Assembly (NCBI RefSeq): GCF_030687395.1
Contig: NZ_CP117430.1
Span: 744,001-808,000 of the forward strand
Direction: 5' to 3'
Origin: Pseudomonas wuhanensis
GTDB taxonomy: Bacteria > Pseudomonadota > Gammaproteobacteria > Pseudomonadales > Pseudomonadaceae
Length of the DNA stretch: 64,000 nt
Shown: in pieces, positions 1 through 64,000 of the stretch
Position numbering within the stretch: position 1 is the first letter of the stretch
Layout of the letters: each line of letters opens with the position of its first letter
Made by a program: the position numbers and the translations under genes
The notes under the pieces: generated by a model
Seen by the model: the letters and a program-made list of their open reading frames with translations, nothing else
Database searches by the model: none
Told to the model about the DNA's origin: nothing

Positions 1-869
1 TGTGGGGCGGTTACGTCGACCACGATTTCATCTGCACCAAAGCCATCAGCCATGGGTTATTGAACCGCTATGCGTTCGCGCCCGAAGGCTGGTCGTCGTT
101 GTTTTCCGAACGGGTACGCAGTGTCGTGCTCGATGGCCTCAGCGTGTTCTCGCTGGACGATGCTCGCCCGGCAGCGGAGCATCTGCTCTACAGCGGTCCG
201 ATCCGCATGAAGCCTATTCATGCCTGCGCCGGACGCGGTCAGGAAGTGATCAAAAGCCTCGACCAGTTCGACGCCATCCTCGCCCGCCCCGATGCCAAAA
301 CAGTGTTCACCGAAGGTGTGGTGCTGGAACAGGATTTGACCGAGGTGGTCACCCATAGCGTCGGTCAGAGCTTTATCGGCGACAAGGTGCTGAGTTATTG
401 CGGTGATCAATACTTGACCGAAGACGGTCAGGGCGAGCAGGTTTATGGAGGGTCCAACCTGTTGGTAGTGCAGGGGTATTACGAGGACCTGCTGGCGCTG
501 GAACTACCGGACGACACGAGGTTGGCGATCCAGCAAGCGCAGGTGTTCGACAGTGCGGCCGATGACGCCTATCCCGGTTTCTACGCCTCGCGGCGCAACT
601 ACGATATCGCCCAGGGACTGGATTGCAACGGCAAGCAACGCAGCGGCGTGCTTGAACAATCCTGGCGCCTGGGCGGTGCCAGCAGTGCTGAAGTTGCGGC
701 ACTGCAGAGCTTCGTCAACAACCCCGGCTTGCGCGCGATTTGCGTGTCTTCGGTCGAAACCTATATTGATCAACCGCTGCCGGCCAACGCCATTGAGGTC
801 TACCGAGGGCCAGCGGAACACAGTGACTTTCTTCTCAAGTACGTAACGGTCAAATCCTATGACGGCTAG
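1..869 (+). CDS. DUF3182-like protein, 5' end cut off by the window edge
   Basis: The reading frame is open from base 3 (WGGYVDHDF...) to the TAG at 867-869, so the true start lies outside the window; a TTG at 60 is only an internal codon. About 289 residues are visible. The C-terminal part resembles, from memory, the Pseudomonas DUF3182 family (conserved hypothetical, about 370 residues, with a distant ATP-grasp flavour). The stretch VYGGSNLLVVQGYYEDLL and the late IEVYRGP segment are the parts I lean on. Its stop overlaps the start of the next gene by 11 bases, so the two are probably translated together. The function is unknown and the family assignment was not checked by a search. Confidence 0.6.
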   Translation, partial: WGGYVDHDFICTKAISHGLLNRYAFAPEGWSSLFSERVRSVVLDGLSVFSLDDARPAAEHLLYSGPIRMKPIHACAGRGQEVIKSLDQFDAILARPDAKTVFTEGVVLEQDLTEVVTHSVGQSFIGDKVLSYCGDQYLTEDGQGEQVYGGSNLLVVQGYYEDLLALELPDDTRLAIQQAQVFDSAADDAYPGFYASRRNYDIAQGLDCNGKQRSGVLEQSWRLGGASSAEVAALQSFVNNPGLRAICVSSVETYIDQPLPANAIEVYRGPAEHSDFLLKYVTVKSYDG

Positions 870-1617
870 AAGCGAAACCATTCAGATCGACATCGATGAT
901 GAACAGATGAGCGGAACCTTCCTCAGCCCCAAATCGAAAGTCCCGGGTGTGCTTTTCGTTCATGGCTGGGGCGGTAGTCAGGAGCGCGACCTGGAGCGCG
1001 CCAAAGGCATCGCCGGGTTGGGTTGCGTATGCCTGACATTCGACTTGCGCGGCCACACCGGCGGGACCGGTATTCCGTTGTCCAGGGTAACCCGCGAAGA
1101 CAACCTGCGTGACCTGCTGGCGGCCTACGATCGACTGCTCGCTCATCCTGCGCTCGACACGTCTGCGATCGCCGTAGTCGGCACCAGTTATGGTGGTTAT
1201 CTGGCGGCGATCCTGACGTCCTTGCGCCCGGTGCGCTGGCTGGCGCTGCGGGTGCCGGCGTTGTATCGCGACGATTTTTGGCACACACCCAAGCGTGAGC
1301 TGGACACGCTCGATTTGCGCGATTACCGCAGCACGCGGGTCCACGCCGACAGCAATCGCGCACTGCATGCCTGCTCGCAGTTTACCGGGGATGTGTTGCT
1401 GGTGGAGTCCGAGACAGACGCCTATGTGCCCCACGCGACCATCATGAGTTACCGCGCAGCGTGTCAGCAGACCCACTCGCTGACCCACCGGATCATCGAC
1501 GGTGCCGATCACGCCTTGAGCGATCCGGTTTCGCAACAGGCGTACACCTCGATCCTCGTTGGCTGGATCACGGAAATGGTGGTGGGCGAGCGGTTGAGCA
1601 TTATTCAATCGCGTTGA
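859..1617 (+). CDS. alpha/beta hydrolase (serine hydrolase)
   Basis: A 252-residue single-domain alpha/beta hydrolase. The oxyanion region VLFVHGWGG is at about 31-39 and the nucleophile elbow GTSYGGY has Ser at about 110. A late Asp in ESETDAYVP and a His in DGADHAL complete a plausible Ser-Asp-His triad. There is no signal peptide, so it is cytoplasmic. It overlaps the upstream DUF3182-like gene by 11 bases, which suggests a two-gene operon. The substrate cannot be read from sequence; dienelactone-hydrolase or peptidase-like activities are possible. Confidence 0.85.
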   Translation: MTARSETIQIDIDDEQMSGTFLSPKSKVPGVLFVHGWGGSQERDLERAKGIAGLGCVCLTFDLRGHTGGTGIPLSRVTREDNLRDLLAAYDRLLAHPALDTSAIAVVGTSYGGYLAAILTSLRPVRWLALRVPALYRDDFWHTPKRELDTLDLRDYRSTRVHADSNRALHACSQFTGDVLLVESETDAYVPHATIMSYRAACQQTHSLTHRIIDGADHALSDPVSQQAYTSILVGWITEMVVGERLSIIQSR

Positions 1618-1663
1618 GATTTGCGGTGTTCTCGCGATGACGGACGCCGCGTCACCGTGTTGC

Positions 1664-2650
1664 TCAAGAAGGTTTTTTCGAAATCCGCAACGACTTCGCC
1701 TTAGCCTCCACCACCAGGTACATCACCACGGTAATCAGCAGTGGCAGGAGGAAATAGATCGCCCGATAAGCGAGCAACCCCGCCACCAGACTTCCTCGTG
1801 AGGCCTCGTGTTGCAGCAACGCCACGAACACCGCCTCCAGCACACCAAGCCCGGCCGGAATGTGAGTGATGACCCCGGCAATGGCGCTGATCAGCAACAC
1901 GCCAAGCACCAATGGATAGTCCAGTTTGCTAGGTAGCAGGGTGAAGATCACCGCCGCCATCAGCGACCAGTTCAGCGCGCCGAGGGCCAGTTGCAGGACC
2001 GCCATGTGCAGCGATGGCAGGTTGATTTCCACGCCGCGAATCGACCATTCCCGGCGCCTGGAAAACTGACAGGCCGCCAGATACCCCGCACTCAACAGCA
2101 GCAACAACACGCCCACGCCCTGCAGGGCGCCGCTGCTCAGTTTCCAGCCCGGGGGCATTCGCACCAGTCCGCTGCTGAACACGGTGCCGGCAATCACCAT
2201 GTAGCCGAACCAGTTGGTTGCCAGGCTCAGCCCGAGGATTTTCGCGATGTTGCTTTTGCTCACGCCGAGCCGCGAATACAGCCGATAACGCATGGCGACC
2301 CCGCCGACCCAGGCGCTCAGGTTAAGGTTGAAGGCATAGCTGATGATCCCCACCGGGAGGATCTGCCGCCAGGTCAGGTCCTGCCGAATATAGGTGCGGC
2401 CGATCAGGTCGAAACAGGCGTACACCAGAAAACTCATCAGTGTTACCCCGGACGCGATGATCAGTGTGCGCACTTTGAAGTCGGCCAGGGTATCGAACAC
2501 TTCGCCCCATTCGATACGTTGGGCGAGCATCGTGAACAGCACGATCAACGCCAGAAAAAACAGCATCGTCAGAGGCTTTTTCCAGCGGTGCCAGTGGGAT
2601 TTTCGCGGTGTGTCGGAGTGAGGGGCAGGCTGCGCATCAGAATGACTCAT
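1664..2650 (-). CDS. YbhN-like integral membrane protein (LPG synthase transmembrane-domain family)
   Basis: A 328-residue polytopic membrane protein with a short basic cytoplasmic N-terminus (HRWKKPL) followed by about eight hydrophobic segments. It fits the UPF0104/YbhN family, related to the flippase-like half of MprF lysyl-phosphatidylglycerol synthetases but without the aminoacyl-transferase half. It is the last gene of a leftward set ybhP-like, clsB, ybhN-like, overlapping clsB by 4 bases. The order matches E. coli ybhP-ybhO-ybhN. A role in membrane lipid handling follows from family and context; the transported lipid is not known. Confidence 0.85.
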   Translation of the reverse strand: MSHSDAQPAPHSDTPRKSHWHRWKKPLTMLFFLALIVLFTMLAQRIEWGEVFDTLADFKVRTLIIASGVTLMSFLVYACFDLIGRTYIRQDLTWRQILPVGIISYAFNLNLSAWVGGVAMRYRLYSRLGVSKSNIAKILGLSLATNWFGYMVIAGTVFSSGLVRMPPGWKLSSGALQGVGVLLLLLSAGYLAACQFSRRREWSIRGVEINLPSLHMAVLQLALGALNWSLMAAVIFTLLPSKLDYPLVLGVLLISAIAGVITHIPAGLGVLEAVFVALLQHEASRGSLVAGLLAYRAIYFLLPLLITVVMYLVVEAKAKSLRISKKPS

Positions 2651-3933
2651 GCCTTATCACTCCCGGTCGGATGGATGAAGGGTTTCAGGCGCGGTTTATG
2701 CGCCGGCAGCCAACCGGCCCACGCCGGGAAATGCCGCAGGACGTGAAACACCAGAAAACCGATGGTCATGTGCCAGATCCGCCCGCGAGGCGCCTTGTCC
2801 GTCGACATGACCTTGCAGTGGTTGCTGCTCAACTCATCGAGACGCTCGAACAGGTCGCGGTTGAAGGCACGGTCGCGGATCAACACGTTGGCTTCCAGGT
2901 TCAGGGACAGGCTCAGCGGGTCGAGGTTACTTGAGCCGACGGTGCTCCAGTCCTCGTCGACCAGGGCGACTTTGCCATGCAACGGGCGGTCGCAATATTC
3001 GTAAATCGCTACCCCGGCCCGCAGCAGGTAATCGTAGGTCATGCGTGCGGCGAGTCTGGCCACCCGCAAATCCGGCTGCCCCTGAAGAATCAGGCGAACC
3101 TCGACCCCTCGGCGCGCCGCGTTGCGGATCTCCCGCAGCAGCCGATAGCCTGGAAAGAAGTAGGCATTGGCGATGACCACGCGATGCCGGGCATTGCGCA
3201 CGACCTGCAAGTACTCCTCTTCGATATCGCCCGGGTGTTCGCCATTGTCGCGATACACCAGCCGTACCTGGCCATCATGATCGCTGACCGCCAGTTCCGC
3301 GCGCCTCTGTCTGCGGCGTCGCCACCAGTACTTGGCCCGGGCCGGGCGACCACTTTGCAGCAAGGCGAAATGATGAATATCAGCCACCGCCGGGCCTTGC
3401 ACTTCAACCGAATAATCCTGTTTGGCCTCGGGGCCGAAGTCGGCCAAATGGTCGGCGGAAAAGTTGATTCCGCCGAGGAATGCAATCGTCCCGTCGACCA
3501 CCACAATCTTGCGGTGCAGGCGGCGGAACCAGTTGGTGCGGATGCCGAAGTGACGCGGGGCGGGATCGAATATTTGCAGGCGCACACCTGCATTGCTCAA
3601 GGCGGCGAGGAACTCCGTACTCAATTCGCCACAGCCAAAACCGTCGAGGCTGACGGTGATACGCACACCGCGTTGAGCCGCTTCAATCAGGATTTTTTGA
3701 AGCTCATTGCCGACCTTGTCCTCGAACACAATGAAGGTCTCCAGCAGGATTTCACTCTGGGCCTGGCGCAGCGCTTCAAACACCCGTGGAAAGTATTCCT
3801 CGCCGTTCTCCAGCAATTCGACGCGGTTATTACCGTGCCAGCCGTATTCGACGCCAACGACCACCGGCTCACGCACGGGCGGAGGTGTGGAAACCTGTTC
3901 GATCGTGGTTTTTTCCATCAATGGGCCGGTCAT
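2647..3933 (-). CDS. clsB: cardiolipin synthase B
   Basis: 428 residues, phospholipase-D superfamily. It carries two HKD motifs: HRKIVVVDG (His140, Lys142, Asp147) and [18 protein letters not shown] at about 325. The single membrane-associating segment near the C-terminus and the length fit ClsB/YbhO. That enzyme condenses phosphatidyl groups (in E. coli, phosphatidylglycerol, or with other donors) to make cardiolipin. Its start overlaps the stop of the ybhP-like gene as ATGA, and its end overlaps ybhN, so the three are translationally coupled. A downstream Met6 is an alternative start. Confidence 0.9.
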
Positions 3934-4727
3934 AGCTCGATCTCCACCGATAGCGGTGCATGGTCGGAAAGGTGGGACCAGGGCCGTACCGCCAGTACTT
4001 TCGGATGGCTGGCCTTGAGGTTGCGCACGTAGATGCGGTCCAGGCGCAACGCCGGCAAACGCGCCGGGAAACTACGCGCCGGTTTGCCATGCAGCTCAGC
4101 GAACACTTCACGCAAACCGCAGGGCTTGAGCAGCGCATCGGCGCGCTGGCGCCAGTCGTTGAAGTCGCCGGCGACGACCACCGGGGCATCCTCCGGCAAC
4201 TCTTCCATACGTTGGCTCAGCAGCTTAAGTTGTGCCGTCCGGTGACTTTCGCGAAGCCCCAGATGGACGCAAATGGCATGCACTTCCCGGCCATCGCCGG
4301 GCATCCGCAGCACGCAATGCAGGATTCCACGGTTCTCATGGCCGTGGATGGAAACGTCCAGGTTGTCGTGGCGAATGATCTGGAATTTCGACAACAGCGC
4401 ATTGCCGTGATCGCCCGCCGGGTAGACCGCGTTGCGCCCATAAGCAAATTGCGGCCACAGGGTATCGGCAAGGAATTCGTACTGGGGCATTGCCGGCCAA
4501 TTGAGGTAGCGCTGTGGATGATGTTCGTGGGTGCCATGGACCTCCTGCAAAAACACCACATCGGCGGACACGCTACGTACCGCTTCGCGCAACTCGGGCA
4601 GGATGAAGCGCCGGTTCAGCGCGGTGAAACCCTTGTGCGTGTTGACCGTCAGCACGGTAAAGCGGCTCACGGCACTGATGATGGGTTGCTGTTCATCCGT
4701 TGTGCCGACCGGTTCGGGAACGCTCAT
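3930..4727 (-). CDS. endonuclease/exonuclease/phosphatase-family protein (YbhP-like)
   Basis: 265 residues of the EEP fold. Visible signatures are [10 protein letters not shown] near the start, the metal-binding Glu in VVFLQEVHG, the HLGLRESHR block, the catalytic Asn in [10 protein letters not shown], and the terminal [10 protein letters not shown]. There is no secretion signal. It is first in the ybhP-clsB-ybhN set and overlaps the DUF72 gene upstream by 4 bases. In this context it may hydrolyse a phosphodiester or phosphate on a lipid or head group rather than DNA, but that is inference from neighbours. Confidence 0.85.
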
Positions 4728-5650
4728 GGCAGCACTCCTTCGGCAACTGGCTCACCAGGGACGGTGGCAAGGTCTTTGTCGAGATGTAAACGCTCAAGCA
4801 AGCGGCGGGCATCGAAGGGCGCCCGGACTTTGATGTCGTTATCGAAATAACAGAACACTTCCCGGGATCTGCGTGTCTTGGGTTTTTGCCGGGGTGCGAT
4901 CAATTGCGGATCTGCCGGTTGCTGTCCGTGGTACCAGGCCTCGATCCGGTCGCCCCAGCGTTTCAACGCTTGTGGGGTATAACCGCTGGCGTAGAGTTCT
5001 TCGGCACCGTGCAGGCGCAGATAGACAAAATCACTGGTGATGTCTTCGCGATACGGCCATTTACCGGCGGTGTCAGCGATGACCAGCGCGGTGTTGTAGC
5101 GTTTGAGCAGGCGGACAAAGGCGGGGTCGACGAAACTTTCGTGGCGAATTTCCACGGCATGGCGCAGCGGCTTTTTGCCGTAGGCCTTCATGCTGGCGTG
5201 ACCATTCAAGCGCGGCTCATGCTGGCGGGCGAGGGCAGCGGCCTGTTCCGTGTCGTGGGGTAATTGTTCGAGAAAGCTTTTGAACAATTCCGGGTCGAAT
5301 TTAAAGTTGGGTGGAAACTGCCAGAGGATCGGGCCGAGTTTTTCCCTGAGTTCCAGCACCCCGGAGGCAAAGAAATTCGCCAGCGGCTTATGAATCTCCC
5401 GCAAGCGCTTGATGTGGGTGATAAAACGCGGCGCCTTGACGCTGAACACGAAGCCCGTCGGGGTTTCGTCGTACCACTGGGCATAACGTTCGGGCCGTTG
5501 CAGGGCGTAGAACGATCCATTGATTTCGATGCTGTTCACTGCCCGTGAAGCGAATTGCAATTCGCGCTTCTGGGTCAGCCCCTTCGGGTAGAACTCCCCC
5601 CGCCAAGGCGTGTAGCGCCAGCCTGAAATACCAATATGAATCGCCGCCAT
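4724..5650 (-). CDS. DUF72 (YecE-like) protein
   Basis: 308 residues with the start taken at [13 protein letters not shown], where homology-like sequence begins; the open frame extends 91 codons further through a REP element and is not coding. It shows the DUF72 hallmarks: [16 protein letters not shown] at the N-terminus, [37 protein letters not shown], and a late [11 protein letters not shown]. The family has a TIM-barrel fold and no settled function. It overlaps the ybhP-like gene by 4 bases, so it is probably first in this leftward operon. Confidence 0.9.
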
Positions 5651-5755
5651 GTCGCCTCCCGTCCTCGGACAGCCCTGTCTTTTGATGACTGCCGGGTGTG
5701 CGAGAAAGTTTCGACGGGGGTACGGACGGTCAAACGCAAAAACCATCAAGACACA

Positions 5756-5841
5756 AGCGGGCTTGCTCGCGAAAGCGATGTGCCAGTCGACATCAATGGT
5801 GCATGACACACCGCTTTCGCGAGCAAGCCCGCTCCCACAGG
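5756..5841. repeat. REPIN, GCGGGCTTGCTCGCGAAAGCG family
   Basis: Two REP units face each other: AGCGGGCTTGCTCGCGAAAGCG at 5756-5777 and its reverse complement at 5812-5833 followed by CTCCCACAG. The roughly 35-base centre is unrelated sequence. It lies between the DUF72 gene start and the end of the MFS gene. Confidence 0.9.
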
Positions 5842-5846
5842 GTCCG

Positions 5847-7058
5847 TCAGTGACCGGTGGCCATACGGGCCGAACCCTCAGCCGGTTCGGCATACACCGG
5901 ACCCAACCGATCAAGGCGACCACTCCAGGCGGTCAGTGCCAGTGCGACCAAGACCACCAGGCCGCCGATCCACGCGGTATGAATCAGACCCATGTGCGCC
6001 ACGATCAAACCACCGCCCCACGCCCCACCGGCAATGCCGAGGTTGAACGCCGCAATGTTCAGGCCCGAAGCCACGTCCACTGCATTCGGGGTGTGATGTT
6101 CGGCCTGACGCACCACATACACCTGCAAGCCCGGCACGTTGCCGAAGGCCACCGCACCCCAAACCAGCACGGTGGCCAGTGCCAGCCATGGATTGCCGGC
6201 AGTGAAGGTCAGCACGAACAGCACGGCGGCGAGCAGGGCGAAGATGATTTTCAAGGCACTGATCGGCCCGCGCTTGTCCGCCAGTTTGCCGCCCCAGATG
6301 TTGCCGACGGCTACCGAGATGCCATAGACCAGCAGCACCAGGCTGACGGTGCTGGCGCTGAAGCCGGAAATGTCCTGAAGAATCGGCGCCAGAAAGGTGA
6401 AGGCAATGAACGAGCCGCCGTAACCAACCGCCGTCATGGCATACACCAACAGCAAGCGCGGCTGCTTGAGCACCTGCAATTGCTGCAACAGCGAAGCCGG
6501 TTTGCTGTGGGCGATGTTTTTCGGCACGTAGAGCAGGCTGCCGATAAAGGCGATCACACCCAATGCAGACACGGCGAGAAAGGTTTCACGCCAGCCAAAA
6601 TGTTGACCGATAAACGTCCCCAACGGCACACCGGTGACCAGCGCCACGGTCAGGCCGGTGAACATGATGGCAATCGCGCTGGCGGCTTTTTCCTTCGGCA
6701 CCAGGCTGGTGGCGATGATCGAGCCGATCGAGAAAAACACCCCATGAGCCAGGCCCGTGACGATCCGCGCAATGATCAGCGACTCGTAGCTTGGGGCTTT
6801 CCAGGCCAACAAGTTGCCGAGCGTGAACAGCACCATCAACGACAACAGCAGCAATTTACGTGGGACTTTGCCGGTGAGGGCGGTCAGCACCGGCGCGCCA
6901 ATGGCCACACCGAGAGCATAAAGGCTGACCAGCAGGCCAGCGGACGGCAGGCTGACACCGAGGTCGGCGCCGATGGTGGGTAACAGGCCGACGATGACGA
7001 ATTCCGTCGTCCCGATGGCGAAAGCGCTGAGGGTCAGCGCGAGCAAGGCAATGGGCAT
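5847..7058 (-). CDS. MFS transporter, DHA1/AraJ-like exporter
   Basis: 403 residues from the ATG at 7058 (MPIALLALTLSAFAIGTTEFVIVGLLP), with twelve predicted membrane spans. The TTEFVIVGLLP motif in TM1 and GKVPRKLLLL in the TM2-3 loop are typical of the DHA1 drug/sugar-efflux subgroup (AraJ, PbuE, YdhP). A central cytoplasmic loop SKPASLLQQLQVLKQPR separates the halves. The longer open frame upstream runs into a REP element and is rejected. The substrate is unknown; arabinose-like sugar, purine or drug efflux are all family options. Confidence 0.85.
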   Translation of the reverse strand: MPIALLALTLSAFAIGTTEFVIVGLLPTIGADLGVSLPSAGLLVSLYALGVAIGAPVLTALTGKVPRKLLLLSLMVLFTLGNLLAWKAPSYESLIIARIVTGLAHGVFFSIGSIIATSLVPKEKAASAIAIMFTGLTVALVTGVPLGTFIGQHFGWRETFLAVSALGVIAFIGSLLYVPKNIAHSKPASLLQQLQVLKQPRLLLVYAMTAVGYGGSFIAFTFLAPILQDISGFSASTVSLVLLVYGISVAVGNIWGGKLADKRGPISALKIIFALLAAVLFVLTFTAGNPWLALATVLVWGAVAFGNVPGLQVYVVRQAEHHTPNAVDVASGLNIAAFNLGIAGGAWGGGLIVAHMGLIHTAWIGGLVVLVALALTAWSGRLDRLGPVYAEPAEGSARMATGH

Positions 7059-7185
7059 GGCTGCAACTCCGGTGGGATTGATTGATGGAGCGCAGTGTCG
7101 GGGTTTGGGTCGTGCGGAAAAATACAGAGATGGGCATTTGATATTTGCGTGCAGGTCAAATATCTCACGGCTGGTATTAAACCTT

Positions 7186-7318
7186 GTGGCGAGGGAGCTT
7201 GCTCCCGTTCGGCTGCGGAGCAGTCGCAAAGCCATACAGCGCGGTGCATCCGGGAGAAATTGGTTTACAGGTTTTGGGGGCGCTTCGCACCCCAGCGGGA
7301 GCAAGCTCCCTCGCCACA
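7186..7318. repeat. REPIN, GCGAGGGAGCTTGCTCCC family, with the 7059-7367 gap
   Basis: The left unit GTGGCGAGGGAGCTTGCTCCCG starts at 7186 and the mirror unit CGGGAGCAAGCTCCCTCGCCAC ends at 7317. Secondary stems of the type GGCTGCGGAGCAGTCG lie inside. The rest of the 310-base gap between the MFS gene start and the lhr stop shows no open frame I would call a gene. Confidence 0.9.
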
Positions 7319-7367
7319 GAGGATTGTGTCCAATGACAACACAACCCCTGCGAGCGGTGCGGCGATC

Positions 7368-10300
7368 CTACAGGGGGGAGTGGCGGATCAGTGTGTTGCG
7401 TACTTCTGTAGTCGATTGCTGATCCAGCTCCAGCCAGAACTGCTGCTTGCCGGCGATCTCGGCGGCGGCCGGTATGCCGTCGCGATACACCAGTCGATTG
7501 CTCGCCAGCGCCGGCACTTTCGCGCCTGGCAACAGGGTACCGGCAAGGTTCAGCGGATCCACCCCGCACACCGCGATCAGACTCCCGTCGTGCGGTCGCC
7601 GCCTGACTTCGCGCAATAACGGAATCGCCTCGGGCAGCGCAAATTGTTCACCGGCCAAGCCACTGACAAACCGCCCGCCACGGATCTCACCCCGAGCCTC
7701 GAGCCGATGGAACGTGCGCAGCAATTCCCGCCAACTCGGCAACCAATCCGCCTCACGTTCCAGCAAGCGCCAGAACACCACGCCGTAACGGCGCAGCAAG
7801 GTCATGGCGATGTGTTCCAGGGTTTCATTGGGTGTGGGCGCGGGTCGCTGCTTATCCACAACCGGCGCGACAGCACCGCGGCGCAGCAACGCCCAGCGCC
7901 CGGCATCGTCCATGCCGCCGACAAACGCTCCACGTCCGCGTCGGCTGCTGCGATTCTGGCGTTTGCTGGCCGGCGTGATCAGCGCCCGCAGCCCGGCGAA
8001 GCTGTCGGCGTTTACCAGCCCGGCGCCGACCAGTTCCTGCAAGGCAATTTCCAGTTCCGAGCGAAGCAGATGGGCTTCGTGAATCAGCTCATCGAAAAAC
8101 AGTGCGCCATGCTGGCTGAGCGCTTCATGGACTTTTTGTGTTTTGGGCGACAGTTCGCTGGCCGGCGTCTGTTCGGTCAAGCCGCTCCACAACCCGACCT
8201 GACTGCGCGGCAGCAGCAGAATCGGCGTGCTGCGCAATGCCGTGCTAGTGCTCTTGTTGCGCGCGGTGAGACGGGTCCAGATCAGTTTTCCGCTGCGGCA
8301 CAAATCATCCAGCCAACTCGCTGAATAGTCTTTGAGCCGCGCCGGCAGAATGTCGCTGTCCCACGCCGAAGCGGCGGCGGGGTAGCCTTCGAACTGGCTG
8401 ATGATCGCCGGCAACACTGCGCTGCCCTGGCCTTGGCTCGCGGCAGACAGGTGCTGCCAGTCGAACAGAAAACGCATGAAATCCTGCAGCGCTACCGGCT
8501 CGATTTCCCCTCGCAGCCGCTTGACTGTGTAGCGATGAATCCGCGCCAGCAAATGCCGTTCGCACCATTCTTCATCAGGGGCGCCTGGGGTGAATTGCCC
8601 ACGCAGCACATAACCTTCGCGCTCCAGTTGCGCCAGGGCTTGAGTGACTTGAGTCGCCGGTAATCCAAGCGGTTCGGCAATCGCCTTCAGCGGTAACGGA
8701 CCAAATGCGCTGAGCCGCGCGCGGATCACTTCCAGCACCGCTTCGTCCGGCTCCCAGGTTTCATCGAAACCGGGCAATGCCTCCAACGCAGGGATCAATT
8801 TGGCCTGTGGATAAATGGCCCGCAGACAGGTCAGTCGTTCCAGCGCGAGCCATAGCGATTGTTCGGTATTGATTTGCAAACGGCTCGCCCGGCCACTGTC
8901 GGCCAAGGTGTTCAGCCACTCGAGCCAATTCGGATTGGCCTGGGCTTCGGCCTCGGTAATGCACGCCAGGCTCATCAGCGCTTCATGCATTTCATCAATG
9001 CCGGTGGGCGTTGGCCAGGCTTCATCACGCACGGCGGTAATCGCCTCAGCGTCCAGCGCACCGAGATCATCGGTAGATTGCGGATCACTCCAGCGGCGGT
9101 TGAGCACTGCCTGAGTGCGACGCTCTTCCAGCGGCGCATCGTCGAGGAAGGTGTAGGGGCGGGCGCTGAGGATTTCCGCCGCCAGTGGCGAAGGCGCTGG
9201 CAGATCGCGGCTGATCAGGCGAATGTCGCCCTGTTCCATGCGCCGCAACAACGCCAGCCAGCCCTCGCTGTCCATGGCCTCGTGCAGGCAATCGTCGAGG
9301 GTTTGTTCCACCAGCGGATGGTCAGGAATCTCGCGCTCACCGGCGAGGTTTTCCACACAAGCGATCTGATCGGGAAACACGCTGGCGATCAGGTCTTCGC
9401 TTTTCATCCGCTGGATCTGCGGCGGCACTTTGCGGCCGCCGCTGTAGCGCGGCAGCGCGAGGGCGACCCCGGCATTCCAGCGCCAGCGCACGCCGAACAG
9501 CGGCGCCTCGAGTACCGCTTGAATCAAGGTATGTTCGGCACTGTTGCTGTGCAGATAACGCCACACGTCCTCCAGCTCGAAGCTGTGGCCGGTGGACAGC
9601 GACAGCACGATGGCGTCCTCGCTGGCGGCGGCCTGTAATTCGAAGTTGAAGGTGCGGCAAAAACGCTTGCGCAGGGCCAGGCCCCAGGCGCGGTTGATGC
9701 GGCTGCCGAACGGTGAGTGGATGATCAGCTGCGTACCGCCGGACTCGTCGAAAAACCGCTCCATCAGCAGCGTGTCTTGCGATGGCAAGGCGCCGAGGGT
9801 CTGGCGCGCCCGGGCCAGGTAATCGACCAACTGCTCGGCGCTGGCGAGGTTCAAACCGAGGGTGTCGGTCAGCCAGTCGACGGCCGGTTGCAAGTCGCCG
9901 GGCGTGGCGCCGAGTCGCTCATCGAGTTGCGCTTGCAGGCGAGCCACGGCGAACGACAGTTCATCACTGCGACCCGGTGCTTCACCGAGCCAGAACGGAA
10001 TGCTCGGCGGCTGACCCTGGGCGTCTTCGACCCGGACCTTGCCGGTTTCGACCCGCAGGATCCGATACGACGTATTGCCCAACTGAAAGATATCCCCGGC
10101 GATGCTTTCCACCGCGAAGTCTTCGTTGACGCTGCCGATGTTCAGCCCTTGAGGCTCCAGCAAAACGCTGTAGTCGGCGTTGTCCGGAATCGTCCCGCCG
10201 CTGGTCACGGCGGTCAGCTTGGCGCCTCGACGGCCCCGCAGGGTGCGGCTTACGGCGTCCCGGTGCAGGTAAGCGCTGCGAATCCCCTGGCGCCCGTTGT

Positions 10301-11693
10301 AGCCCTCGGCGAGCATCTGCAGCAGTGCCTGATAGTGCTTTTCGTCGAGCGTGGCGTAGGGCGAGGCGTTGCGCAGCATCTCCAGCAGCGCCTGCTCCTG
10401 CCATTCCTGGCAGCTGACCTCGGCGATGATCTGCTGGGCCAGCACGTCCAGCGGCGCCTCGGGGATTTGCAGCGTGTCGAGCTCACCACGGCGTACGCAA
10501 TCGAGCAGGGCGGCGCATTCGATCAGGTCGTCGCGGGTGGTGGCAAACAAACGGCCCTTGGGCGTGCCGCCGACCTGGTGCCCGGAGCGGCCGACCCGTT
10601 GCAGAAACCCGGCAATCGAGCGTGGCGAAGCGATCTGGCACACCAGGTCGACGTCGCCGATATCGATCCCCAATTCCAGCGAAGCGGTGGCGATCAGCAC
10701 TTGCAGTTCGCCGCGCTTGAGCCGTTGCTCGGCATCGAGACGAAACTCTTTGGCCAGGCTGCCATGGTGGGCGGCAACCGCGTCCTTGCCGAGGCGTTCG
10801 CTCAAGTGGCGACTCAGGCGTTCGGCCAGGCGCCGGGTGTTGACGAAAATCAGCGTGGTCCGGTGTTCACGGGCGAGGGCGGCGAGTCGGTCATAGACCA
10901 GTTCCCAGACGTCATTGGCCATCACCGCCGACAACGGCACGGGTGGCACCTCTATATCGAGATCCCGTGGGCGGGCGTGGCCGATGTCGATGATGTCGCA
11001 GTCGCGATCACGGCCGACCAGAAAGCGCGACACCGCTTCGATGGGTTTTTGCGTGGCGGACAGGCCGATACGCACCAGCGGTTGCGCGCAAAGCGCCTGC
11101 AATCGCTCCAGGCTCAGGGCCAGGTGACTGCCACGTTTGCTGGCGGCAATGGCATGGATTTCGTCGACGATCACCGTGTGGATGGTGCCGAGCATTTGCC
11201 GGCCGGAGTCGGAGCCGAGCAGCACGTAAAGGGATTCCGGGGTGGTCACCAGAATGTGCGGCGCGGTTTTGCGCATGGCCGAGCGCTCTTTTTGCGGCGT
11301 ATCGCCGGTGCGCACGGCGGTGCTGATCGGCACGTCGGGCAGGCCCATCACGCGCAACTGTTCGGTGATGCCGGCCAGCGGGTTTTGCAGGTTGATCTGG
11401 ATATCGTTGGACAGCGCCTTGAGTGGCGAAACGTAGACCACCAGGGTTTCATCCGGCAGGCCATCCGGGCTCTCCAGGCCACGATGGACCAGATCGTCGA
11501 GCACGGCCAGAAACGCGGTGAGGGTCTTGCCGGAGCCGGTGGGCGCGGCGATCAGGGTCGAACGGCGCTGGCGTATCAACGGCCACGCCCGGGCCTGGGC
11601 GGCGGTGGCCGTCGCGAAGGTATTGCTGAACCAGGCGCTGACGGCGGGGTGGAAACCGTTCAGAGCGCTGTCTGCGGGGATGGGCAGGTTCAT
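7368..11693 (-). CDS. lhr: Lhr-family ATP-dependent helicase
   Basis: A very large superfamily-2 helicase of 1441 residues, starting at MNLPIPADSALNGFHP. Motif I is AAPTGSGKT at about 60, motif II is VDEIHAIA, the motif III region is SATQ, and motif VI is QRVGRSGHQVGG. Next comes the Lhr winged-helix and beta-barrel core. A long C-terminal extension of about 600 residues (winged-helix-rich, like E. coli Lhr) follows. Family members are 3'-5' DNA translocases implicated in DNA repair; E. coli Lhr is about 1538 residues. There is no ligase or phosphoesterase partner next to it. The upstream 12-codon extension to 11729 is not supported. Confidence 0.93.
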   Translation of the reverse strand: MNLPIPADSALNGFHPAVSAWFSNTFATATAAQARAWPLIRQRRSTLIAAPTGSGKTLTAFLAVLDDLVHRGLESPDGLPDETLVVYVSPLKALSNDIQINLQNPLAGITEQLRVMGLPDVPISTAVRTGDTPQKERSAMRKTAPHILVTTPESLYVLLGSDSGRQMLGTIHTVIVDEIHAIAASKRGSHLALSLERLQALCAQPLVRIGLSATQKPIEAVSRFLVGRDRDCDIIDIGHARPRDLDIEVPPVPLSAVMANDVWELVYDRLAALAREHRTTLIFVNTRRLAERLSRHLSERLGKDAVAAHHGSLAKEFRLDAEQRLKRGELQVLIATASLELGIDIGDVDLVCQIASPRSIAGFLQRVGRSGHQVGGTPKGRLFATTRDDLIECAALLDCVRRGELDTLQIPEAPLDVLAQQIIAEVSCQEWQEQALLEMLRNASPYATLDEKHYQALLQMLAEGYNGRQGIRSAYLHRDAVSRTLRGRRGAKLTAVTSGGTIPDNADYSVLLEPQGLNIGSVNEDFAVESIAGDIFQLGNTSYRILRVETGKVRVEDAQGQPPSIPFWLGEAPGRSDELSFAVARLQAQLDERLGATPGDLQPAVDWLTDTLGLNLASAEQLVDYLARARQTLGALPSQDTLLMERFFDESGGTQLIIHSPFGSRINRAWGLALRKRFCRTFNFELQAAASEDAIVLSLSTGHSFELEDVWRYLHSNSAEHTLIQAVLEAPLFGVRWRWNAGVALALPRYSGGRKVPPQIQRMKSEDLIASVFPDQIACVENLAGEREIPDHPLVEQTLDDCLHEAMDSEGWLALLRRMEQGDIRLISRDLPAPSPLAAEILSARPYTFLDDAPLEERRTQAVLNRRWSDPQSTDDLGALDAEAITAVRDEAWPTPTGIDEMHEALMSLACITEAEAQANPNWLEWLNTLADSGRASRLQINTEQSLWLALERLTCLRAIYPQAKLIPALEALPGFDETWEPDEAVLEVIRARLSAFGPLPLKAIAEPLGLPATQVTQALAQLEREGYVLRGQFTPGAPDEEWCERHLLARIHRYTVKRLRGEIEPVALQDFMRFLFDWQHLSAASQGQGSAVLPAIISQFEGYPAAASAWDSDILPARLKDYSASWLDDLCRSGKLIWTRLTARNKSTSTALRSTPILLLPRSQVGLWSGLTEQTPASELSPKTQKVHEALSQHGALFFDELIHEAHLLRSELEIALQELVGAGLVNADSFAGLRALITPASKRQNRSSRRGRGAFVGGMDDAGRWALLRRGAVAPVVDKQRPAPTPNETLEHIAMTLLRRYGVVFWRLLEREADWLPSWRELLRTFHRLEARGEIRGGRFVSGLAGEQFALPEAIPLLREVRRRPHDGSLIAVCGVDPLNLAGTLLPGAKVPALASNRLVYRDGIPAAAEIAGKQQFWLELDQQSTTEVRNTLIRHSPL

Positions 11694-11918
11694 GAGCCAA
11701 TTTATGCGGGTGGGGGCGGGAAGTTGCAAGTACCGCTCAGGCTCTGTGTTGATCCTGAGGCCAGTAGCTGCACCACAAATCCCCGGGAACTACACTTTAC
11801 GGATGACGGTTGCGCACTAAACCCGCAAAATGCAACGATTCCGGCAATTATTGAGGACATCGCCTGCGGGCGCTGTCGATAAAGCCATCGTTCCAATCAG
11901 ACTGGGCCTGCTGACTCT
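11694..11918. other. divergent intergenic region
   Basis: 225 bases separate divergently transcribed lhr and the RmlD-like gene. It must contain both promoters. I see no convincing consensus -35/-10 pair, operator or small gene in it. Confidence 0.4.
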
Positions 11919-12803
11919 ATGCGAATGCGCCTTATGTTACTGGGCGGCGGAAATGCCCTTGGGCAGGCGCTGATTCGCCTCGGTGCGGAGGAAGATATCG
12001 GTTTCCTCGCCCCCCGCCCACCGCAAGACGGCTGGGACGCCGCGAGCCTGACGCAACTGCTCGACGATACCCGTCCGGATGCGTTGATCAATCTCGCCTA
12101 TTACTTTGACTGGTTCCAGGCGGAAACCGTCAGCGAGCAGCGTCTGGCCGGGCAGGAGCGAGCAATCGAGCGGCTGGCCGAGCTGTGCCAGCATCACAAC
12201 ATTGTGCTGCTGCAACCGTCGAGTTATCGCGTGTTCGATGGCTCCCGGGCGACCGCCTACAGCGAAAAAGACGAACCGGTACCGCTGGGCCTGCGCGGTC
12301 AGGCCTTGTGGCGAATCGAGCAAAGCGTACGCGCAACCTGTCCGCAGCATGTGTTGCTGCGTTTCGGCTGGCTGCTCGACGACAGCCCCGACGGCACCCT
12401 CGGGCGATTCCTGGCCCGGGCCGAGAAAGCTGAAGAACTGCTGATGGCTGATGATCGTCGGGGGAATCCGACGCCGGTGGACGATGCCGCCCGGGTGATC
12501 ATTTCGGTGCTCAAGCAACTCGATTGCTCTGCGCCGCTGTGGGGCACTTACCACTACGCCGGGCATGAGGCGACCACGCCGCTGGCATTGGGGCAGGCGA
12601 TTCTTACCGAAGCACGCGCCCTGCACCCGCTGGCCATCGAAGCGCCGACGGCCCAGGCTCATGCTGCGCGGCCCGACGCCGCCGAAGAACCGCAACACGC
12701 GGTGCTGGCCTGCAAGAAAATTCTGCACACTTTCGGGATCAAGCCTCGCGCCTGGCGTGCGGCACTCCCGGGCTTACTGGATAGGTTTTATCGCCATGGC
12801 TGA
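11919..12803 (+). CDS. RmlD-like NAD(P)-binding protein lacking the catalytic Tyr-Lys
   Basis: 294 residues resembling dTDP-4-dehydrorhamnose reductase (RmlD, extended SDR). A glycine-rich Rossmann motif LLGGGNALGQA is at 7-17, INLAYYFDW at 57-65 replaces the usual INAAAYT, and LLQPSSYRVFDG at 97-108 replaces STDYVFDG. Where RmlD has YGxxKxxGE, this protein has RGQALWRIE: Arg126 in place of Tyr and Leu130 in place of Lys. It may therefore bind a nucleotide-sugar or cofactor without reducing it. Its stop overlaps the epimerase start by 8 bases, so the two act as a unit. An alternative start is the ATG at 11925. Confidence 0.75.
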   Translation: MRMRLMLLGGGNALGQALIRLGAEEDIGFLAPRPPQDGWDAASLTQLLDDTRPDALINLAYYFDWFQAETVSEQRLAGQERAIERLAELCQHHNIVLLQPSSYRVFDGSRATAYSEKDEPVPLGLRGQALWRIEQSVRATCPQHVLLRFGWLLDDSPDGTLGRFLARAEKAEELLMADDRRGNPTPVDDAARVIISVLKQLDCSAPLWGTYHYAGHEATTPLALGQAILTEARALHPLAIEAPTAQAHAARPDAAEEPQHAVLACKKILHTFGIKPRAWRAALPGLLDRFYRHG

Positions 12804-13725
12804 CAGCCCTGTTTTAATCACCGGCGGTGCCGGTTTCATCGGTTCGCACCTGACCGACGCCTTGCTTGCCAAAGGCCATTCGGTGCGCATTCTCGATGAC
12901 CTCTCTACCGGCAAACGCAGCAACTTGCCGCTGGACAATCCTCTCGTCGAACTGATCGTGGGCGACGTCGCCGATGCCGCGCTGGTGGCGCAGGCGATGG
13001 TCGGTTGCAGCGCTGTGGCGCATCTGGCCGCGGTGGCCTCGGTGCAGGCCTCGGTGGACGATCCGGTGAAGACTCACCAGAGCAACTTCATCGGCTCGCT
13101 GAATGTCTGCGAAGCCATGCGTCAAGCCGGCGTCAAACGGGTGCTGTTTGCATCCAGCGCCGCGGTTTATGGCAACAACGGTGAAGGTGAATCGATCGAC
13201 GAAGACACGCCCAAGGCACCGTTGACGCCGTACGCGGCGGACAAGTTGGCGAGCGAGCATTACTTCGATTTCTATCGTCGCCAGCACGGTCTGGAACCGG
13301 TGGTTTTCCGTTTCTTCAACATCTTCGGCCCGCGACAGGATCCGTCCTCGCCGTATTCCGGGGTGATCAGCATTTTCAGCGAGCGCGCGCAGAAAGGCTT
13401 GCCGATTACTGTGTTCGGCGATGGCGAGCAGACTCGGGATTTTGTCTATGTCGAGGACCTGGTGGACGTGCTGGTGCAAGCCATAGTGAAGCCACAGGTC
13501 GAAGTCGGTGCGGTCAATGTCGGCTGGAATCAGGCCACCAGCCTCAAGCAAATGCTTGAAGCCCTTGAAGCGGTGGTGGGTAAGCTGCCGCCCGTGAGCT
13601 ATGGCCCGGCACGTTCCGGTGACATCCGCCATTCACGCGCGAATAACCGACGTTTGCTGGAGCGGTTTACCTACCCGCAGCAGACACCGATGAGCGTCGG
13701 CCTGGCGCGGTTGCTGGGGCACTGA
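12796..13725 (+). CDS. NAD-dependent nucleotide-sugar epimerase/dehydratase (GalE-like)
   Basis: 309 residues starting at MADSPVLITGGAGFIGSH. It has TGGAGFIG at 9-16, the DDLSTGK loop at 34-40, SSAAVYG near 120 and an intact catalytic YAADK (Tyr146, Lys150). These features place it in the extended SDR family with UDP-glucose/UDP-GlcNAc 4-epimerases and relatives. It is translationally coupled to the RmlD-like gene and followed by a strong terminator, so the unit is just two genes. No glycosyltransferases lie nearby, so the sugar product is not inferable. Confidence 0.85.
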   Translation: MADSPVLITGGAGFIGSHLTDALLAKGHSVRILDDLSTGKRSNLPLDNPLVELIVGDVADAALVAQAMVGCSAVAHLAAVASVQASVDDPVKTHQSNFIGSLNVCEAMRQAGVKRVLFASSAAVYGNNGEGESIDEDTPKAPLTPYAADKLASEHYFDFYRRQHGLEPVVFRFFNIFGPRQDPSSPYSGVISIFSERAQKGLPITVFGDGEQTRDFVYVEDLVDVLVQAIVKPQVEVGAVNVGWNQATSLKQMLEALEAVVGKLPPVSYGPARSGDIRHSRANNRRLLERFTYPQQTPMSVGLARLLGH

Positions 13726-13741
13726 GGTTTTGCACAGCCAC

Positions 13742-13773
13742 AAAAAAGGCGCCTTTGAAGGCGCCTTTTTTTT
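13742..13773 (+). terminator. Rho-independent terminator after the epimerase gene
   Basis: GGCGCC arms flank a TTTGAA loop with A-run and T-run on either side, giving a 12-bp stem and an eight-T tail on the + strand. It is symmetrical enough to work on both strands, also stopping reading from the right. Confidence 0.92.
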
Positions 13774-13791
13774 GTGACCGATGCAATAACC

Positions 13792-13886
13792 GTGGCGAGG
13801 GAGCTTGCTCCCGTTCGACTGCGCAGCAGTCGCCATCATTATTGGGTCTGCTTCGCAGCCCAGCGGGAGCAAGCTCCCTCGCCACA
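13792..13886. repeat. REPIN, GCGAGGGAGCTTGCTCCC family
   Basis: GTGGCGAGGGAGCTTGCTCCCG at 13792 is mirrored by CGGGAGCAAGCTCCCTCGCCAC ending at 13885, with inner stems CTGCGCAGCAG and CTTCGCAG. It lies between the epimerase terminator and ompW. Confidence 0.9.
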
Positions 13887-13905
13887 AAAGCCGGGCAAGT
13901 GTTTC

Positions 13906-14604
13906 TTAAAACTTGTAACCCAAACCAACCATGTAAATGAACGGGTCCACATCAACGTCGACCTTGGCCCGGGTGCCCGGCGCGACGGCGTTGTTTTCGA
14001 CGGTCGCGGTGGTGTCGATGTCAATGTAGCGCACCTGGGCGTTGATCATCACGTTGTCGGTCAGCATGTAATCGGCACCGACCTGCCAGGCCAGGCCCCA
14101 GGAGTTTTCCGCCTTGAAGTTGCTGAAGCCGTTGGCGGCGGCGTCGCTGCCGACGTGCTCGTCGTAGATCCAGGTGTAGTTGATACCGCCGCCGATGTAA
14201 GGCTGGAACGCGGACTTGGCGTCCAGTGGGTAGTAGACCAGGCTCAGGGTTGGCGGCAGGTGTTTCAGGGTGCCGAGTTTGCCGTTGGCGGCGCCGAGGG
14301 CGGTGCCTTTGAGCTTCACGTCATGCTCGAACGGCGAGGCCGCGAGCAATTCGATCCCCAGGTTATTGGTGATCATGTAGGCGAAGTTCAGGCCCAGTTG
14401 CGTGTCGCTGCTCATGGTGGCTTTGCCACCCAGATCGGCACCCTTCAGCGGGCCTTGATCGACCTTCACGCTGGAGCTGTCGGCTTCCGGGTTGACGGTG
14501 ATCGCACCGGCCCGAACGATGATGTCACCGGCGGTATGAGCATGGGCGAGCGGGGCTGTGAGCGCGAGGGCGAACAGCGAAGCGCAGAGCGCGAACTTGT
14601 GCAT
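13906..14604 (-). CDS. ompW: OmpW-family outer-membrane protein
   Basis: 232 residues with a clear signal peptide (MHKFALCASLFALALTAPLAHA, cleavage after AHA). An eight-strand beta-barrel pattern follows, ending in the terminal YMVGLGYKF with a C-terminal Phe, as outer-membrane proteins require. It matches the OmpW/OprG family (about 210-235 residues), small hydrophobic-channel porins. Its neighbours on the left flank of the zinc-type operon mirror oprG in P. aeruginosa. A REPIN lies upstream, so the promoter must sit within about 120 bases of the start. Confidence 0.93.
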   Translation of the reverse strand: MHKFALCASLFALALTAPLAHAHTAGDIIVRAGAITVNPEADSSSVKVDQGPLKGADLGGKATMSSDTQLGLNFAYMITNNLGIELLAASPFEHDVKLKGTALGAANGKLGTLKHLPPTLSLVYYPLDAKSAFQPYIGGGINYTWIYDEHVGSDAAANGFSNFKAENSWGLAWQVGADYMLTDNVMINAQVRYIDIDTTATVENNAVAPGTRAKVDVDVDPFIYMVGLGYKF

Positions 14605-14726
14605 GGGGGCTCCAAAGGACGTTAAAAATGGTCGATGTCCAATGGTAGGGATGCAACTGATATGGTCTTTTGATTCAGCTCAATGAAACAGTGATGGCCT
14701 GGTTTTTGTGGCGTTTTTGAGGGCCT

Positions 14727-14820
14727 CATCGCGGGCAAGCCCGCTCCCACAGGGATCTTCTGTGAATGCAATATTTGTGAACAACAGAGAACACTGTGGG
14801 AGCGGGCTTGCCCGCGATGG
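14727..14820. repeat. REPIN, GCGGGCTTGCCCGCGATG family
   Basis: CATCGCGGGCAAGCCCGCTCCC at 14727 and its mirror GGGAGCGGGCTTGCCCGCGATG ending near 14819 flank about 45 unrelated bases. It lies between ompW and the DUF3299 gene. Confidence 0.9.
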
Positions 14821-14851
14821 CTATCTTGTCGGCGACACATAACCACCGGAT

Positions 14852-15370
14852 TCACTCCGGCAATTCATACACATAAATCTTGTCCGCCTCCATCTGATAC
14901 CCGGCATCCGCCAACTCGCTGGTGGACGCCTTGACCTGCAACGCACCCTCGATCCAGTACGGCTGATACAGCTCATCCAGCTTCACGCCGACTTCGCTTT
15001 TGACATGCACGATCTGGTTCGACGGTGGAGGCGGTACGTGGATGCAGGCGCCGAAATACGGCACCAGCAGAAACTCCGTGGTACGGCCTTCTTCACTGAC
15101 TTCCAGCGGCACGATGTACCCCGGCAGACGAATGTTCTGGCCATCGAGGCTCTTCACCACCGGCGCGTTTGGCATGTCCTGTTTGGCGGCTGGGGCCGAC
15201 TCCGCGGCCAACGCATCGCTCATCTTCGACAGGTCATGCAGCGGCGTCATGTTCGGCACTTCTGGCGCCGCATCCGGCGGGATCATTTCCGACCAGGTCA
15301 GGTCTTTCGGCTCGGCTGCCCACAGCGGAAGGGCAACCAGCATCAACAGCGCAAGCACAGCACGGGGCAT
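14852..15370 (-). CDS. DUF3299 exported protein
   Basis: 172 residues with a signal peptide (MPRAVLALLMLVALPLWAA). The core has the DUF3299 features: IRLPGYIVPLE, FLLVPYFGACIHVPPPPSNQIVHV and WIEGALQV. The conserved Cys-Ile-His-Val-Pro-Pro block may be a metal or partner site. It is the last gene of the leftward set DUF2796, ABC ATPase, permease, DUF3299 and starts 11 bases after the permease stop. The periplasmic location and context suggest a role in metal or envelope handling; the molecular function is unknown. Confidence 0.88.
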   Translation of the reverse strand: MPRAVLALLMLVALPLWAAEPKDLTWSEMIPPDAAPEVPNMTPLHDLSKMSDALAAESAPAAKQDMPNAPVVKSLDGQNIRLPGYIVPLEVSEEGRTTEFLLVPYFGACIHVPPPPSNQIVHVKSEVGVKLDELYQPYWIEGALQVKASTSELADAGYQMEADKIYVYELPE

Positions 15371-15381
15371 CTTCAACGTCC

Positions 15382-16647
15382 TCACAGGCGGATCGACAGG
15401 CCATCGGCCAAGGATTGGCGATAAGCACGCCAGGCCGGCACGCTGCCCATCAGCAGCGCGGCGATCAGGATGCCACCGAGCAGCGTCCATTCATATTCGC
15501 TCGGCCAGGCCAGCGGCAAGTACAAGCCATAATTCGCCTGCACGTACCCCTGCGCCACAGCGATGCACACATACAGCAGCGCCACACCGGCAGTCACTCC
15601 GGACAACGCCAGGGCAAAGGCTTCCAGCACCAACAAGGTCGCGATGTGCCACGGCCGCGCGCCGACCGAGCGCAGAATCGCCATCTCGCGGCGCCGCTCA
15701 TTGAGGCTGGTGAGGATCGCCGTGAGCATGCCGATCAACCCGGTGAGCACCACGAATAGCGAGACGACAAACAAGGCTTTTTCCGCCGTGCTCATCAAGC
15801 TCCACAGCTCCTGCAATGCCACACCCGGGAGGATCGCCAGCATCGGTTCGCCACGGAATTCGTTGATCTCCCGTTGCAGCGCAAACGTCGAAATCTTGCT
15901 GTTGAGGCCGAGCATGAACGCGGTGATCGCTTGCGGCGTCAGGTCCATGTTGCGCGCCTGGTCGGCACTGATTCGGCCGTTACCGCGCGCTGGCACGCCG
16001 TTGTGCCAGTCGATGTGGATCGCTTCCATCCCGCCGAGGCTGATGTGCAGCGTGCGGTCAACCGGGGTGCCGGTGCGCTTGAGAATGCCGACCACGGTGA
16101 ACGGTTTGTCGTCGTGCTTGACCAGGCTGATCGCCGCCACGCCATGGGCCAACACCAGTTTGTCGTCGAGTTTGTAATGCAACGCCTCGGCCACTTCGGC
16201 ACCGAGCACCACTTCGAACGGATCGCTGGCGAAGGCGCGGCCACCGGCCAGTTCCAGGTGTTGTTGATGGCCATACTGGTAATGCTCGAAGTATGCCTCG
16301 GTGGTACCCATCACCCGATAACCGCGATGGGAATCACCGAGGGACATCGGGATCGCCCACTTCACTTTCGGGTTGTTGGCGAAATGTTCGAAGCTGTCCC
16401 AGCGGATGTTATTGGTGGCGTTGCCGATGCGGAACACCGAATACAACAGCAGGTTCACCGAGCCGGAGCGCGCGCCGACGATCAGGTCGGTGCCGCTGAT
16501 GGTACTGGCGAAACTGGCCTTGGCCTCGGTGCGCACCCGCTCCACCGCCAGCAACAGGCAGACCGACAGGGCGATGGCGAACGCGGTAAGGATCGCGGTG
16601 AAGCGACGGTTAGCCAGGCTGGCCATGGCTAGACGAAACAAATACAT
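15382..16647 (-). CDS. ABC transporter permease, FtsX/MacB type
   Basis: 421 residues starting at MYLFRLAMASLANRR. It has one N-terminal membrane span, a large periplasmic domain of about 230 residues with MacB_PCD character (SGTDLIVGARSG at the start), then three C-terminal spans. The ERRREMAILRSVGA coupling motif sits just after the second span, as in FtsX-type permeases. Such permeases move lipoproteins or drive periplasmic machines rather than import ions. It lies 1 base from its ATPase. The longer open frame to 16740 only overlaps the ATPase gene. Confidence 0.9.
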   Translation of the reverse strand: MYLFRLAMASLANRRFTAILTAFAIALSVCLLLAVERVRTEAKASFASTISGTDLIVGARSGSVNLLLYSVFRIGNATNNIRWDSFEHFANNPKVKWAIPMSLGDSHRGYRVMGTTEAYFEHYQYGHQQHLELAGGRAFASDPFEVVLGAEVAEALHYKLDDKLVLAHGVAAISLVKHDDKPFTVVGILKRTGTPVDRTLHISLGGMEAIHIDWHNGVPARGNGRISADQARNMDLTPQAITAFMLGLNSKISTFALQREINEFRGEPMLAILPGVALQELWSLMSTAEKALFVVSLFVVLTGLIGMLTAILTSLNERRREMAILRSVGARPWHIATLLVLEAFALALSGVTAGVALLYVCIAVAQGYVQANYGLYLPLAWPSEYEWTLLGGILIAALLMGSVPAWRAYRQSLADGLSIRL

Positions 16648-16648
16648 C

Positions 16649-17359
16649 TCAAACCTCGGACGGGGTGGCGGCGCGATTGAGATCGGCCAGCGACAGGTGG
16701 CGATCGAACAGCGGCGCGAGGCTCTGGTCATGGCTGACAAACAACAGGCTCGATCCGGCTTCGCGGCATTCGGCGAACAGCAGGCGAATGAAGTTTTCGC
16801 GGGCGTCGTAGTCCAGCGCCGAGGTCGGTTCGTCGGCGATCACCAGTTCCGGCTGACCAATCAACGCACGCGCGGCGGCGACCCGTTGCTGCTGGCCGAT
16901 GGACAGCGAATCGGCGCGACGGCTGAGGATGTTTTCATCCATCAGGCCCAAGTGGGCGAGGAGGGTGGCCGCGGCTTGATCGACGCTGCCGTGGCGCTGG
17001 ATCGCCCGTTCGGCACGCAGCTTGGAGAAGTGGCAGGGCAGCTCAACGTTCTCGCGCACCGAGAGAAAAGGCAGCAAGTTGAACTGCTGAAAGATGTAGC
17101 CGGTGTGATCGACGCGAAAGTGGTCGCGAGCCCCGGCGGAGAGTTCGGTCAGCTCCTGGCCGAGCAGGCGAATGCTGCCGTGATCAGGCTTTTGCACGCC
17201 ACCGAGCAGGCCGAGCAGGGTGGTCTTGCCGCTGCCGCTGGGGCCTTTGAGGAACAGGGTTTCACCTGGCATGAGGCGAAACGCGGGGATGTCCAGCAGC
17301 GGCGGATGACCGGGCCAACTGAAGCCCAGGTCGGACAGTTCGATGAGTGCTTGGGTCAT
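16649..17359 (-). CDS. ABC transporter ATP-binding protein, LolD/MacB type
   Basis: 236 residues with Walker A GPSGSGKTT at about 38-46, the Q-loop in YIFQQFNLLPFLSVRENV, ABC signature LSIGQQQR, Walker B LVIADEPTSALD and H-loop FVSHD. This is the type that pairs with FtsX-like permeases. It forms a pump with the adjacent permease. The His-rich DUF2796 protein upstream and DUF3299 downstream match the zinc-responsive gene set recalled from P. aeruginosa PA4063-PA4066. Confidence 0.93.
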   Translation of the reverse strand: MTQALIELSDLGFSWPGHPPLLDIPAFRLMPGETLFLKGPSGSGKTTLLGLLGGVQKPDHGSIRLLGQELTELSAGARDHFRVDHTGYIFQQFNLLPFLSVRENVELPCHFSKLRAERAIQRHGSVDQAAATLLAHLGLMDENILSRRADSLSIGQQQRVAAARALIGQPELVIADEPTSALDYDARENFIRLLFAECREAGSSLLFVSHDQSLAPLFDRHLSLADLNRAATPSEV

Positions 17360-17406
17360 GTGAAACCGGTCAGGTTGGTGGTGAACCCTGTGGGAGCGGT
17401 GTCGGA

Positions 17407-18009
17407 TCAGAATTTCAGGGCGGCGGTTTTGGCCGTCACTTCAACCCCTTGCTGTCCGCTCGGGCTGATCAGTTGTACCTGAATTTTCTGGGTGGCCGGG
17501 AATGTGTTGAAGATATTCGCCAGATCGAGGGTCTTCAGCGCGCCTGGGGCCGAGCAGCTGAATTGGTAATGGGCGTGGATTTCGCTGTGGTCATGGTGAT
17601 GTTCGTGACCGTCCTTGGCCGCCTCGTGATCATCTTCATCGTGGTCGTCGGCATCCGGTTTGTCACCGAACAACGGGCTTTCCAGTTCCTGAGTCGCGAC
17701 CACGCAACCGGCGGCTTTCGGCAGGTTGAACAGCGCCAGCGGTTTTTCCAGCTGCGCGCGGACGGCGGCGACTTTGGTCTTGTCGGCGTCGGTGGTGGCG
17801 GCGTGTTCGAAGCCCACCAGGTTCATCGCCGGGCTCTCCAGCTCCAGCTCCAGAGTCTGGCCATCCAGCGCCGCGTTCAGGCGACCGACGCCATGTTCGT
17901 GGGCGCTGAGGCTGCCGTGTTCATCATGATCGTGATCATGCTCGACAGCCGCTTGGGCGACAGCCAGCGGCAACAAGGCAAACGGCAAAGCGAGCAGCAA
18001 ACGGCGCAT
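17407..18009 (-). CDS. DUF2796 His-rich periplasmic protein (ZrgA-like)
   Basis: 200 residues with a signal peptide (MRRLLLALPFALLPLAVAQA). Two histidine/aspartate clusters are obvious: HDHDHDEHG directly after the signal and DDHDEDDHEAAKDGHEHHHD in the middle. These are typical zinc-binding runs of the DUF2796/ZrgA family, which is linked to zinc uptake in Vibrio. It heads the leftward ABC operon. A Zur-box-like element sits 38-50 bases upstream of the ATG. Repression by zinc via Zur is inference from that site plus the family. Confidence 0.9.
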   Translation of the reverse strand: MRRLLLALPFALLPLAVAQAAVEHDHDHDEHGSLSAHEHGVGRLNAALDGQTLELELESPAMNLVGFEHAATTDADKTKVAAVRAQLEKPLALFNLPKAAGCVVATQELESPLFGDKPDADDHDEDDHEAAKDGHEHHHDHSEIHAHYQFSCSAPGALKTLDLANIFNTFPATQKIQVQLISPSGQQGVEVTAKTAALKF

Positions 18010-18046
18010 GACGGGTCTCCGATAAGTAAAATGAAAAATTTGTTAT

Positions 18047-18059
18047 GTAATCTTATAAC
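18047..18059 (-). promoter_or_regulatory. candidate Zur box upstream of the ZrgA-like gene
   Basis: GTAATCTTATAAC matches the core GTTATANTATAAC at 10 of 12 fixed positions. A second half-site GTTAT lies at 18042. The surrounding 18020-18065 is AT-rich in an otherwise GC-rich window. It is placed where a repressor would block transcription of the leftward operon. Confidence 0.55.
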
Positions 18060-18144
18060 GAAAGTGCCGAGAGTTTGACCGTCTGCTTGGCGTTGCGCAA
18101 GACCCATGGGAGCATGCGAGTCAGGTATGTGCAGGAGCGGACTA

Positions 18145-18492
18145 ATGTTGCGAATACGTGGAAGCATCGGCGACTGGCCGGTGGATTTGACGCTGGAACT
18201 GGATGAGGGCGACTGGGCGCAGCTTGGTGCGCAGTTGCAGACAGCAAAACCCGAGGGGAGTGCTACGCCCGCCAAACCGGTGAATCAGGACGATGCGCTG
18301 TGGCAGATCGCCCAAGAGTTGCTGCACAAGGCCGGGCAATTGAGTGGGCCGGATTTGCTGGAGCAGCTGGAAGGGCTGACCGGCAGTGCCGCGGCGGGCA
18401 AACGCTTGTTGGTGCGCTTGCGCCACTGCGCCGACGTCAAAGTGGTGAGCGGCGGGGATACGCCGCTGTACAGCTGGATCAAGCCTGCGTAG
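18145..18492 (+). CDS. conserved hypothetical protein (115 aa)
   Basis: The start is taken at the ATG at 18145 because AGGAG at 18133-18137 sits 7 bases before it; an upstream ATG at 18106 lacks this. The protein MLRIRGSIGDWPVDLTLELDEGDW... is soluble, acidic at the start, and has an amphipathic helical middle (DALWQIAQELLHKAGQLSGPDLLEQLEGLTG). I recognise no domain or motif. It stands divergent from the zinc-type operon and convergent with cnoX, and reads as a genuine gene by codon use. Confidence 0.65.
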   Translation: MLRIRGSIGDWPVDLTLELDEGDWAQLGAQLQTAKPEGSATPAKPVNQDDALWQIAQELLHKAGQLSGPDLLEQLEGLTGSAAAGKRLLVRLRHCADVKVVSGGDTPLYSWIKPA

Positions 18493-18521
18493 GCGCTGCC
18501 GCGGGCTGCGATCTTTTGATT

Positions 18522-19394
18522 TTAATAAAGCGCAGCAAACAACTTGCGACGGTACGTGGTTACCAGCGGGTGATCGTTGCCCAGCAGTTCGAACACTTGC
18601 AGCAAGGTCTTGTGCGGCAAGCCTTCGCTGTAGCTGCGATTGCGGATGAACAGCTTCAGCAAGGCATCCAGCGCCGCGTCGTATTGCTGACGGGCCAGTT
18701 GCTGGATCGCCAGTTGATAGACCGCCTCATCGTCCTGCGGATTTTTCGCCAGACGGGCTTTCAGGTCTGCCGCATCCGGCAAATCCCTGGCCTGACCGAG
18801 GAACTGGATCTGCGCCTTGGCGCCGGCCAGTGCGGCCTTGTGCTCATCGGTCTTGACCGCGTCGAGCACGATTTGCGCTTCACCCAGCTCGCCGCGCTCG
18901 GTGAGGCAGCGGGCGTAGAGAATCAGCGCCTTGGCGTTGGTGTTGTCTTCTGCCAGCAGCACTTTGAGCGTGGCTTCGGCGTCGGCGTAGCGGCCATCAT
19001 CAAACAGCGCCTGAGCCTGTTCGAACGGGTCGGCAGCAGCGGGCGGCGGCATTTGCACGTGGGGTTCGAGCATCGTGCGCACAGCCGATTCCGGTTGCGC
19101 ACCGGCAAAGCCGTCCACCGGTTGACCGTCCTTGAACAGCACCACCGTTGGCAGGCTGCGAATGCCGAAGCGCGCAACAATGTCCTGCTCGATGTCGCAA
19201 TTGACCTTGGCCAGCAGCAACTCGCCCTGATAGCTCTCGGCGATGGTTTGCAGCATCGGCATCAAGGCCTTGCACGGCGCACACCATTCGGCCCAGAAAT
19301 CCACCAGCACCGGTTTGTGAAAAGAGTTCTCGATCACCGACTGGTCGAAATCGGCAGTCGTGGCGTCGAAAATGTACGGCGTTTGCTGACTCAT
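18522..19394 (-). CDS. ybbN: CnoX/YbbN thioredoxin-TPR co-chaperone
   Basis: 290 residues. The N-terminal thioredoxin domain (about 1-110) has the active site WAEWCAPCK (Cys38, Cys41) and cis-Pro in RSLPTVVLF. A TPR-rich C-terminus follows (DGRYADAEATLKVLL, DALDALLKLFIRNR). CnoX hands substrates to GroEL and DnaK and guards them from overoxidation. Unlike E. coli YbbN, where the first Cys of the motif is Ser, the CXXC pair is intact here, so true redox activity is plausible. It is a single-gene unit. Confidence 0.93.
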   Translation of the reverse strand: MSQQTPYIFDATTADFDQSVIENSFHKPVLVDFWAEWCAPCKALMPMLQTIAESYQGELLLAKVNCDIEQDIVARFGIRSLPTVVLFKDGQPVDGFAGAQPESAVRTMLEPHVQMPPPAAADPFEQAQALFDDGRYADAEATLKVLLAEDNTNAKALILYARCLTERGELGEAQIVLDAVKTDEHKAALAGAKAQIQFLGQARDLPDAADLKARLAKNPQDDEAVYQLAIQQLARQQYDAALDALLKLFIRNRSYSEGLPHKTLLQVFELLGNDHPLVTTYRRKLFAALY

Positions 19395-19465
19395 GGGGGA
19401 TCTCGTAAAAGCGTGGATGTGGTCACTATAAGGCTTGGTGGGGGGTGGCCGGAAGTCAGAGTACT

Positions 19466-19496
19466 GATCGTTCCCACGCAGAGCGTGGGAACGATC
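19466..19496. terminator. perfect hairpin at the end of the methyltransferase gene
   Basis: GATCGTTCCCACGC and its exact reverse complement flank AGA: 14-bp arms with a 3-base loop. No T-run follows. This GTTCCCACGC-type hairpin is a common dispersed Pseudomonas repeat and may also act as a transcript end. It overlaps the stop codon at 19495-19497. Confidence 0.7.
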
Positions 19497-20151
19497 ATGT
19501 CCGGGTGGCGTGGTAAAGACTCACATGCCGAAACTCTTCAGGCTCGGCCAGATCCGGCAAGGTCATTGCCTCCAGCATTTCGATGCGCCGATACAACGGA
19601 TGGCGAAAATCCCTCACGCGCGAATCCGCCACCAACGCTTCCCGGCCACGGCTGAGAAACTCGTCGAGCAAGGGCAGATTTGCCCGGTCGTACAACACAT
19701 CGGCCACCAGAATCAGATCAAACCGATCGGCCTCGGCGAAAAAGTCTGTCGAGTAGCTAAGTTGCACGCCATTGAGTTCGGCATTCGCCCGACACGCGGT
19801 AATCGCCAGCGGGTCCAGGTCACAGGCCACCACTTCCAGAGCCCCGGCTTTCACCGCCGCAATCCCGGCGACCCCTGAACCGGCGCCGAAATCCAGCACC
19901 CGTTTACCTTCGACCCAATGCGGGTGTTCGGCAAGATAGCGAGCCACGGCCAGCCCACTGGCCCAGCAGAAACTCCAATACGGCGGCTCGTGGAGAATCC
20001 GCCGGGTTTCTTCCGGGCTGAAGGCACGGTCCATGTTGTCGCCGTCGATCAGCCAGAGTTTCAGCTCGGTGCCGGGTAACTCACAGGCTACAAGCTGTGC
20101 ATCGCCGAGCAGTTCAGCTAACGCTTGTTGCAGGTCGAGCGGTGCAATCAT
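19495..20151 (-). CDS. class I SAM-dependent methyltransferase (protein lysine type)
   Basis: 218 residues. SAM-binding motif I is VLDFGAGSGVAGIAAVKAG, followed by VVACDLDPLAITACRANAELNG and LILVADVLYDRANLPLL. This pattern fits the METTL20/ETFB-lysine or PrmA-like protein methyltransferases rather than RNA enzymes. There are no extra domains. It overlaps the YbaY-like lipoprotein gene by 4 bases. A TGA stop sits inside a perfect hairpin. The substrate is not determinable from sequence. Confidence 0.83.
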   Translation of the reverse strand: MIAPLDLQQALAELLGDAQLVACELPGTELKLWLIDGDNMDRAFSPEETRRILHEPPYWSFCWASGLAVARYLAEHPHWVEGKRVLDFGAGSGVAGIAAVKAGALEVVACDLDPLAITACRANAELNGVQLSYSTDFFAEADRFDLILVADVLYDRANLPLLDEFLSRGREALVADSRVRDFRHPLYRRIEMLEAMTLPDLAEPEEFRHVSLYHATRT

Positions 20152-20612
20152 GGCGCTTTGACGAATTGCAGCGGACCCAATGCCTGGGTAGTTGGTTGTG
20201 TGATCATTTGCGCCGGCAGATGCAGAATCAACTGCCCGGACTGGCTGGCGCGGCCGCGAAGCTCGACGCGGGCACCGGCCGGAAAGGATTCAGGGTTGAA
20301 GCGCAGACGAAACGGCAACACTTGATTGGTGCCGATCAGGTTGGAACTGGCTAGCAATAGTTGCGGACGATCCTTTTCGTCGATCACCAGCAACGCCAGT
20401 TCGACTTCGGCGCCGGCCGGCACGCCCTGCAGGGTGCCGCTCAATTCACGTTGATAAGCCGGCAGCGGACCGAGCTCGGCCGATGCCTTGGCTTTCTTCT
20501 GCGCCTGTTGCGGTGCAGGGCCGGGCGTTGGCGGCTGGGGCTTGGGCGCATCGCTGCCACAGGCCACCAACAGGCTGAAAAGACTGAGCAAAATGAGTGG
20601 TCGTAAAGACAT
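20148..20612 (-). CDS. YbaY-family lipoprotein
   Basis: 154 residues from [21 protein letters not shown], a signal peptide with lipobox LVAC and modified Cys18. A proline/glutamine-rich linker ([16 protein letters not shown]) follows. The final beta-sandwich domain carries [22 protein letters not shown] and [12 protein letters not shown], as in YbaY-type lipoproteins that resemble type III secretion pilotins. Ser at +3 and Asp at +4 after the Cys leave its final membrane uncertain. It overlaps the methyltransferase gene by 4 bases. Confidence 0.8.
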
Positions 20613-20729
20613 TGGCGGCTCCAGCAAGCGAAATCCATAGACAGCCAGTCTGTATACCGCAAACCCTATGGCTTGTCTTGCCACGGGGATGCGCTACCAT
20701 GGCCCTCCCATTTTTTGTTGCCTGCCACC

Positions 20730-21194
20730 ATGCACTGTCCCTTCTGCGGTGCCAACGACACCAAGGTCATCGACTCGCGTCTGGTCGCCGAGGGCGAACA
20801 GGTGCGCCGCCGGCGTGAATGCCTGGCCTGCGGCGAACGTTTCACGACGTTCGAAACCGCTGAACTGGTGTTGCCGCGCCTGATCAAAACCGACGGCAGT
20901 CGCCAGCCGTTCGACGAAGAAAAACTCCGTGCCGGCATGCAGCGGGCGCTGGAGAAGCGCCCGGTGAGTGTCGAGCGCCTGGAATCGTCGCTGGTGCACA
21001 TCAAACACAAGCTGCGCGCCACCGGCGAACGCGAGGTCAAATCCCTCGTGGTTGGCGAACTGGTGATGGCCGAGCTGAAGAAGCTTGATGAAGTCGCCTA
21101 TATCCGCTTCGCTTCGGTGTACCGACGCTTCCAGGACCTCAACGAGTTCCGCGAAGAGATCGATCGCCTCGCCCGTGAGCCGGTGAAAGAATGA
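20730..21194 (+). CDS. nrdR: transcriptional repressor NrdR
   Basis: 154 residues starting [17 protein letters not shown]; frame further left is not conserved. The zinc ribbon uses CPFC and CLACGERF, and an ATP-cone domain follows from about residue 46 ([16 protein letters not shown]). NrdR senses ATP/dATP and represses ribonucleotide reductase genes. It is the first gene of the riboflavin block; its stop overlaps the ribD start as ATGA, a common arrangement in proteobacteria. Confidence 0.97.
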
Positions 21195-22324
21195 CCACTT
21201 CTTCCGAACAAGCCATCCTCGACGCGCATTACATGGCCCGAGCCCTGGAACTGGCGCGCAAAGGTCATTACACGACGCATCCCAACCCCCGGGTTGGCTG
21301 CGTGGTAGTGCGCGACGGGCAGATTGTCGGCGAAGGCTGGCATGTGCGCACCGGCGAGCCCCATGCTGAAGTCCATGCCCTGCGCGCCGCTGGCGACAAG
21401 GCGCGGGGCGCCACGGCTTACGTGACCCTCGAACCTTGCAGCCACCACGGCCGTACGCCGCCTTGCGCCGATGCGCTGGTGAATGCCGGTGTGGCGCGCG
21501 TCGTTGCGGCGATGCAGGACCCGAACCCGGAAGTCGCCGGTCGCGGTCTGCAACGTCTGGCCCAGGCCGGTATCGCCACTGAAAGCGGCGTGCTGGAAGG
21601 CGAGGCGCGCACGCTCAATCAAGGCTTCCTCAAACGCATGGAACATGGCTTGCCGTTCGTGCGGGTCAAGTTGGCGATGAGCCTCGACGGTCGCACGGCG
21701 ATGGAAAGCGGCGAGAGCCAGTGGATCACCGGCCCCGCGGCGCGTTCGGCGGTACAGCGTTTGCGCGCCCAGGCCAGCGTGGTGCTGACCGGCGCCGACA
21801 CGGTGCTGGCGGACAACGCCCGTTTAACTGTGCGTGCCGACGAGTTGGGTCTGGACGCTGAGCAGACCGCGTTGGCCATGAGCCGTCCGCCGCTTCGCGT
21901 GCTGATCGACGGTCGCCTGCGGGTGCCGCTGAATGCACCGTTCTTCAAGGCGGGTCCTGCACTGGTCGCCACGTGTGTCGCGGTGGAAGAACAGTACGCC
22001 AACGGCCCGGAATGCCTGATCGTGCCGGGCGATGATGGCCAGGTCGATCTGCATCAGTTGCTGGTCGAGCTCGCCAACCGTGGTGTCAATGAAGTGTTGG
22101 TCGAAGCCGGCCCGCGACTGGCTGGCGCGTTTGCCCAGCTCGGACTGGTGGATGAGTTCCAGATCTTCATCGCCGGCAAGTTTCTCGGCTCCTCGGCCCG
22201 TCCCTTACTGGACTGGCCACTGGCGCAGATGAAAGATGCGCCTGAGCTCAAAATCACCGAAATTCGTGCGGTTGGCGATGACTGGCGAGTCACTGCCATT
22301 CCTGTGCCATTGGCGAGCGTATAA
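21191..22324 (+). CDS. ribD: bifunctional riboflavin deaminase/reductase RibD
   Basis: 377 residues. The N-terminal deaminase half shows [11 protein letters not shown] and the zinc site [15 protein letters not shown]. The C-terminal reductase half (from about 145) has [14 protein letters not shown] and [17 protein letters not shown]. It deaminates then reduces the pyrimidine intermediate of riboflavin synthesis using NADPH. It is coupled to nrdR by a 4-base overlap and followed 47 bases later by ribE. Confidence 0.97.
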
Positions 22325-22371
22325 TTCCCGGCCATTGCTCTAGCGCTGGCTCTGTTCTCGAGGAGGACTCC

Positions 22372-23037
22372 ATGTTTACCGGCATCATCGAATCCATCGG
22401 CAGTATTCGCGCATTGACCCCAAAAGGCGGAGATGTGCGGGTTTACGTAGAAACCGGCAAGCTCGACCTGAGCGACGTCAAGCTGGGCGACAGCATTGCC
22501 GTCAATGGCGTGTGCCTGACCGCGGTTGAATTGCCGGGCAATGGCTTTGCGGCGGACGTCAGTCGCGAAACCCTCGACTGCACCGCGATGAATGACTTGA
22601 AAAGCGGCAGCCCGGTGAATCTGGAAAAAGCCCTGACCCCGACCACCCGTCTCGGCGGGCATCTGGTCAGCGGTCACGTCGATGGCGTGGGCGAAGTGGT
22701 TGCCCGCACCGACAATGCCCGCGCCGTGGAATTTCGCATCCGTGCCCCGAAAGACCTGGCCAAGTACATCGCCCATAAAGGCTCGATCACCGTCGACGGC
22801 ACCAGCCTGACGGTGAACGCGGTCGATGGCGCCGAATTCCTGCTGACGATCATTCCGCACACCCTGAGCGAAACCATCATGGCGTCGTACCAGCCTGGTC
22901 GCCGGGTGAACCTGGAAGTCGACTTGCTGGCCCGTTATCTGGAACGCCTGTTGTTGGGCGATAAGGCCGCAGAGCCTGCAAAGTCCGGCAACATTACCGA
23001 AAGCTTTCTGGCCGAGAACGGCTACCTCAATTCCTGA
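22372..23037 (+). CDS. ribE: riboflavin synthase alpha subunit
   Basis: 221 residues made of two similar lumazine-binding barrels. The first begins MFTGIIESIG and holds VNGVCLTAV. The second has GGHLVSGHVDGVG and VDGTSLTVNAV. The enzyme dismutates two lumazines into riboflavin plus a diaminouracil. A strong ribosome site GAGGAGG lies just before the ATG. It is third in the rib operon; in some naming schemes it is ribC. Confidence 0.96.
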   Translation: MFTGIIESIGSIRALTPKGGDVRVYVETGKLDLSDVKLGDSIAVNGVCLTAVELPGNGFAADVSRETLDCTAMNDLKSGSPVNLEKALTPTTRLGGHLVSGHVDGVGEVVARTDNARAVEFRIRAPKDLAKYIAHKGSITVDGTSLTVNAVDGAEFLLTIIPHTLSETIMASYQPGRRVNLEVDLLARYLERLLLGDKAAEPAKSGNITESFLAENGYLNS

Positions 23038-23068
23038 ACCTCAATTTTTGAAAGAAGGGGGGTGCCTT

Positions 23069-24160
23069 GTGGCGCTCAATAGCATCGAAGAACTGGTTGA
23101 AGACATCCGCCAAGGCAAGATGGTCATCCTCATGGATGACGAAGACCGCGAGAACGAAGGCGACCTGATCATGGCCGCCGAGTGCTGCCAGCCTGAGCAC
23201 ATCAACTTCATGGCCAAGCACGCCCGTGGCCTGATCTGCATGCCGATGAGCCGCGAGCGCTGCGAACTGCTCAAGCTGCCGTTGATGGCGCCACGCAACG
23301 GTTCCGGCTTCGGCACCAAGTTCACCGTGTCCATCGAAGCCGCCGAAGGCGTGACCACCGGTATCTCCGCGGCCGACCGTGCGCGCACCGTGCAAGCCGC
23401 TGCCGCCAAAGACGCCAAGGCTGAAGACATCGTCAGCCCTGGCCATATCTTCCCGCTGATGGCCCAGGCCGGTGGCACCCTGGCCCGCGCCGGCCACACT
23501 GAAGCAGCCTGCGACCTGGCGCGCATGGCCGGTTTCGAGCCGAGCGGTGTGATCTGCGAAGTGATGAACGACGACGGCACCATGTCCCGTCGCGCTGAAC
23601 TCGAAGCGTTTGCCGCCGAACACAACATCAAGATCGGCACCATCGCCGACCTGATTCACTACCGGATGATCCACGAACGTACCGTTCAGCGGATTGCCGA
23701 GCAGCCGCTGGACAGCGAATTGGGCCAGTTCAACCTGGTGACCTATCGTGATTCGGTGGAAGGCGATGTGCACATGGCGCTGACCCTGGGCACCGTGTGT
23801 GCCGAAGAGCCGACGCTGGTCCGGGTGCACAACATGGACCCGCTGCGTGACCTGTTGATGGTCAAGCAACCGGGCCGCTGGAGCCTGCGCGCCGCCATGG
23901 CTGCGGTTGCCGAGGCTGGCAGCGGCGTGGTGCTGTTGCTCGGTCACCCGCTCGATGGCGACGTGTTGCTGGCACACATCCGTGAAACCGCCGACCACAC
24001 CGCGGTGAAAAAACCGACCACCTACAGCATCGTCGGTGCCGGTTCGCAGATCCTTCGCGACCTGGGCGTGCGTAAAATGCGCCTGATGTCTGCGCCGATG
24101 AAATTTAATGCGATATCCGGTTTCGATCTGGAAGTTGTAGAATACGTGCCCTCCGAATAA
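23069..24160 (+). CDS. ribBA: DHBP synthase with degenerate GTP cyclohydrolase II-like domain (RibBA)
   Basis: 363 residues from a GTG start at 23069, chosen because AGAAGGGGGG precedes it at suitable distance; an ATG seven codons upstream overlaps that site. Residues 1-205 are an intact DHBP synthase with the metal/substrate loop DDEDRENEGD and GHTEAACDL. Residues from about 215 follow the GCHII fold, but the zinc motif CX10CXC is gone: the segment VHNMDPLRD has Asp257 where the first Cys should be. The GCHII reaction is therefore likely supplied by ribA at 27863. The C-terminal half may be regulatory. Confidence 0.93.
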   Translation: MALNSIEELVEDIRQGKMVILMDDEDRENEGDLIMAAECCQPEHINFMAKHARGLICMPMSRERCELLKLPLMAPRNGSGFGTKFTVSIEAAEGVTTGISAADRARTVQAAAAKDAKAEDIVSPGHIFPLMAQAGGTLARAGHTEAACDLARMAGFEPSGVICEVMNDDGTMSRRAELEAFAAEHNIKIGTIADLIHYRMIHERTVQRIAEQPLDSELGQFNLVTYRDSVEGDVHMALTLGTVCAEEPTLVRVHNMDPLRDLLMVKQPGRWSLRAAMAAVAEAGSGVVLLLGHPLDGDVLLAHIRETADHTAVKKPTTYSIVGAGSQILRDLGVRKMRLMSAPMKFNAISGFDLEVVEYVPSE

Positions 24161-24208
24161 TGACCCGGGATTTGGCATCATTGTTCACTTAAGGCGTGTT
24201 TGATTTAC

Positions 24209-24298
24209 TGTGGCGAGGGAGCTTGCTCCCGCTTGGGTGCGCAGCGCCCACAAGAGGGGCCGCTACGCAGCCCAGCGGGAGCAAGCTCCCTCGCCACA
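24209..24298. repeat. REPIN, GCGAGGGAGCTTGCTCCC family
   Basis: TGTGGCGAGGGAGCTTGCTCCC at 24209 and its mirror ending at 24298 lie inside the rib operon between ribBA and ribH. Confidence 0.9.
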
Positions 24299-24363
24299 AC
24301 GATTTGCAAGTGAACATCATTGCGGAATTTCCGGTGCTGTATTCGCGGTTCAAATATCACTGA

Positions 24364-24386
24364 GGGACGCGTAGAAAACGCGTCCC
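24364..24386 (+). promoter_or_regulatory. perfect hairpin in the ribH leader
   Basis: GGGACGCGT and ACGCGTCCC pair exactly around a 5-base loop AGAAA, 22 bases before the ribH ATG. No T-run follows, so it is not a standard terminator. It could be a processing or stability element between ribBA and ribH. Confidence 0.5.
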
Positions 24387-24408
24387 GGCTCTTTAAGAGA
24401 TCTAACGA

Positions 24409-24885
24409 ATGACCCTGAAGACCATCGAAGGTACCTTCATCGCCCCTAAAGGCCGCTACGCTTTGGTAGTGGGCCGTTTCAACAGCTTCGTCGTTGAAAG
24501 CCTGGTCAGCGGTGCAGTTGATGCCCTGGTTCGCCATGGCGTGAGCGAAAGCGACATCACCATCATCCGTGCGCCTGGCGCCTTCGAAATCCCGCTGGTT
24601 GCGCAAAAAGTCGCTCAGAAAGGCGAGTTCGCGGCAATCATCGCCCTGGGCGCAGTCATTCGTGGCGGTACTCCGCACTTCGAATACGTGGCGGGCGAAT
24701 GCACCAAGGGCCTGGCCCAGGTGTCCATGGAGTTCGGCGTGCCGGTCGCTTTCGGCGTACTGACAGTTGATTCCATCGAACAAGCCATCGAACGTTCCGG
24801 CACCAAGGCCGGTAACAAAGGTGCTGAAGCTGCCCTGTCCGCTCTGGAAATGGTCAGCCTGCTGGCGCAGTTGGAGGCCAAGTGA
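24409..24885 (+). CDS. ribH: 6,7-dimethyl-8-ribityllumazine synthase
   Basis: 158 residues, the usual size. It shows [18 protein letters not shown] at the N-terminus, [19 protein letters not shown] sequence, the catalytic loop [14 protein letters not shown] with its His, and [12 protein letters not shown]. It condenses the DHBP product with aminouracil to lumazine and assembles into oligomeric shells. It is separated from ribBA by a REPIN and a strong hairpin, and overlaps nusB by 4 bases. Confidence 0.97.
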
Positions 24886-25382
24886 TTAGCGACGATAGCG
24901 ATCGTTTCAACCCGCGCGATCCAAAGCCTGCGGATGCCGGCAAGCCATCGAAAAGCGTCAAGCGTCGCGAAGCCCGTCAGCTCGCGACTCAGGCGCTGTA
25001 CCAATGGCACATGGCCAAGCAGTCGCTGAACGAGATCGAAGCGCAGTTCCGGGTCGATAACGATTTCAGCGATGTCGACGGCGCCTACTTCCGTGAAATC
25101 CTGCATGGGGTTCCGGCACAGAAGGACCGGATCGACGCCGCACTGGCGCCATGCCTGGACATCACCATCGAAGAGCTGGACCCGGTTGAACTGGCGGTTC
25201 TGCGCCTGTCCACCTGGGAGCTGCTCGAGCGCGTTGATGTGCCGTACCGCGTTGTGATCAACGAAGGTATCGAACTGGCCAAGGTCTTCGGTTCCACCGA
25301 CGGCCACAAGTTCGTCAACGGTGTGCTCGACAAGCTGGCCCCGCGTCTGCGTGAAGCTGAAGTGAAGGCGTTCAAGCGCTGA
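24882..25382 (+). CDS. nusB: transcription antitermination factor NusB
   Basis: 166 residues from a GTG start within the ribH stop (GTGA). The N-terminal 25 residues are a charged extension; the core [18 protein letters not shown] begins the all-helical NusB fold and ends with [27 protein letters not shown]. NusB with NusE/S10 binds boxA RNA to allow rRNA antitermination. The ribH-nusB coupling is conserved in proteobacteria. Confidence 0.97.
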
Positions 25383-25400
25383 TCGGCGCTTGTAATCGCT

Positions 25401-26366
25401 ATGGGTGAGTTTGAGCTGATCCGCAATTTCTTCGCCGCCGCGCCTTGTGCGCAGGGCGGCGAAGGCGTTGCCCTCGGGATCGGCGACGACTGTGCCTTGC
25501 TGGCTGTTCCCCCCGGGGAGCAGTTGGCGATTTCCACCGACACGCTCGTGGCCGGTGTGCATTTCGCAGACCCCTGCGACCCGTTTCTGCTCGGTCAGCG
25601 CTCGCTGGCTGTGGCTGTCAGTGATCTGGCCGCCATGGGCGCCGCTCCCATTGCCTTTACCCTTGCCCTGACCTTGCCGACGGTGACCACCGATTGGCTG
25701 GAAGCCTTCGCCCGTGGTTTGAACCTCATGGCGCAAAATTGCGGTGTGGCGCTGGTGGGGGGCGATACTACCCGCGGGCCGCTGAGCCTGACCATGACCG
25801 TATTCGGTCGGGTGCCGGCTGGTTTGGCGTTGACCCGCAGCGGCGCACGGCCGGGTGATTTGCTCTGCGTGGGCGGTGAGCTGGGGAACGGCGCGGGTGC
25901 ATTGCCATTGGTGCTCGGCCAGCGAATGGCTGACCCGGCCATCGCTGATCCGTTGCGTGCCCATTACTGGTCACCGCAACCGCAGCTGGGGCTGGGCATG
26001 GCGTTGCGCGGCAGAGCCACTGCGGCGCTGGATATCTCCGACGGCCTGCTCGCCGACTGCGGACACATTGCCCTGGCGTCGAAAGTCGGGGTTCAGGTGG
26101 AGCGCAGTAAGCTGCCGTTGTCGAAGGCGCTGCTGGCCTTCCTCGGCCAGTCCGACGCTGAGCAAGCCGCCCTGAGCGGCGGTGACGATTACGTGCTGGC
26201 CTTCACCTTGCCGCCCGCCGAGTTGCCATCGTTGCTGGCGGACGGCTGGCCGATCCATGTGCTTGGGCGGGTCGTAGCAGGGCAGGGCGTGACACTGCTG
26301 GACGCCGACGGACACGACATCACCCCGCCAGTCCGGGGTTACCAACATTTTCGGGAGACACCGTGA
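25401..26366 (+). CDS. thiL: thiamine-monophosphate kinase
   Basis: 321 residues of the PurM-like fold. Seen are the N-terminal ELIRNFFA, the metal/ATP block GIGDDCALL, STDTLVAGVHF, VSDLAAMGA, the VGGDTTRG loop and DISDGLLADCGH. It phosphorylates thiamine monophosphate to the active diphosphate. It starts 18 bases after nusB and its stop overlaps the pgpA GTG start. Confidence 0.96.
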   Translation: MGEFELIRNFFAAAPCAQGGEGVALGIGDDCALLAVPPGEQLAISTDTLVAGVHFADPCDPFLLGQRSLAVAVSDLAAMGAAPIAFTLALTLPTVTTDWLEAFARGLNLMAQNCGVALVGGDTTRGPLSLTMTVFGRVPAGLALTRSGARPGDLLCVGGELGNGAGALPLVLGQRMADPAIADPLRAHYWSPQPQLGLGMALRGRATAALDISDGLLADCGHIALASKVGVQVERSKLPLSKALLAFLGQSDAEQAALSGGDDYVLAFTLPPAELPSLLADGWPIHVLGRVVAGQGVTLLDADGHDITPPVRGYQHFRETP

Positions 26367-26866
26367 CAGATCATCCCAAACAGGTCCCGGCGCAGTTCGT
26401 ACCGCCGTCGGTCTGGCGCAATCCGTGGCATTTCCTGGCGTTCGGCTTCGGCTCGGGCACCCTGCCAAAAGCGCCGGGCACCTGGGGTTCGTTAGTGGCG
26501 TTACCCTTTATTCCGTTGTGGCAGATGCTGCCCGACTGGGGCTACTGGCTGATGCTCGGCATCACCATGCTCTTCGGCTTCTGGCTGTGCGGCAAGGTCG
26601 CCGACGATTTGCGCGTACATGACCACGAAGGCATCGTCTGGGACGAAATGGTCGGGATGTGGATCACCCTGTGGCTGGTGCCGGAAGGCTGGTACTGGTT
26701 GCTGGCGGGGTTCCTGATGTTCCGCTTCTTCGACATCCTCAAGCCGTGGCCGATTCACTGGATCGACCGGCATGTGCACGGTGGTGTCGGGATCATGCTC
26801 GACGACGTGCTGGCGGGCGTATTTGCGTGGTTGGCGATGCAAGCGCTGGTGTGGTTTTTCGTCTGA
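26363..26866 (+). CDS. pgpA: phosphatidylglycerophosphatase A
   Basis: 167 residues with a GTG start inside the thiL stop. Membrane segments and the family blocks GFGSGTLPKAPGTWGS, DHEGIVWDEMVGMW and RFFDILKPWPI are present. It removes the phosphate from phosphatidylglycerophosphate in the inner membrane. It is the last gene of the nusB-thiL-pgpA run before a periplasmic binding protein. Confidence 0.96.
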   Translation: MTDHPKQVPAQFVPPSVWRNPWHFLAFGFGSGTLPKAPGTWGSLVALPFIPLWQMLPDWGYWLMLGITMLFGFWLCGKVADDLRVHDHEGIVWDEMVGMWITLWLVPEGWYWLLAGFLMFRFFDILKPWPIHWIDRHVHGGVGIMLDDVLAGVFAWLAMQALVWFFV

Positions 26867-26889
26867 AGCGTCCAGTGAGAGAACCGGGG

Positions 26890-27627
26890 ATGGCGCGACG
26901 CGGGTTGCTGCTGATGGTTTTCGCAGTGTTCTGCTCGTTCGCCCAAGCGGGGGACGCACCGACAATGCCGCCCGTGATTCACCTCGCCAGTGAAGCCTGG
27001 GAAGACTTCACCGCCGCCGATGGCCATGGGTTGGGCTGGGACGTGTTGCGCGAAGTGTTCGAGCCGGCGGGCGTCAAACTGGATATTCGAACCGAACCGT
27101 ATACACGCGCCACGGGCCTTGCACAGCGTGGCGAAGTGGACGCTTGTGTCGGTGCCTATCGGGATGAAGTCAGCGGTGTGCTCTATCCGCGCTGGAGTTT
27201 CGATACCGATCCGATCTATGCGCTGGGTCTGGCCAGCAATCCGGTGCCGACCCTGCAAACCCTGGGCAACTATCGATTGGCCTGGGTGCGCGGCTACAAG
27301 TACCAGGCTTATCTGCCCAATGTGCAGCGCTATAACGAAGTCGTGCGGCGGACGGGAATTCTGTCGATGCTGACCCACAATCGCGTCGACTACTACATCG
27401 ATGCGCTGACCGAAGTCGATTACATCGTTAATCGAGCCAAGGACCCGTCGCAGTTTCGCCGCACGCACATCGCGGACCTGCCACTGTACCTGTGCTTCGC
27501 CGATACACCAGGAGCTCGCAAGTTGATGGCGCTGTTCGATCAGCGCATGGAAGTGCTGGTCAAAAATGGCCAGCTGAAACCGATTTTCGCAAAGTGGAAA
27601 CAGCCGTACCCGTTTGGCACAGACTGA
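26890..27627 (+). CDS. periplasmic substrate-binding protein (family 3 type)
   Basis: 245 residues starting MARRGLLLMVFAVFCSFAQAG, a signal peptide. The body resembles amino-acid-type (SBP_bac_3) binding proteins: LASEAWEDFTAADGHGLGWDVLREVF, the RGEVDACVGAYRDEV hinge, and VDYYIDALTEVDYIV. No permease or ATPase is adjacent, so it may be a stand-alone sensor-like binding protein, as is common in Pseudomonas. The longer frame upstream overlaps pgpA and is rejected. Confidence 0.82.
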   Translation: MARRGLLLMVFAVFCSFAQAGDAPTMPPVIHLASEAWEDFTAADGHGLGWDVLREVFEPAGVKLDIRTEPYTRATGLAQRGEVDACVGAYRDEVSGVLYPRWSFDTDPIYALGLASNPVPTLQTLGNYRLAWVRGYKYQAYLPNVQRYNEVVRRTGILSMLTHNRVDYYIDALTEVDYIVNRAKDPSQFRRTHIADLPLYLCFADTPGARKLMALFDQRMEVLVKNGQLKPIFAKWKQPYPFGTD

Positions 27628-27637
27628 ATACGGTCAA

Positions 27638-27727
27638 TGTGGGAGCGGGCTTGCTCGCGAAAGCGATATATCAGGCTACTCATATGTTGAATGTGAGTCC
27701 GCTTTCGCGAGCAAGCCCGCTCCCACA
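27638..27727. repeat. REPIN, GCGGGCTTGCTCGCGAAAGCG family
   Basis: TGTGGGAGCGGGCTTGCTCG at 27638 and the mirror TTTCGCGAGCAAGCCCGCTC near 27703-27722 flank about 40 bases. It lies between the binding-protein gene and ribA. Confidence 0.9.
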
Positions 27728-27862
27728 AGGGTCGTTGGCTTGGCCTCTTGATCAAACATTTTGATCGTTATGCCCCATAATTCAGCCTAAGCGTCTGCAG
27801 GAACGTGCTGTTACAATGCCGCCTCTGCGAATCTTCAGTACTTATAGATCAGGAGCACACCG

Positions 27863-28480
27863 GTGCCTGTCGTTTTTGTCGCCGCTTCCAAGCTGCCAAC
27901 GCCTTTTGCGCAATTCACCATGCATGGCTTTCTCGATGAAGAGAACGGGCGCGAGCACGTAGTATTGAGCCTGGGTGAGTTCGCCGACGGTGCTCCGGTA
28001 CTCGGCCGGTTGCACTCCGAATGCCTGACCGGCGATGCCTTGTTCAGCCAGCGTTGCGACTGCGGTTCGCAACTCGAGGCAGCCCTGCAGGCAATCGCCC
28101 GTGAAGGCCGTGGCGTGTTGCTCTACTTGCGTCAGGAAGGTCGCGGCATTGGCTTGTTGAACAAGATCCGCGCCTATGAATTGCAGGACGGCGGTGCCGA
28201 CACCGTTGAAGCAAACGAACGTCTGGGTTTCGCCGCCGACCAGCGCGACTACGCCATGTGCCTGCCGATGCTGGAGCACCTGGGCGTGAAGTCCCTGCGT
28301 CTGATGACCAACAACCCACGCAAGGTCAAAGCCTTGACCGACATGGGCATCGTGGTGGCCGAGCGCGTGCCGTTGCACACTGGTCACAACCCGCACAACA
28401 AGCTCTATCTGGCGACCAAGGCCAGCAAGCTCGACCATATGATGGGCAATGAACATCAGGGCGAGGTTGACCGGGCGTGA
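27863..28480 (+). CDS. ribA: GTP cyclohydrolase II
   Basis: 205 residues from a GTG start with AGGAG at 27851. The zinc ligands are intact in [18 protein letters not shown]: Cys54, Cys65 and Cys67, the same numbering as the E. coli enzyme. [13 protein letters not shown] and MTNNPRKV complete the active site. It opens GTP at the head of riboflavin synthesis and probably compensates for the degenerate GCHII half of RibBA. Its stop overlaps the next gene. Confidence 0.97.
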
Positions 28481-28896
28481 CTCGCGGTCAGGTGCGGCGG
28501 CGACTGTCCGTCAACTGGTGGCAATACCTGGTGCTGGCCTTGGTGCCGCTGTTCGTGATCAACGGCGTATTCGGCCAAAGCGAGGCGATTCTGCCGGTGC
28601 TGGCGATGCCATTGTTCATCGCCGGTGTGGCCTCGATGTTTGTCAGCCTGAAATTCTTTGGCGGCTACAAGCACGCGCTGATCGCCACCCAGAAAGCTCT
28701 CGACACCCCTGAAGAACCCGACGCCTGGATCGCCCTGGCCGCGAAACGCCGTGCCGCGTTTCTGGTCGCCGGCCTGCCCGCCTGGATCGGTGCGCTGGCG
28801 GTATTCGTCGGTCTTGAAGCCGTACCGCTGGTGCTGCTGGCACTGTCGACTACGGTGCTGTTCTACCTCTACCGTATCCCGCGACAACTCGGCTGA
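28477..28896 (+). CDS. conserved small membrane protein
   Basis: 139 residues, GTG start overlapping the ribA stop. Hydrophobic segments are at about 17-33 and 41-60, and two more near 96-132, giving three or four spans with a cytoplasmic helix [20 protein letters not shown] between. I recognise no domain. It sits between ribA and the BtuF-like gene with overlaps on both sides, so it is expressed with them. The function is unknown. Confidence 0.75.
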
Positions 28897-29696
28897 TGCG
28901 CAGCATCTGGCTGGCGGTGTTGCTATTGGCCGTCAGCGGCTCGGCCACTGCGGTTGAGCGGGTTGTCAGTCTGGCACCGTCGCTTTCTGAAATCGTCGTT
29001 GAGCTGAGCTCGGCTGACCTTCTGGTCGGTGTGCTGGATGCTGGCGAACGTCCCGCTGAACTCAAAGACATTCCTTCCGTTGGCAGCTACGGCCAGTTGG
29101 ACATGGAGCGACTGCTCAGCCTCAAGCCCGATCTATTGCTGCTGTGGCCGGGCAGTGTGGGGCCGGCGCAGCGTGAGCAGCTCAAACGGCTGAACATTCC
29201 CACCTATGTCGCCGAACCTCACAACCTCGAACAACTTGCCGCCCAGATTGAAGTGATCGCTGCGCAACTCGGCAGAGCGGAACGTGGCGTTTCATTGGCC
29301 GAAAATCTGCGTCAGCAACTCGATTCCCTGCGCCAGCGCTATCGAAGGGACGAGCCGTTACGGGTGTTTTATCAAGTCTGGGATCGGCCGCTGTACACCG
29401 TGGGCGGTGGGCAGATCATCAGCGATGCGCTACAGGTTTGCGGGGCGCGCAATGTGTTTGCCGACCTGACGCAGCCTGCACCGCAGGTCAGTGTGGAGGC
29501 GGTGTTGCAGCGCAATCCCGAGGTGATCCTGGCCAGTGATCAGGCGCAGCTCGATGCGTGGAAAGCCTGGCCACAGGTGACGGCGGTGGTGCAGGGGCAA
29601 TTGCTGCTGGTGACCGATAAAGGCCTGGAGCGGCCGAGTGGGCAGATGATCGAGGCGACTGCCAAGTTGTGCCAGTTGATCGCGCCTGACCACTAA
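28896..29696 (+). CDS. BtuF-like cobalamin-binding periplasmic protein
   Basis: 266 residues, signal peptide [19 protein letters not shown]. The core matches ABC Fe/B12 binding proteins: VVSLAPSLSEIVVELSSADLLVGVL, VGSYGQLDMERLLSLKPDLLLLW and RPLYTVGGGQIISDALQVCGARNVFADL. There is no BtuCD neighbour, but the B12 receptor gene btuB lies convergent on the other strand. It overlaps the membrane protein gene by one base. A heme or siderophore ligand cannot be excluded. Confidence 0.85.
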   Translation: MRSIWLAVLLLAVSGSATAVERVVSLAPSLSEIVVELSSADLLVGVLDAGERPAELKDIPSVGSYGQLDMERLLSLKPDLLLLWPGSVGPAQREQLKRLNIPTYVAEPHNLEQLAAQIEVIAAQLGRAERGVSLAENLRQQLDSLRQRYRRDEPLRVFYQVWDRPLYTVGGGQIISDALQVCGARNVFADLTQPAPQVSVEAVLQRNPEVILASDQAQLDAWKAWPQVTAVVQGQLLLVTDKGLERPSGQMIEATAKLCQLIAPDH

Positions 29697-29710
29697 GACC
29701 GAGGCGCATT

Positions 29711-29776
29711 CATCGCGGGCAAGCCCGCTCCCACAGGTTCAGTGTGATCCCTGTGGGAGCGGGCTTGCCCGCGATG
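29711..29776. repeat. REPIN, GCGGGCTTGCCCGCGATG family
   Basis: CATCGCGGGCAAGCCCGCTCCC at 29711 and the mirror ending at 29776 are close together (about 20 bases of loop). They sit exactly between the convergent btuF-like and btuB genes, where they could also end both transcripts. Confidence 0.9.
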
Positions 29777-29804
29777 AGGCCGGCTCAAACGCCACAATCT
29801 CTGG

Positions 29805-31688
29805 TCAAAACTCTGGCGTCCAAGTCACCCCGAACATCCACGCCCGGCCTTCCTCGCGATACCCATACTGACTGCCGTCATGGCTGTACAACGCCCGGCT
29901 GTAGCCCTTGTCCAGCAGGTTATCGACCTTCAATTCCAGCTTGATCTCGCGATTTAGCGCCCAGCTGCTACGCAATCCCAACAACGCATACCCGCCCAGC
30001 GGCTGCTGGTTGTTCTCGTCGTCAAAACTGCTGCTCACCGCTTGCCAACTGGCACCGAGACCCAGTCGATCGAATTGTCGATCCAGGTCCAGGCTCAAGG
30101 TCCGCCGTGCGCGGCGGGCGAGGGTGTGGCCGCTGTCGCGATCCCGTGGGTCGATGATCGCCACGCCAAGGTTGCTCTGCCAGCCGAACAGCTCCTGTTT
30201 CAAGGTCGCTTCAAAACCGTTGATCCGCGCCGAAGCGACGTTCGCCGGGCGGTTGTTGCTGCCGAAAATAATCGCGTCTTCCAGATCGGTGCGATACAGC
30301 GAAACTTCCAGGCGACTGCTCTGCGTCAGCTGACTGCGCCATTGCAGCTCATAACTTTTCGAGGTCTCGGGTTTCAGGTCCGGGTTGCTGAAGTCCGGGT
30401 AGTACAGGTCGTTGAAGGTCGGCGCGCGGAAGCCTTCGCTGTAGGTCAACAGCACATCATTGTCCGGGTTCAGCGGCAGCGTGAACGTGCCGCTCCAGCT
30501 GTTCTGGCTGCCGAACTGCTGGTTCTGGTCGCGACGCAGGCCCAGTTCGGTAGAGAAACTGTCGGCCTGATAGCGATGCTGGATAAACGCTGCACGGTTC
30601 CAGCGGCTGTCCTCGTCGAACGCCGTGCTGCCGTTGATTCGGTCTTCGTACCAGTCACCGCCGACGATGAGGCTGTTGCGCTCATCCAGGGTCAGATCGT
30701 TCTGCCAGTTCACCGAATCGCGATAAGTATTGAACACGCTGCGCTCGTCGCTGAGCTTGTCGAGCGTCTTCTCGCGGTTTTCGCTGTGGCCGAATTCGAC
30801 GCGGGTTTTCCAAGCGTCGTTGATGCGCGCATCGACGTAACTGCTGACGCTGCTCACAGAGAACTCGCTGTAGGGTTGCTGCTGGACCGATTCGAAGGTG
30901 GTCATGTCGAAACGGCCGAATGGGTTATCGAATGCGCTTTTACCCTGGTTATCCAGCAAGTTGGCGCCGATTTCGATGTCGTCGGTGAGGGTGTGACTCA
31001 GGCTTAAGCTGACCGATTTATTGCGGTATTCGTCGTGATCGCCATCGCTGGGATAGGACTCATGGGTGCGATTGATGCCTGCCGTTTCATCATGGCTGGC
31101 ACCGAGATTGAAACGTGTCTGCGGGTTGCCGCCGGACAATCCGAGGCTGCGCTCCCAAGTCTGGTTGCTGCCCACTCCCATGTGCAGGCGTGGTTGCAGA
31201 CCCTGTTCGCCGCCACGGCGGGTGAAGATCTGGATCACCCCGCCAATAGCATCGCTGCCGTAAATCACTGAGCGCGAACCACGCAGCACTTCTACGCGCT
31301 CGACCTGTTCGATGTTGATGTGTTGCAGGTTGCTATCGCCGGAGGTCGAGTTGCCGATGCGCTGGCCGTCGACCAGCACCAGACTTTGCGCCGACTTGGT
31401 ACCACGAATGTAGACCCCCGGCAGACTACCGCGCCCCCCGGTTTGCCCGATCTGTACACCCGGCACGCGGCGCAGCAGGTCGGTGACACTGCTCGGTTGC
31501 AGGCGGTCGATGTCTTCGCGGGTGAACACGGTGTTGGCGGCGCTGCTGTCATTGCGTGCTTCGACCTGACGGTTAGCGCTGATCAGCACGTCTGGCAGTT
31601 TCAGGGCTTGGTCGCGTTCGAAGGTGTCGGCCAGAAGTTGGCTGGCCGGCAGAAGCGTCAGCGTCAGGGCGAGGCGGGGGAGTTTCAT
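29805..31688 (-). CDS. btuB: TonB-dependent vitamin B12 receptor
   Basis: 627 residues with a signal peptide (MKLPRLALTLTLLPASQLLA). A plug domain includes VLISANRQVEARNDSSA, VTDLLRRVPGVQIGQTGGRGSLPGVYIRG and LVLVDGQRIG. A 22-strand barrel follows, ending in AWMFGVTWTPEF with terminal Phe. It is closest to BtuB by length and plug sequence. No cobalamin riboswitch is visible in the 170 bases upstream, which are mostly a REPIN. It probably serves the adenosylcobalamin need of EutBC in this window. Confidence 0.9.
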   Translation of the reverse strand: MKLPRLALTLTLLPASQLLADTFERDQALKLPDVLISANRQVEARNDSSAANTVFTREDIDRLQPSSVTDLLRRVPGVQIGQTGGRGSLPGVYIRGTKSAQSLVLVDGQRIGNSTSGDSNLQHINIEQVERVEVLRGSRSVIYGSDAIGGVIQIFTRRGGEQGLQPRLHMGVGSNQTWERSLGLSGGNPQTRFNLGASHDETAGINRTHESYPSDGDHDEYRNKSVSLSLSHTLTDDIEIGANLLDNQGKSAFDNPFGRFDMTTFESVQQQPYSEFSVSSVSSYVDARINDAWKTRVEFGHSENREKTLDKLSDERSVFNTYRDSVNWQNDLTLDERNSLIVGGDWYEDRINGSTAFDEDSRWNRAAFIQHRYQADSFSTELGLRRDQNQQFGSQNSWSGTFTLPLNPDNDVLLTYSEGFRAPTFNDLYYPDFSNPDLKPETSKSYELQWRSQLTQSSRLEVSLYRTDLEDAIIFGSNNRPANVASARINGFEATLKQELFGWQSNLGVAIIDPRDRDSGHTLARRARRTLSLDLDRQFDRLGLGASWQAVSSSFDDENNQQPLGGYALLGLRSSWALNREIKLELKVDNLLDKGYSRALYSHDGSQYGYREEGRAWMFGVTWTPEF

Positions 31689-31744
31689 GGGCAGTCCGTT
31701 GGCGCTTTAAAGTGAACACATTCTTGAAGGTTGCACAAAACCAA

Positions 31745-31834
31745 TGTGGGAGCGGGCTTGCCCGCGATGACGGAGTGTCAGTCAATGAACAAGTCGACTG
31801 TCATTCCGCTATCGCGGGCAAGCCCGCTCCCACA
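31745..31834. repeat. REPIN, GCGGGCTTGCCCGCGATG family
   Basis: TGTGGGAGCGGGCTTGCCCG at 31745 and the mirror ending CGGGCAAGCCCGCTCCCACA at 31834. It fills the gap between dxs and btuB. Confidence 0.9.
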
Positions 31835-31857
31835 GGGTTTTGCATGTAGCCAGAGGA

Positions 31858-33756
31858 TTAGATATTCAGCAGTTGCAGCCGCTGACGCACCGCCTCTTCG
31901 ATCCCGGCCTCGTCCAGCCCGCATTCGGCGAGCATTTGCGCAGGCTTGGCGTGCTCCACATAGGCGTCCGGCAAGCCCAGGTGCAGCACCGACCTGAGGA
32001 TGTTTTCTCGGGCAAGGAACTCGCTGACCGCGCCACCGGCACCGCCCATGATGGCGTTCTCTTCGATGGTCGCCAGCAGTTCATGGCTGCCGGCGATTTC
32101 GCGAACCAGTGCTTCGTCGAGCGGTTTGACGAAGCGCATATCGACCACGGTCGCATCCAGCTTCTCGGCGACTTTCAGCGCCTCGGCCAGTTGCACGCCG
32201 AACACCAGCAGGGCGACTTTGCTGCCCTGACGGCGGACGACACCCTTGCCGATTTCAATCGGCTCGAGGTCTTTCGCGATCGGCGCATTCGGGCCGGTGC
32301 CGCGCGGATAACGCACCGCCGCCGGGCCGTCGTACAGGTGGCCGGTGCTGAGCATTTTTCGCAGTTCGTTTTCGTCGCTCGGGGTCATCACCAGCATGCC
32401 GGGGATGCAACGCAGGAACGACAGGTCAAAGCTACCCGCGTGCGTCGGGCCGTCTTCGCCCACCAGGCCAGCGCGGTCGATGGCGAACAGCACGTCGAGG
32501 TTTTGCACCGCCACATCATGCACAAGCTGGTCGTAAGCGCGCTGCAGGAAGGTCGAATAGATCGCCACCACCGGTTTCGCGCCTTCGCAGGCCATGCCGG
32601 CCGCCAGGGTCACGGCGTGTTGCTCGGCAATCGCCACGTCGAAATAGCGCTCCGGGAAGCGCTCGCTGAAGGCCACCAGGTCGGAGCCTTCCTTCATCGC
32701 CGGGGTGATCCCGACCAGACGCGGATCGGCAGCGGCCATGTCGCACAGCCATTCACCGAACACACCGGAATACTTCGGCCCGCCGGCTTTCTTCGGCGGG
32801 TTGGCCGGGGCGTCCAGGGGTTCGAGTTTGGTGATGGCGTGGTAACCGATCGGGTCGACTTCCGCCGGAGCGAAGCCTTTGCCCTTCTTGGTGACCACGT
32901 GCAGGAATTGCGGGCCTTTCAGATCGCGCATGTTGCGCAGAGTGGCGATCAGGGTCGGCAGGTCGTGGCCATCGATCGGGCCGATGTAGTTCCAGCCCAG
33001 CTCTTCGAACAGGGTGCCGGGAACCAGCATGCCTTTGGCGTATTCTTCGGTACGACGGGCGATTTCCCAGGCGCCGGGCAGGCGCGACAGGACCTTTTTG
33101 CTGCCTTCGCGCATGCTCGCGTAAGTGCGGCTGGAAAGGATTTTCGCCAGATAGTTCGACAGCCCGCCGACGTTGCGCGAGATCGACATGTCGTTGTCGT
33201 TGAGGATCACCAGCATGTTGGCATCCACTTCCGGCGCATGGTTCAGCGCTTCGAAGGCCATGCCGGCAGTCAGTGCGCCGTCGCCGATCACCGCGATCGC
33301 CTTGCGATCACTGTGTTGCAGGCGGGCGGCAATCGCCATGCCCAGCGCTGCGCTGATCGACGTGCTGGAGTGGCCGACGCCAAAGGTGTCGTACTCGCTC
33401 TCGGAACGACGCGGGAAGGCCGCCACACCGTCCTTCTGGCGCAGGGTGCTCATGCGCTCGCGACGGCCGGTGAGAATTTTGTGCGGGTAGGCCTGATGAC
33501 CCACGTCCCACACCAGCCGGTCGTCCGGGGTGTCGAAGACGTAATGCAGCGCGATGGTCAGCTCGATCACGCCCAAGCCGGCACCGAAATGCCCACCGGT
33601 CTGACCGACCGTGTAGAGCAATTCCAGGCGCAACTCATCAGCCAGGGTTTCCAGCTCGGCTTCGCCTAACCGGCGCAGGCCGTCCGGCGTGTTGGCACGG
33701 TCGAGCAGGGGCGTGGTCGGGCGCTTGCGGGGAATCTCATGAAACGTCGTGGGCAT
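31858..33756 (-). CDS. dxs: 1-deoxy-D-xylulose-5-phosphate synthase
   Basis: 632 residues of transketolase type. Blocks seen include [25 protein letters not shown], the [17 protein letters not shown] thiamine-site region, [18 protein letters not shown], HGxDL-like [10 protein letters not shown], and [15 protein letters not shown]. It starts the non-mevalonate isoprenoid pathway from pyruvate and glyceraldehyde-3-phosphate. It is third in xseB-ispA-dxs, 91 bases after ispA. Confidence 0.98.
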
Positions 33757-33847
33757 CAGGCGAATCGTTATAGGTATAAAAGATGCGGCAGTTTACCTGA
33801 TGCATCGCCCCCTGCCCACGCGTTGGTTTTTTTTGGCGGATACGCCG

Positions 33848-34735
33848 TCAGCTGCGGCGATCGACGATGTACCGGGCCAGATCGCGCAATGGCTCAGCCG
33901 CCGCGTCAAACGGTCGCAGCGCGTGCAGGGCCTGGTCGCGCAGTTCCAGGGCGTAGGCCTTGGCCGCGTCGAGACCGAGCAGGGCCGGGTAGGTCGGCTT
34001 GTCCCGAGCGATATCGGCGCCCTGGCGTTTGCCGAGGGTTTCGGTGTCACTTTCGACGTCGAGAATGTCGTCCTGGACCTGAAATGCGAGGCCAATGGCC
34101 TGTGCATAACTCTGCAGGGACTTCAGTTCGTCCTTCGCGGCATGACCGCTGGCCAGTGCACCGAGCTTGACGCTGACTTCGATCAGCGCGCCGGTCTTGT
34201 GCCGGTGCATGTATTCAAGGGCTTTTTGATCGAGCTTCAGGCCCACCGAACCGAGATCGATGGCTTGCCCGCCGACCATGCCCGCCGGACCTGCCGCCAA
34301 CGCCAGGGCGCTGACCATCTGCAGACGGGTTTCGGCGTCGCAACTGCTCAGGCGTGGGTCGAGCAGGGCGCTGAAGGCCAGGCTCTGCAAGCCGTCACCG
34401 GCGAGGATTGCACAGGCTTCATCGAATTTTTTATGCGTAGTCGGCTGGCCGCGACGCAAATCGTCGTCGTCCATGGCCGGTAAATCATCGTGCACCAGCG
34501 AATAGGCATGGATCAGCTCTACCGCACAGGCCGCGCCATTGGCTTGCTCGGCCTTGCCGCCCAGTGCCTCGCACGCGGCGTAAGCCAGCAGCGGGCGCAC
34601 CCGCTTGCCGCCGTTCATCACGCTGTAGCGCATGGCTTCGTAAAGGCGGGCGAGTTCAGGACTCGGTGCGTTGAACAGGGTTTCCAGTGCCGCATTGACG
34701 CGGGCCTGGCTGGTCGCCGAATACGCCGCAATCAT
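33848..34735 (-). CDS. ispA: geranyl/farnesyl diphosphate synthase
   Basis: 295 residues of the polyprenyl synthase fold. The first Asp-rich motif is [16 protein letters not shown], the second [22 protein letters not shown] and [14 protein letters not shown] are also present. It builds farnesyl diphosphate for quinones, undecaprenol and hopanoids or similar. It overlaps xseB by 4 bases (ATGA) and precedes dxs, the usual gamma-proteobacterial order. Confidence 0.97.
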
Positions 34736-34974
34736 TCTGGCTGATCCGCGTCGAAGGGTTCCTCGGCCAGCTCACCATCACGCTCGAGCAGCACTTGAAC
34801 CTTCTGCTCGGCCTGAGCCAGCGCCGCCTGGCAATCGCGGGTCAGACCGATGCCCTGCTCGAAAGCGGTCAGAGAGTCTTCCAGCGACAATTCGCCGTTC
34901 TCCAGACGCTCCACCAGCGTTTGCAGGTCAGCGAGGGATTGTTCGAAATCCAGTGCAGCTTTTTTGCGGGCCAT
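34732..34974 (-). CDS. xseB: exodeoxyribonuclease VII small subunit
   Basis: 80 residues, helical: [45 protein letters not shown] is the standard XseB core. It is the small subunit of exonuclease VII, paired with XseA encoded elsewhere. It heads the xseB-ispA-dxs operon. Confidence 0.97.
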
Positions 34975-35084
34975 GGCGGCTATTTCCGGTTGACGTTAAA
35001 CCGGCGCGACACTAGCAGACATAGGGGTTATGGGCAAATGAGCGGGGTCGTTGGAGCAGCAGTTCCAGGCTGCCAACACAACCT

Positions 35085-35217
35085 TGTGGCGAGGGAGCTT
35101 GCTCCCGCTGGGGCGCGAAGCGACCCCCAAACCATACGTCCGTGTTTCTTCAGGTATACCGCATTCAGCGATTTGCGACCGCTTCGCAGTCGAGCGGGAG
35201 CAAGCTCCCTCGCCACA
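35085..35217. repeat. REPIN, GCGAGGGAGCTTGCTCCC family
   Basis: TGTGGCGAGGGAGCTTGCTCCC at 35085 is mirrored at the right by GGGAGCAAGCTCCCTCGCCACA ending near 35217, with inner GCGAAGCG / CGCTTCGC stems. It separates xseB from the Fic gene. Confidence 0.9.
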
Positions 35218-35236
35218 GTAGTGGTGTTGATCACGA

Positions 35237-36382
35237 TTATCCCAGTGAGTTATCCGGATAGCTGATTTGATATCGAGTACTGCGCCCGCCGCCGGGCAGG
35301 CGTTTCAGGCAGCCCTTCTCCAGCAGTTCGGCCAGATGACGGGTCGCGGTGGCTTTGGAAACCTTTGCCACTGCCTGGTATTGAGCGGCGCTGATGCCAT
35401 TATCGAAACCTCGTTCCCCGCCATCGAGCAAGCGATTCAGTACTTTGGTCTGCTCGGCCGACAGTTCAGATTCCCGATGCGCCTGCCAGAAACGCGCCTT
35501 GCCCAGTACCGACTCGATCCGCGTCATGGCTTGCTGCAAGCTGCGCAACAAGGTTTGCAGGAACCACTCCAGCCACTCGGTGATATCCAGCGTGGCTTTC
35601 TGGCTGGTTTCCAGCACTCGGTAATAGCCTGAACGATCATCCAGAATGCTTGCCGACATGGCATAGAAACGGATGGCCTGAGCCTCACCCTGAGCCAGGG
35701 CCAGATCAGTGATCGTTCGCGTCAGGCGGCCGTTGCCATCGTCGAAAGGATGCAACGTCACGAACCAGAAGTGCGCGACGCCGGCCCGCAGCAAAGGGTC
35801 GAGGCCAACCTGATTTCGGCTGGCTTCAAACCAGCTCAGGAAGGTTTCGAGTTGTCGTTCAAGACCAAGGCGAGGCGGTGCTTCGAAGTGAACGGTCGGC
35901 CTGTCGAGTCGCCCCGAAACCACTTGCATGGGCTCATCGCCGCGCAGGGCACCGACACGGATCGATCGGGCTGCGAGGTCCGTGTCTTGCTCAAGAAACA
36001 GCCATTTATGCCAATCCAGCAATCGCACCAATGTCAGTGGCTCAGCGAAATGCCGGGTCGCGTCGAGCATCAATTGCGCAAGGCCCTCACTGCGCTGACT
36101 CACCTTATCGCCATTGACCAGATCCAAGCCCAACCGTCGCGCCAAAGAAGAGCGTACGGAACCAACATTCAGTTGTTCACCCTCGATAGCGGACGAGGTC
36201 ACGATGTTCTGCAACAACGCATCCAGTTCGTTTTGCGCGCTCAACGAATTGCCGACCGAACTGGCCATCCCCATCAACCGACCCTGTGCCTGAACGCAGT
36301 CGCGCAAAAGTAGCGTCAAGCGCTCGGCTTGCCATTGGAAATTCGGCCAATCAGGCTGCTGCCAGATCCAGTGAGGTGACAT
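35237..36382 (-). CDS. Fic-domain AMP-transferase with N-terminal inhibitory helix and C-terminal winged helix
   Basis: 381 residues starting at MSPHWIWQQPDWPNFQW, a DUF4172-type opening. The inhibitory motif S-x-x-x-E-G is at 63-68 (SSAIEG), placing it with self-inhibited class II Fic proteins. The catalytic motif HPFDDGNGRLTR (His211 to Arg222) is complete. The last 80 residues form a winged helix-turn-helix (ISAAQYQAVAKVSKATATRHLAELLEKGCL). It likely transfers AMP from ATP to a protein target; the target is unknown. Two dyads lie directly upstream. No separate antitoxin gene is adjacent. Confidence 0.9.
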   Translation of the reverse strand: MSPHWIWQQPDWPNFQWQAERLTLLLRDCVQAQGRLMGMASSVGNSLSAQNELDALLQNIVTSSAIEGEQLNVGSVRSSLARRLGLDLVNGDKVSQRSEGLAQLMLDATRHFAEPLTLVRLLDWHKWLFLEQDTDLAARSIRVGALRGDEPMQVVSGRLDRPTVHFEAPPRLGLERQLETFLSWFEASRNQVGLDPLLRAGVAHFWFVTLHPFDDGNGRLTRTITDLALAQGEAQAIRFYAMSASILDDRSGYYRVLETSQKATLDITEWLEWFLQTLLRSLQQAMTRIESVLGKARFWQAHRESELSAEQTKVLNRLLDGGERGFDNGISAAQYQAVAKVSKATATRHLAELLEKGCLKRLPGGGRSTRYQISYPDNSLG

Positions 36383-36405
36383 GGAGTCGGTGCTCTTGGA
36401 ATGAG

Positions 36406-36468
36406 TGAGCCGATTAAAAATGCTATTCGGCTCATATAGTGAGCCGAATATGACGCCTATTCGGCTCA
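36406..36468 (-). promoter_or_regulatory. two tandem inverted repeats (TGAGCCGAAT) upstream of fic
   Basis: Four copies of one 10-mer: TGAGCCGATT at 36406, ATTCGGCTCA at 36425, TGAGCCGAAT at 36440 and ATTCGGCTCA at 36459. They form two 29-bp dyads, each with 9-base spacers, repeated at 34 bases. They lie 24-86 bases upstream of the fic ATG. The symmetry is that of a protein operator; the Fic winged helix is one candidate binder. Confidence 0.75.
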
Positions 36469-36582
36469 CCGTCCAGTTGTCGGACAGCATGTTGCTCACA
36501 TGCGGCTGCGATCGAATCGCGCAACAAGTGGGTTTGGCTGCAGGTGAATTGGTCCAAGCATGTTCAGGCTTTATTTTAGGCA

Positions 36583-36608
36583 TTAAAAAGCCGGCTTGTG
36601 GCCGGCTT
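36583..36608 (-). terminator. Rho-independent terminator facing fic
   Basis: AAGCCGGC and GCCGGCTT pair across a 5-base loop, followed on the minus strand by TTTTTAATG. It would stop leftward transcripts from the repressor side before they reach the fic promoter. Confidence 0.8.
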
Positions 36609-36626
36609 CTCGGGGACTGGCTTGGC

Positions 36627-36770
36627 TTATTTTTGGTAAACCGCGCCAGCCTTCAAAACGTACACCCGGATCTTGCGTCCGGCTGTGGGACTTGGCGAGA
36701 AAGTCATCTGCCTTGTCGGTGCGATCTGAGCCTGAAAGAAGGGTCGATGCGCAAATGTGGGGCGCAGCAT
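36627..36770 (-). CDS. possible 47-aa small protein or gene remnant
   Basis: An ATG at 36768-36770 opens a 47-codon frame ending in AGRKIRVYVLKAGAVYQK just 18 bases before the terminator at 36583-36608. The basic, regular C-terminus looks more protein-like than the start, and no good ribosome site precedes the ATG. It may be the 3' end of a decayed gene. The rest of the gap 36469-36974 holds a partial REP and no other gene. Confidence 0.25.
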   Translation of the reverse strand: MLRPTFAHRPFFQAQIAPTRQMTFSPSPTAGRKIRVYVLKAGAVYQK

Positions 36771-36904
36771 ACTGATTTTTTTGAGGAATTCCCAGCTTGG
36801 CATGCGGGACAGAGCGATTACGCTGAGGTGTAGCAGCTGCCGAAGGCTGCGTTCGGCTGCGAAGCAGTCGTAAACCCGGTAACCATACTGTCCGCCACAG
36901 TGGA

Positions 36905-36954
36905 TGGTTTGCGACTGCGGCGCAGTCGAGCGGGGGCAAGTCCCCTCGCCACAA
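36905..36954. repeat. partial REP unit, GCGAGGGAGCTTGCTCCC family
   Basis: Only the right unit (GAGCGGGGGCAAGTCCCCTC at 36928-36947, then GCCACAAG) is recognisable. To the left is a GGCTGCGTTCGGCTGCGAAGCAG-like stretch of another dispersed repeat, so the REPIN looks recombined or decayed. Confidence 0.65.
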
Positions 36955-36974
36955 GGGATTACAGGGTTGCGTGC

Positions 36975-37721
36975 TTATAGGAAGGGCACGGAAGGTCTGC
37001 GTTTATTGAGCGTCGACCACCAGAATACCCACCCCAATACCCTTATGTTTTGCTTGTCGATCTGCTCGGCACTGAAGATCTCGTCTGGATACTCGGCTTT
37101 GTTGTAGCTGCGCAACCGCAACGCATTCCCCGGCATCCGATGCAGGTATTTGATTCGCAACATCCCGTCATGCTCGATCGCATAAATCTCCCCGTCAATG
37201 ACCTGAGTCAGCCCGCGATCGATGGCAAGCGTCGAACCGTCCTCAATCTTTTCGCCCATGCTGTTGCCGATCATGTGGGTACAAATAGCGTCGGCGTGGC
37301 TGATTTCCAGGGAGTCCAGGTGGCTGCGGGGCAGGCGGATGGATTGGCTGGGGTCTTTGACGACGTGTGTTTTGTTGGAGCCCGGGGCGGTGGTTGTTTC
37401 TTTGTAGAAGGGCAGCTCGACGTCGATAGGCTCGATCACCGTGTAGATGCCGCGGATGGCCTGGGCATCGAAGGTGTTGCCTGATTCGTCGAGCACGCGC
37501 AGGCGTGAGGATTCTTTCGGGCCTTCGCCGGTTTTCAGCCAGTCGCTGTTTACAGACAGTAGTCTGGCGACCTCTTCCATGCGGTAGGCGGGCACACCTC
37601 GGGTGTACCAGTTGTGGATATTTTGCGCTTCCGTGTCGAAGAAAGCGGCAAATCCTGTGGTTGTGATTTTCGCTGCTTCGAGGAGTGCTTTGAACCGTGG
37701 GCCGCTAGTGTTCTTTTTCAT
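36975..37721 (-). CDS. S24-type (LexA/CI-like) transcriptional repressor
   Basis: 248 residues starting MKKNTSGPRFKALLEAAK; the upstream GTG at 37727 is less likely. An N-terminal helix-turn-helix (GFAAFFDTEAQNIHNWYTRGVP, about 20-42) joins a C-terminal S24 peptidase domain. Ser is in CTHMIGNSMGEKI and Lys in GMLRIKYLHR. No obvious Ala-Gly cleavage dipeptide appears in the linker, so RecA-assisted self-cleavage is uncertain. It resembles phage/pyocin repressors, but no phage genes surround it. A dyad lies 51-68 bases upstream. Confidence 0.85.
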   Translation of the reverse strand: MKKNTSGPRFKALLEAAKITTTGFAAFFDTEAQNIHNWYTRGVPAYRMEEVARLLSVNSDWLKTGEGPKESSRLRVLDESGNTFDAQAIRGIYTVIEPIDVELPFYKETTTAPGSNKTHVVKDPSQSIRLPRSHLDSLEISHADAICTHMIGNSMGEKIEDGSTLAIDRGLTQVIDGEIYAIEHDGMLRIKYLHRMPGNALRLRSYNKAEYPDEIFSAEQIDKQNIRVLGWVFWWSTLNKRRPSVPFL

Positions 37722-37771
37722 AAACACGAGTTTACTGGCGCAGGACGGGGGTTTGAATAAACGATCCGTTC

Positions 37772-37789
37772 AAATTTCGAGGGAAATTT
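37772..37789 (-). promoter_or_regulatory. candidate operator upstream of the S24 repressor
   Basis: AAATTTC and GAAATTT form a perfect 7-bp inverted repeat with spacer GAGG. A related GGAATTTAAAC lies at 37816-37826. Location in an AT-rich promoter region suggests self-repression. Confidence 0.5.
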
Positions 37790-37895
37790 AAGACTGGATG
37801 TAAGACGCTTTTAGTGGAATTTAAACAGGAAAAAACCAAAGCCAAGAAGCGCTATACGTACCGTTAAAAAGGTGAGTGTCTGAGCAGAGCGCCCA

Positions 37896-37925
37896 CAAAA
37901 AACCCCGGATCAACCGGGGTTTTTC
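37896..37925 (-). terminator. bidirectional Rho-independent terminator after ppa
   Basis: AACCCCGG and CCGGGGTT pair around ATCAA, with an A-run on one side and a T-run on the other, 34 bases after the ppa stop. Confidence 0.92.
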
Positions 37926-37959
37926 TTGGCGCTTGCAGCTAGAAGCTTACCGCGGCTTC

Positions 37960-38487
37960 TCAGCCTTTATAGGCAGCAACCGACTTGGTGATCGCGTCGC
38001 GGGCGGCATCTGCGCCGGCCCAGCCTTCGATCTTCACCCATTTGCCTTTTTCGAGATCTTTGTAGTTCGCGAAGAAGTGCTCGATCTGCTGAATCAGCAG
38101 CGGTGGCAGGTCGGTGTATTCCTTCACGTCGACGTACAGCTGGGACAGCTTGTCGTGTGGAACCGCGATCACTTTGGCATCGCCGCCGCCGTCGTCGGTC
38201 ATGTTCAGGATGCCGACTGGACGCGCGCGGATCACCGAACCTGGAGCAACCGGGTAAGGGGTCACGACCAGCACGTCGAGGGGGTCACCGTCGTCGGCCA
38301 GGGTGTTCGGGATGTAACCGTAGTTGGCCGGGTAGAACATCGGGGTGGCCATGAAACGGTCAACGAACAGGCAATCGCTGTCTTTGTCGATTTCGTATTT
38401 GATCGGCGCGTGGTTGGCCGGGATCTCGATCGCGACGTAGATGTCGTTCGGCAGGTCTTTGCCAGCCGGAATCTTGCTGTAGCTCAT
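37960..38487 (-). CDS. ppa: inorganic pyrophosphatase
   Basis: 175 residues, family I. It contains [21 protein letters not shown], the metal site [12 protein letters not shown], and the DEKGGDxK-like [20 protein letters not shown] region. It hydrolyses pyrophosphate to pull biosynthetic reactions. It is a single-gene unit ending at a strong terminator. Two direct repeats TTGACCAAAAA are at 38507 and 38530, in the leader region. Confidence 0.97.
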
Positions 38488-38506
38488 TGGGCGGTGCCCC
38501 CGTTAG

Positions 38507-38540
38507 TTGACCAAAAACACTTGGCCGGATTGACCAAAAA
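38507..38540 (-). promoter_or_regulatory. direct repeat TTGACCAAAAA upstream of ppa
   Basis: The same 11-mer occurs at 38507-38517 and 38530-38540, 23 bases apart (about two helical turns), 20-53 bases before the ppa start. It could be a binding site for an unknown regulator or a chance promoter feature. Confidence 0.35.
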
Positions 38541-38600
38541 GTGGCGGCGATTATAGGCATATTCCGCCTTCGACGCTATGGACCAGAGGTCGCGTAGACG

Positions 38601-39413
38601 TTAGTCGTGTGCCTGATAGACAGGGTTCTCGGCCAGAAGTTGCCGCAGCCGGGCCAATGGGTCCTGACGATAAAACAGCTTCAACTGCTCATAGACCTGT
38701 GGATAGGCCTCGTGCAGCAAATCCGGGGCGCTGAAGAAGTATTCGCTGGTGACTGCGAAGAATTCGGCGGGGTTTTCCGCCGCGTACGGGTCGATGGCGG
38801 TTTGCGCGTCAGGGTTGCGGTCCAGTTGCCGGTCAAGGTCGTCATAGGCTTCTTGCATGACCTTGGCCCAGTCGCTGACACGCATATCGGCATGCAGTGG
38901 TGGCAGGCCATTGGCGTCGCCGTTGAGCATGTCGAGCTTGTGCGCGAGTTCATGGATGACCAGGTTATAGCCTTCCCAGCCACCGCTGGCCATCACGCCG
39001 GGCCAGGCGAGGATGATCGGGCCTTGTGGCCAGGCTTCTCCGCTGTGTTCGCCTTCCCATTCGTGTTCAACGCCGCTGGCATCGCGATGGCGCTGGGGGC
39101 TGAGGAAATCGTCGGGGTAGAGGATGATTTCGTGAAAGCCCTGATACCAGTTCAGATCGCCCAGATGCAGCAGCGGCAATTGGGCCTGGGCTGCGAGCAG
39201 CAGGCGTTGTTCCTGATGGAGTTCTACGCCGGGCAGGGCGGTCAGGTGTTTGTCTTGCAGGAACAGCACGCAGGCTTCCCGCAGCCACTGGTCTTCGGCT
39301 GCGCTGAGGCCATCGAGAAAACTCAAGTGATGGCGCACCCGTTGCCACATGTCGTCGGCAATCGGATGCCTGGCCAGGGTGCGCTGGCGTCGCCAGGCGC
39401 TAAGGGACCACAT
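38601..39413 (-). CDS. mtfA: MtfA-family zinc metallopeptidase
   Basis: 270 residues of the M90 family. The zinc motif HELAHKLDMLNGDANGLPPLH shows HExxH; LILAWPGVMASGG and NPAEFFAVTSEYFF carry the third ligand region. In E. coli MtfA titrates the repressor Mlc and affects glucose uptake; other roles are possible in Pseudomonas. It is 6 bases from the DedA gene upstream, suggesting one leftward unit. Confidence 0.93.
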   Translation of the reverse strand: MWSLSAWRRQRTLARHPIADDMWQRVRHHLSFLDGLSAAEDQWLREACVLFLQDKHLTALPGVELHQEQRLLLAAQAQLPLLHLGDLNWYQGFHEIILYPDDFLSPQRHRDASGVEHEWEGEHSGEAWPQGPIILAWPGVMASGGWEGYNLVIHELAHKLDMLNGDANGLPPLHADMRVSDWAKVMQEAYDDLDRQLDRNPDAQTAIDPYAAENPAEFFAVTSEYFFSAPDLLHEAYPQVYEQLKLFYRQDPLARLRQLLAENPVYQAHD

Positions 39414-39419
39414 CGCGAG

Positions 39420-40076
39420 TCAGCGGGGTTCGGCTTTGGACGCGGCATTGGCAAGGCGGTTGCGGATTACGCCGATGATCATCGGTAGCAGCGACAGCAG
39501 GATGATGCCCACCACCAGCAGCGACAGGTTTTGCTTGATGAACGGTACGTTGCCGAAGAAGAAACCGAGGGTGACCAGGCCACCCACCCAGAGGATGGTG
39601 CCCAGGACACTGAAGGCAAAGAAGCGCGGATAAGGCATTTTGCCAACACCGGCGACGAATGGTGCAAAGGTACGGATGATCGGCAGGAAACGCGCCAGGG
39701 TTACGGTTTTGCCGCCGTGTTTGTCGTAGAAATCGTGGGTTTGTTGCAAGTAGTCGCGGCGGAAAATTTTCGAGTTCGGGTTACTGAACAGCCGTTCGCC
39801 AGCGGTGCGGCCAATCACGTAGTTGGTGCTGTCACCCAGAATCGCCGCCAGCATCAGCAAGCCACCCAGCAGCACCGGGTCCATGCCGCCACCGGCCGCC
39901 ACGGCGCCCGCGATAAACAGCAGGGAATCGCCCGGCAGGAATGGCATCACCACCAGACCGGTTTCGCAGAAGATCACCAGAAACAGAATGGCGTAAATCC
40001 ATGCCCCGTAGTTGGTCACCAGCAGGTCGAGGTAAACATCGAGATGCAGGATAAGGTCGATCGGGTTGAAATCCAT
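39420..40076 (-). CDS. DedA-family membrane protein
   Basis: 218 residues from MDFNPIDLILHLDVYLDLL; an upstream GTG three codons earlier is possible. DedA hallmarks are FCETGLVVMPFLPGDSLLFIAG, GDSTNYVIGR and RFLPIIRTFAPFVAGVGKM. DedA proteins are polytopic and some flip undecaprenyl-phosphate or phospholipids. It shares a unit with mtfA. Confidence 0.92.
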   Translation of the reverse strand: MDFNPIDLILHLDVYLDLLVTNYGAWIYAILFLVIFCETGLVVMPFLPGDSLLFIAGAVAAGGGMDPVLLGGLLMLAAILGDSTNYVIGRTAGERLFSNPNSKIFRRDYLQQTHDFYDKHGGKTVTLARFLPIIRTFAPFVAGVGKMPYPRFFAFSVLGTILWVGGLVTLGFFFGNVPFIKQNLSLLVVGIILLSLLPMIIGVIRNRLANAASKAEPR

Positions 40077-40416
40077 GGAAAGCACCTGTGGTGATGGCCC
40101 GACTCTGCAGGCCTGTGCGGATGGCTTCGCGTAAGACTACAGCTAAGTGTGATTTTTCTTACGAGCCGGAAGAATGGGCATTATACGGGGTGACAAGTGA
40201 AAAACGCGTCGAGTTTGTAGCGGGGGATGTCGATGGGTCGACCATAGGTCTGCTGGCTTTGCACAATCCTCTGTGGTGAGGGAGCTTGCTCCCGCTGGGA
40301 GTGCGAAGCGCTCCTGGTCCGACTACGCGGTGTATCAGGATAATCGCTTTGGTTGGTTTACGACTGCTGCGCAGCCGAGCGGGAGCAAGCTCCCTCGCCA
40401 CAAAGGCCCCAGTGCG
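40077..40416. other. intergenic region with one REPIN
   Basis: 340 bases between the DedA gene and the GNAT gene. Apart from the REPIN at 40272-40402 I find no gene, terminator with T-run, or RNA. Confidence 0.5.
40272..40402. repeat. REPIN, GCGAGGGAGCTTGCTCCC family
   Basis: TGTGGTGAGGGAGCTTGCTCCC at 40272, with one T change, is mirrored by GGGAGCAAGCTCCCTCGCCACA near 40381-40402. Confidence 0.9.
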
Positions 40417-40878
40417 TTAAATCCCGTCACTGATCGGCAACACGTAGTTCTTGAACTCGGTGTCTTCCCTGAACCCGATGGATTCGTAGGTTTTCTGCGC
40501 GACTTCGTTATTGCTGCTGGTGGAAACGCGCATGCGCACGGCATTGGTTTCCTTGGCCATTTTTTTCGCGGTGCGGATCAGGTTGTCGGCCACCAATTGG
40601 CGGCGGGCGTCTTCGGCGACGTAGATGTCGTTGAGGATCCATACGCGTTTAAGCGAAAGAGACGAAAAACTCGGGTACAACTGACAGAAACCCATCAGTT
40701 TGTTGTTGTCGTCATCGGCGAGGGCCAGGTAGATCACCGATTCCTTGCGCCGCAGGCGTTTCTCGAGGAACGCCCGGGACGAGTCCGGATAGGGCAGGGA
40801 ACCGTAAAACTCACGATATTTGACGAACAACGGGGTCAGCAGGTCGAGGTGTTCGAGGGTCGCTTGAATAATCCGCAT
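40417..40878 (-). CDS. GNAT-family N-acetyltransferase
   Basis: 153 residues from MRIIQATLEHLDLLTPLFVKYREFY; an upstream TTG is less likely. The acetyl-CoA site is VAEDARRQLVADNLIRTAKKMAKE, followed by NNEVAQKTYESIGFRED, the usual last motif. The target could be a small molecule or protein N-terminus; nothing nearby indicates which. It is a monocistronic gene. Confidence 0.87.
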   Translation of the reverse strand: MRIIQATLEHLDLLTPLFVKYREFYGSLPYPDSSRAFLEKRLRRKESVIYLALADDDNNKLMGFCQLYPSFSSLSLKRVWILNDIYVAEDARRQLVADNLIRTAKKMAKETNAVRMRVSTSSNNEVAQKTYESIGFREDTEFKNYVLPISDGI

Positions 40879-40990
40879 GGTAGGTCTCGTCTTCAAGTGG
40901 CTGTCTTACGTGGTGACGGCGACGGGAAACCCTGGCGGCCGTGCATCGATCCTGCCTGAAACCTGAATAGAAACGCAATGCGGAAACGGT

Positions 40991-41827
40991 TCAGGCATCC
41001 GACGGGCTCAGTAGGAAATTGCCTTTCATGTCCGCACCCATGTCCGACTCCAGCGTCTGAACCTGGGCTTCGTCCTTAAGACTGACCCCTGATAACTGCC
41101 GCCGACAGGCTTCGCGCATCAAATACAGCAAGCGGTGTGCCGCCATGCCGTAACTCAAGCCTTCGAGCCGAACATTCGAAATGCAGTTGCGATAGGCGTC
41201 CGTTAGTCCGACCTTGGGATTATAGGTGAAATACAACCCCAGGCTGTCTGGCGAGCTCAAGCCTGGGCGTTCGCCGATCAATATGACCACCATTTTTGCG
41301 CCCAGCAGCTCGCCAATCTCGTCGGCCACCGCGACTCGGCCCTGTTCCACCAGAATTACCGGCGACAGGGACCAGCCCTCAGCGGCTGTCTGTTCTTCCA
41401 TGCGGGCCAGAAACGGTAAGGTGTGGCGATGAACGGCCAATGCCGAGAGGCCATCGGCCACTACGATGGCCAGATCCACCCCGCCAGGATGGCTCAGCGC
41501 GTAATCGCGTAGGGTTTGCGCCGACTCATCACTCAGCTTGCGCCCCAGATCGGGGCGCTGCAGATAGCTGTTCCGGTCCGTGGCGGCGCTGTGCAGCAGC
41601 AAACTCTCACGTCCACGCTCGGCCAGTTGCGAACTGAGCCCCATGTGGTCGAACGGCAGATGCACCGCATCCCGGGCCTGGGCATGGGCGTACTGGAAAT
41701 CCAGCTGTGCGCTGGTCGGCATACTGGTGCCGGTGCGACCGAGGGCAATACGTGCCGGGGTCAGGCGACGCAGCTCCAGCAACGGGTTTTGCGGATCGAC
41801 AGGTGGTTTATCCATCTCAATACTCAT
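40991..41827 (-). CDS. eutC: ethanolamine ammonia-lyase light chain
   Basis: 278 residues from [21 protein letters not shown]. Conserved EutC elements are [55 protein letters not shown] and [12 protein letters not shown]. With EutB it forms the adenosylcobalamin-dependent enzyme that splits ethanolamine to acetaldehyde and ammonia. Its ATG overlaps the eutB stop by 4 bases. Confidence 0.97.
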
Positions 41828-43218
41828 CCCAGTTGCGTCATGGCCTGACGGAAGGCCGGCGGCAGGTTGTCGCCGAAGTGAATTTTGCCGTCTGCCTGGG
41901 TGAAGATGCCCATGTTCGCCAGCCACTGTTCAAACTCCGGCGCCGGTTTCAGGCCCAAGGTTTTTCGGGCGTAGAGGGCGTCGTGGAACGACGTGGTCTG
42001 GTAATTGAGCATGATGTCGTCAGAGCCGGGAATGCCCATGATGAAGTTGATCCCGGCCACGCCCAGCAGGGTCAGCAGGGTGTCCATGTCATCCTGATCG
42101 GCTTCGGCATGGTTGGTGTAACAGATGTCGCAACCCATGGGCACGCCCAGCAGCTTGCCGCAGAAGTGGTCTTCGAGGCCGGCGCGGATGATCTGTTTGC
42201 CGTTGTAGAGGTATTCCGGGCCGATGAAGCCTACAACGGTGTTCACCAGAAACGGTTTGAAATGGCGTGCCACGGCGTAGGCGCGGGTTTCGCAGGTCTG
42301 TTGATCGATGCCGTGGTGGGCGTTGGCCGACAAGGCGCTGCCCTGGCCGGTCTCGAAATACATCAGGTTCTGGCCCAACGTGCCGCGATTCAGGCTCAAG
42401 CCCGCGTCATAGCCTTCCTGCAAGACGTTGAGGTTGATACCGAAACTGGCGTTGGCCGCTTCCGTGCCGGCGATCGACTGGAACACCAGGTCCAGCGGAA
42501 CACCTCGATTGACCGCCTCGATGGAGGTGGTGACGTGGGTCAGCACGCAGGCCTGTGTCGGAATTTCGTAGCGCTGGATGATCGCATCGAGCATTTCCAG
42601 CATGGCGCAGATCGAAGCGATGCTGTCGGTGGCCGGGTTGATGCCAATCATTGCGTCACCGTTGCCGTACAGCAGGCCGTCGAGAATGCTCGCGGCGATG
42701 CCGGCCGGTTCGTCGGTGGGGTGATTGGGTTGCAGACGTGTCGAGAGCCGGCCGTGCAGGCCCAAAGTGCCGCGAAATTTCGTGACCACGCGGATTTTCT
42801 GCGCCACCAGCACCAGATCCTGCACGCGCATGATCTTCGACACAGCGGCGGCCATTTCCGGGGTCAGGCCCGGCGCGAGGGCGCGCAGGCTCTGTTCGTC
42901 GGCGGCGTCGCTGAGCAGCCAATCGCGAAAGCCGCCGACAGTGAGGTGGCTGACTGCTTTAAAAGCCTGTTTATCGTGAGTGTCGATGATTAGCCGGGTG
43001 ACTTCATCGGCCTCGTAAGGAATCAGTACTTCCTGCAGGAAGTGAGTCAGCGGGATGTCAGCCAGGGCCATTTGCGCAGCCACGCGCTCGCCATCGTTGA
43101 GGGCGGCAACGCCGGCCAGAAAGTCCCCGGAACGCGCCGGGCTGGCCTTGGCCATGACGTCCTTGAGGCTGTCGAAGCGATAGGTCTGGCTGCCGACAGT
43201 GTGAGCAAAACTCGCCAT
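41824..43218 (-). CDS. eutB: ethanolamine ammonia-lyase large subunit
   Basis: 464 residues, the usual EutB length (about 453-464). [16 protein letters not shown] near the end and [46 protein letters not shown] and [19 protein letters not shown] are characteristic. It carries the active site and B12 contacts. No microcompartment shell genes accompany it, so acetaldehyde is handled in the cytosol by the adjacent aldehyde dehydrogenase. It is 51 bases from the permease gene. Confidence 0.97.
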
Positions 43219-43269
43219 ACAGATTCTCCGTGACGGCGCAGACAGGGCCTGCGCCGGGATTTGCGGCTG

Positions 43270-44718
43270 TTAGTGCAAGGCTTCTTCAGCTTTCTGAATG
43301 GCCGCGAACTCTTCTTCGGGCGTGCCTGCTACCAAGTGATGCCGACTGTAGAAAGCAAAGTAAGCAATTAACACTCCATAGATGATCGCGGCGCCAATCA
43401 CCACCCGCGGATCTACCAGAAAGCCCGCCACTACGGCGATGCAAGCCAACACCAGTGCCACGCCAGACGTGAAAATACCGCCCGGCGTACGGTACGGACG
43501 ATCCATTTTGGGGCGACGGATACGCAAGGTGATGTGCGCGGCCATCATCAGCACATAGGAGATGGTCGCGCCGAACACCGCCACCAGAATCAGCAGGTCA
43601 CCCTGGCCGGTCAGTGACAGACCAAAGCCGATGATGCCGGGAATGATCAACGCCAGTACCGGCGCCTTGCTCTTGTTGGTTTCGGACAGTTTGCGCGGCA
43701 GATAGCCGGCACGGGACAAGGCAAAGATCTGCCGCGAATAGGCGTAGATGATCGAGAAGAAACTGGCGATCAGCCCGGCCAGGCCCACCAGATTGACGAA
43801 ACTGCCCATCCAGGTCGAGCCGCCATAGGCTTTGGCCAGCGCTTCGACCAACGGATTACCGGAAGTCAGCAGGGCGTTGGCGCCGGCACCGCCAGGGCCG
43901 ATGACCAGAATCAGCAAGGCAAAGCTCACCAATACCAGCATGGCGCCGATCAGCCCGCGGGGCAGATCGCGTTTCGGGTTTTTGGTCTCTTCCGCCGCCA
44001 GTGGTACACCTTCGACGGCCAGGAAGAACCAGATTGCGTAAGGAATGGCTGCCCAGACGCCGACATAGCCGAAAGGCAGGAAGCTGCTGGCGCCCTTGGC
44101 CTCGGTCACCGGGATGTCCAGCAAATTGGCGACGTTGAAGTGCGGCACCATCGCGATCAGAAATACTGCCAATGCCAATGCCGCGACGGCGGTGATGACG
44201 AACATCAGCTTCAGGGCTTCGCCGACACCGAAAATGTGAATGGCGATAAAGATGATGTAGAACGCCAGGTAAATCATCCAGCCGCCAATGCCGAACAGCG
44301 ACTCGCAATACGCCCCGATAAACACCGCGATCGCCGCTGGGGCGATGGCGTATTCGATCAGGATCGCGGTTCCGGTGAGGAAACCGCCCCACGGCCCGAA
44401 TGCGCTACGGGCAAATCCGTAGCCACCGCCGGCGGTCGGGATCATGGAAGACAATTCGGCCAGGGAGAAGCACATGCACAAGTACATGGTGGCCATCAGC
44501 AACGTGGCGAGAAACATGCCGCCCCATCCGCCTTGGGCCAAACCGAAGTTCCAGCCGGCGTAATCACCTGAGATGACATAGGCCACGCCCAAACCCACCA
44601 GCAGGACCCAGCCCGCCGCACCTTTTTTCAGTTCACGTTGTTGGAAATAATCGGAGCCGACTTTTTCGAAGTCGACCGAGGAGATTGCCGGCTGCGCGCT
44701 GGCTTGATCGCTAGGCAT
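43270..44718 (-). CDS. eat: ethanolamine permease
   Basis: 482 residues, APC superfamily, about 12 spans. FEKVGSDYFQQRELKKGAAGWVLLVGLGVAYVISGDYAGWNFGL is the N-terminal signature I associate with ethanolamine permeases. FLAVEGVPLAAEETKNPKRDLPRGL is the conserved TM6 region. It is placed between the aldehyde dehydrogenase and eutBC and in line with them, so it imports the pathway substrate. Confidence 0.92.
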   Translation of the reverse strand: MPSDQASAQPAISSVDFEKVGSDYFQQRELKKGAAGWVLLVGLGVAYVISGDYAGWNFGLAQGGWGGMFLATLLMATMYLCMCFSLAELSSMIPTAGGGYGFARSAFGPWGGFLTGTAILIEYAIAPAAIAVFIGAYCESLFGIGGWMIYLAFYIIFIAIHIFGVGEALKLMFVITAVAALALAVFLIAMVPHFNVANLLDIPVTEAKGASSFLPFGYVGVWAAIPYAIWFFLAVEGVPLAAEETKNPKRDLPRGLIGAMLVLVSFALLILVIGPGGAGANALLTSGNPLVEALAKAYGGSTWMGSFVNLVGLAGLIASFFSIIYAYSRQIFALSRAGYLPRKLSETNKSKAPVLALIIPGIIGFGLSLTGQGDLLILVAVFGATISYVLMMAAHITLRIRRPKMDRPYRTPGGIFTSGVALVLACIAVVAGFLVDPRVVIGAAIIYGVLIAYFAFYSRHHLVAGTPEEEFAAIQKAEEALH

Positions 44719-44797
44719 AGGGGTTCACCTGTTCTTATTGTTTTTTAGTCGGCGTTTTTGCCGGGGTGACGCTAGACATTTTGCTGAATGTTCAACC

Positions 44798-44844
44798 GCT
44801 TCGCGAGCAAGCCGTTCCCACAGGGGAAGTGGCTTGCTCGCGAC
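44798..44844. repeat. compact REP pair, GCTTGCTCGCGA family
   Basis: TTCGCGAGCAAGCCGTTCCC and GTGGCTTGCTCGCGACAG are almost back to back with little spacer. The pair lies between the aldehyde dehydrogenase stop and the permease and might stabilise or end the upstream message. Confidence 0.75.
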
Positions 44845-44850
44845 AGGCGT

Positions 44851-46371
44851 TTAGAAGAAGCCCAACGGATTGATGTCGTAGCTCACCAGCAGGTTTTTGG
44901 TCTGCTGATAGTGGTCGAGCATCATTTTGTGGGTTTCACGACCAACGCCGGACTTTTTGTAACCGCCGAACGCGGCGTGCGCCGGGTACAGGTGGTAGCA
45001 GTTGGTCCACACACGACCGGCCTTGATGGCGCGGCCCATGCGATAGGCGCGGTTGATGTCGCGGGTCCAGAGGCCGGCGCCCAGGCCGAACTCGGTGTCG
45101 TTGGCGATGGCCAGGGCTTCGGCTTCGTCCTTGAAGGTGGTGATGCTCACCACCGGGCCAAAAATTTCTTCCTGGAACACGCGCATTTTGTTGGTGCCCT
45201 TGAGCAGGGTCGGCTGGATGTAATACCCGGTCGCCAGGCTGCCCTCGAGTTTTTCTACCTTGCCACCGGTCAGCAGCTCGGCGCCTTCGCCCTTGGCGAT
45301 CTCCAGGTACGAAAGGATTTTGTCGAATTGCTGCTCGGACGCTTGGGCGCCGACCATGGTGTCGGTGTCCAGCGGGTCGCCACGTTTGATTTGCAGGACT
45401 TTGTTCATGACCACTTTCATGAACTCGTCGTAGATCGATTCCTGCACCAGGGCGCGGGACGGGCAGGTGCAGACTTCGCCCTGATTGAAGAACGCCAGCA
45501 CCAGGCCTTCGGCGGCTTTTTCGATGAAGGTCGGTTCGGCTTGCATGATGTCGGCGAAGAAGATGTTCGGCGACTTGCCACCCAGCTCCACGGTGGACGG
45601 AATGATGTTTTCGGCGGCGCATTTCATGATGTGTGAGCCGACCGGGGTCGAGCCGGTGAAGGCAATCTTGGCGATGCGCTTGCTGGTGGCCAGGGCTTCC
45701 CCGGCTTCTTTGCCGAAGCCTTGCACCACGTTGAGTACGCCGGGCGGCAGCAGGTCGCCGATCAGTTCCATCAGCACGGTGATGCCCAGCGGGGTTTGCT
45801 CGGCAGGTTTGAGGACCACGCAGTTACCGGCGGCCAGGGCCGGGGCGAGTTTCCAGGCGGCCATCAGAATCGGGAAGTTCCATGGAATGATCTGCCCGAC
45901 CACGCCGAGCGGTTCATGGATGTGATAGGCCACGGTGTTGCCGTCGATCTCGGCGGCGCTGCCTTCCTGGGCGCGGATGCAGCCGGCGAAGTAGCGGAAA
46001 TGGTCGGCGGCCAGCGGGATGTCTGCGTTGAGGGTTTCGCGCACGGCCTTGCCGTTGTCCCAGGATTCGGTGATCGCCAGCACTTCCAGGTTCTGTTCGA
46101 TGCGATCGGCGATTTTCAGCAGGACCAGCGAGCGTGCCTGGGCGGACGTGGCGCCCCAGGCATCGGCGGCGGCATGGGCGGCATCCAGGGCTTTTTCGAT
46201 GTCTTCGGCCGTGGAGCGTGGGAATTCGGCAATCGGTTGGCCGTTGACCGGCGAGGTATTGGTGAAGTACTGACCTTTGACAGGCGCGACGAACTCGCCG
46301 CCGATGTAGTTACCGTACTTGCTCTTGAACGAAACGATAGCGCCTTCAGTACCGGGGTGAGCGTAACGCAT
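44851..46371 (-). CDS. exaC: NAD-dependent acetaldehyde dehydrogenase (ExaC-like)
   Basis: 506 residues from [21 protein letters not shown]; the longer frame to 46911 crosses a REPIN and is rejected. Catalytic Cys is in [12 protein letters not shown] and Glu in [10 protein letters not shown], with Rossmann loop FTGSTPVG. It matches Pseudomonas ExaC/AcoD-type enzymes that oxidise acetaldehyde from ethanol or ethanolamine. A near-consensus sigma-54 promoter is at 46438-46453 and an EatR-type site farther up. Confidence 0.94.
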
Positions 46372-46437
46372 GATGGGTTTCTCCTTGGCTTTTGTGCTTA
46401 TAAGGGAGGACGCGCTAAAGCGCTGCATTAAGCGTAG

Positions 46438-46453
46438 AGCAAAGGTCGGGCCA
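46438..46453 (-). promoter_or_regulatory. sigma-54 (-24/-12) promoter of the aldehyde dehydrogenase gene
   Basis: On the minus strand TGGCCCGACCTTTGCT matches TGGCACGNNNNTTGCW at all but one fixed position, with the correct 10 bases between the GG and GC elements. It lies about 67 bases before the ATG. Confidence 0.88.
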
Positions 46454-46526
46454 GTGCCTTGCAGGTCAGGTAAATCAAGGGCTTGTGTGTTTTTTGTCGG
46501 GCGGATGGGCGGCGTTTGTGACGCTT

Positions 46527-46557
46527 GCGGTACAACCCATGTGACACTTTGTACCGC
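46527..46557 (-). promoter_or_regulatory. candidate activator site (GCGGTACAA dyad) for EatR
   Basis: GCGGTACAA and its exact reverse complement TTGTACCGC are separated by 13 bases. The site is about 75-105 bases upstream of the sigma-54 promoter, a normal enhancer distance, in the region shared with the divergent regulator gene. Confidence 0.72.
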
Positions 46558-46654
46558 TTGTGGCACAGCCTGTGACTGGCGGGTCTTGCCAGCATTGCAA
46601 TGCGTCGATGGCTGGAGGATGCTGAGCCTCAAATTGCCCCGCAGGTAATCCCCC

Positions 46655-46767
46655 TGTGGCGAGGGAGCTTGCTCCCGCTGGGCTGCGTAGCAGCCCCAAA
46701 ATGTCTGCCGGTCATGATTTCTGGCGAGCGCTTCGCACTCGAGCGGGAGCAAGCTCCCTCGCCACAA
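46655..46767. repeat. REPIN, GCGAGGGAGCTTGCTCCC family
   Basis: TGTGGCGAGGGAGCTTGCTCCC at 46655 and the mirror ending at 46767, with inner stems of the CTGCGTAGCAG type. It lies in the 446-base gap between exaC and the divergent activator gene. Confidence 0.9.
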
Positions 46768-46816
46768 AGTGTGTGCCAGCCCCTTAATGGGTTCTACACG
46801 GGGAGAATAATAAGAA

Positions 46817-48730
46817 ATGCACGACAACCATTTGAGTCGCCATGCCCAGCAAGTGCTGACCGTGACCCAGGGTAAATCCCACCTGCACGGTCCCGGCAGC
46901 GATCCATCCATTGCCCGCTCCTGGCTGCGCTGCCTTGAGGATTATCACCTCGACCCGGCCCTGACCATGGCGCCGACGGTGCTGGAACATGGCCGCGTGC
47001 TGGAAAGCCGCGAACGCTTGCAGCAAGTGCTGCAGATTGCCGGCACCGAAATGACCAGCCTCCACCAGCAACTGTCCGGCGCCGGCCACGCGGTGCTGCT
47101 GACTGACGCCCGCGGGGTGATCCTCAACTGCGTCACCGCGCCTACCGAACGGAAGATTTTCGAGCGCGCCGGCCTTTGGCTGGGCGCCGACTGGAGCGAA
47201 GCCTGCGAAGGCACCAATGGCATCGGCACCTGCCTGGTGGAGCGCCAGTCCCTGACCATCCATCAAGACGAACATTTTCGTGGTCGTCACACCGGCCTGA
47301 CCTGCTCGGCGAGCCCGGTGTTCGATCCTCACGGCGAGCTGCTGGCGGTACTCGACGTGTCTTCGGCGCGTCACGAGGTTTCGCGGCAGAGCCAGTTCCA
47401 CACCATGGCTTTGGTCAATCTGTCGGCGAAGATGATCGAGAGCTGCTATTTCCTGCGTTACTTCGACAATCAATGGTTGCTGCGTTTTCACCTGCAGGCC
47501 GAATCCGTCGGGCTGTTCAGCGAAGGGTTGTTGGCGTTCGACGGGGAAGGGCGGATCAGTGCGGTGAACCAGAGTGCGCTGAATTTGCTGGGGCATATTC
47601 GTGGTGGGCTGTTGGGCAAACCGGTGGAGGCGTTTTTTGACTGCTCGCTGGATGAATTGCTCGGCCGCGCGAGCGCTAATGCCAGCGCCAGTTGGCCATT
47701 GCGCACCCGTGACGGGCGGCGGCTGTTTGCCGTGTTACGCGGGCAGCCGCGCAGCATTCCGGTGCCGGTGGTGCAAAGCCCGATGGTTGTCGAGCGTCCG
47801 CGCTTGTCAGGCATTTGCCTGGGCGATGCCGCGTTGCAGGAGGATTTTCGCAAGGCTTTGCGCGTGTTTGAACGAGACGTGCCGTTGCTGATCAACGGCG
47901 AGACCGGCTCAGGCAAAGAGGCCTTCGCCAAAGCCGTGCATCAGGCCAGTCAACGCTCGGAAAAATCTTTCATCGCCCTCAATTGCGCGGCGATTCCCGA
48001 AAGCCTGATCGAAAGCGAGCTGTTCGGCTATCGCGGCGGCAGCTTCACCGGCGCCCGCAAGGAAGGCATGCGCGGCAAGTTGCAGCAGGCCGATGGCGGG
48101 ACGTTGTTCCTCGATGAAATCGGTGACATGCCGCTGAGCATGCAGACCCGTCTATTAAGGGTGCTGGAAGACCGTCAGGTGGTGCCGATTGGCGGTGAGC
48201 CGGAATCGGTCAATGTGCGGATCATCAGCGCCACTCACCGCAATCTGCTTGAGCGGGTGCAGGACGGCAGTTTCCGCGAGGATTTGTATTACCGGCTCAA
48301 TGGGCTGGAAGTCGCACTGCCGGCGCTACGTGAGCGCGCTGACAAATCACAGTTGCTCGACTTTTTGCTGGCCGAAGAGGCGGGCGGGGAAACGGTATTG
48401 ATAGACGGGCCGGCGCGGCAGGCCTTGCTGGATTTTGCCTGGCCGGGGAACGTGCGGCAGTTGCGCAATGTGCTGCGCACCCTCGCGGCATTGTGTGATG
48501 GCGGTCGGATCGGGCTGGGTGATTTGCCGGCGTTGATTCGCCAGGCCCGACCGGTGACGGCGTCGGCAGTTGAAGAGCCGTCCGAGTTTCCGCTGGATGA
48601 TGCCGAGCGGCTGGCGTTGCTCAACGCACTGGAGCAGCAACGCTGGCACATGACGCACACGGCTGAACAGCTGGGCGTTAGCCGCAACACCCTCTACAGA
48701 AAACTGCGAAAACACGGTATCGCCCGCTAA
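46817..48730 (+). CDS. eatR: sigma-54-dependent activator (EatR/AcoR type)
   Basis: 637 residues. A GAF-like sensor region spans about 75-210 ([24 protein letters not shown]). The AAA+ domain follows: Walker A GETGSGKE at about 361-368, GSFTGA loop at about 408 (Ser replaces the usual second Ala), Walker [12 protein letters not shown] and the R-finger region. A Fis-type helix-turn-helix ends the protein ([21 protein letters not shown]). It is divergent from exaC and probably activates exaC and the ethanolamine genes in response to ethanolamine or acetaldehyde. Confidence 0.9.
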
Positions 48731-48745
48731 ACCGAGTCGCGGCCA

Positions 48746-48812
48746 ATCGCGGGCAAGCCCGCTCCCACTGGGTCTGCGCTGCCCTTGTGGGAGCGGGCTT
48801 GCCCGCGATGGC
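48746..48812. repeat. REPIN, GCGGGCTTGCCCGCGATG family
   Basis: AATCGCGGGCAAGCCCGCTCCC and GGGAGCGGGCTTGCCCGCGATGG facing each other with a short spacer, between eatR and mpl. Confidence 0.9.
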
Positions 48813-48888
48813 GTCAGTATTGGCGAAACACAAGGTGCGATTTTCCCCTCCCTACGCTAACCTGCGGCCATGTTTTACGAGGTCGACT

Positions 48889-50238
48889 ATGCACATTCAT
48901 ATTCTTGGTATTTGCGGCACTTTCATGGGTTCGATGGCGGTTCTGGCCAAAGAGCTGGGCCATCACGTGACGGGCTCCGATGCCAACGTCTATCCGCCGA
49001 TGAGCACTCAGCTGCAAGCCCAGGGCATTGAGTTGACCCAAGGTTACGACCCGGCGCAGCTCGATCCGGCCCCGGACCTGGTGGTGATCGGCAATGCCAT
49101 GTCCCGCGGCAACCCGGCCGTCGAATATGTGCTGAACAAAGGCCTGCCGTACGTCTCCGGCCCGCAATGGCTGGCCGATCACGTATTGCAAGGCCGCTGG
49201 GTGCTGGCGGTGGCCGGCACTCACGGCAAAACCACTACCAGCAGCATGCTCGCCTGGGTGCTGGAGCATGCGGGCATGAGCCCGGGTTTCCTGATCGGCG
49301 GTGTGCCGCAGAATTTCTCGGTGTCTGCGCGTCTGGGTGATACGCCGTTCTTCGTGATCGAAGCCGACGAATACGACAGTGCGTTCTTCGACAAGCGCTC
49401 CAAGTTCGTTCACTACCGCCCACGCACGGCGATCCTGAATAATCTGGAGTTCGATCACGCCGACATCTTCCCCGATCTGCCAGCCATCGAGCGACAATTC
49501 CACCATTTGGTGCGGACTATTCCGAGCGAAGGCCTGGTGATCCATCCGACCACTGAACCTGCATTGCTGCGCGTCATCGAAATGGGCTGCTGGACCCCGG
49601 TGCAAACCACCGGTGCCGGCGGTCAGTGGCAAGTCAAACTGCTCAGTGAAGACGGTTCGAAATTCGAAGTGATGTTCGAAGGCGCCGTTCAAGGCGTGGT
49701 CGAGTGGGACATGACCGGTCAGCATAACGTCGCCAACGCCTTGGCCACCTTGGCCGCTGCGCGTCACGTCGGCGTAGTACCGTCGATGGGCATTGCGGCA
49801 CTGAGCGCGTTCAAAAGCGTGAAGCGCCGGATGGAAAAGGTCGCGGAAGTCCGTGGCATCACCATTTACGACGACTTCGCTCACCACCCGACCGCCATCG
49901 CCACCACCCTCGACGGTCTGCGCAAGCGCATTGGCGATGCGCCGTTGATTGCGATCATCGAGCCGCGCTCCAATTCCATGAAACTTGGCGCTCACCGCGA
50001 TGGCTTGCCGGAGAGTGTGGTCGATGCCGATCAGGTGATCTGGTATTCGCCGGCCAACCTCGGTTGGGACCTGGGCGCCACCGCCGCGTTGTGCACCGTG
50101 CCGTCGATTGTCAGCGATTCGCTGGAAGGCATCATCGAACGCGTGAAGAGCCAGGCTCAGCCTGGCACTCACGTGGTGATCATGAGCAATGGCGGCTTCG
50201 GCGGCCTGCACGGCAAACTGGCCGAGGCGCTGCAATGA
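48889..50238 (+). CDS. mpl: UDP-N-acetylmuramate:L-alanyl-gamma-D-glutamyl-meso-diaminopimelate ligase
   Basis: 449 residues from [25 protein letters not shown]; the frame to the left runs into a REPIN. Mur ligase motifs are [43 protein letters not shown] and [19 protein letters not shown]. It recycles murein tripeptide released from the cell wall. Its stop overlaps the ubiX start by 4 bases. Confidence 0.97.
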
Positions 50239-50867
50239 ACAACGGCCCGGAACGCATCACGCTGGCGATGACCGGCGCTTCGGGCGCCCAGTACGGCTTG
50301 CGCCTGCTCGACTGCCTGGTGCGTGAAGACCGCGAGGTGCACTTCCTGATTTCCAAGGCCGCGCAACTGGTGATGGCCACCGAGACCGATGTCACGCTGC
50401 CGTCCAAGCCGCAGATGATGCAAGCCTTCCTCACCGAGTACACCGGCGCCGCCGCCGGGCAGATTCGGGTGTACGGCAAGGAAGACTGGATGTCGCCGGT
50501 GGCGTCGGGCTCCGGCTCGCCAGCGGCGATGGTGGTGGTGCCGTGTTCCACCGGGACTTTGTCGGCTATCGCGACCGGGGCCTGCAACAACTTGATCGAA
50601 CGGGCTGCCGACGTGACCTTGAAGGAGCGCCGCCAGCTGATTCTGGTGCCCCGCGAGGCGCCGTATTCGAGCATTCATCTGGAGAACATGCTCAAGCTGT
50701 CGAACATGGGCGTGACCATTCTGCCGGCCTCACCGGGCTTCTATCACCAACCGCAGACCATTGACGACTTGATCGACTTCGTCGTGGCGCGGATTCTCAA
50801 TCTGCTGAACATTCCGCAAGACATGCTGCCGCGTTGGGGCGAACACCATTTGAGCAGCGATGAATAA
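50235..50867 (+). CDS. ubiX: flavin prenyltransferase UbiX
   Basis: 210 residues from [21 protein letters not shown]. The flavin and dimethylallyl-phosphate site shows [38 protein letters not shown], and [25 protein letters not shown]. It makes the prenyl-FMN cofactor for UbiD-type decarboxylases in ubiquinone synthesis. It overlaps mpl and the downstream lipoprotein gene. Confidence 0.97.
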
Positions 50868-51144
50868 GCTGCTGGTCATCCTGCTGGCTTTACAACTGGT
50901 GGGCTGCGCCACGGCGCGCACCCTCGATGCTGCCAAGCCTGGGGCGCCGGTGGTGTATTCGGGGACGCGTCTGGATTTGTATGCGCTGAATGGCGGGTGC
51001 TGCGCCATGGACAGATTCGGTGCAGAAGCGCCGAGTTATCCGGGTGTTGACCTGCCGGCCAGCGCCTTGCTCGACACGTTGCTGTTGCCGCTGTCGTTGT
51101 TGACGGTGATTGGCGTAAGTTTTCAAGCGACTGGCGGAATGTAA
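50860..51144 (+). CDS. YceK/YidQ-family lipoprotein
   Basis: 94 residues, signal with lipobox LVGC ([19 protein letters not shown]), modified Cys16. The pattern [14 protein letters not shown] followed by [22 protein letters not shown] fits the YceK/YidQ family of small lipoproteins. It overlaps ubiX by 8 bases. The role is unknown, presumably in the outer membrane. Confidence 0.85.
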
Positions 51145-51155
51145 CCTGCGACCCC

Positions 51156-51292
51156 TGTGGCGAGGGGGCTTGTCGGAACGCCGCATCGCCCCGTCCGGCT
51201 GCGAAGCAGTCGCAAATCCAGGCGACGCGGTGCAATTGAAGAAACAGGGGGGGCGCTGCGCGACCCAACGGCGGCAAGCCCCCTCGCCACAG
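51156..51292. repeat. REPIN variant, GCGAGGGGGCTTG family
   Basis: TGTGGCGAGGGGGCTTGTCGG at 51156 and the mirror GGCAAGCCCCCTCGCCACAG ending near 51292. The extra G and changed loop set it apart from the other family members here. Confidence 0.8.
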
Positions 51293-51298
51293 GTGAAA

Positions 51299-51940
51299 TT
51301 ACTTGCCTAACTTGCGCAACTCATCCGACTCGACAATCCGCACGCCATCCTGCTCTTCCAGGGCCAGGCGCCACATGGCGCGGGCCAACTGGCAGGCTTC
51401 GATGCCGTGGTACTTGCCCGGAAGCAATCGCGACAACGGGCCGGCGACCTTCTCACCCAGTCGCGTCTCGACACGATCACCCAACAACAGCGAAGGCCGG
51501 CAAATGGTCAGCTGCGGCCAATTCTGTGCGCGCAATGCGTGTTCCATCTCGCCTTTAACCCGGTTGTAGAAAATCGAGGATCGCCGATCGGCTCCCAAGG
51601 CGCTGATCACGATCAAGTGCCGTGCGCCCATCTCCCGCGCACGTTTGGCGAATGCCACCACCATGTCCAGGTCCACTGCGCGAAACGCTTGCTCGGAGCC
51701 GGCCTGTTTGATCGTGGTGCCGAGGCAGCAGTAGGCAATGTCGACGCGACCGTTCAATTGCGGCAAAAACACCGCCGGGTCGCCGACCGGGTTTTCCAGG
51801 TGAGGATGCTCGGCCAATGGCCGGCGTGAGGGGGCTAATACCCGTGTAATCGTTGGCTCGTTGAGTAGACGGTCAAGCAAATGTTCACCGGTTAACCCGG
51901 TAGCTCCGGCAAGCAATACATGCTGAGGCGTCAAGTACAT
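51299..51940 (-). CDS. NAD(P)-binding oxidoreductase (atypical SDR)
   Basis: 213 residues when started at [18 protein letters not shown], since AGAGGG lies 7 bases before that ATG; a second ATG two codons upstream at 51946 is possible. It has the Rossmann loop [34 protein letters not shown] and YNRVKGEME. It resembles HTATIP2/YbjT-like proteins that bind NAD(P). The substrate is unknown. It runs left, after the MORN lipoprotein gene. Confidence 0.85.
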
Positions 51941-51967
51941 AGTCATTCCCTCTTGATACTGTTCAGC

Positions 51968-53683
51968 TTAGTTGCTCTTTTCATCCTTGCTGATAGAGAC
52001 ACTTTGCAGTGCCTTTCGTGCCTGTTGTTTGCGCAACAGCTGCCAGTGGCTGAGAACGGTTTTCGGCGCCCAGATTTGCGGCTCGGAAGCTTCGAAGCTG
52101 TCGGCCATTTCACGCTCGGCCACAGTGGCGCTGGCCAGTTTGAAGGCTTGCTCCAGATCGTCGGTCTGGTTCAGCGCCTGGGCGAACAGCGCGTCGCCGA
52201 AATAAGTGAAGTTAGCTTCTTCCGAACACCCAAAGGACACTCGATCGGCGCGCGAGGCGGTCATGATCAGGGTGCGTTCGTCCTTGAGGGCGGGGATGAA
52301 GCCGCCGGAATAGCAAGACGAAATCACAATGATTTTGTCGCGCTTCTTCAGGGGCGCGAGGACGGCGGCCAGTTCGTCGACCGGCAGGTCGGCCAGTTCC
52401 ATGCGTGGCTGGTCGAGCACCAGTTGGTGTTCGCTGGTGCCGTGGCTGGTCAGATAAATGAACAGCAAGTCTTCCGGACCACTGCGCTCAGCCAGGGTCT
52501 GGGCGGCGCGGCGCAGGTTTTCCCGGGTGGCCATCGGCCGGTCGCCGAGGTGATCGCGATGGTTGACCAGGCGGATCTGGCCGAAGGCGCCGAAACGGCT
52601 GGCGAGCATGTTGGCGACGTAGTCGGACTCGCGCAGGAACACGCTCTGCTTGCCATCGCCGCCCAGGGTCAAGGTGTACAGTTCGACCGCCGGGGTCGAG
52701 GCTGGCACGTTGGCCAGTGCATCGTCGAGCAAGCGACCCTGGGCCAGCAAGCCGAGTTCGAGAGGGTCGGGCAGCAGCTTGCTGTCGGCGTCGCGCACGC
52801 GCTGACTATTGATCCAGGTGCCGCTCTGCACCGTGCCATCGGTCAGCACCAGCGTGCCTTGGCCCTGATAGTTGTCGCCGTCGAACTGGCCGATATAGAA
52901 GCTGCCATCGGCCAGGTTCAAGCGACCCTGACCGGTGAAGCGCCAGTCGCTGAACTGACCGATGTAGTGACTGCCGTCGGCGCCGATCAACTCGCCCTTG
53001 CCGCTGAGCACGCCTTCCTTGAAGTGACCGAGCCAGACATCGCCATCGGCGTTCTCGTAGCGGCCCTTGCCGTGCAGTTGATTGTTCTTGAAACCGCCGA
53101 CATAGATATCGCCATCGGCGCTGTTGAAGGTGCCATTGCCTTCCAACTGGCCGTCGGCGAAATGCCCGGTGAACTGGTTTCCGCTGGCATCGCTGCGCTG
53201 GCCTTCGCCATTGGGTTTGCCGTGGGCGAATTGCCCTTGGTACTGGCTGCCGTCTTCGAGTTCCAGGCGACCGAGCCCTGAGTATTGATCGGCCTTGAAT
53301 TCGCCGCGGTAAGTCATGGCGTTTTCTTTGAGAGTGCCTTCACCGTCGCGTCGACCCGCCTTGAAACCGCCGGTATAGCTGCTGCCCGTGGTGGTCAGGG
53401 TGCCTTGGCCGTCGAATAACCCTTGCTGGAATTGCCCGCGATAGACCTCGCCGTTGCTGCCATGCCATTCGCCCTGACCATGCCATTGGCCTTTGTCGAA
53501 CTGGCCGGCGTACCAGCTGCCGTTCGGGTAATCGATGCGACCCTCGCCTTGCAGCAAGCCGTTGACCAGATCACCGCGATAGCGTCCACCATCCGGCAGG
53601 CGGGCATCGGGGGGCAACAGCGATTCGCCATCGCCGCAAGCGGTGAGCAATAGGGTCAAAGCAAGGAGTGCAAGTGAGCGCAT
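51968..53683 (-). CDS. lipoprotein with MORN repeats and C13/caspase-like peptidase domain
   Basis: 571 residues. Signal peptide MRSLALLALTLLLTAC gives a lipid-modified Cys16. Residues about 30-290 are eleven or so MORN-type repeats of 23 residues (pattern Y-x-G-x-F-x-x-G-x-x-x-G-x-G). From about 310 comes a C13 (legumain/caspase clan CD) domain: catalytic His414 in YLTSHGT and Cys457 in VISSCYSGGF. The protein should therefore face the periplasm, tethered to a membrane. I recall similar Pseudomonas proteins annotated as peptidase C13; the substrate and purpose are unknown. No partner gene is evident. Confidence 0.85.
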   Translation of the reverse strand: MRSLALLALTLLLTACGDGESLLPPDARLPDGGRYRGDLVNGLLQGEGRIDYPNGSWYAGQFDKGQWHGQGEWHGSNGEVYRGQFQQGLFDGQGTLTTTGSSYTGGFKAGRRDGEGTLKENAMTYRGEFKADQYSGLGRLELEDGSQYQGQFAHGKPNGEGQRSDASGNQFTGHFADGQLEGNGTFNSADGDIYVGGFKNNQLHGKGRYENADGDVWLGHFKEGVLSGKGELIGADGSHYIGQFSDWRFTGQGRLNLADGSFYIGQFDGDNYQGQGTLVLTDGTVQSGTWINSQRVRDADSKLLPDPLELGLLAQGRLLDDALANVPASTPAVELYTLTLGGDGKQSVFLRESDYVANMLASRFGAFGQIRLVNHRDHLGDRPMATRENLRRAAQTLAERSGPEDLLFIYLTSHGTSEHQLVLDQPRMELADLPVDELAAVLAPLKKRDKIIVISSCYSGGFIPALKDERTLIMTASRADRVSFGCSEEANFTYFGDALFAQALNQTDDLEQAFKLASATVAEREMADSFEASEPQIWAPKTVLSHWQLLRKQQARKALQSVSISKDEKSN

Positions 53684-53797
53684 AGCGGGATCCGGGCAAT
53701 TAGGCGACGGAGTATGCCGCAGCTATGTGTCGCATTTATAGAGACACGGCAGAGACACGGCGCGAAACAGCGTGAGCTGCTTCGCATCCGGGATGCT

Positions 53798-54253
53798 TTA
53801 CACGAAGCAGAGGGACAGTGGCTCGGCGATGTACGCCGGTTTGTCCGACCCTTCGATTTCAAGCGTGGCGGTGGCCTTGAGCAGCCATTGACCGGGTTTC
53901 TTCTCGGTGACGTCGTTCATGTCGACCTTGAGTCGCACCCTGGAGTTGACCTTCACAGGCTGGATGAAACGCACGCTGTCCAGACCGTAGTTCACCACCA
54001 TCTTCGCGCCTTCGGGCAGGATGAGGATGTCTTCCATCAGTTTGGGGATCAGCGACAACGACAGGAAACCATGGGCGATGGTGCTGCCGAAAGGTGTTTG
54101 CGCGGCTTTGACCGGGTCGACATGGATGAACTGATAATCGCCTGTGGCTTCTGCGAACAGGTTGATACGTTCCTGGTCGATGGTGAGCCATTGGGAACGT
54201 CCGAGTTCCTTGCCGACATAATCTTTGAGCTCTGCAACTGGAACATAGGGCAT
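53798..54253 (-). CDS. MaoC-family (R)-specific enoyl-CoA hydratase
   Basis: 151 residues from MPYVPVAELKDYVGKEL. The hotdog-fold hydratase motif is clear: GDYQFIHVDPVKAAQTPFGSTIAHGFLSLSLIP, with catalytic Asp and His. It hydrates 2-enoyl-CoA, as PhaJ does to feed PHA synthesis, though no pha genes are nearby. It is read alone and leftward. Confidence 0.9.
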   Translation of the reverse strand: MPYVPVAELKDYVGKELGRSQWLTIDQERINLFAEATGDYQFIHVDPVKAAQTPFGSTIAHGFLSLSLIPKLMEDILILPEGAKMVVNYGLDSVRFIQPVKVNSRVRLKVDMNDVTEKKPGQWLLKATATLEIEGSDKPAYIAEPLSLCFV

Positions 54254-54448
54254 TGAGACTCTCCTTGGGTTCATCGGTTTTATAGTTTTTCGAGTGGGGG
54301 ATTTGACTTCCCTGCGAACCACTTTAGATCAACATGGCAAATGGCTCCGGTCAACTATTCATGCTTTTGGCGAATGCCGATTCATAGCGTTGGCGTGCTT
54401 ATAATGTCGGGCCCCTTATTTGTGGGGAGCACGCGCGGGAGATGATGG

Positions 54449-54811
54449 ATGTTGTTACGTGGCCTGACCTGGCTGGTGCTTTTTCAATTGCTCGGCACCG
54501 CCCTCAACCATTTGTTTTTGCCGGTGCTGCCGGGGCCAATCATTGGCCTGTTGCTGCTGCTGGGGTATCTGATTGTTCGCGGTCAAGTTGGCGAGCCCCT
54601 GAACCTCGCGGCCAGTAGCCTGTTGCGTTATCTGCCGTTGCTGCTGGTGCCGCCGGCCGTGGGCGTGATGGTGTACGCCGCCGACATTGCCGCGGATTTC
54701 TGGGCGATCACCGGTGCGCTGGTACTGTCGCTGCTGTTGTCGATGGCCTTCGCCGGTGTGCTGATGCAGCGGATGGTCAAGCGTCATGCTCATCACGAGG
54801 ACGGCCAATGA
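54449..54811 (+). CDS. lrgA: CidA/LrgA-family holin-like membrane protein
   Basis: 120 residues with four hydrophobic segments: WLVLFQLLGTALNHLFLPVLPGPIIGLLLLLGYL and LLRYLPLLLVPPAVGVMVY are family signatures. It overlaps the LrgB gene by 4 bases. Such pairs are linked to murein hydrolase export, cell death or carbon/overflow metabolism. No LysR or LytSR regulator is adjacent. CidA is an equally good name. Confidence 0.9.
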   Translation: MLLRGLTWLVLFQLLGTALNHLFLPVLPGPIIGLLLLLGYLIVRGQVGEPLNLAASSLLRYLPLLLVPPAVGVMVYAADIAADFWAITGALVLSLLLSMAFAGVLMQRMVKRHAHHEDGQ

Positions 54812-55524
54812 TTTTCGATTGGCACGGCGCCTGGGCGTCGGTGATTCATCATCCATTGTTCGGTATTGGTATTACGCTGGGGGCGTATCAGTTGGTGCTG
54901 GCAGCGTTCGAGAAAACCCGCTGGGTTTTTCTGCAACCGGTACTGGTTTCCATGTTGCTGGTTATCGCTGTACTGGTCGGTTGCGGCCTGAGTTACGCCG
55001 AATACCGCAAGAGCACCGAGATACTCAGCATCTTGCTCGGGCCGGCCACCGTTGCGCTGGCGGTACCGCTGTACCTCAACCTGCGGCGGATCCGGCAGTT
55101 GTTCTGGCCGATATTTACTACGCTGGTGATAGGTGGTGTGGTCGCCACGGGCATGGGAGTGCTGCTGGGCTGGTGGTTCGGCGCCGAACACATGATCCTG
55201 ATGACCATGGCACCCAAGTCGGTCACCTCGCCGATTGCCATGCTGGTGGCGGAGCAAATCGGTGGCGTCGCGGCGCTGGCGGCGGTGTTCGTATTGATTA
55301 CCGGGGTGATCGGAGCGATCTTCGGACCGAGTCTTTTGACCCGTCTCGGTGTCCACAGCCCGGAGGCCCGCGGTATGGCTCTGGGCATGACCGCCCATGC
55401 GGTCGGCACTTCGGTGGCCTTGCAGGAAAGTGAAGAGTGCGGCGCCTTCGCGGCGCTGGCGATGAGTCTGATGGGCGTGGCCACGGCGGTGTTCCTGCCG
55501 TTGGCGGTGTCGATGGTGGTGTAA
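54808..55524 (+). CDS. lrgB: LrgB/CidB-family membrane protein
   Basis: 238 residues with about seven spans. The family blocks are LLGPATVALAVPLYLNL, MTMAPKSVTSPIAMLVAEQIGG and GMALGMTAHAVGTSVAL. It pairs with the LrgA-like protein. The coupled overlap and matching direction define a two-gene unit, with the LON-domain gene 10 bases behind it. Confidence 0.92.
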   Translation: MIFDWHGAWASVIHHPLFGIGITLGAYQLVLAAFEKTRWVFLQPVLVSMLLVIAVLVGCGLSYAEYRKSTEILSILLGPATVALAVPLYLNLRRIRQLFWPIFTTLVIGGVVATGMGVLLGWWFGAEHMILMTMAPKSVTSPIAMLVAEQIGGVAALAAVFVLITGVIGAIFGPSLLTRLGVHSPEARGMALGMTAHAVGTSVALQESEECGAFAALAMSLMGVATAVFLPLAVSMVV

Positions 55525-55534
55525 GGAAATGTCT

Positions 55535-56125
55535 ATGAGCTTGCCGCTTTTTCCGCTGAACACGGTGCTGTTTCCCGGCTGCAACCTCGATTTGCAGATT
55601 TTCGAGGCGCGCTACCTGGACATGATCGGCCGCTGCATGAAGCTGGGCGGCGGCTTCGGCGTGGTGTGCATTCTGGAGGGCGAAGAAGTCGGCATCGCTC
55701 CCGAAGGCTACGCGCGGGTGGGGTGCGAAGCACTGATCACCGATTTTCACCAGCAGGACAACGGCCTGTTGGGCATTCGGGTGAAGGGCGGGCGGCGCTT
55801 CCATGTTGTGCGCACCGAGGTGCAGCGCGACCAGTTGATCGTCGCCGAAGTCGAGTGGCTCAAAGATGAACCCGAGCAACCGCTACAGGATGAAGACGCC
55901 GACCTGGTCGCGCTGCTCAAGGCCTTGGCGGAACACCCGATGGTCGAAGCGCTGAGCATGGGCACTGAAGCGGCGGGGCAACAGTCGCTGGCCAACCAGT
56001 TGGCCTACCTGTTGCCGTTTGCTGAGGTGGACAAGATAGACCTGCTGCAACTTGATGATCCGCAGCAGCGGCTGGATGCGATTCAGGCGTTGCTGGATGA
56101 GTTGCAGGGAGAGTTGTTTGCTTAG
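55535..56125 (+). CDS. LON substrate-binding-domain protein
   Basis: 196 residues starting at MSLPLFPLNTVLFPG; the ATG at 55529 is two codons earlier, but AAGGA fits the second ATG better. It contains the LON N-terminal fold: PLFPLNTVLFPGCNLDLQIFEARYLDMI and GxVCILEG-like blocks. There is no ATPase or protease domain, so it is a stand-alone substrate-binding module. It is probably co-transcribed with lrgAB. Confidence 0.9.
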   Translation: MSLPLFPLNTVLFPGCNLDLQIFEARYLDMIGRCMKLGGGFGVVCILEGEEVGIAPEGYARVGCEALITDFHQQDNGLLGIRVKGGRRFHVVRTEVQRDQLIVAEVEWLKDEPEQPLQDEDADLVALLKALAEHPMVEALSMGTEAAGQQSLANQLAYLLPFAEVDKIDLLQLDDPQQRLDAIQALLDELQGELFA

Positions 56126-56238
56126 TTGTACTTTGTATTAAGTTGTCTGGTTCGCCACTATTGTCTTGGCTGTGCTCACTTAGTAGTTTGAGGTTGTTCG
56201 CATGAGGCGAATAAACTTTTAACGGTAAGGACGCAGCT

Positions 56239-56454
56239 ATGACAATTTATGAAGATGAGTGGGCGTTTTGGGATGATATCTCAGCGCGTTACATTCTAAA
56301 GCACGCGAATATCGATCCTAATACGGCCAACATTATTGACGCCGCTGGTTACTATGCCGATGCGATGGTGGTCGAGCGACGTAAGCGCAAACGCGTAAAG
56401 CTTTCCGTCTCTGGCGCTGCTGCCGAGGTTTCAGACGCCCCGGCGGCAATTTAA
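56239..56454 (+). CDS. hypothetical small protein (71 aa) in an AT-richer island
   Basis: The start ATG at 56239 is preceded by TAAGGA. The protein MTIYEDEWAFWDDISARYILKHANIDPNT... has a basic KRKRVK patch near the C-terminus. I recognise no family. Base and codon use are AT-richer than the neighbours, as for the next gene, which suggests later acquisition. Confidence 0.6.
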   Translation: MTIYEDEWAFWDDISARYILKHANIDPNTANIIDAAGYYADAMVVERRKRKRVKLSVSGAAAEVSDAPAAI

Positions 56455-56546
56455 TACATTTGTTATTAAGCGTTCGGCAACAGATCTGCATGTTGTGTCT
56501 GTTGCTAAAAAATAAGAATTGAGTGAAAAACACTTTGGGGTGACTC

Positions 56547-57125
56547 ATGTCTCTGGAAAATCAAAGCAACGCATTTACCGCTAATCTTTACGTCAAAGGG
56601 ATACCGGTGGTGCTTAACCAGCAACGTCTGAAGGTGCGGCAGCTCGACCCACGAATGACCAGGCGCGAGCGTCTGGATGTAGAGGTGGCGTTGGCAAGTA
56701 ATGACAGTGCAAGTACTTTGACGCTGGCCGATCATGAGGATGACAAACCCTTGTTGTTGAAGTTTGTTCCCAAGGCCGACAAATATGAAATTGTGGCAGT
56801 TTTACGGGGTGTTTATGGCGGGAATAGTTTAAAAGTTAATCCCGAAACACATCATTTGTACGTGAGTAATGGTTCGCAAGGTTCTGAGTTTTCAATTTGC
56901 AAATATGGGGTAGAAAGGGCGGTTTTTGATGATCTCGGCAACGGCCCTGTTTATATTCAGCTGGTGAGTGAGCTTAATGGTCGGCCATTGTATCTTGCTG
57001 GTGACAAGGGGGATCTGCATTTTAAGGATGTAAATCCTAACAACACAAAGCATGATGCGTACAATAATGAGCCCGTTAATTTTGTGATAAAAATTGTGGG
57101 TAAGCCGGGTGAGGAGAGGGCGTAA
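56547..57125 (+). CDS. hypothetical protein (192 aa), beta-rich, AT-richer island
   Basis: The ATG at 56547 follows the spacing after the 71-aa gene. The protein has alternating short hydrophobic stretches (ANLYVKGIPVVL, YEIVAVLRGVYG, GPVYIQLVSELNGRPLYLAGD) that read as a repeated beta-hairpin pattern, perhaps a beta-trefoil, but I cannot assign it. No signal peptide is present. Its AT-richer codon use and lack of relatives I know set it apart from surrounding housekeeping genes. Confidence 0.62.
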   Translation: MSLENQSNAFTANLYVKGIPVVLNQQRLKVRQLDPRMTRRERLDVEVALASNDSASTLTLADHEDDKPLLLKFVPKADKYEIVAVLRGVYGGNSLKVNPETHHLYVSNGSQGSEFSICKYGVERAVFDDLGNGPVYIQLVSELNGRPLYLAGDKGDLHFKDVNPNNTKHDAYNNEPVNFVIKIVGKPGEERA

Positions 57126-57179
57126 AAGTACGCCGTCAGCTCCGGGCGGCTGATGGCATCTGTTTTGTTAAGGGTAAGT

Positions 57180-58496
57180 TTAATACGCATACCGCAACAT
57201 CGCATGCGGCATGTGCCTCAGCACAAAGAAACCGAACAACGCCACCAATGACGGCAGCACCAGCCACCAGATTTTCGGTGGCATGGCGTTGAGCGAAGTC
57301 TGGCGTTGAGTCAGCCAAAGACTCACCGCACACACGCACGCCGCCAGCATTGCGCCGGCCAGTACATCGGTCGGCCAGTGCGCGCCCAGGTACACCCGTG
57401 ACAGGGCAATCGTCAGCGCCGGCAAGCAGCCCACCAATAACCAGGTCAGGCGCATGCGCGGCGGTTGTCCGCGCCCCGCCAGCACCGCGAGCGTCAAGAA
57501 CAGCGCGAAAGAGCCCGAGGCATGGCCGCTGGGCATGCTGTAGCTGGTCAGCGGATCACTCAGCACTTCCGGGCGCACACGGGCGAAGAAATGCTTGCTC
57601 GCGGTGTTGCCCAGCGCGGTGAACAGGAGGGTGCTGCCAGCGAAGATCGCGTGCCGCCATTGTCGTGTCAGCAACAGCAAGACAGTCAGCAGCGCGCTGA
57701 GCATAAACATGTTGCGGAATTCACCAATCAGCGTGAACACCACGGCCACTTCATCGAGCACCGGGCTGCGGTGTTCCTGTATCAGGGTCATCAATCCCTG
57801 ATCGAGGGCGGTCAGGTGCGGGTAGCCGATGAACAGACCGATCAGGATCAACAGGCTCATGCTGCTGATCCAGATGGTCGCCCGGCGATGGCGGCGCAGG
57901 CTGCTGTTTGCGCTCAGGCCGACCATTACCGCAATGCTGCCGGCGACAATCCCGGCTTCAGGCCAGAAACCTTCCGGCAATGGCAAGCGGATCGCCGCCC
58001 CGGTGGCCCAGCCCGGCAGGAGATAGGCGAGGCTCCAGCCCGCGGCAGCCAACAGGCTGACGACGGCGAAGCGCGGGAACGGCATGTCGAACATCCCGGC
58101 AACCATCGGTAGCATTGGCCGCAACGGGCCGATAAAGCGTCCGACCAGCAGGCTGGCGATGCCATAACGCTGGAAATAAGCCTCGGCCCCGGCCATCCAT
58201 TCCGGATGATGGCGCAACCCCGGCAGGCGACGGATGTTCTGATGGAAGTGTCGCCCTAAAAAGTACGAAACGATGTCGCCCAGCACACCGCCGAGGAAAC
58301 CCAGCAGCAGCGTTTCACCCAATGACAACGCGCCACTGCCAGCCAGTACCGCCACGGCAAACAGCAACACTGTGCCAGGCACGATCAGCCCGGCAATCGC
58401 CAGGCATTCCACACAAGCCACTATGAACAATGCCGCGGCCAGCCACTGAGGATTGACCGTCAGCCAACTGGTCACGCTATCGAGCCATGGGCCCAT
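57180..58496 (-). CDS. DedA-PAP2 fusion membrane protein
   Basis: 438 residues from MGPWLDSVTSWLTVNPQWL. The N-terminal half is DedA-like (CVECLAIAGLIVPGTVLLF, GRFIGPLRPMLPMVAGMFDMPFPRF). The C-terminal half has the three PAP2 phosphatase motifs: KHFFARVRP, PSGHASGS and SRVYLGAHWPTD. It would both position and dephosphorylate a lipid such as undecaprenyl diphosphate or phosphatidic acid. It is a single-gene leftward unit. Confidence 0.92.
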   Translation of the reverse strand: MGPWLDSVTSWLTVNPQWLAAALFIVACVECLAIAGLIVPGTVLLFAVAVLAGSGALSLGETLLLGFLGGVLGDIVSYFLGRHFHQNIRRLPGLRHHPEWMAGAEAYFQRYGIASLLVGRFIGPLRPMLPMVAGMFDMPFPRFAVVSLLAAAGWSLAYLLPGWATGAAIRLPLPEGFWPEAGIVAGSIAVMVGLSANSSLRRHRRATIWISSMSLLILIGLFIGYPHLTALDQGLMTLIQEHRSPVLDEVAVVFTLIGEFRNMFMLSALLTVLLLLTRQWRHAIFAGSTLLFTALGNTASKHFFARVRPEVLSDPLTSYSMPSGHASGSFALFLTLAVLAGRGQPPRMRLTWLLVGCLPALTIALSRVYLGAHWPTDVLAGAMLAACVCAVSLWLTQRQTSLNAMPPKIWWLVLPSLVALFGFFVLRHMPHAMLRYAY

Positions 58497-58564
58497 AAAA
58501 ACAACTCCATCTGATTCAATTGGCCCTTGGTGGGCGAACACTATTTAAACAACGGCAAAATTCC

Positions 58565-58654
58565 TGTGGGAGCGGGCTTGCCCGCGATGGCGCCGGGACA
58601 GTCAGCATCGATGTCGACCGGTATGGCTCTATCGCGGGCAAGCCCGCTCCCACA
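58565..58654. repeat. REPIN, GCGGGCTTGCCCGCGATG family
   Basis: TGTGGGAGCGGGCTTGCCCG at 58565 and its mirror ending CGGGCAAGCCCGCTCCCACA at 58654, between the DedA-PAP2 gene and mpg. Confidence 0.9.
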
Positions 58655-58686
58655 AGGAACTCCTTTGCATCAAGATTCAGCAGCTG

Positions 58687-59385
58687 TCAGGACAACAAAA
58701 AATAATCGCGACCCTCGACTTGTCCCCGGCGCAGCGGGTTGCGCGTGCAGTAAAGTGCGTAAGCCGCATCAACAAAGCGGTACATCAAATGTTCGTCGCG
58801 CCCGTCGGGAATGCCCAGGCGGGTGGTCTGAATGATGTGGCCGGGCGCCGGCCCGACATCTTCCACCAGCAGCACCCCATGGTCGAAGCGTTTGGCGTCC
58901 CAGACTGGCACTTTCAGCCCCAGCGCCTTGCAAAGCAGCGTCTGCCCGGCACACAGCTTTTGCGAGGGGCGAGGGCGGCCATGAGCATCGGGATTGTTCA
59001 ATAGCATCTGCGCCAGGCTCGCCGGCCCGCTCAGTTCATCGACCCATGGATAGGCGGATTTGATCAGCACTGCATTACCGGGGCCCTGAGCGCTGAAGTT
59101 CAGGGAATCGCCGCCGCGGGCGTAATACATATAGATGTGGCCGCCATCCAGAAACAAAGCCTTACGCTTTTCTGTGTAGCCCAGGGAGGCGTGGCTGCCT
59201 TTTTCTTCGCAGTAATAGGCTTCGGTCTCGATGATTCGGGCACTGAGCCACAGGTCGCCGACCCGATGGCGGATAATTTTACCCAATAAATCCCGGGCCA
59301 GCGTTTGGGCGTCGCGGTCGAAAAATGCATCCGGCAGCCCCTTGGGCGTGCGTGTGTCGGACGCATTAACAGTCAGGTTGGTCAT
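58687..59385 (-). CDS. mpg: DNA-3-methyladenine glycosylase (AAG/Mpg)
   Basis: 232 residues. The family blocks are FFDRDAQTLARDLLGKIIRHR, IIETEAYYCEEKGSHASLG, MYYARGGDSLNFSAQGPGNAVLIKS and LLVEDVGPAPGHI. It removes alkylated purines from DNA in base-excision repair. It stands divergent from proA with about 190 bases between, in which I see no other gene. Confidence 0.93.
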   Translation of the reverse strand: MTNLTVNASDTRTPKGLPDAFFDRDAQTLARDLLGKIIRHRVGDLWLSARIIETEAYYCEEKGSHASLGYTEKRKALFLDGGHIYMYYARGGDSLNFSAQGPGNAVLIKSAYPWVDELSGPASLAQMLLNNPDAHGRPRPSQKLCAGQTLLCKALGLKVPVWDAKRFDHGVLLVEDVGPAPGHIIQTTRLGIPDGRDEHLMYRFVDAAYALYCTRNPLRRGQVEGRDYFLLS

Positions 59386-59574
59386 GATGAACAGCGTTTA
59401 TCAGGGCTGATTGAGTCGTGATGATAACAATATGCAGCTTAATCACGGCTGAACGTCGGCAAATTGCGCTCCATTTCGACCATCCGCCCGTCACCGCTGT
59501 TAGTCCCGGGACGCGACAGCTATAATCTGCCGCTTTACTCTTTACCAAGACCTTAGCAAAGACCATTGCAGACC

Positions 59575-60846
59575 ATGACTGAGTCCGTTCTTGACTACAT
59601 GACCCGTTTGGGTCGCGCCGCCCGCGAAGCTTCCCGCGTGATCGGCCGTGCCAGCGCCGCGCAGAAAAACCGCGCATTGCAGGCGGCTGCCAATGCTCTG
59701 GACGCCTCCCGCGCCGAGCTGACCGCAGCCAATGAACAGGATTTGGCCGCAGGCCGCGCCAGTGGTCTTGAGCCGGCCCTGCTGGAACGTCTGGCGCTGA
59801 CACCGGCGCGCATCGACGGCATGATCGTCGGTTTGCGTCAGGTCGCGGCACTGCCGGACCCGGTGGGTGCGATCCGCGACATGAGTTATCGCCCGTCTGG
59901 CATCCAGGTTGGCAAGATGCGTGTGCCATTGGGCGTGATCGGGATCATCTACGAATCACGGCCGAACGTGACCATCGATGCCGCCAGCCTGTGCCTGAAG
60001 TCCGGCAATGCGACCATCCTGCGTGGCGGCTCCGAGGCGATTCATTCCAACCGCGCCATTGCCGCCTGCATTCAGCGCGGTCTGGCCGAGGCCGGTCTGC
60101 CGGCCGCCGTGGTGCAAGTGGTCGAAACCACCGACCGTGCGGCCGTCGGCGCGCTGATCACCATGCCGGAATACGTTGATGTCATCGTGCCCCGTGGTGG
60201 CCGTGGCCTGATCGAACGGGTCAGTCGCGATGCCCGTGTGCCCGTGATCAAGCACCTGGACGGCATCTGTCACGTCTACGTCAGTGCTCACGCCGATCTG
60301 CCGAAAGCCCAGCGCATTGCGTTTAACGCCAAGACTTACCGTTATGGCATCTGCGGCGCCATGGAAACGCTGTTGGTCGATCAAGCGGTCGCCAAGGAGT
60401 TCCTGCCATCGATGGCTGCTCAGTTCCGCGAGAAAGGCGTCGAACTGCGCGGTTGCGAGCGCACCCGGGCGATTATCGAGGCCGTTGCGGCCACTGAAGA
60501 AGACTGGCACACCGAATACCTGGCCCCGATCCTTTCGATCTGTGTAGTCGACGGGCTGGATCAGGCCATCGAGCACATTAACAAGTACGGTTCCCATCAC
60601 ACCGATTCGATCGTCAGCGAAAATCTGGCCGACACCCGGCGTTTCGTGGCTGAAGTCGATTCGTCTTCGGTCATGATCAACACCCCGACGTGCTTCGCCG
60701 ATGGCTTCGAATACGGATTGGGTGCCGAGATTGGCATTTCTACTGATAAGCTGCACGCCCGCGGCCCGGTGGGCCTCGAAGGGCTGACCTGCGAGAAGTA
60801 CATCGTGGTCGGTGACGGTCAGTTGCGCGGCCAGGAGTCGGTCTGA
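59575..60846 (+). CDS. proA: gamma-glutamyl phosphate reductase
   Basis: 423 residues from [20 protein letters not shown]; an upstream TTG at 59566 is less likely. The aldehyde-dehydrogenase-like core includes [48 protein letters not shown], and the catalytic Cys in HLDGICHVY. It makes glutamate-5-semialdehyde in proline synthesis. nadD starts one base after its stop. Confidence 0.97.
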
Positions 60847-60847
60847 C

Positions 60848-61537
60848 TTGGGCGACTTCGACCCGTCAGTCCAAGTGACCGTCAGCGAGCCCCAGCCTCG
60901 ACGCATTGGCGTGCTGGGCGGGACCTTCGACCCGGTGCACATCGGCCATTTGCGCGGTGCGCTGGAAGTCGCCGAATCGCTGGCGCTCGATGAATTGCGT
61001 CTGACACCCAGTGCCAGGCCGCCTCATCGGGGTACGCCGCAGGTGTCGGCGAAGGACCGTCTGGCGATGGTCAAGTGCGCGGTGGCCGGTGTGCCACCGT
61101 TGGTGGTGGACGCCCGCGAATTGCAGCGGGACAAACCGTCCTACACCATCGACACCCTGGAACTGATGCGCGCCGAACTGGCCGGCCCGGACCAGGTTTT
61201 TCTACTTTTGGGCTGGGACGCATTTTGCGGCCTGCCCACTTGGCATCGCTGGGAAGAGTTACTCCAGCATTGCCACATCCTGGTGCTGCAACGCCCGGAT
61301 GCCGACAGCGAACCACCGGATGCCTTGCGCAACCTGCTGGCAGCGCGCTCGGTGAGCGACCCGCTGGCCCTCAAAGGGCCGAGCGGACAGATTGCATTCG
61401 TCTGGCAGACGCCGCTCGCGGTATCCGCCACCCAGATCCGTCAACTGCTGGCCAGCGGTAAGTCGGTACGTTTCCTGGTGCCCGACGCGGTCCTGGCCTA
61501 CATCGATGCGCACGGACTCTACCGTGCGTCGAACTGA
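60848..61537 (+). CDS. nadD: nicotinate-nucleotide adenylyltransferase
   Basis: 229 residues if started at the TTG at 60848, immediately after proA. Catalytic motifs are [16 protein letters not shown] and the late [28 protein letters not shown]. It adenylates nicotinate mononucleotide in NAD synthesis. The rare TTG start is inferred; no ATG lies in the right place. It is 72 bases from rsfS. Confidence 0.93.
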
Positions 61538-61609
61538 AAAAGGGCGCGCTTCAAGGCACGTGAATGCGTGTATCGAAGCGCCCGAACATACGAGCAAAAC
61601 GAGTTTTAT

Positions 61610-62104
61610 ATGACTGACAAAGACGTAAGCAAAGTAAAGCGCAAAGGCACATTCAAGAGCGCTCCGCTGCCTGTAGAAGCGCCAACTGGCGCGCCACTGG
61701 CCGGCGAAGAGCTGGTCAAGGTTGCCGTAGCGGCCCTGGAAGACGTCAAGGCCCAGGACATCCAGGTGATCGACGTTCGTGAAAAGCAGAGCATCACTGA
61801 CTACATGATCATCGCCACCGGTACGTCCAACCGCCAGATCGGCGCGATGCTGGACAAGGTCCGCGAAGCGGTCAAGGCCCGGGGCGTCAAGCCGCTGGGC
61901 GAAGAAGGCAAGGGCGACAGCGACTGGGTCCTGCTGGATATGGACGACGTCATCGTGCACATGATGACCGCCTCGGCTCGCCAGTTCTATGACCTGGAAC
62001 GCCTGTGGGCCGGTGCCGAGCAAAGCCGTTCGGCCAGCGCTGCACACCACAGCCCTGAGAACACCCATGAGCATTTCACCAAGCTCAACAAAGACCAGCA
62101 ATAA
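61610..62104 (+). CDS. rsfS: ribosome silencing factor RsfS
   Basis: 164 residues, longer than the usual 105-130, with a basic N-terminal extension and a His/Asn-rich tail after LWAGAEQ. The core has VAALEDVKAQDIQVIDVREKQSITDYMIIATGTSNRQIGAMLDKVREAV and GDSDWVLLDMDDVIVHMM. It binds L14 to keep ribosomal subunits apart when nutrients are short. It is in the proA-nadD-rsfS-rlmH-mrdA order. Confidence 0.95.
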   Translation: MTDKDVSKVKRKGTFKSAPLPVEAPTGAPLAGEELVKVAVAALEDVKAQDIQVIDVREKQSITDYMIIATGTSNRQIGAMLDKVREAVKARGVKPLGEEGKGDSDWVLLDMDDVIVHMMTASARQFYDLERLWAGAEQSRSASAAHHSPENTHEHFTKLNKDQQ

Positions 62105-62113
62105 GGGACCGCT

Positions 62114-62581
62114 GTGCGACTGCGACTGATCGCCGTCGGTTCACGCATGCCCAAATGGGTGGAAGAAGGCTGGCATGAATATGCCAAGCGTCTTCCGTCC
62201 GAGCTGGCGCTGGAACTGGTGGAAATTCCGCTCAACACCCGCGGCAAGAACGCCGACGTGGCGCGCTTTATCCGTCAGGAAGGCGAAGCCATGCTGGCGA
62301 AGGTCGGGCCGAACGAGCGCATTGTCACCCTCGAAGTCCACGGCAAGCCCTGGAGCACCGAGCAACTGGCGGTTGAACTCGATCGCTGGCGGCTGGACTC
62401 GCGCACGGTGAATTTCATGGTCGGCGGCCCCGAGGGGCTGTCGCCGGAAGTCTGTGCCCGGGCGGATCAACGCTGGTCGTTGTCGCCGTTGACGTTGCCG
62501 CACCCATTGGTGCGGATTCTGATCGGCGAACAGCTGTATCGTGCCTGGACAGTCCTGTCCGGCCACCCTTACCACAAGTAG
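62114..62581 (+). CDS. rlmH: 23S rRNA pseudouridine-1915 N3-methyltransferase
   Basis: 155 residues, standard size, with a GTG start and SPOUT features: [54 protein letters not shown], and [13 protein letters not shown] with a late [24 protein letters not shown]. It methylates m3-psi1915 in helix 69. It is 9 bases from rsfS and 10 bases from mrdA. Confidence 0.97.
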
Positions 62582-62591
62582 TTCTGCCCTC

Positions 62592-64000
62592 ATGCCCCAG
62601 CCGATCCGCATCAAGGACCACGAAAAAGACGCCCGTCTGGTGCGTGGCCGCGTCGTGTTCGGGGCCATTGCAGTGGTGGCGCTGATTGGCGTGCTGATCG
62701 CGCGGCTGTATTTCCTTCAGGTGATCCAGTACGAGTACCACTCGACCCTGTCGGAAAACAACCGCGTCCATGTGCAGCCGATTCCGCCGACTCGCGGGTT
62801 GATCTTCGACCGCAATGGCGTGGTGGTGGCCGACAACCGGCCGAGCTTCAGCCTGAGCATGACCCGCGAACGCTCCGGCAACTGGCAGCAAGTGCTCGAC
62901 GTGATCGTCGAGGTGCTCGAACTGACGCCCGAGGACCGGGTGATCTTCGAGAAACGCATGCGTCAGGGGCGCCGACCGTTTGAGCCGGTGCCAATCCTGT
63001 TTGAACTGACCGAAGAGCAGATCGCCCGCATCGCGGTGAACCAGTTCCGCCTGCCCGGTGTGGAAGTGGTCGCGCAGTTGGTGCGTCATTACCCGCAGGG
63101 CGCGCACTTTGCGCACTCGGTGGGTTACATGGGGCGGATCAACGAGAAAGAGCTGAAGTCGCTCGATCCGGTCAACTACAGCGGCACCCACCACATCGGC
63201 AAGACCGGCATCGAGCGCTTCTATGAGGCCGAGTTGCACGGCCAGGTGGGTTACGAGGAAGTCGAAACCAACGCACGAGGCCGCGTATTACGCGTGCTCA
63301 AGCGTACCGATCCGATTCCCGGCAAGGACATTGTCCTGAGCCTGGACATCAAATTGCAGGAAGCCGCCGAAGCCGCATTGGGCGGTCGCCGTGGCGCGGT
63401 GGTGGCGCTGGACCCGAAAACCGGCGAAGTGCTGGCGATGGTCAGTCAGCCGAGTTTCGACCCGAACCTGTTCGTCACCGGCATCAGCTTCAAAGCCTAT
63501 TCCGAGTTGCGCGATTCCATCGATCGGCCACTGTTCAACCGCGTGTTGCGCGGTCTGTACCCGCCGGGCTCGACGATTAAACCGGCGGTAGCGATTGCGG
63601 GCCTGGATGCGGGCGTGGTCACGGCGTCGTCCCGGGTCTACGACCCCGGTTACTACCAACTGCCCAACTACGATCACAAATACCGTAACTGGAACCGTAC
63701 GGGCGACGGTTATGTGGATCTGGATACGGCGATCATGCGGTCCAACGACACCTACTTCTATGACCTGGCGCACAAGCTGGGGATTGATCGGTTGTCGGCC
63801 TACATGAGCAAATTCGGCATTGGCCAGAAGGTCTCCCTCGACATGTTCGAAGAGTCGCCGGGATTGATGCCGACCCGGGAATGGAAGCGCGCGACCCGTC
63901 GTCAGGCCTGGTACCCGGGCGAAACGCTGATTCTCGGGATCGGTCAGGGCTATATGCAGTCCACTCCGTTGCAGTTGGCCCAGGCCACGGCGCTGGTGGC
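62592..64000 (+). CDS. mrdA: penicillin-binding protein 2, 3' end beyond the window
   Basis: 469 codons are visible from the ATG at 62592 to the window edge; the full protein is about 630. An N-terminal membrane anchor (VVFGAIAVVALIGVLIARLYFLQV), the RGLIFDRNG dimerisation segment, and the catalytic PPGSTIKPAVA with Ser are present, then MRSNDTYFYDLAHKLG (SxN). It is the elongation transpeptidase of the Rod system; rodA is expected next. Confidence 0.96.
   Translation, partial: MPQPIRIKDHEKDARLVRGRVVFGAIAVVALIGVLIARLYFLQVIQYEYHSTLSENNRVHVQPIPPTRGLIFDRNGVVVADNRPSFSLSMTRERSGNWQQVLDVIVEVLELTPEDRVIFEKRMRQGRRPFEPVPILFELTEEQIARIAVNQFRLPGVEVVAQLVRHYPQGAHFAHSVGYMGRINEKELKSLDPVNYSGTHHIGKTGIERFYEAELHGQVGYEEVETNARGRVLRVLKRTDPIPGKDIVLSLDIKLQEAAEAALGGRRGAVVALDPKTGEVLAMVSQPSFDPNLFVTGISFKAYSELRDSIDRPLFNRVLRGLYPPGSTIKPAVAIAGLDAGVVTASSRVYDPGYYQLPNYDHKYRNWNRTGDGYVDLDTAIMRSNDTYFYDLAHKLGIDRLSAYMSKFGIGQKVSLDMFEESPGLMPTREWKRATRRQAWYPGETLILGIGQGYMQSTPLQLAQATALV

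What the first reader, a model, noticed from the sequence alone, without database searches (positions are those of the whole stretch)
36406..36468. Double dyad of the same 10-mer just upstream of a Fic gene that has its own winged helix
Four copies of TGAGCCGAAT (one with a single change) are arranged as two 29-bp inverted repeats with 9-base spacers, set 34 bases apart, within 90 bases of the start codon. The Fic protein carries both a self-inhibiting helix and a C-terminal winged helix, so it could repress its own gene. I know of no described operator of this form for DUF4172 Fic proteins. A self-regulating, antitoxin-less Fic locus would be unusual.
Basis: partly seen in the sequence, partly recalled or inferred. 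Interest (0 to 1): 0.75.

Follow-up and report, generated by a model that had tools for sequence, protein, structure and literature searches.

The report
Four-box operator read by Fic itself
The DNA just upstream of this Pseudomonas gene holds four copies of a short word that the gene's own protein, a Fic enzyme with a DNA-binding tail, very probably reads in order to turn its own gene down; related bacteria keep the layout but change the word in step with the protein.

Summary
In detail: four TGAGCCGAAT boxes form two 29-bp dyads 34 bp apart, upstream of a DUF4172-Fic-winged-helix gene. It is not chance. In 79 of 79 readable Pseudomonas/Azotobacter orthologs the four boxes stand just upstream of fic. 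In this genome the dyad occurs only here. Box 1 lies in an inferred -35/-10 spacer; box 2 overlaps the -10. Distant DUF4172-Fic genes carry similar dyads (75 of 86 upstream regions; 0 of 86 stretches inside the gene). Their box sequences differ and track the Fic recognition helix (partial Mantel r 0.57, 0 of 2000 permutations). A held-out plasmid set agrees in part: 11 of 12 loci for the main residue rule, but poorly for several new helices. Best reading: autorepression by the Fic winged helix. That has a precedent: CccR of Yersinia pseudotuberculosis (PMC9755527). New here are the family-wide multi-dyad operator and a readable helix-to-box code. Unexplained: 73 of 298 Pseudomonas genomes keep the exact dyad without a fic match. 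No binding or expression was tested.

The parts
35237..36382 (-). fic gene, 381 aa: DUF4172 + Fic domain + C-terminal winged helix
   Evidence: Translation; Pfam PF13776 E 3.5e-31 and PF02661 E 6.7e-11, weak winged-helix hit PF22168 below its cut-off; AlphaFold2 model mean pLDDT 89.7
36459..36468 (-). box 1 (TGAGCCGAAT in fic orientation), inside the inferred -35/-10 spacer
36440..36449 (+). box 2, inverted, overlaps the inferred -10
36425..36434 (-). box 3
36406..36415 (+). box 4, inverted, one change (TGAGCCGATT)
36470..36475 (-). -35 element TGGACG (inferred)
   Evidence: Position. T[GA]GAC in this slot in 63 of 79 orthologs. The generic consensus scan reported no promoter here.
36447..36452 (-). 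-10 element CATATT (inferred), 17-bp spacer from the -35
   Evidence: Position. CATATT in 38 and CACAAT in 21 of 79 orthologs
36125..36370 (-). DUF4172 domain
   Evidence: PF13776 match G000:C1:780125-780370
36176..36196 (-). inhibitory-helix motif SSAIEGE, residues 63-69
   Evidence: I66 and E67 invariant among the 42 aligned sequences; class II label from PMC10628234 passages on the homolog
35717..35752 (-). Fic motif HPFDDGNGRLTR, residues 211-222
35264..35458 (-). winged helix: helices 309-320, 332-339, 343-355 and strands 359-361, 371-373
   Evidence: AlphaFold2 model
35336..35359 (-). start of the recognition helix SKATATRH, residues 342-349, which covaries with the box

Best explanation
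The four boxes are the operator of the fic gene, and the Fic protein is its own regulator. Two winged helices of a Fic dimer would occupy the two arms of each 29-bp dyad (10-mer arms set 17 bp apart), and two dimers would sit on the same face of the DNA 34 bp apart. They would cover the -35/-10 spacer and the -10 and so repress fic. Shown by sequence: the boxes, their constancy, their place relative to a conserved promoter-like pair, and their covariation with the recognition helix. Inferred: physical binding, dimer stoichiometry and the sign (repression). Inferred from a homolog only: operator-bound Fic may also be switched towards deAMPylation, as proposed for CbFic2.
For: 79 of 79 readable orthologs have the four boxes with 9/5/9-base spacing almost fixed, although the DNA upstream of them differs. 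The dyad is unique in the own genome. Box 1 is in the spacer and box 2 on the -10 of a promoter-like pair conserved in most orthologs (63 of 79 for the -35 slot). Distant homologs: a dyad at p <= 0.01 in 75 of 86 upstream regions, against 0 of 86 inside the gene, 2 of 82 downstream and 1 of 84 at 350-500 bp upstream. Box sequence covaries with the recognition helix after control for N-terminal distance (partial rank r 0.570; 0 of 2000 permutations, maximum 0.127), and helix residue 3 fixes box position 2 in all 74 loci tested. Held-out plasmid homologs from four phyla: 15 of 18 with p <= 0.01 (three phyla among these), residue-3 rule right in 11 of 12. CccR is a footprinted, autorepressing Fic of like architecture.
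Against: No binding or expression data. Box arrays persist in 73 of 298 genus genomes without a P0001 match at E <= 1e-40; in 40 of the 47 of these that were read, a third box stands 5 nt from the dyad with at most 2 mismatches although it was not searched for. Eleven of 86 distant upstreams did not reach p <= 0.01. One held-out locus breaks the residue rule (L296), and box prediction for several novel helices was poor (L293, L296, L299, L305, L307: 3-4 of 6 wrong). In 16 of 79 orthologs the -35 slot is lost. CccR's published site has one widely spaced inverted pair, not this layout.
Confidence: 0.87

Rival explanations
1. Another DNA-binding protein, not Fic, reads the boxes, and fic is merely its target.
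For: Box arrays are kept in fic-less genomes; in 20 three-box arrays the spacers differ by 46% on average but the boxes by 1.2%, partly because intact boxes were selected for.
Against: The box tracks the Fic recognition helix across phyla. No close match to the winged helix was found in 20 fic-less genomes; the best hit (E 0.006) is a ~259-aa repressor-like protein (ArsR-like by eye) with no box-like 11-mer near it in the three fic-less genomes read; in the own genome one with 1 and one with 2 mismatches lie about 0.8 and 0.5 kb from it. The dyad occurs at fic and nowhere else in the own genome.
Confidence: 0.06
2. The repeats work as RNA: mutually exclusive hairpins in the leader that attenuate fic.
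For: Boxes 2-3 form a terminator-like hairpin followed by GCATTTTTAA (1 found, 0.6 expected in shuffles); boxes 1-2 and 3-4 can also pair.
Against: Arms change without compensation: dyad 1 has 66 unequal cells of 869 in 34 of 79 loci and 2 both-changed cells; dyad 2 has 37 unequal and 0 both-changed. The dyads lie further apart, by about 10-bp steps, in other clades. The box follows the protein helix. No Rfam match.
Confidence: 0.03
3. The array is a recombination site or mobile repeat (REP-like or excision scar) that happens to lie beside fic.
For: fic is patchy (137 of 298 genomes), and a group of fic-less arrays ends right after box 3.
Against: Genomes with a match show only 1-3 dyads. No fifth box with at most 1 mismatch downstream of the fic start in 79 loci. 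The boxes overlap a promoter-like pair and covary with the helix.
Confidence: 0.04

Closest known systems
CccR of Yersinia pseudotuberculosis (PMC9755527)
   Same: Class II Fic with a C-terminal HTH; represses its own promoter through inverted 10-bp boxes near -35 and -10 (EMSA, DNase I footprint, lacZ fusion, as the paper reports). In our frame its box GATAATCAT shares the first G and the A-T at positions 8-9.
   Different: One inverted pair separated by 26 bp (34 bp apart in our 10-mer frame, twice our 17) instead of two or more dyads with arms 17 bp apart; C instead of A at position 7. CccR is a T6SS effector; nothing here speaks for secretion. Its gene was not fetched or aligned.
CbFic2 of Coxiella burnetii (PDB 8CIL, PMC10628234)
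   Same: Closest solved relative over the whole length (341.5 bits, E 5.9e-101): DUF4172, Fic, wHTH. Binds DNA and forms DUF4172-mediated dimers, as the paper reports.
   Different: Studied with random DNA; the authors left open whether a specific site exists. Its upstream DNA was not examined here.
SoFic of Shewanella oneidensis (PDB 3EQX and others)
   Same: Fic with a winged helix; dimer through the DUF4172 helix according to PMC10628234.
   Different: Only about 46 bits to our protein. PMC10628234 states that DNA binding had not been shown.
Type II toxin-antitoxin Fic systems (Phd-Doc, FicTA)
   Same: A Fic enzyme under transcriptional autoregulation (family knowledge, recalled).
   Different: No antitoxin gene recognised: xseB (label by eye) follows fic directly, and the inhibitory motif and the DNA reader are in the same chain.

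Membership tests
Autoregulated class II Fic with winged helix (CccR-like) | Fic motif HxFx(D/E)GNGRxxR | tested here: met
   HPFDDGNGRLTR 211-222; H211-F213, D215-R219 and R222 invariant in 42 aligned sequences
Autoregulated class II Fic with winged helix (CccR-like) | N-terminal inhibitory helix (S/T)xxxE(G/N) | tested here: met
   SSAIEGE 63-69
Autoregulated class II Fic with winged helix (CccR-like) | C-terminal (winged) HTH | tested here: met
   AlphaFold2 model; alignment to 8CIL residues 304-371
Autoregulated class II Fic with winged helix (CccR-like) | Inverted repeats over its own promoter | tested here: met
   the promoter itself is inferred
Autoregulated class II Fic with winged helix (CccR-like) | Single inverted pair with a 26-bp spacer | tested here: not met
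   Two dyads with 9-bp spacers
Autoregulated class II Fic with winged helix (CccR-like) | Protein binds the site and represses | not testable with these tools
   Only helix-box covariation
Type II toxin-antitoxin Fic | Adjacent antitoxin gene | tested here: not met
   fic is followed by xseB; no partner gene recognised beside it (gene labels by eye)
DNA-switched Fic (CbFic2) | DNA binding changes AMPylation/deAMPylation | not testable with these tools
   Homology only

The most novel reading that the evidence does not exclude
The operator is more than a repressor site: it is the DNA-borne off-switch, in effect an antitoxin made of DNA, for a Fic enzyme. Bound boxes would hold Fic as inactive or deAMPylating dimers, and the solitary box arrays kept by fic-less Pseudomonas would be retained sinks or exapted sites rather than scars.
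Probability: 0.1. Interest if true: 0.87.

Novelty: new variant of a known kind. Interest (0 to 1): 0.62.

Why it matters
Fic proteins with a DNA-binding tail occur in several bacterial phyla, but CccR is the only one with an operator in the papers these searches listed, and CbFic2 was studied with random DNA. A family-wide operator with a helix-to-box code predicts the specific DNA for many of these enzymes. That makes it directly testable whether specific DNA sets both their expression and their catalytic direction. It also supplies a natural set of winged-helix recognition variants.

Tried and rejected
Rfam: nothing at gathering score. The generic sigma-70 scan reported no promoter; the -35/-10 pair is inferred from ortholog conservation. 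The first start-codon regex misplaced several starts and was replaced. The four-box search with equal arms was too rigid for clades with three or more dyads; the single-dyad scan fixes the arm step at 16-18 and favours 17, so the 17-bp step is partly by construction (allowed 14-24), while the 34/44/54-55 dyad steps are not. A competing reader in fic-less genomes was sought: only weak hits. A fifth box downstream of fic, which would explain deletions ending at box 3, was not found. Phages: one distant Fic homolog at E <= 1e-10.

Scars versus retained arrays stays open. Thirty of 80 fic-less genomes without the exact dyad were read at xseB: by eye 12 show a decayed or partial array or fic remains, 18 nothing. 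Contexts of 47 of the 73 fic-less genomes with a dyad were read. One search, where it is free, replaces that claim.

Full report
WHAT IS THERE. On the minus strand at 35237-36382 lies a 381-aa Fic gene: DUF4172, Fic motif HPFDDGNGRLTR, inhibitory motif SSAIEGE, and a C-terminal winged helix. Pfam's only winged-helix match is below its cut-off, so the winged helix rests on the AlphaFold2 model (mean pLDDT 89.7) and on the full-length alignment to the solved homolog 8CIL. In fic orientation the order is -35 TGGACG, box 1, -10 CATATT overlapping box 2, box 3, box 4, ATG. xseB, ispA and dxs follow fic (labels by eye, from no call); no antitoxin-like partner gene was recognised.

IS IT MORE THAN CHANCE. 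The box count in the window is not significant, but the dyad with a 9-base spacer and up to 3 mismatches is found in the whole genome only here. All 79 have the four boxes; 31 are perfect over 40 nt, 29 have 1 mismatch, 10 have 2, 6 have 3, 3 have 4. Spacers: 9 (78) or 10 (1); 5 (79); 9 (74), 10 (3) or 8 (2). These are close orthologs: Pseudomonas and one Azotobacter. The -35 slot reads T[GA]GAC in 63 of 79; the -10 slot is CATATT in 38 and CACAAT in 21.

DUF4172-Fic genes were sampled from the class (75 of 370 genomes) and the phylum (62 of 299). Ninety-eight loci were analysed (L133-L230): 69 of the 82 match rows (13 weak, partial or broken ones dropped), 28 new ones of the 65 rows, and one. 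They include the window's own gene (L158) and five others of the genus; 12 were skipped for an incomplete gene. In 75 of the remaining 86 a dyad with 10-mer arms 16-18 bp apart reaches p <= 0.01 against 1720 Markov shuffles. The same scan on real control stretches gives 0 of 86 inside the gene, 2 of 82 downstream and 1 of 84 at 350-500 bp upstream. Same-strand half-sites within 28-60 bp are spaced 33-35 bp (55 of 105 pairs), 42-45 (14) and 53-55 (31), with none at 36-41 or 46-51: steps of about one helical turn. Pairs within one locus are not independent. The box sequence differs between clades and follows the start of the recognition helix. SKATATR[HDE] goes with GAGCC in 12 of 13; SRATAYR[ED] with GAAGCG in 4 of 4; [PS]NRTASRD with GGCGTG in 6 of 6; SQDTA with GCGGA in 16 of 16; SNDTA with GCGGTG in 4 of 4; SPDTALRD is mixed at the fifth base (loci with p <= 0.01). 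Over 74 loci the helix-box rank Mantel r is 0.805; the partial r given distance of the N-terminal part is 0.570 (0 of 2000 permutations reach it); N-terminal distance also keeps a partial r of 0.349. Helix residue 3 fixes box position 2 completely (mutual information 1.27 bits, equal to the entropy). Many loci are close relatives, so the 74 are not independent; only one duplicate was removed. At N-terminal distances of 0.65-0.80, pairs with the same helix differ by 0.83 of 6 box bases (18 pairs), pairs with three or more helix differences by 3.29 (343 pairs).

HELD-OUT TEST. Eighteen plasmid Fic genes, chosen by me from 60 spread rows of 434 records, were scored with the same dyad scan. Fifteen of 18 have p <= 0.01; L301 (0.020), L304 (0.013) and L303 (0.073) do not. 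They cover Pseudomonadota, Bacteroidota, Deinococcota and, with L303 only, Campylobacterota. For residue types seen in training (A or D), the residue-3 rule is right in 11 of 12; L296 breaks it. For the seven whose helix equals a training helix (first seven residues), mismatches are 0, 2, 0, 1, 1, 0, 1 of 6; for two with one side-residue change (L294, L297), 0. Overall the nearest-helix prediction averages 1.60 mismatches against 2.41 to all training boxes: a modest gain, because helices unlike the training set (L293, L296, L299, L305, L307; also L300 with 2) carry boxes that the table does not predict. Independently, the 86-bp operator DNA alone finds 37 plasmid records, 29 of them Pantoea. 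Of the 20 listed, 14 also stand in the list, and in all 14 the hit lies just upstream of the Fic gene (one across the record start).

RNA OR DNA. If pairing were the selected feature, changes should be compensated. In dyad 1, 66 of 869 cells are unequal (34 of 79 loci) and only 2 cells changed alike on both sides; in dyad 2, 37 and 0. The commonest change, A to T at base 9 of box 2 (26 of 79), goes with a CACAAT-type -10. A terminator-like hairpin of boxes 2-3 exists in the window.

MECHANISM. Shown: anatomy, conservation, promoter overlap, covariation. Inferred: Fic dimers bind and repress. Precedent: CccR autorepresses through AGATAATCAT-N26-ATGATAATCT (PMC9755527, section 10 part 1 of 2 and passages read). 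In our frame its two boxes are 34 bp apart, twice the 17-bp arm step (my arithmetic). CbFic2 binds DNA and is proposed to switch to a deAMPylating dimer on DNA; its authors used random DNA (PMC10628234, abstract, section 13 and passages read). Its helix, SRTTAYRE in the alignment, resembles SRATAYRE, which here goes with GAAGCGATTA; a cognate site of that kind is an inference, not looked for.

THE UNEXPLAINED PART. In 298 genomes of the genus, fic (E <= 1e-40) is in 137 and the exact dyad in 203; the reversed-pattern control is 0 in every genome. Seventy-three genomes have the dyad without such a fic match, 7 have fic (some only fragments) without the exact dyad, 88 neither. Contexts of 47 of the 73 were read. 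Many sit at the xseB locus with boxes 1-3 and then unrelated DNA; others are whole four-box arrays, dyads fused to fic remains, or dyads with a fic start stub. Around these 47 dyads, the 11-mer exactly 5 nt away, which was not part of the search, matches the box with 0 mismatches in 28, 1 in 6, 2 in 6 and 4 or more in 7 (random mean 7.5). In 20 three-box arrays at xseB (17 found by the dyad pattern, 3 through xseB; L116 dropped) the N7 spacers differ by 46% on average and the boxes by 1.2%; this figure is partly by selection, because intact dyads and an intact box 3 were required. No close match to the Fic C-terminal part was found, short relics apart, in those searched (73 genomes; 20 genomes), although several hold other Fic proteins at about 30% identity. 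Against retention: 12 of 30 xseB regions from fic-less genomes without the exact dyad show decayed or partial arrays or fic remains, 18 nothing (by eye). Independent recent losses could also explain the pattern; it was not placed on a tree.

NOVELTY. Searches of the open paper library (20 of 345 listed, 20 of 1,744) showed CccR and CbFic2 as the only Fic papers in the listings whose titles or abstracts speak of DNA binding or transcription; only three papers name DUF4172 with Fic. Most subscription papers and all preprints are missing there, so this is not proof of absence. Verdict: new variant of a known kind.

Noticed in passing
L117, L258 and 18 other loci; L124, L125, L126, L246, L248, L252: Fic-less Pseudomonas genomes keep three- or four-box arrays with intact boxes and diverged spacers; no close match to the Fic winged helix was found in those searched.
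   Followed up: partly
L242 (G091), L253 (G095), G257:C5:48303-48367: In three fic-less genomes the two dyads are exact reverse complements of each other, spacers included, as if one was copied from the other by template switching.
   Followed up: no
L037, L042, L045, L048, L052, L069, L076, L077, L079-L083, L089, L094: Fifteen orthologs lack the T[GA]GAC -35 next to box 1 while keeping the boxes; their fic promoter may lie elsewhere.
   Followed up: no
L128 4353 and L129 4468: A second dyad followed by a short fic-like start stub lies about 2.3 kb downstream of an intact fic, which suggests repeated gain and loss.
   Followed up: partly
plasmid collection: 434 of 72,556 plasmid records encode a homolog of this Fic at E <= 1e-20, 119 of them on plasmids typed as conjugative.
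   Followed up: partly
36975-37727 (-): A gene with an S24 peptidase domain (LexA-like repressor by eye) lies upstream of fic in the window, apparently unrelated to the operator.
   Followed up: no
PP479941.1 19792-20835: Faecalibacterium phage Aster encodes a distant Fic homolog (22% identity), the only phage hit at E <= 1e-10.
   Followed up: no
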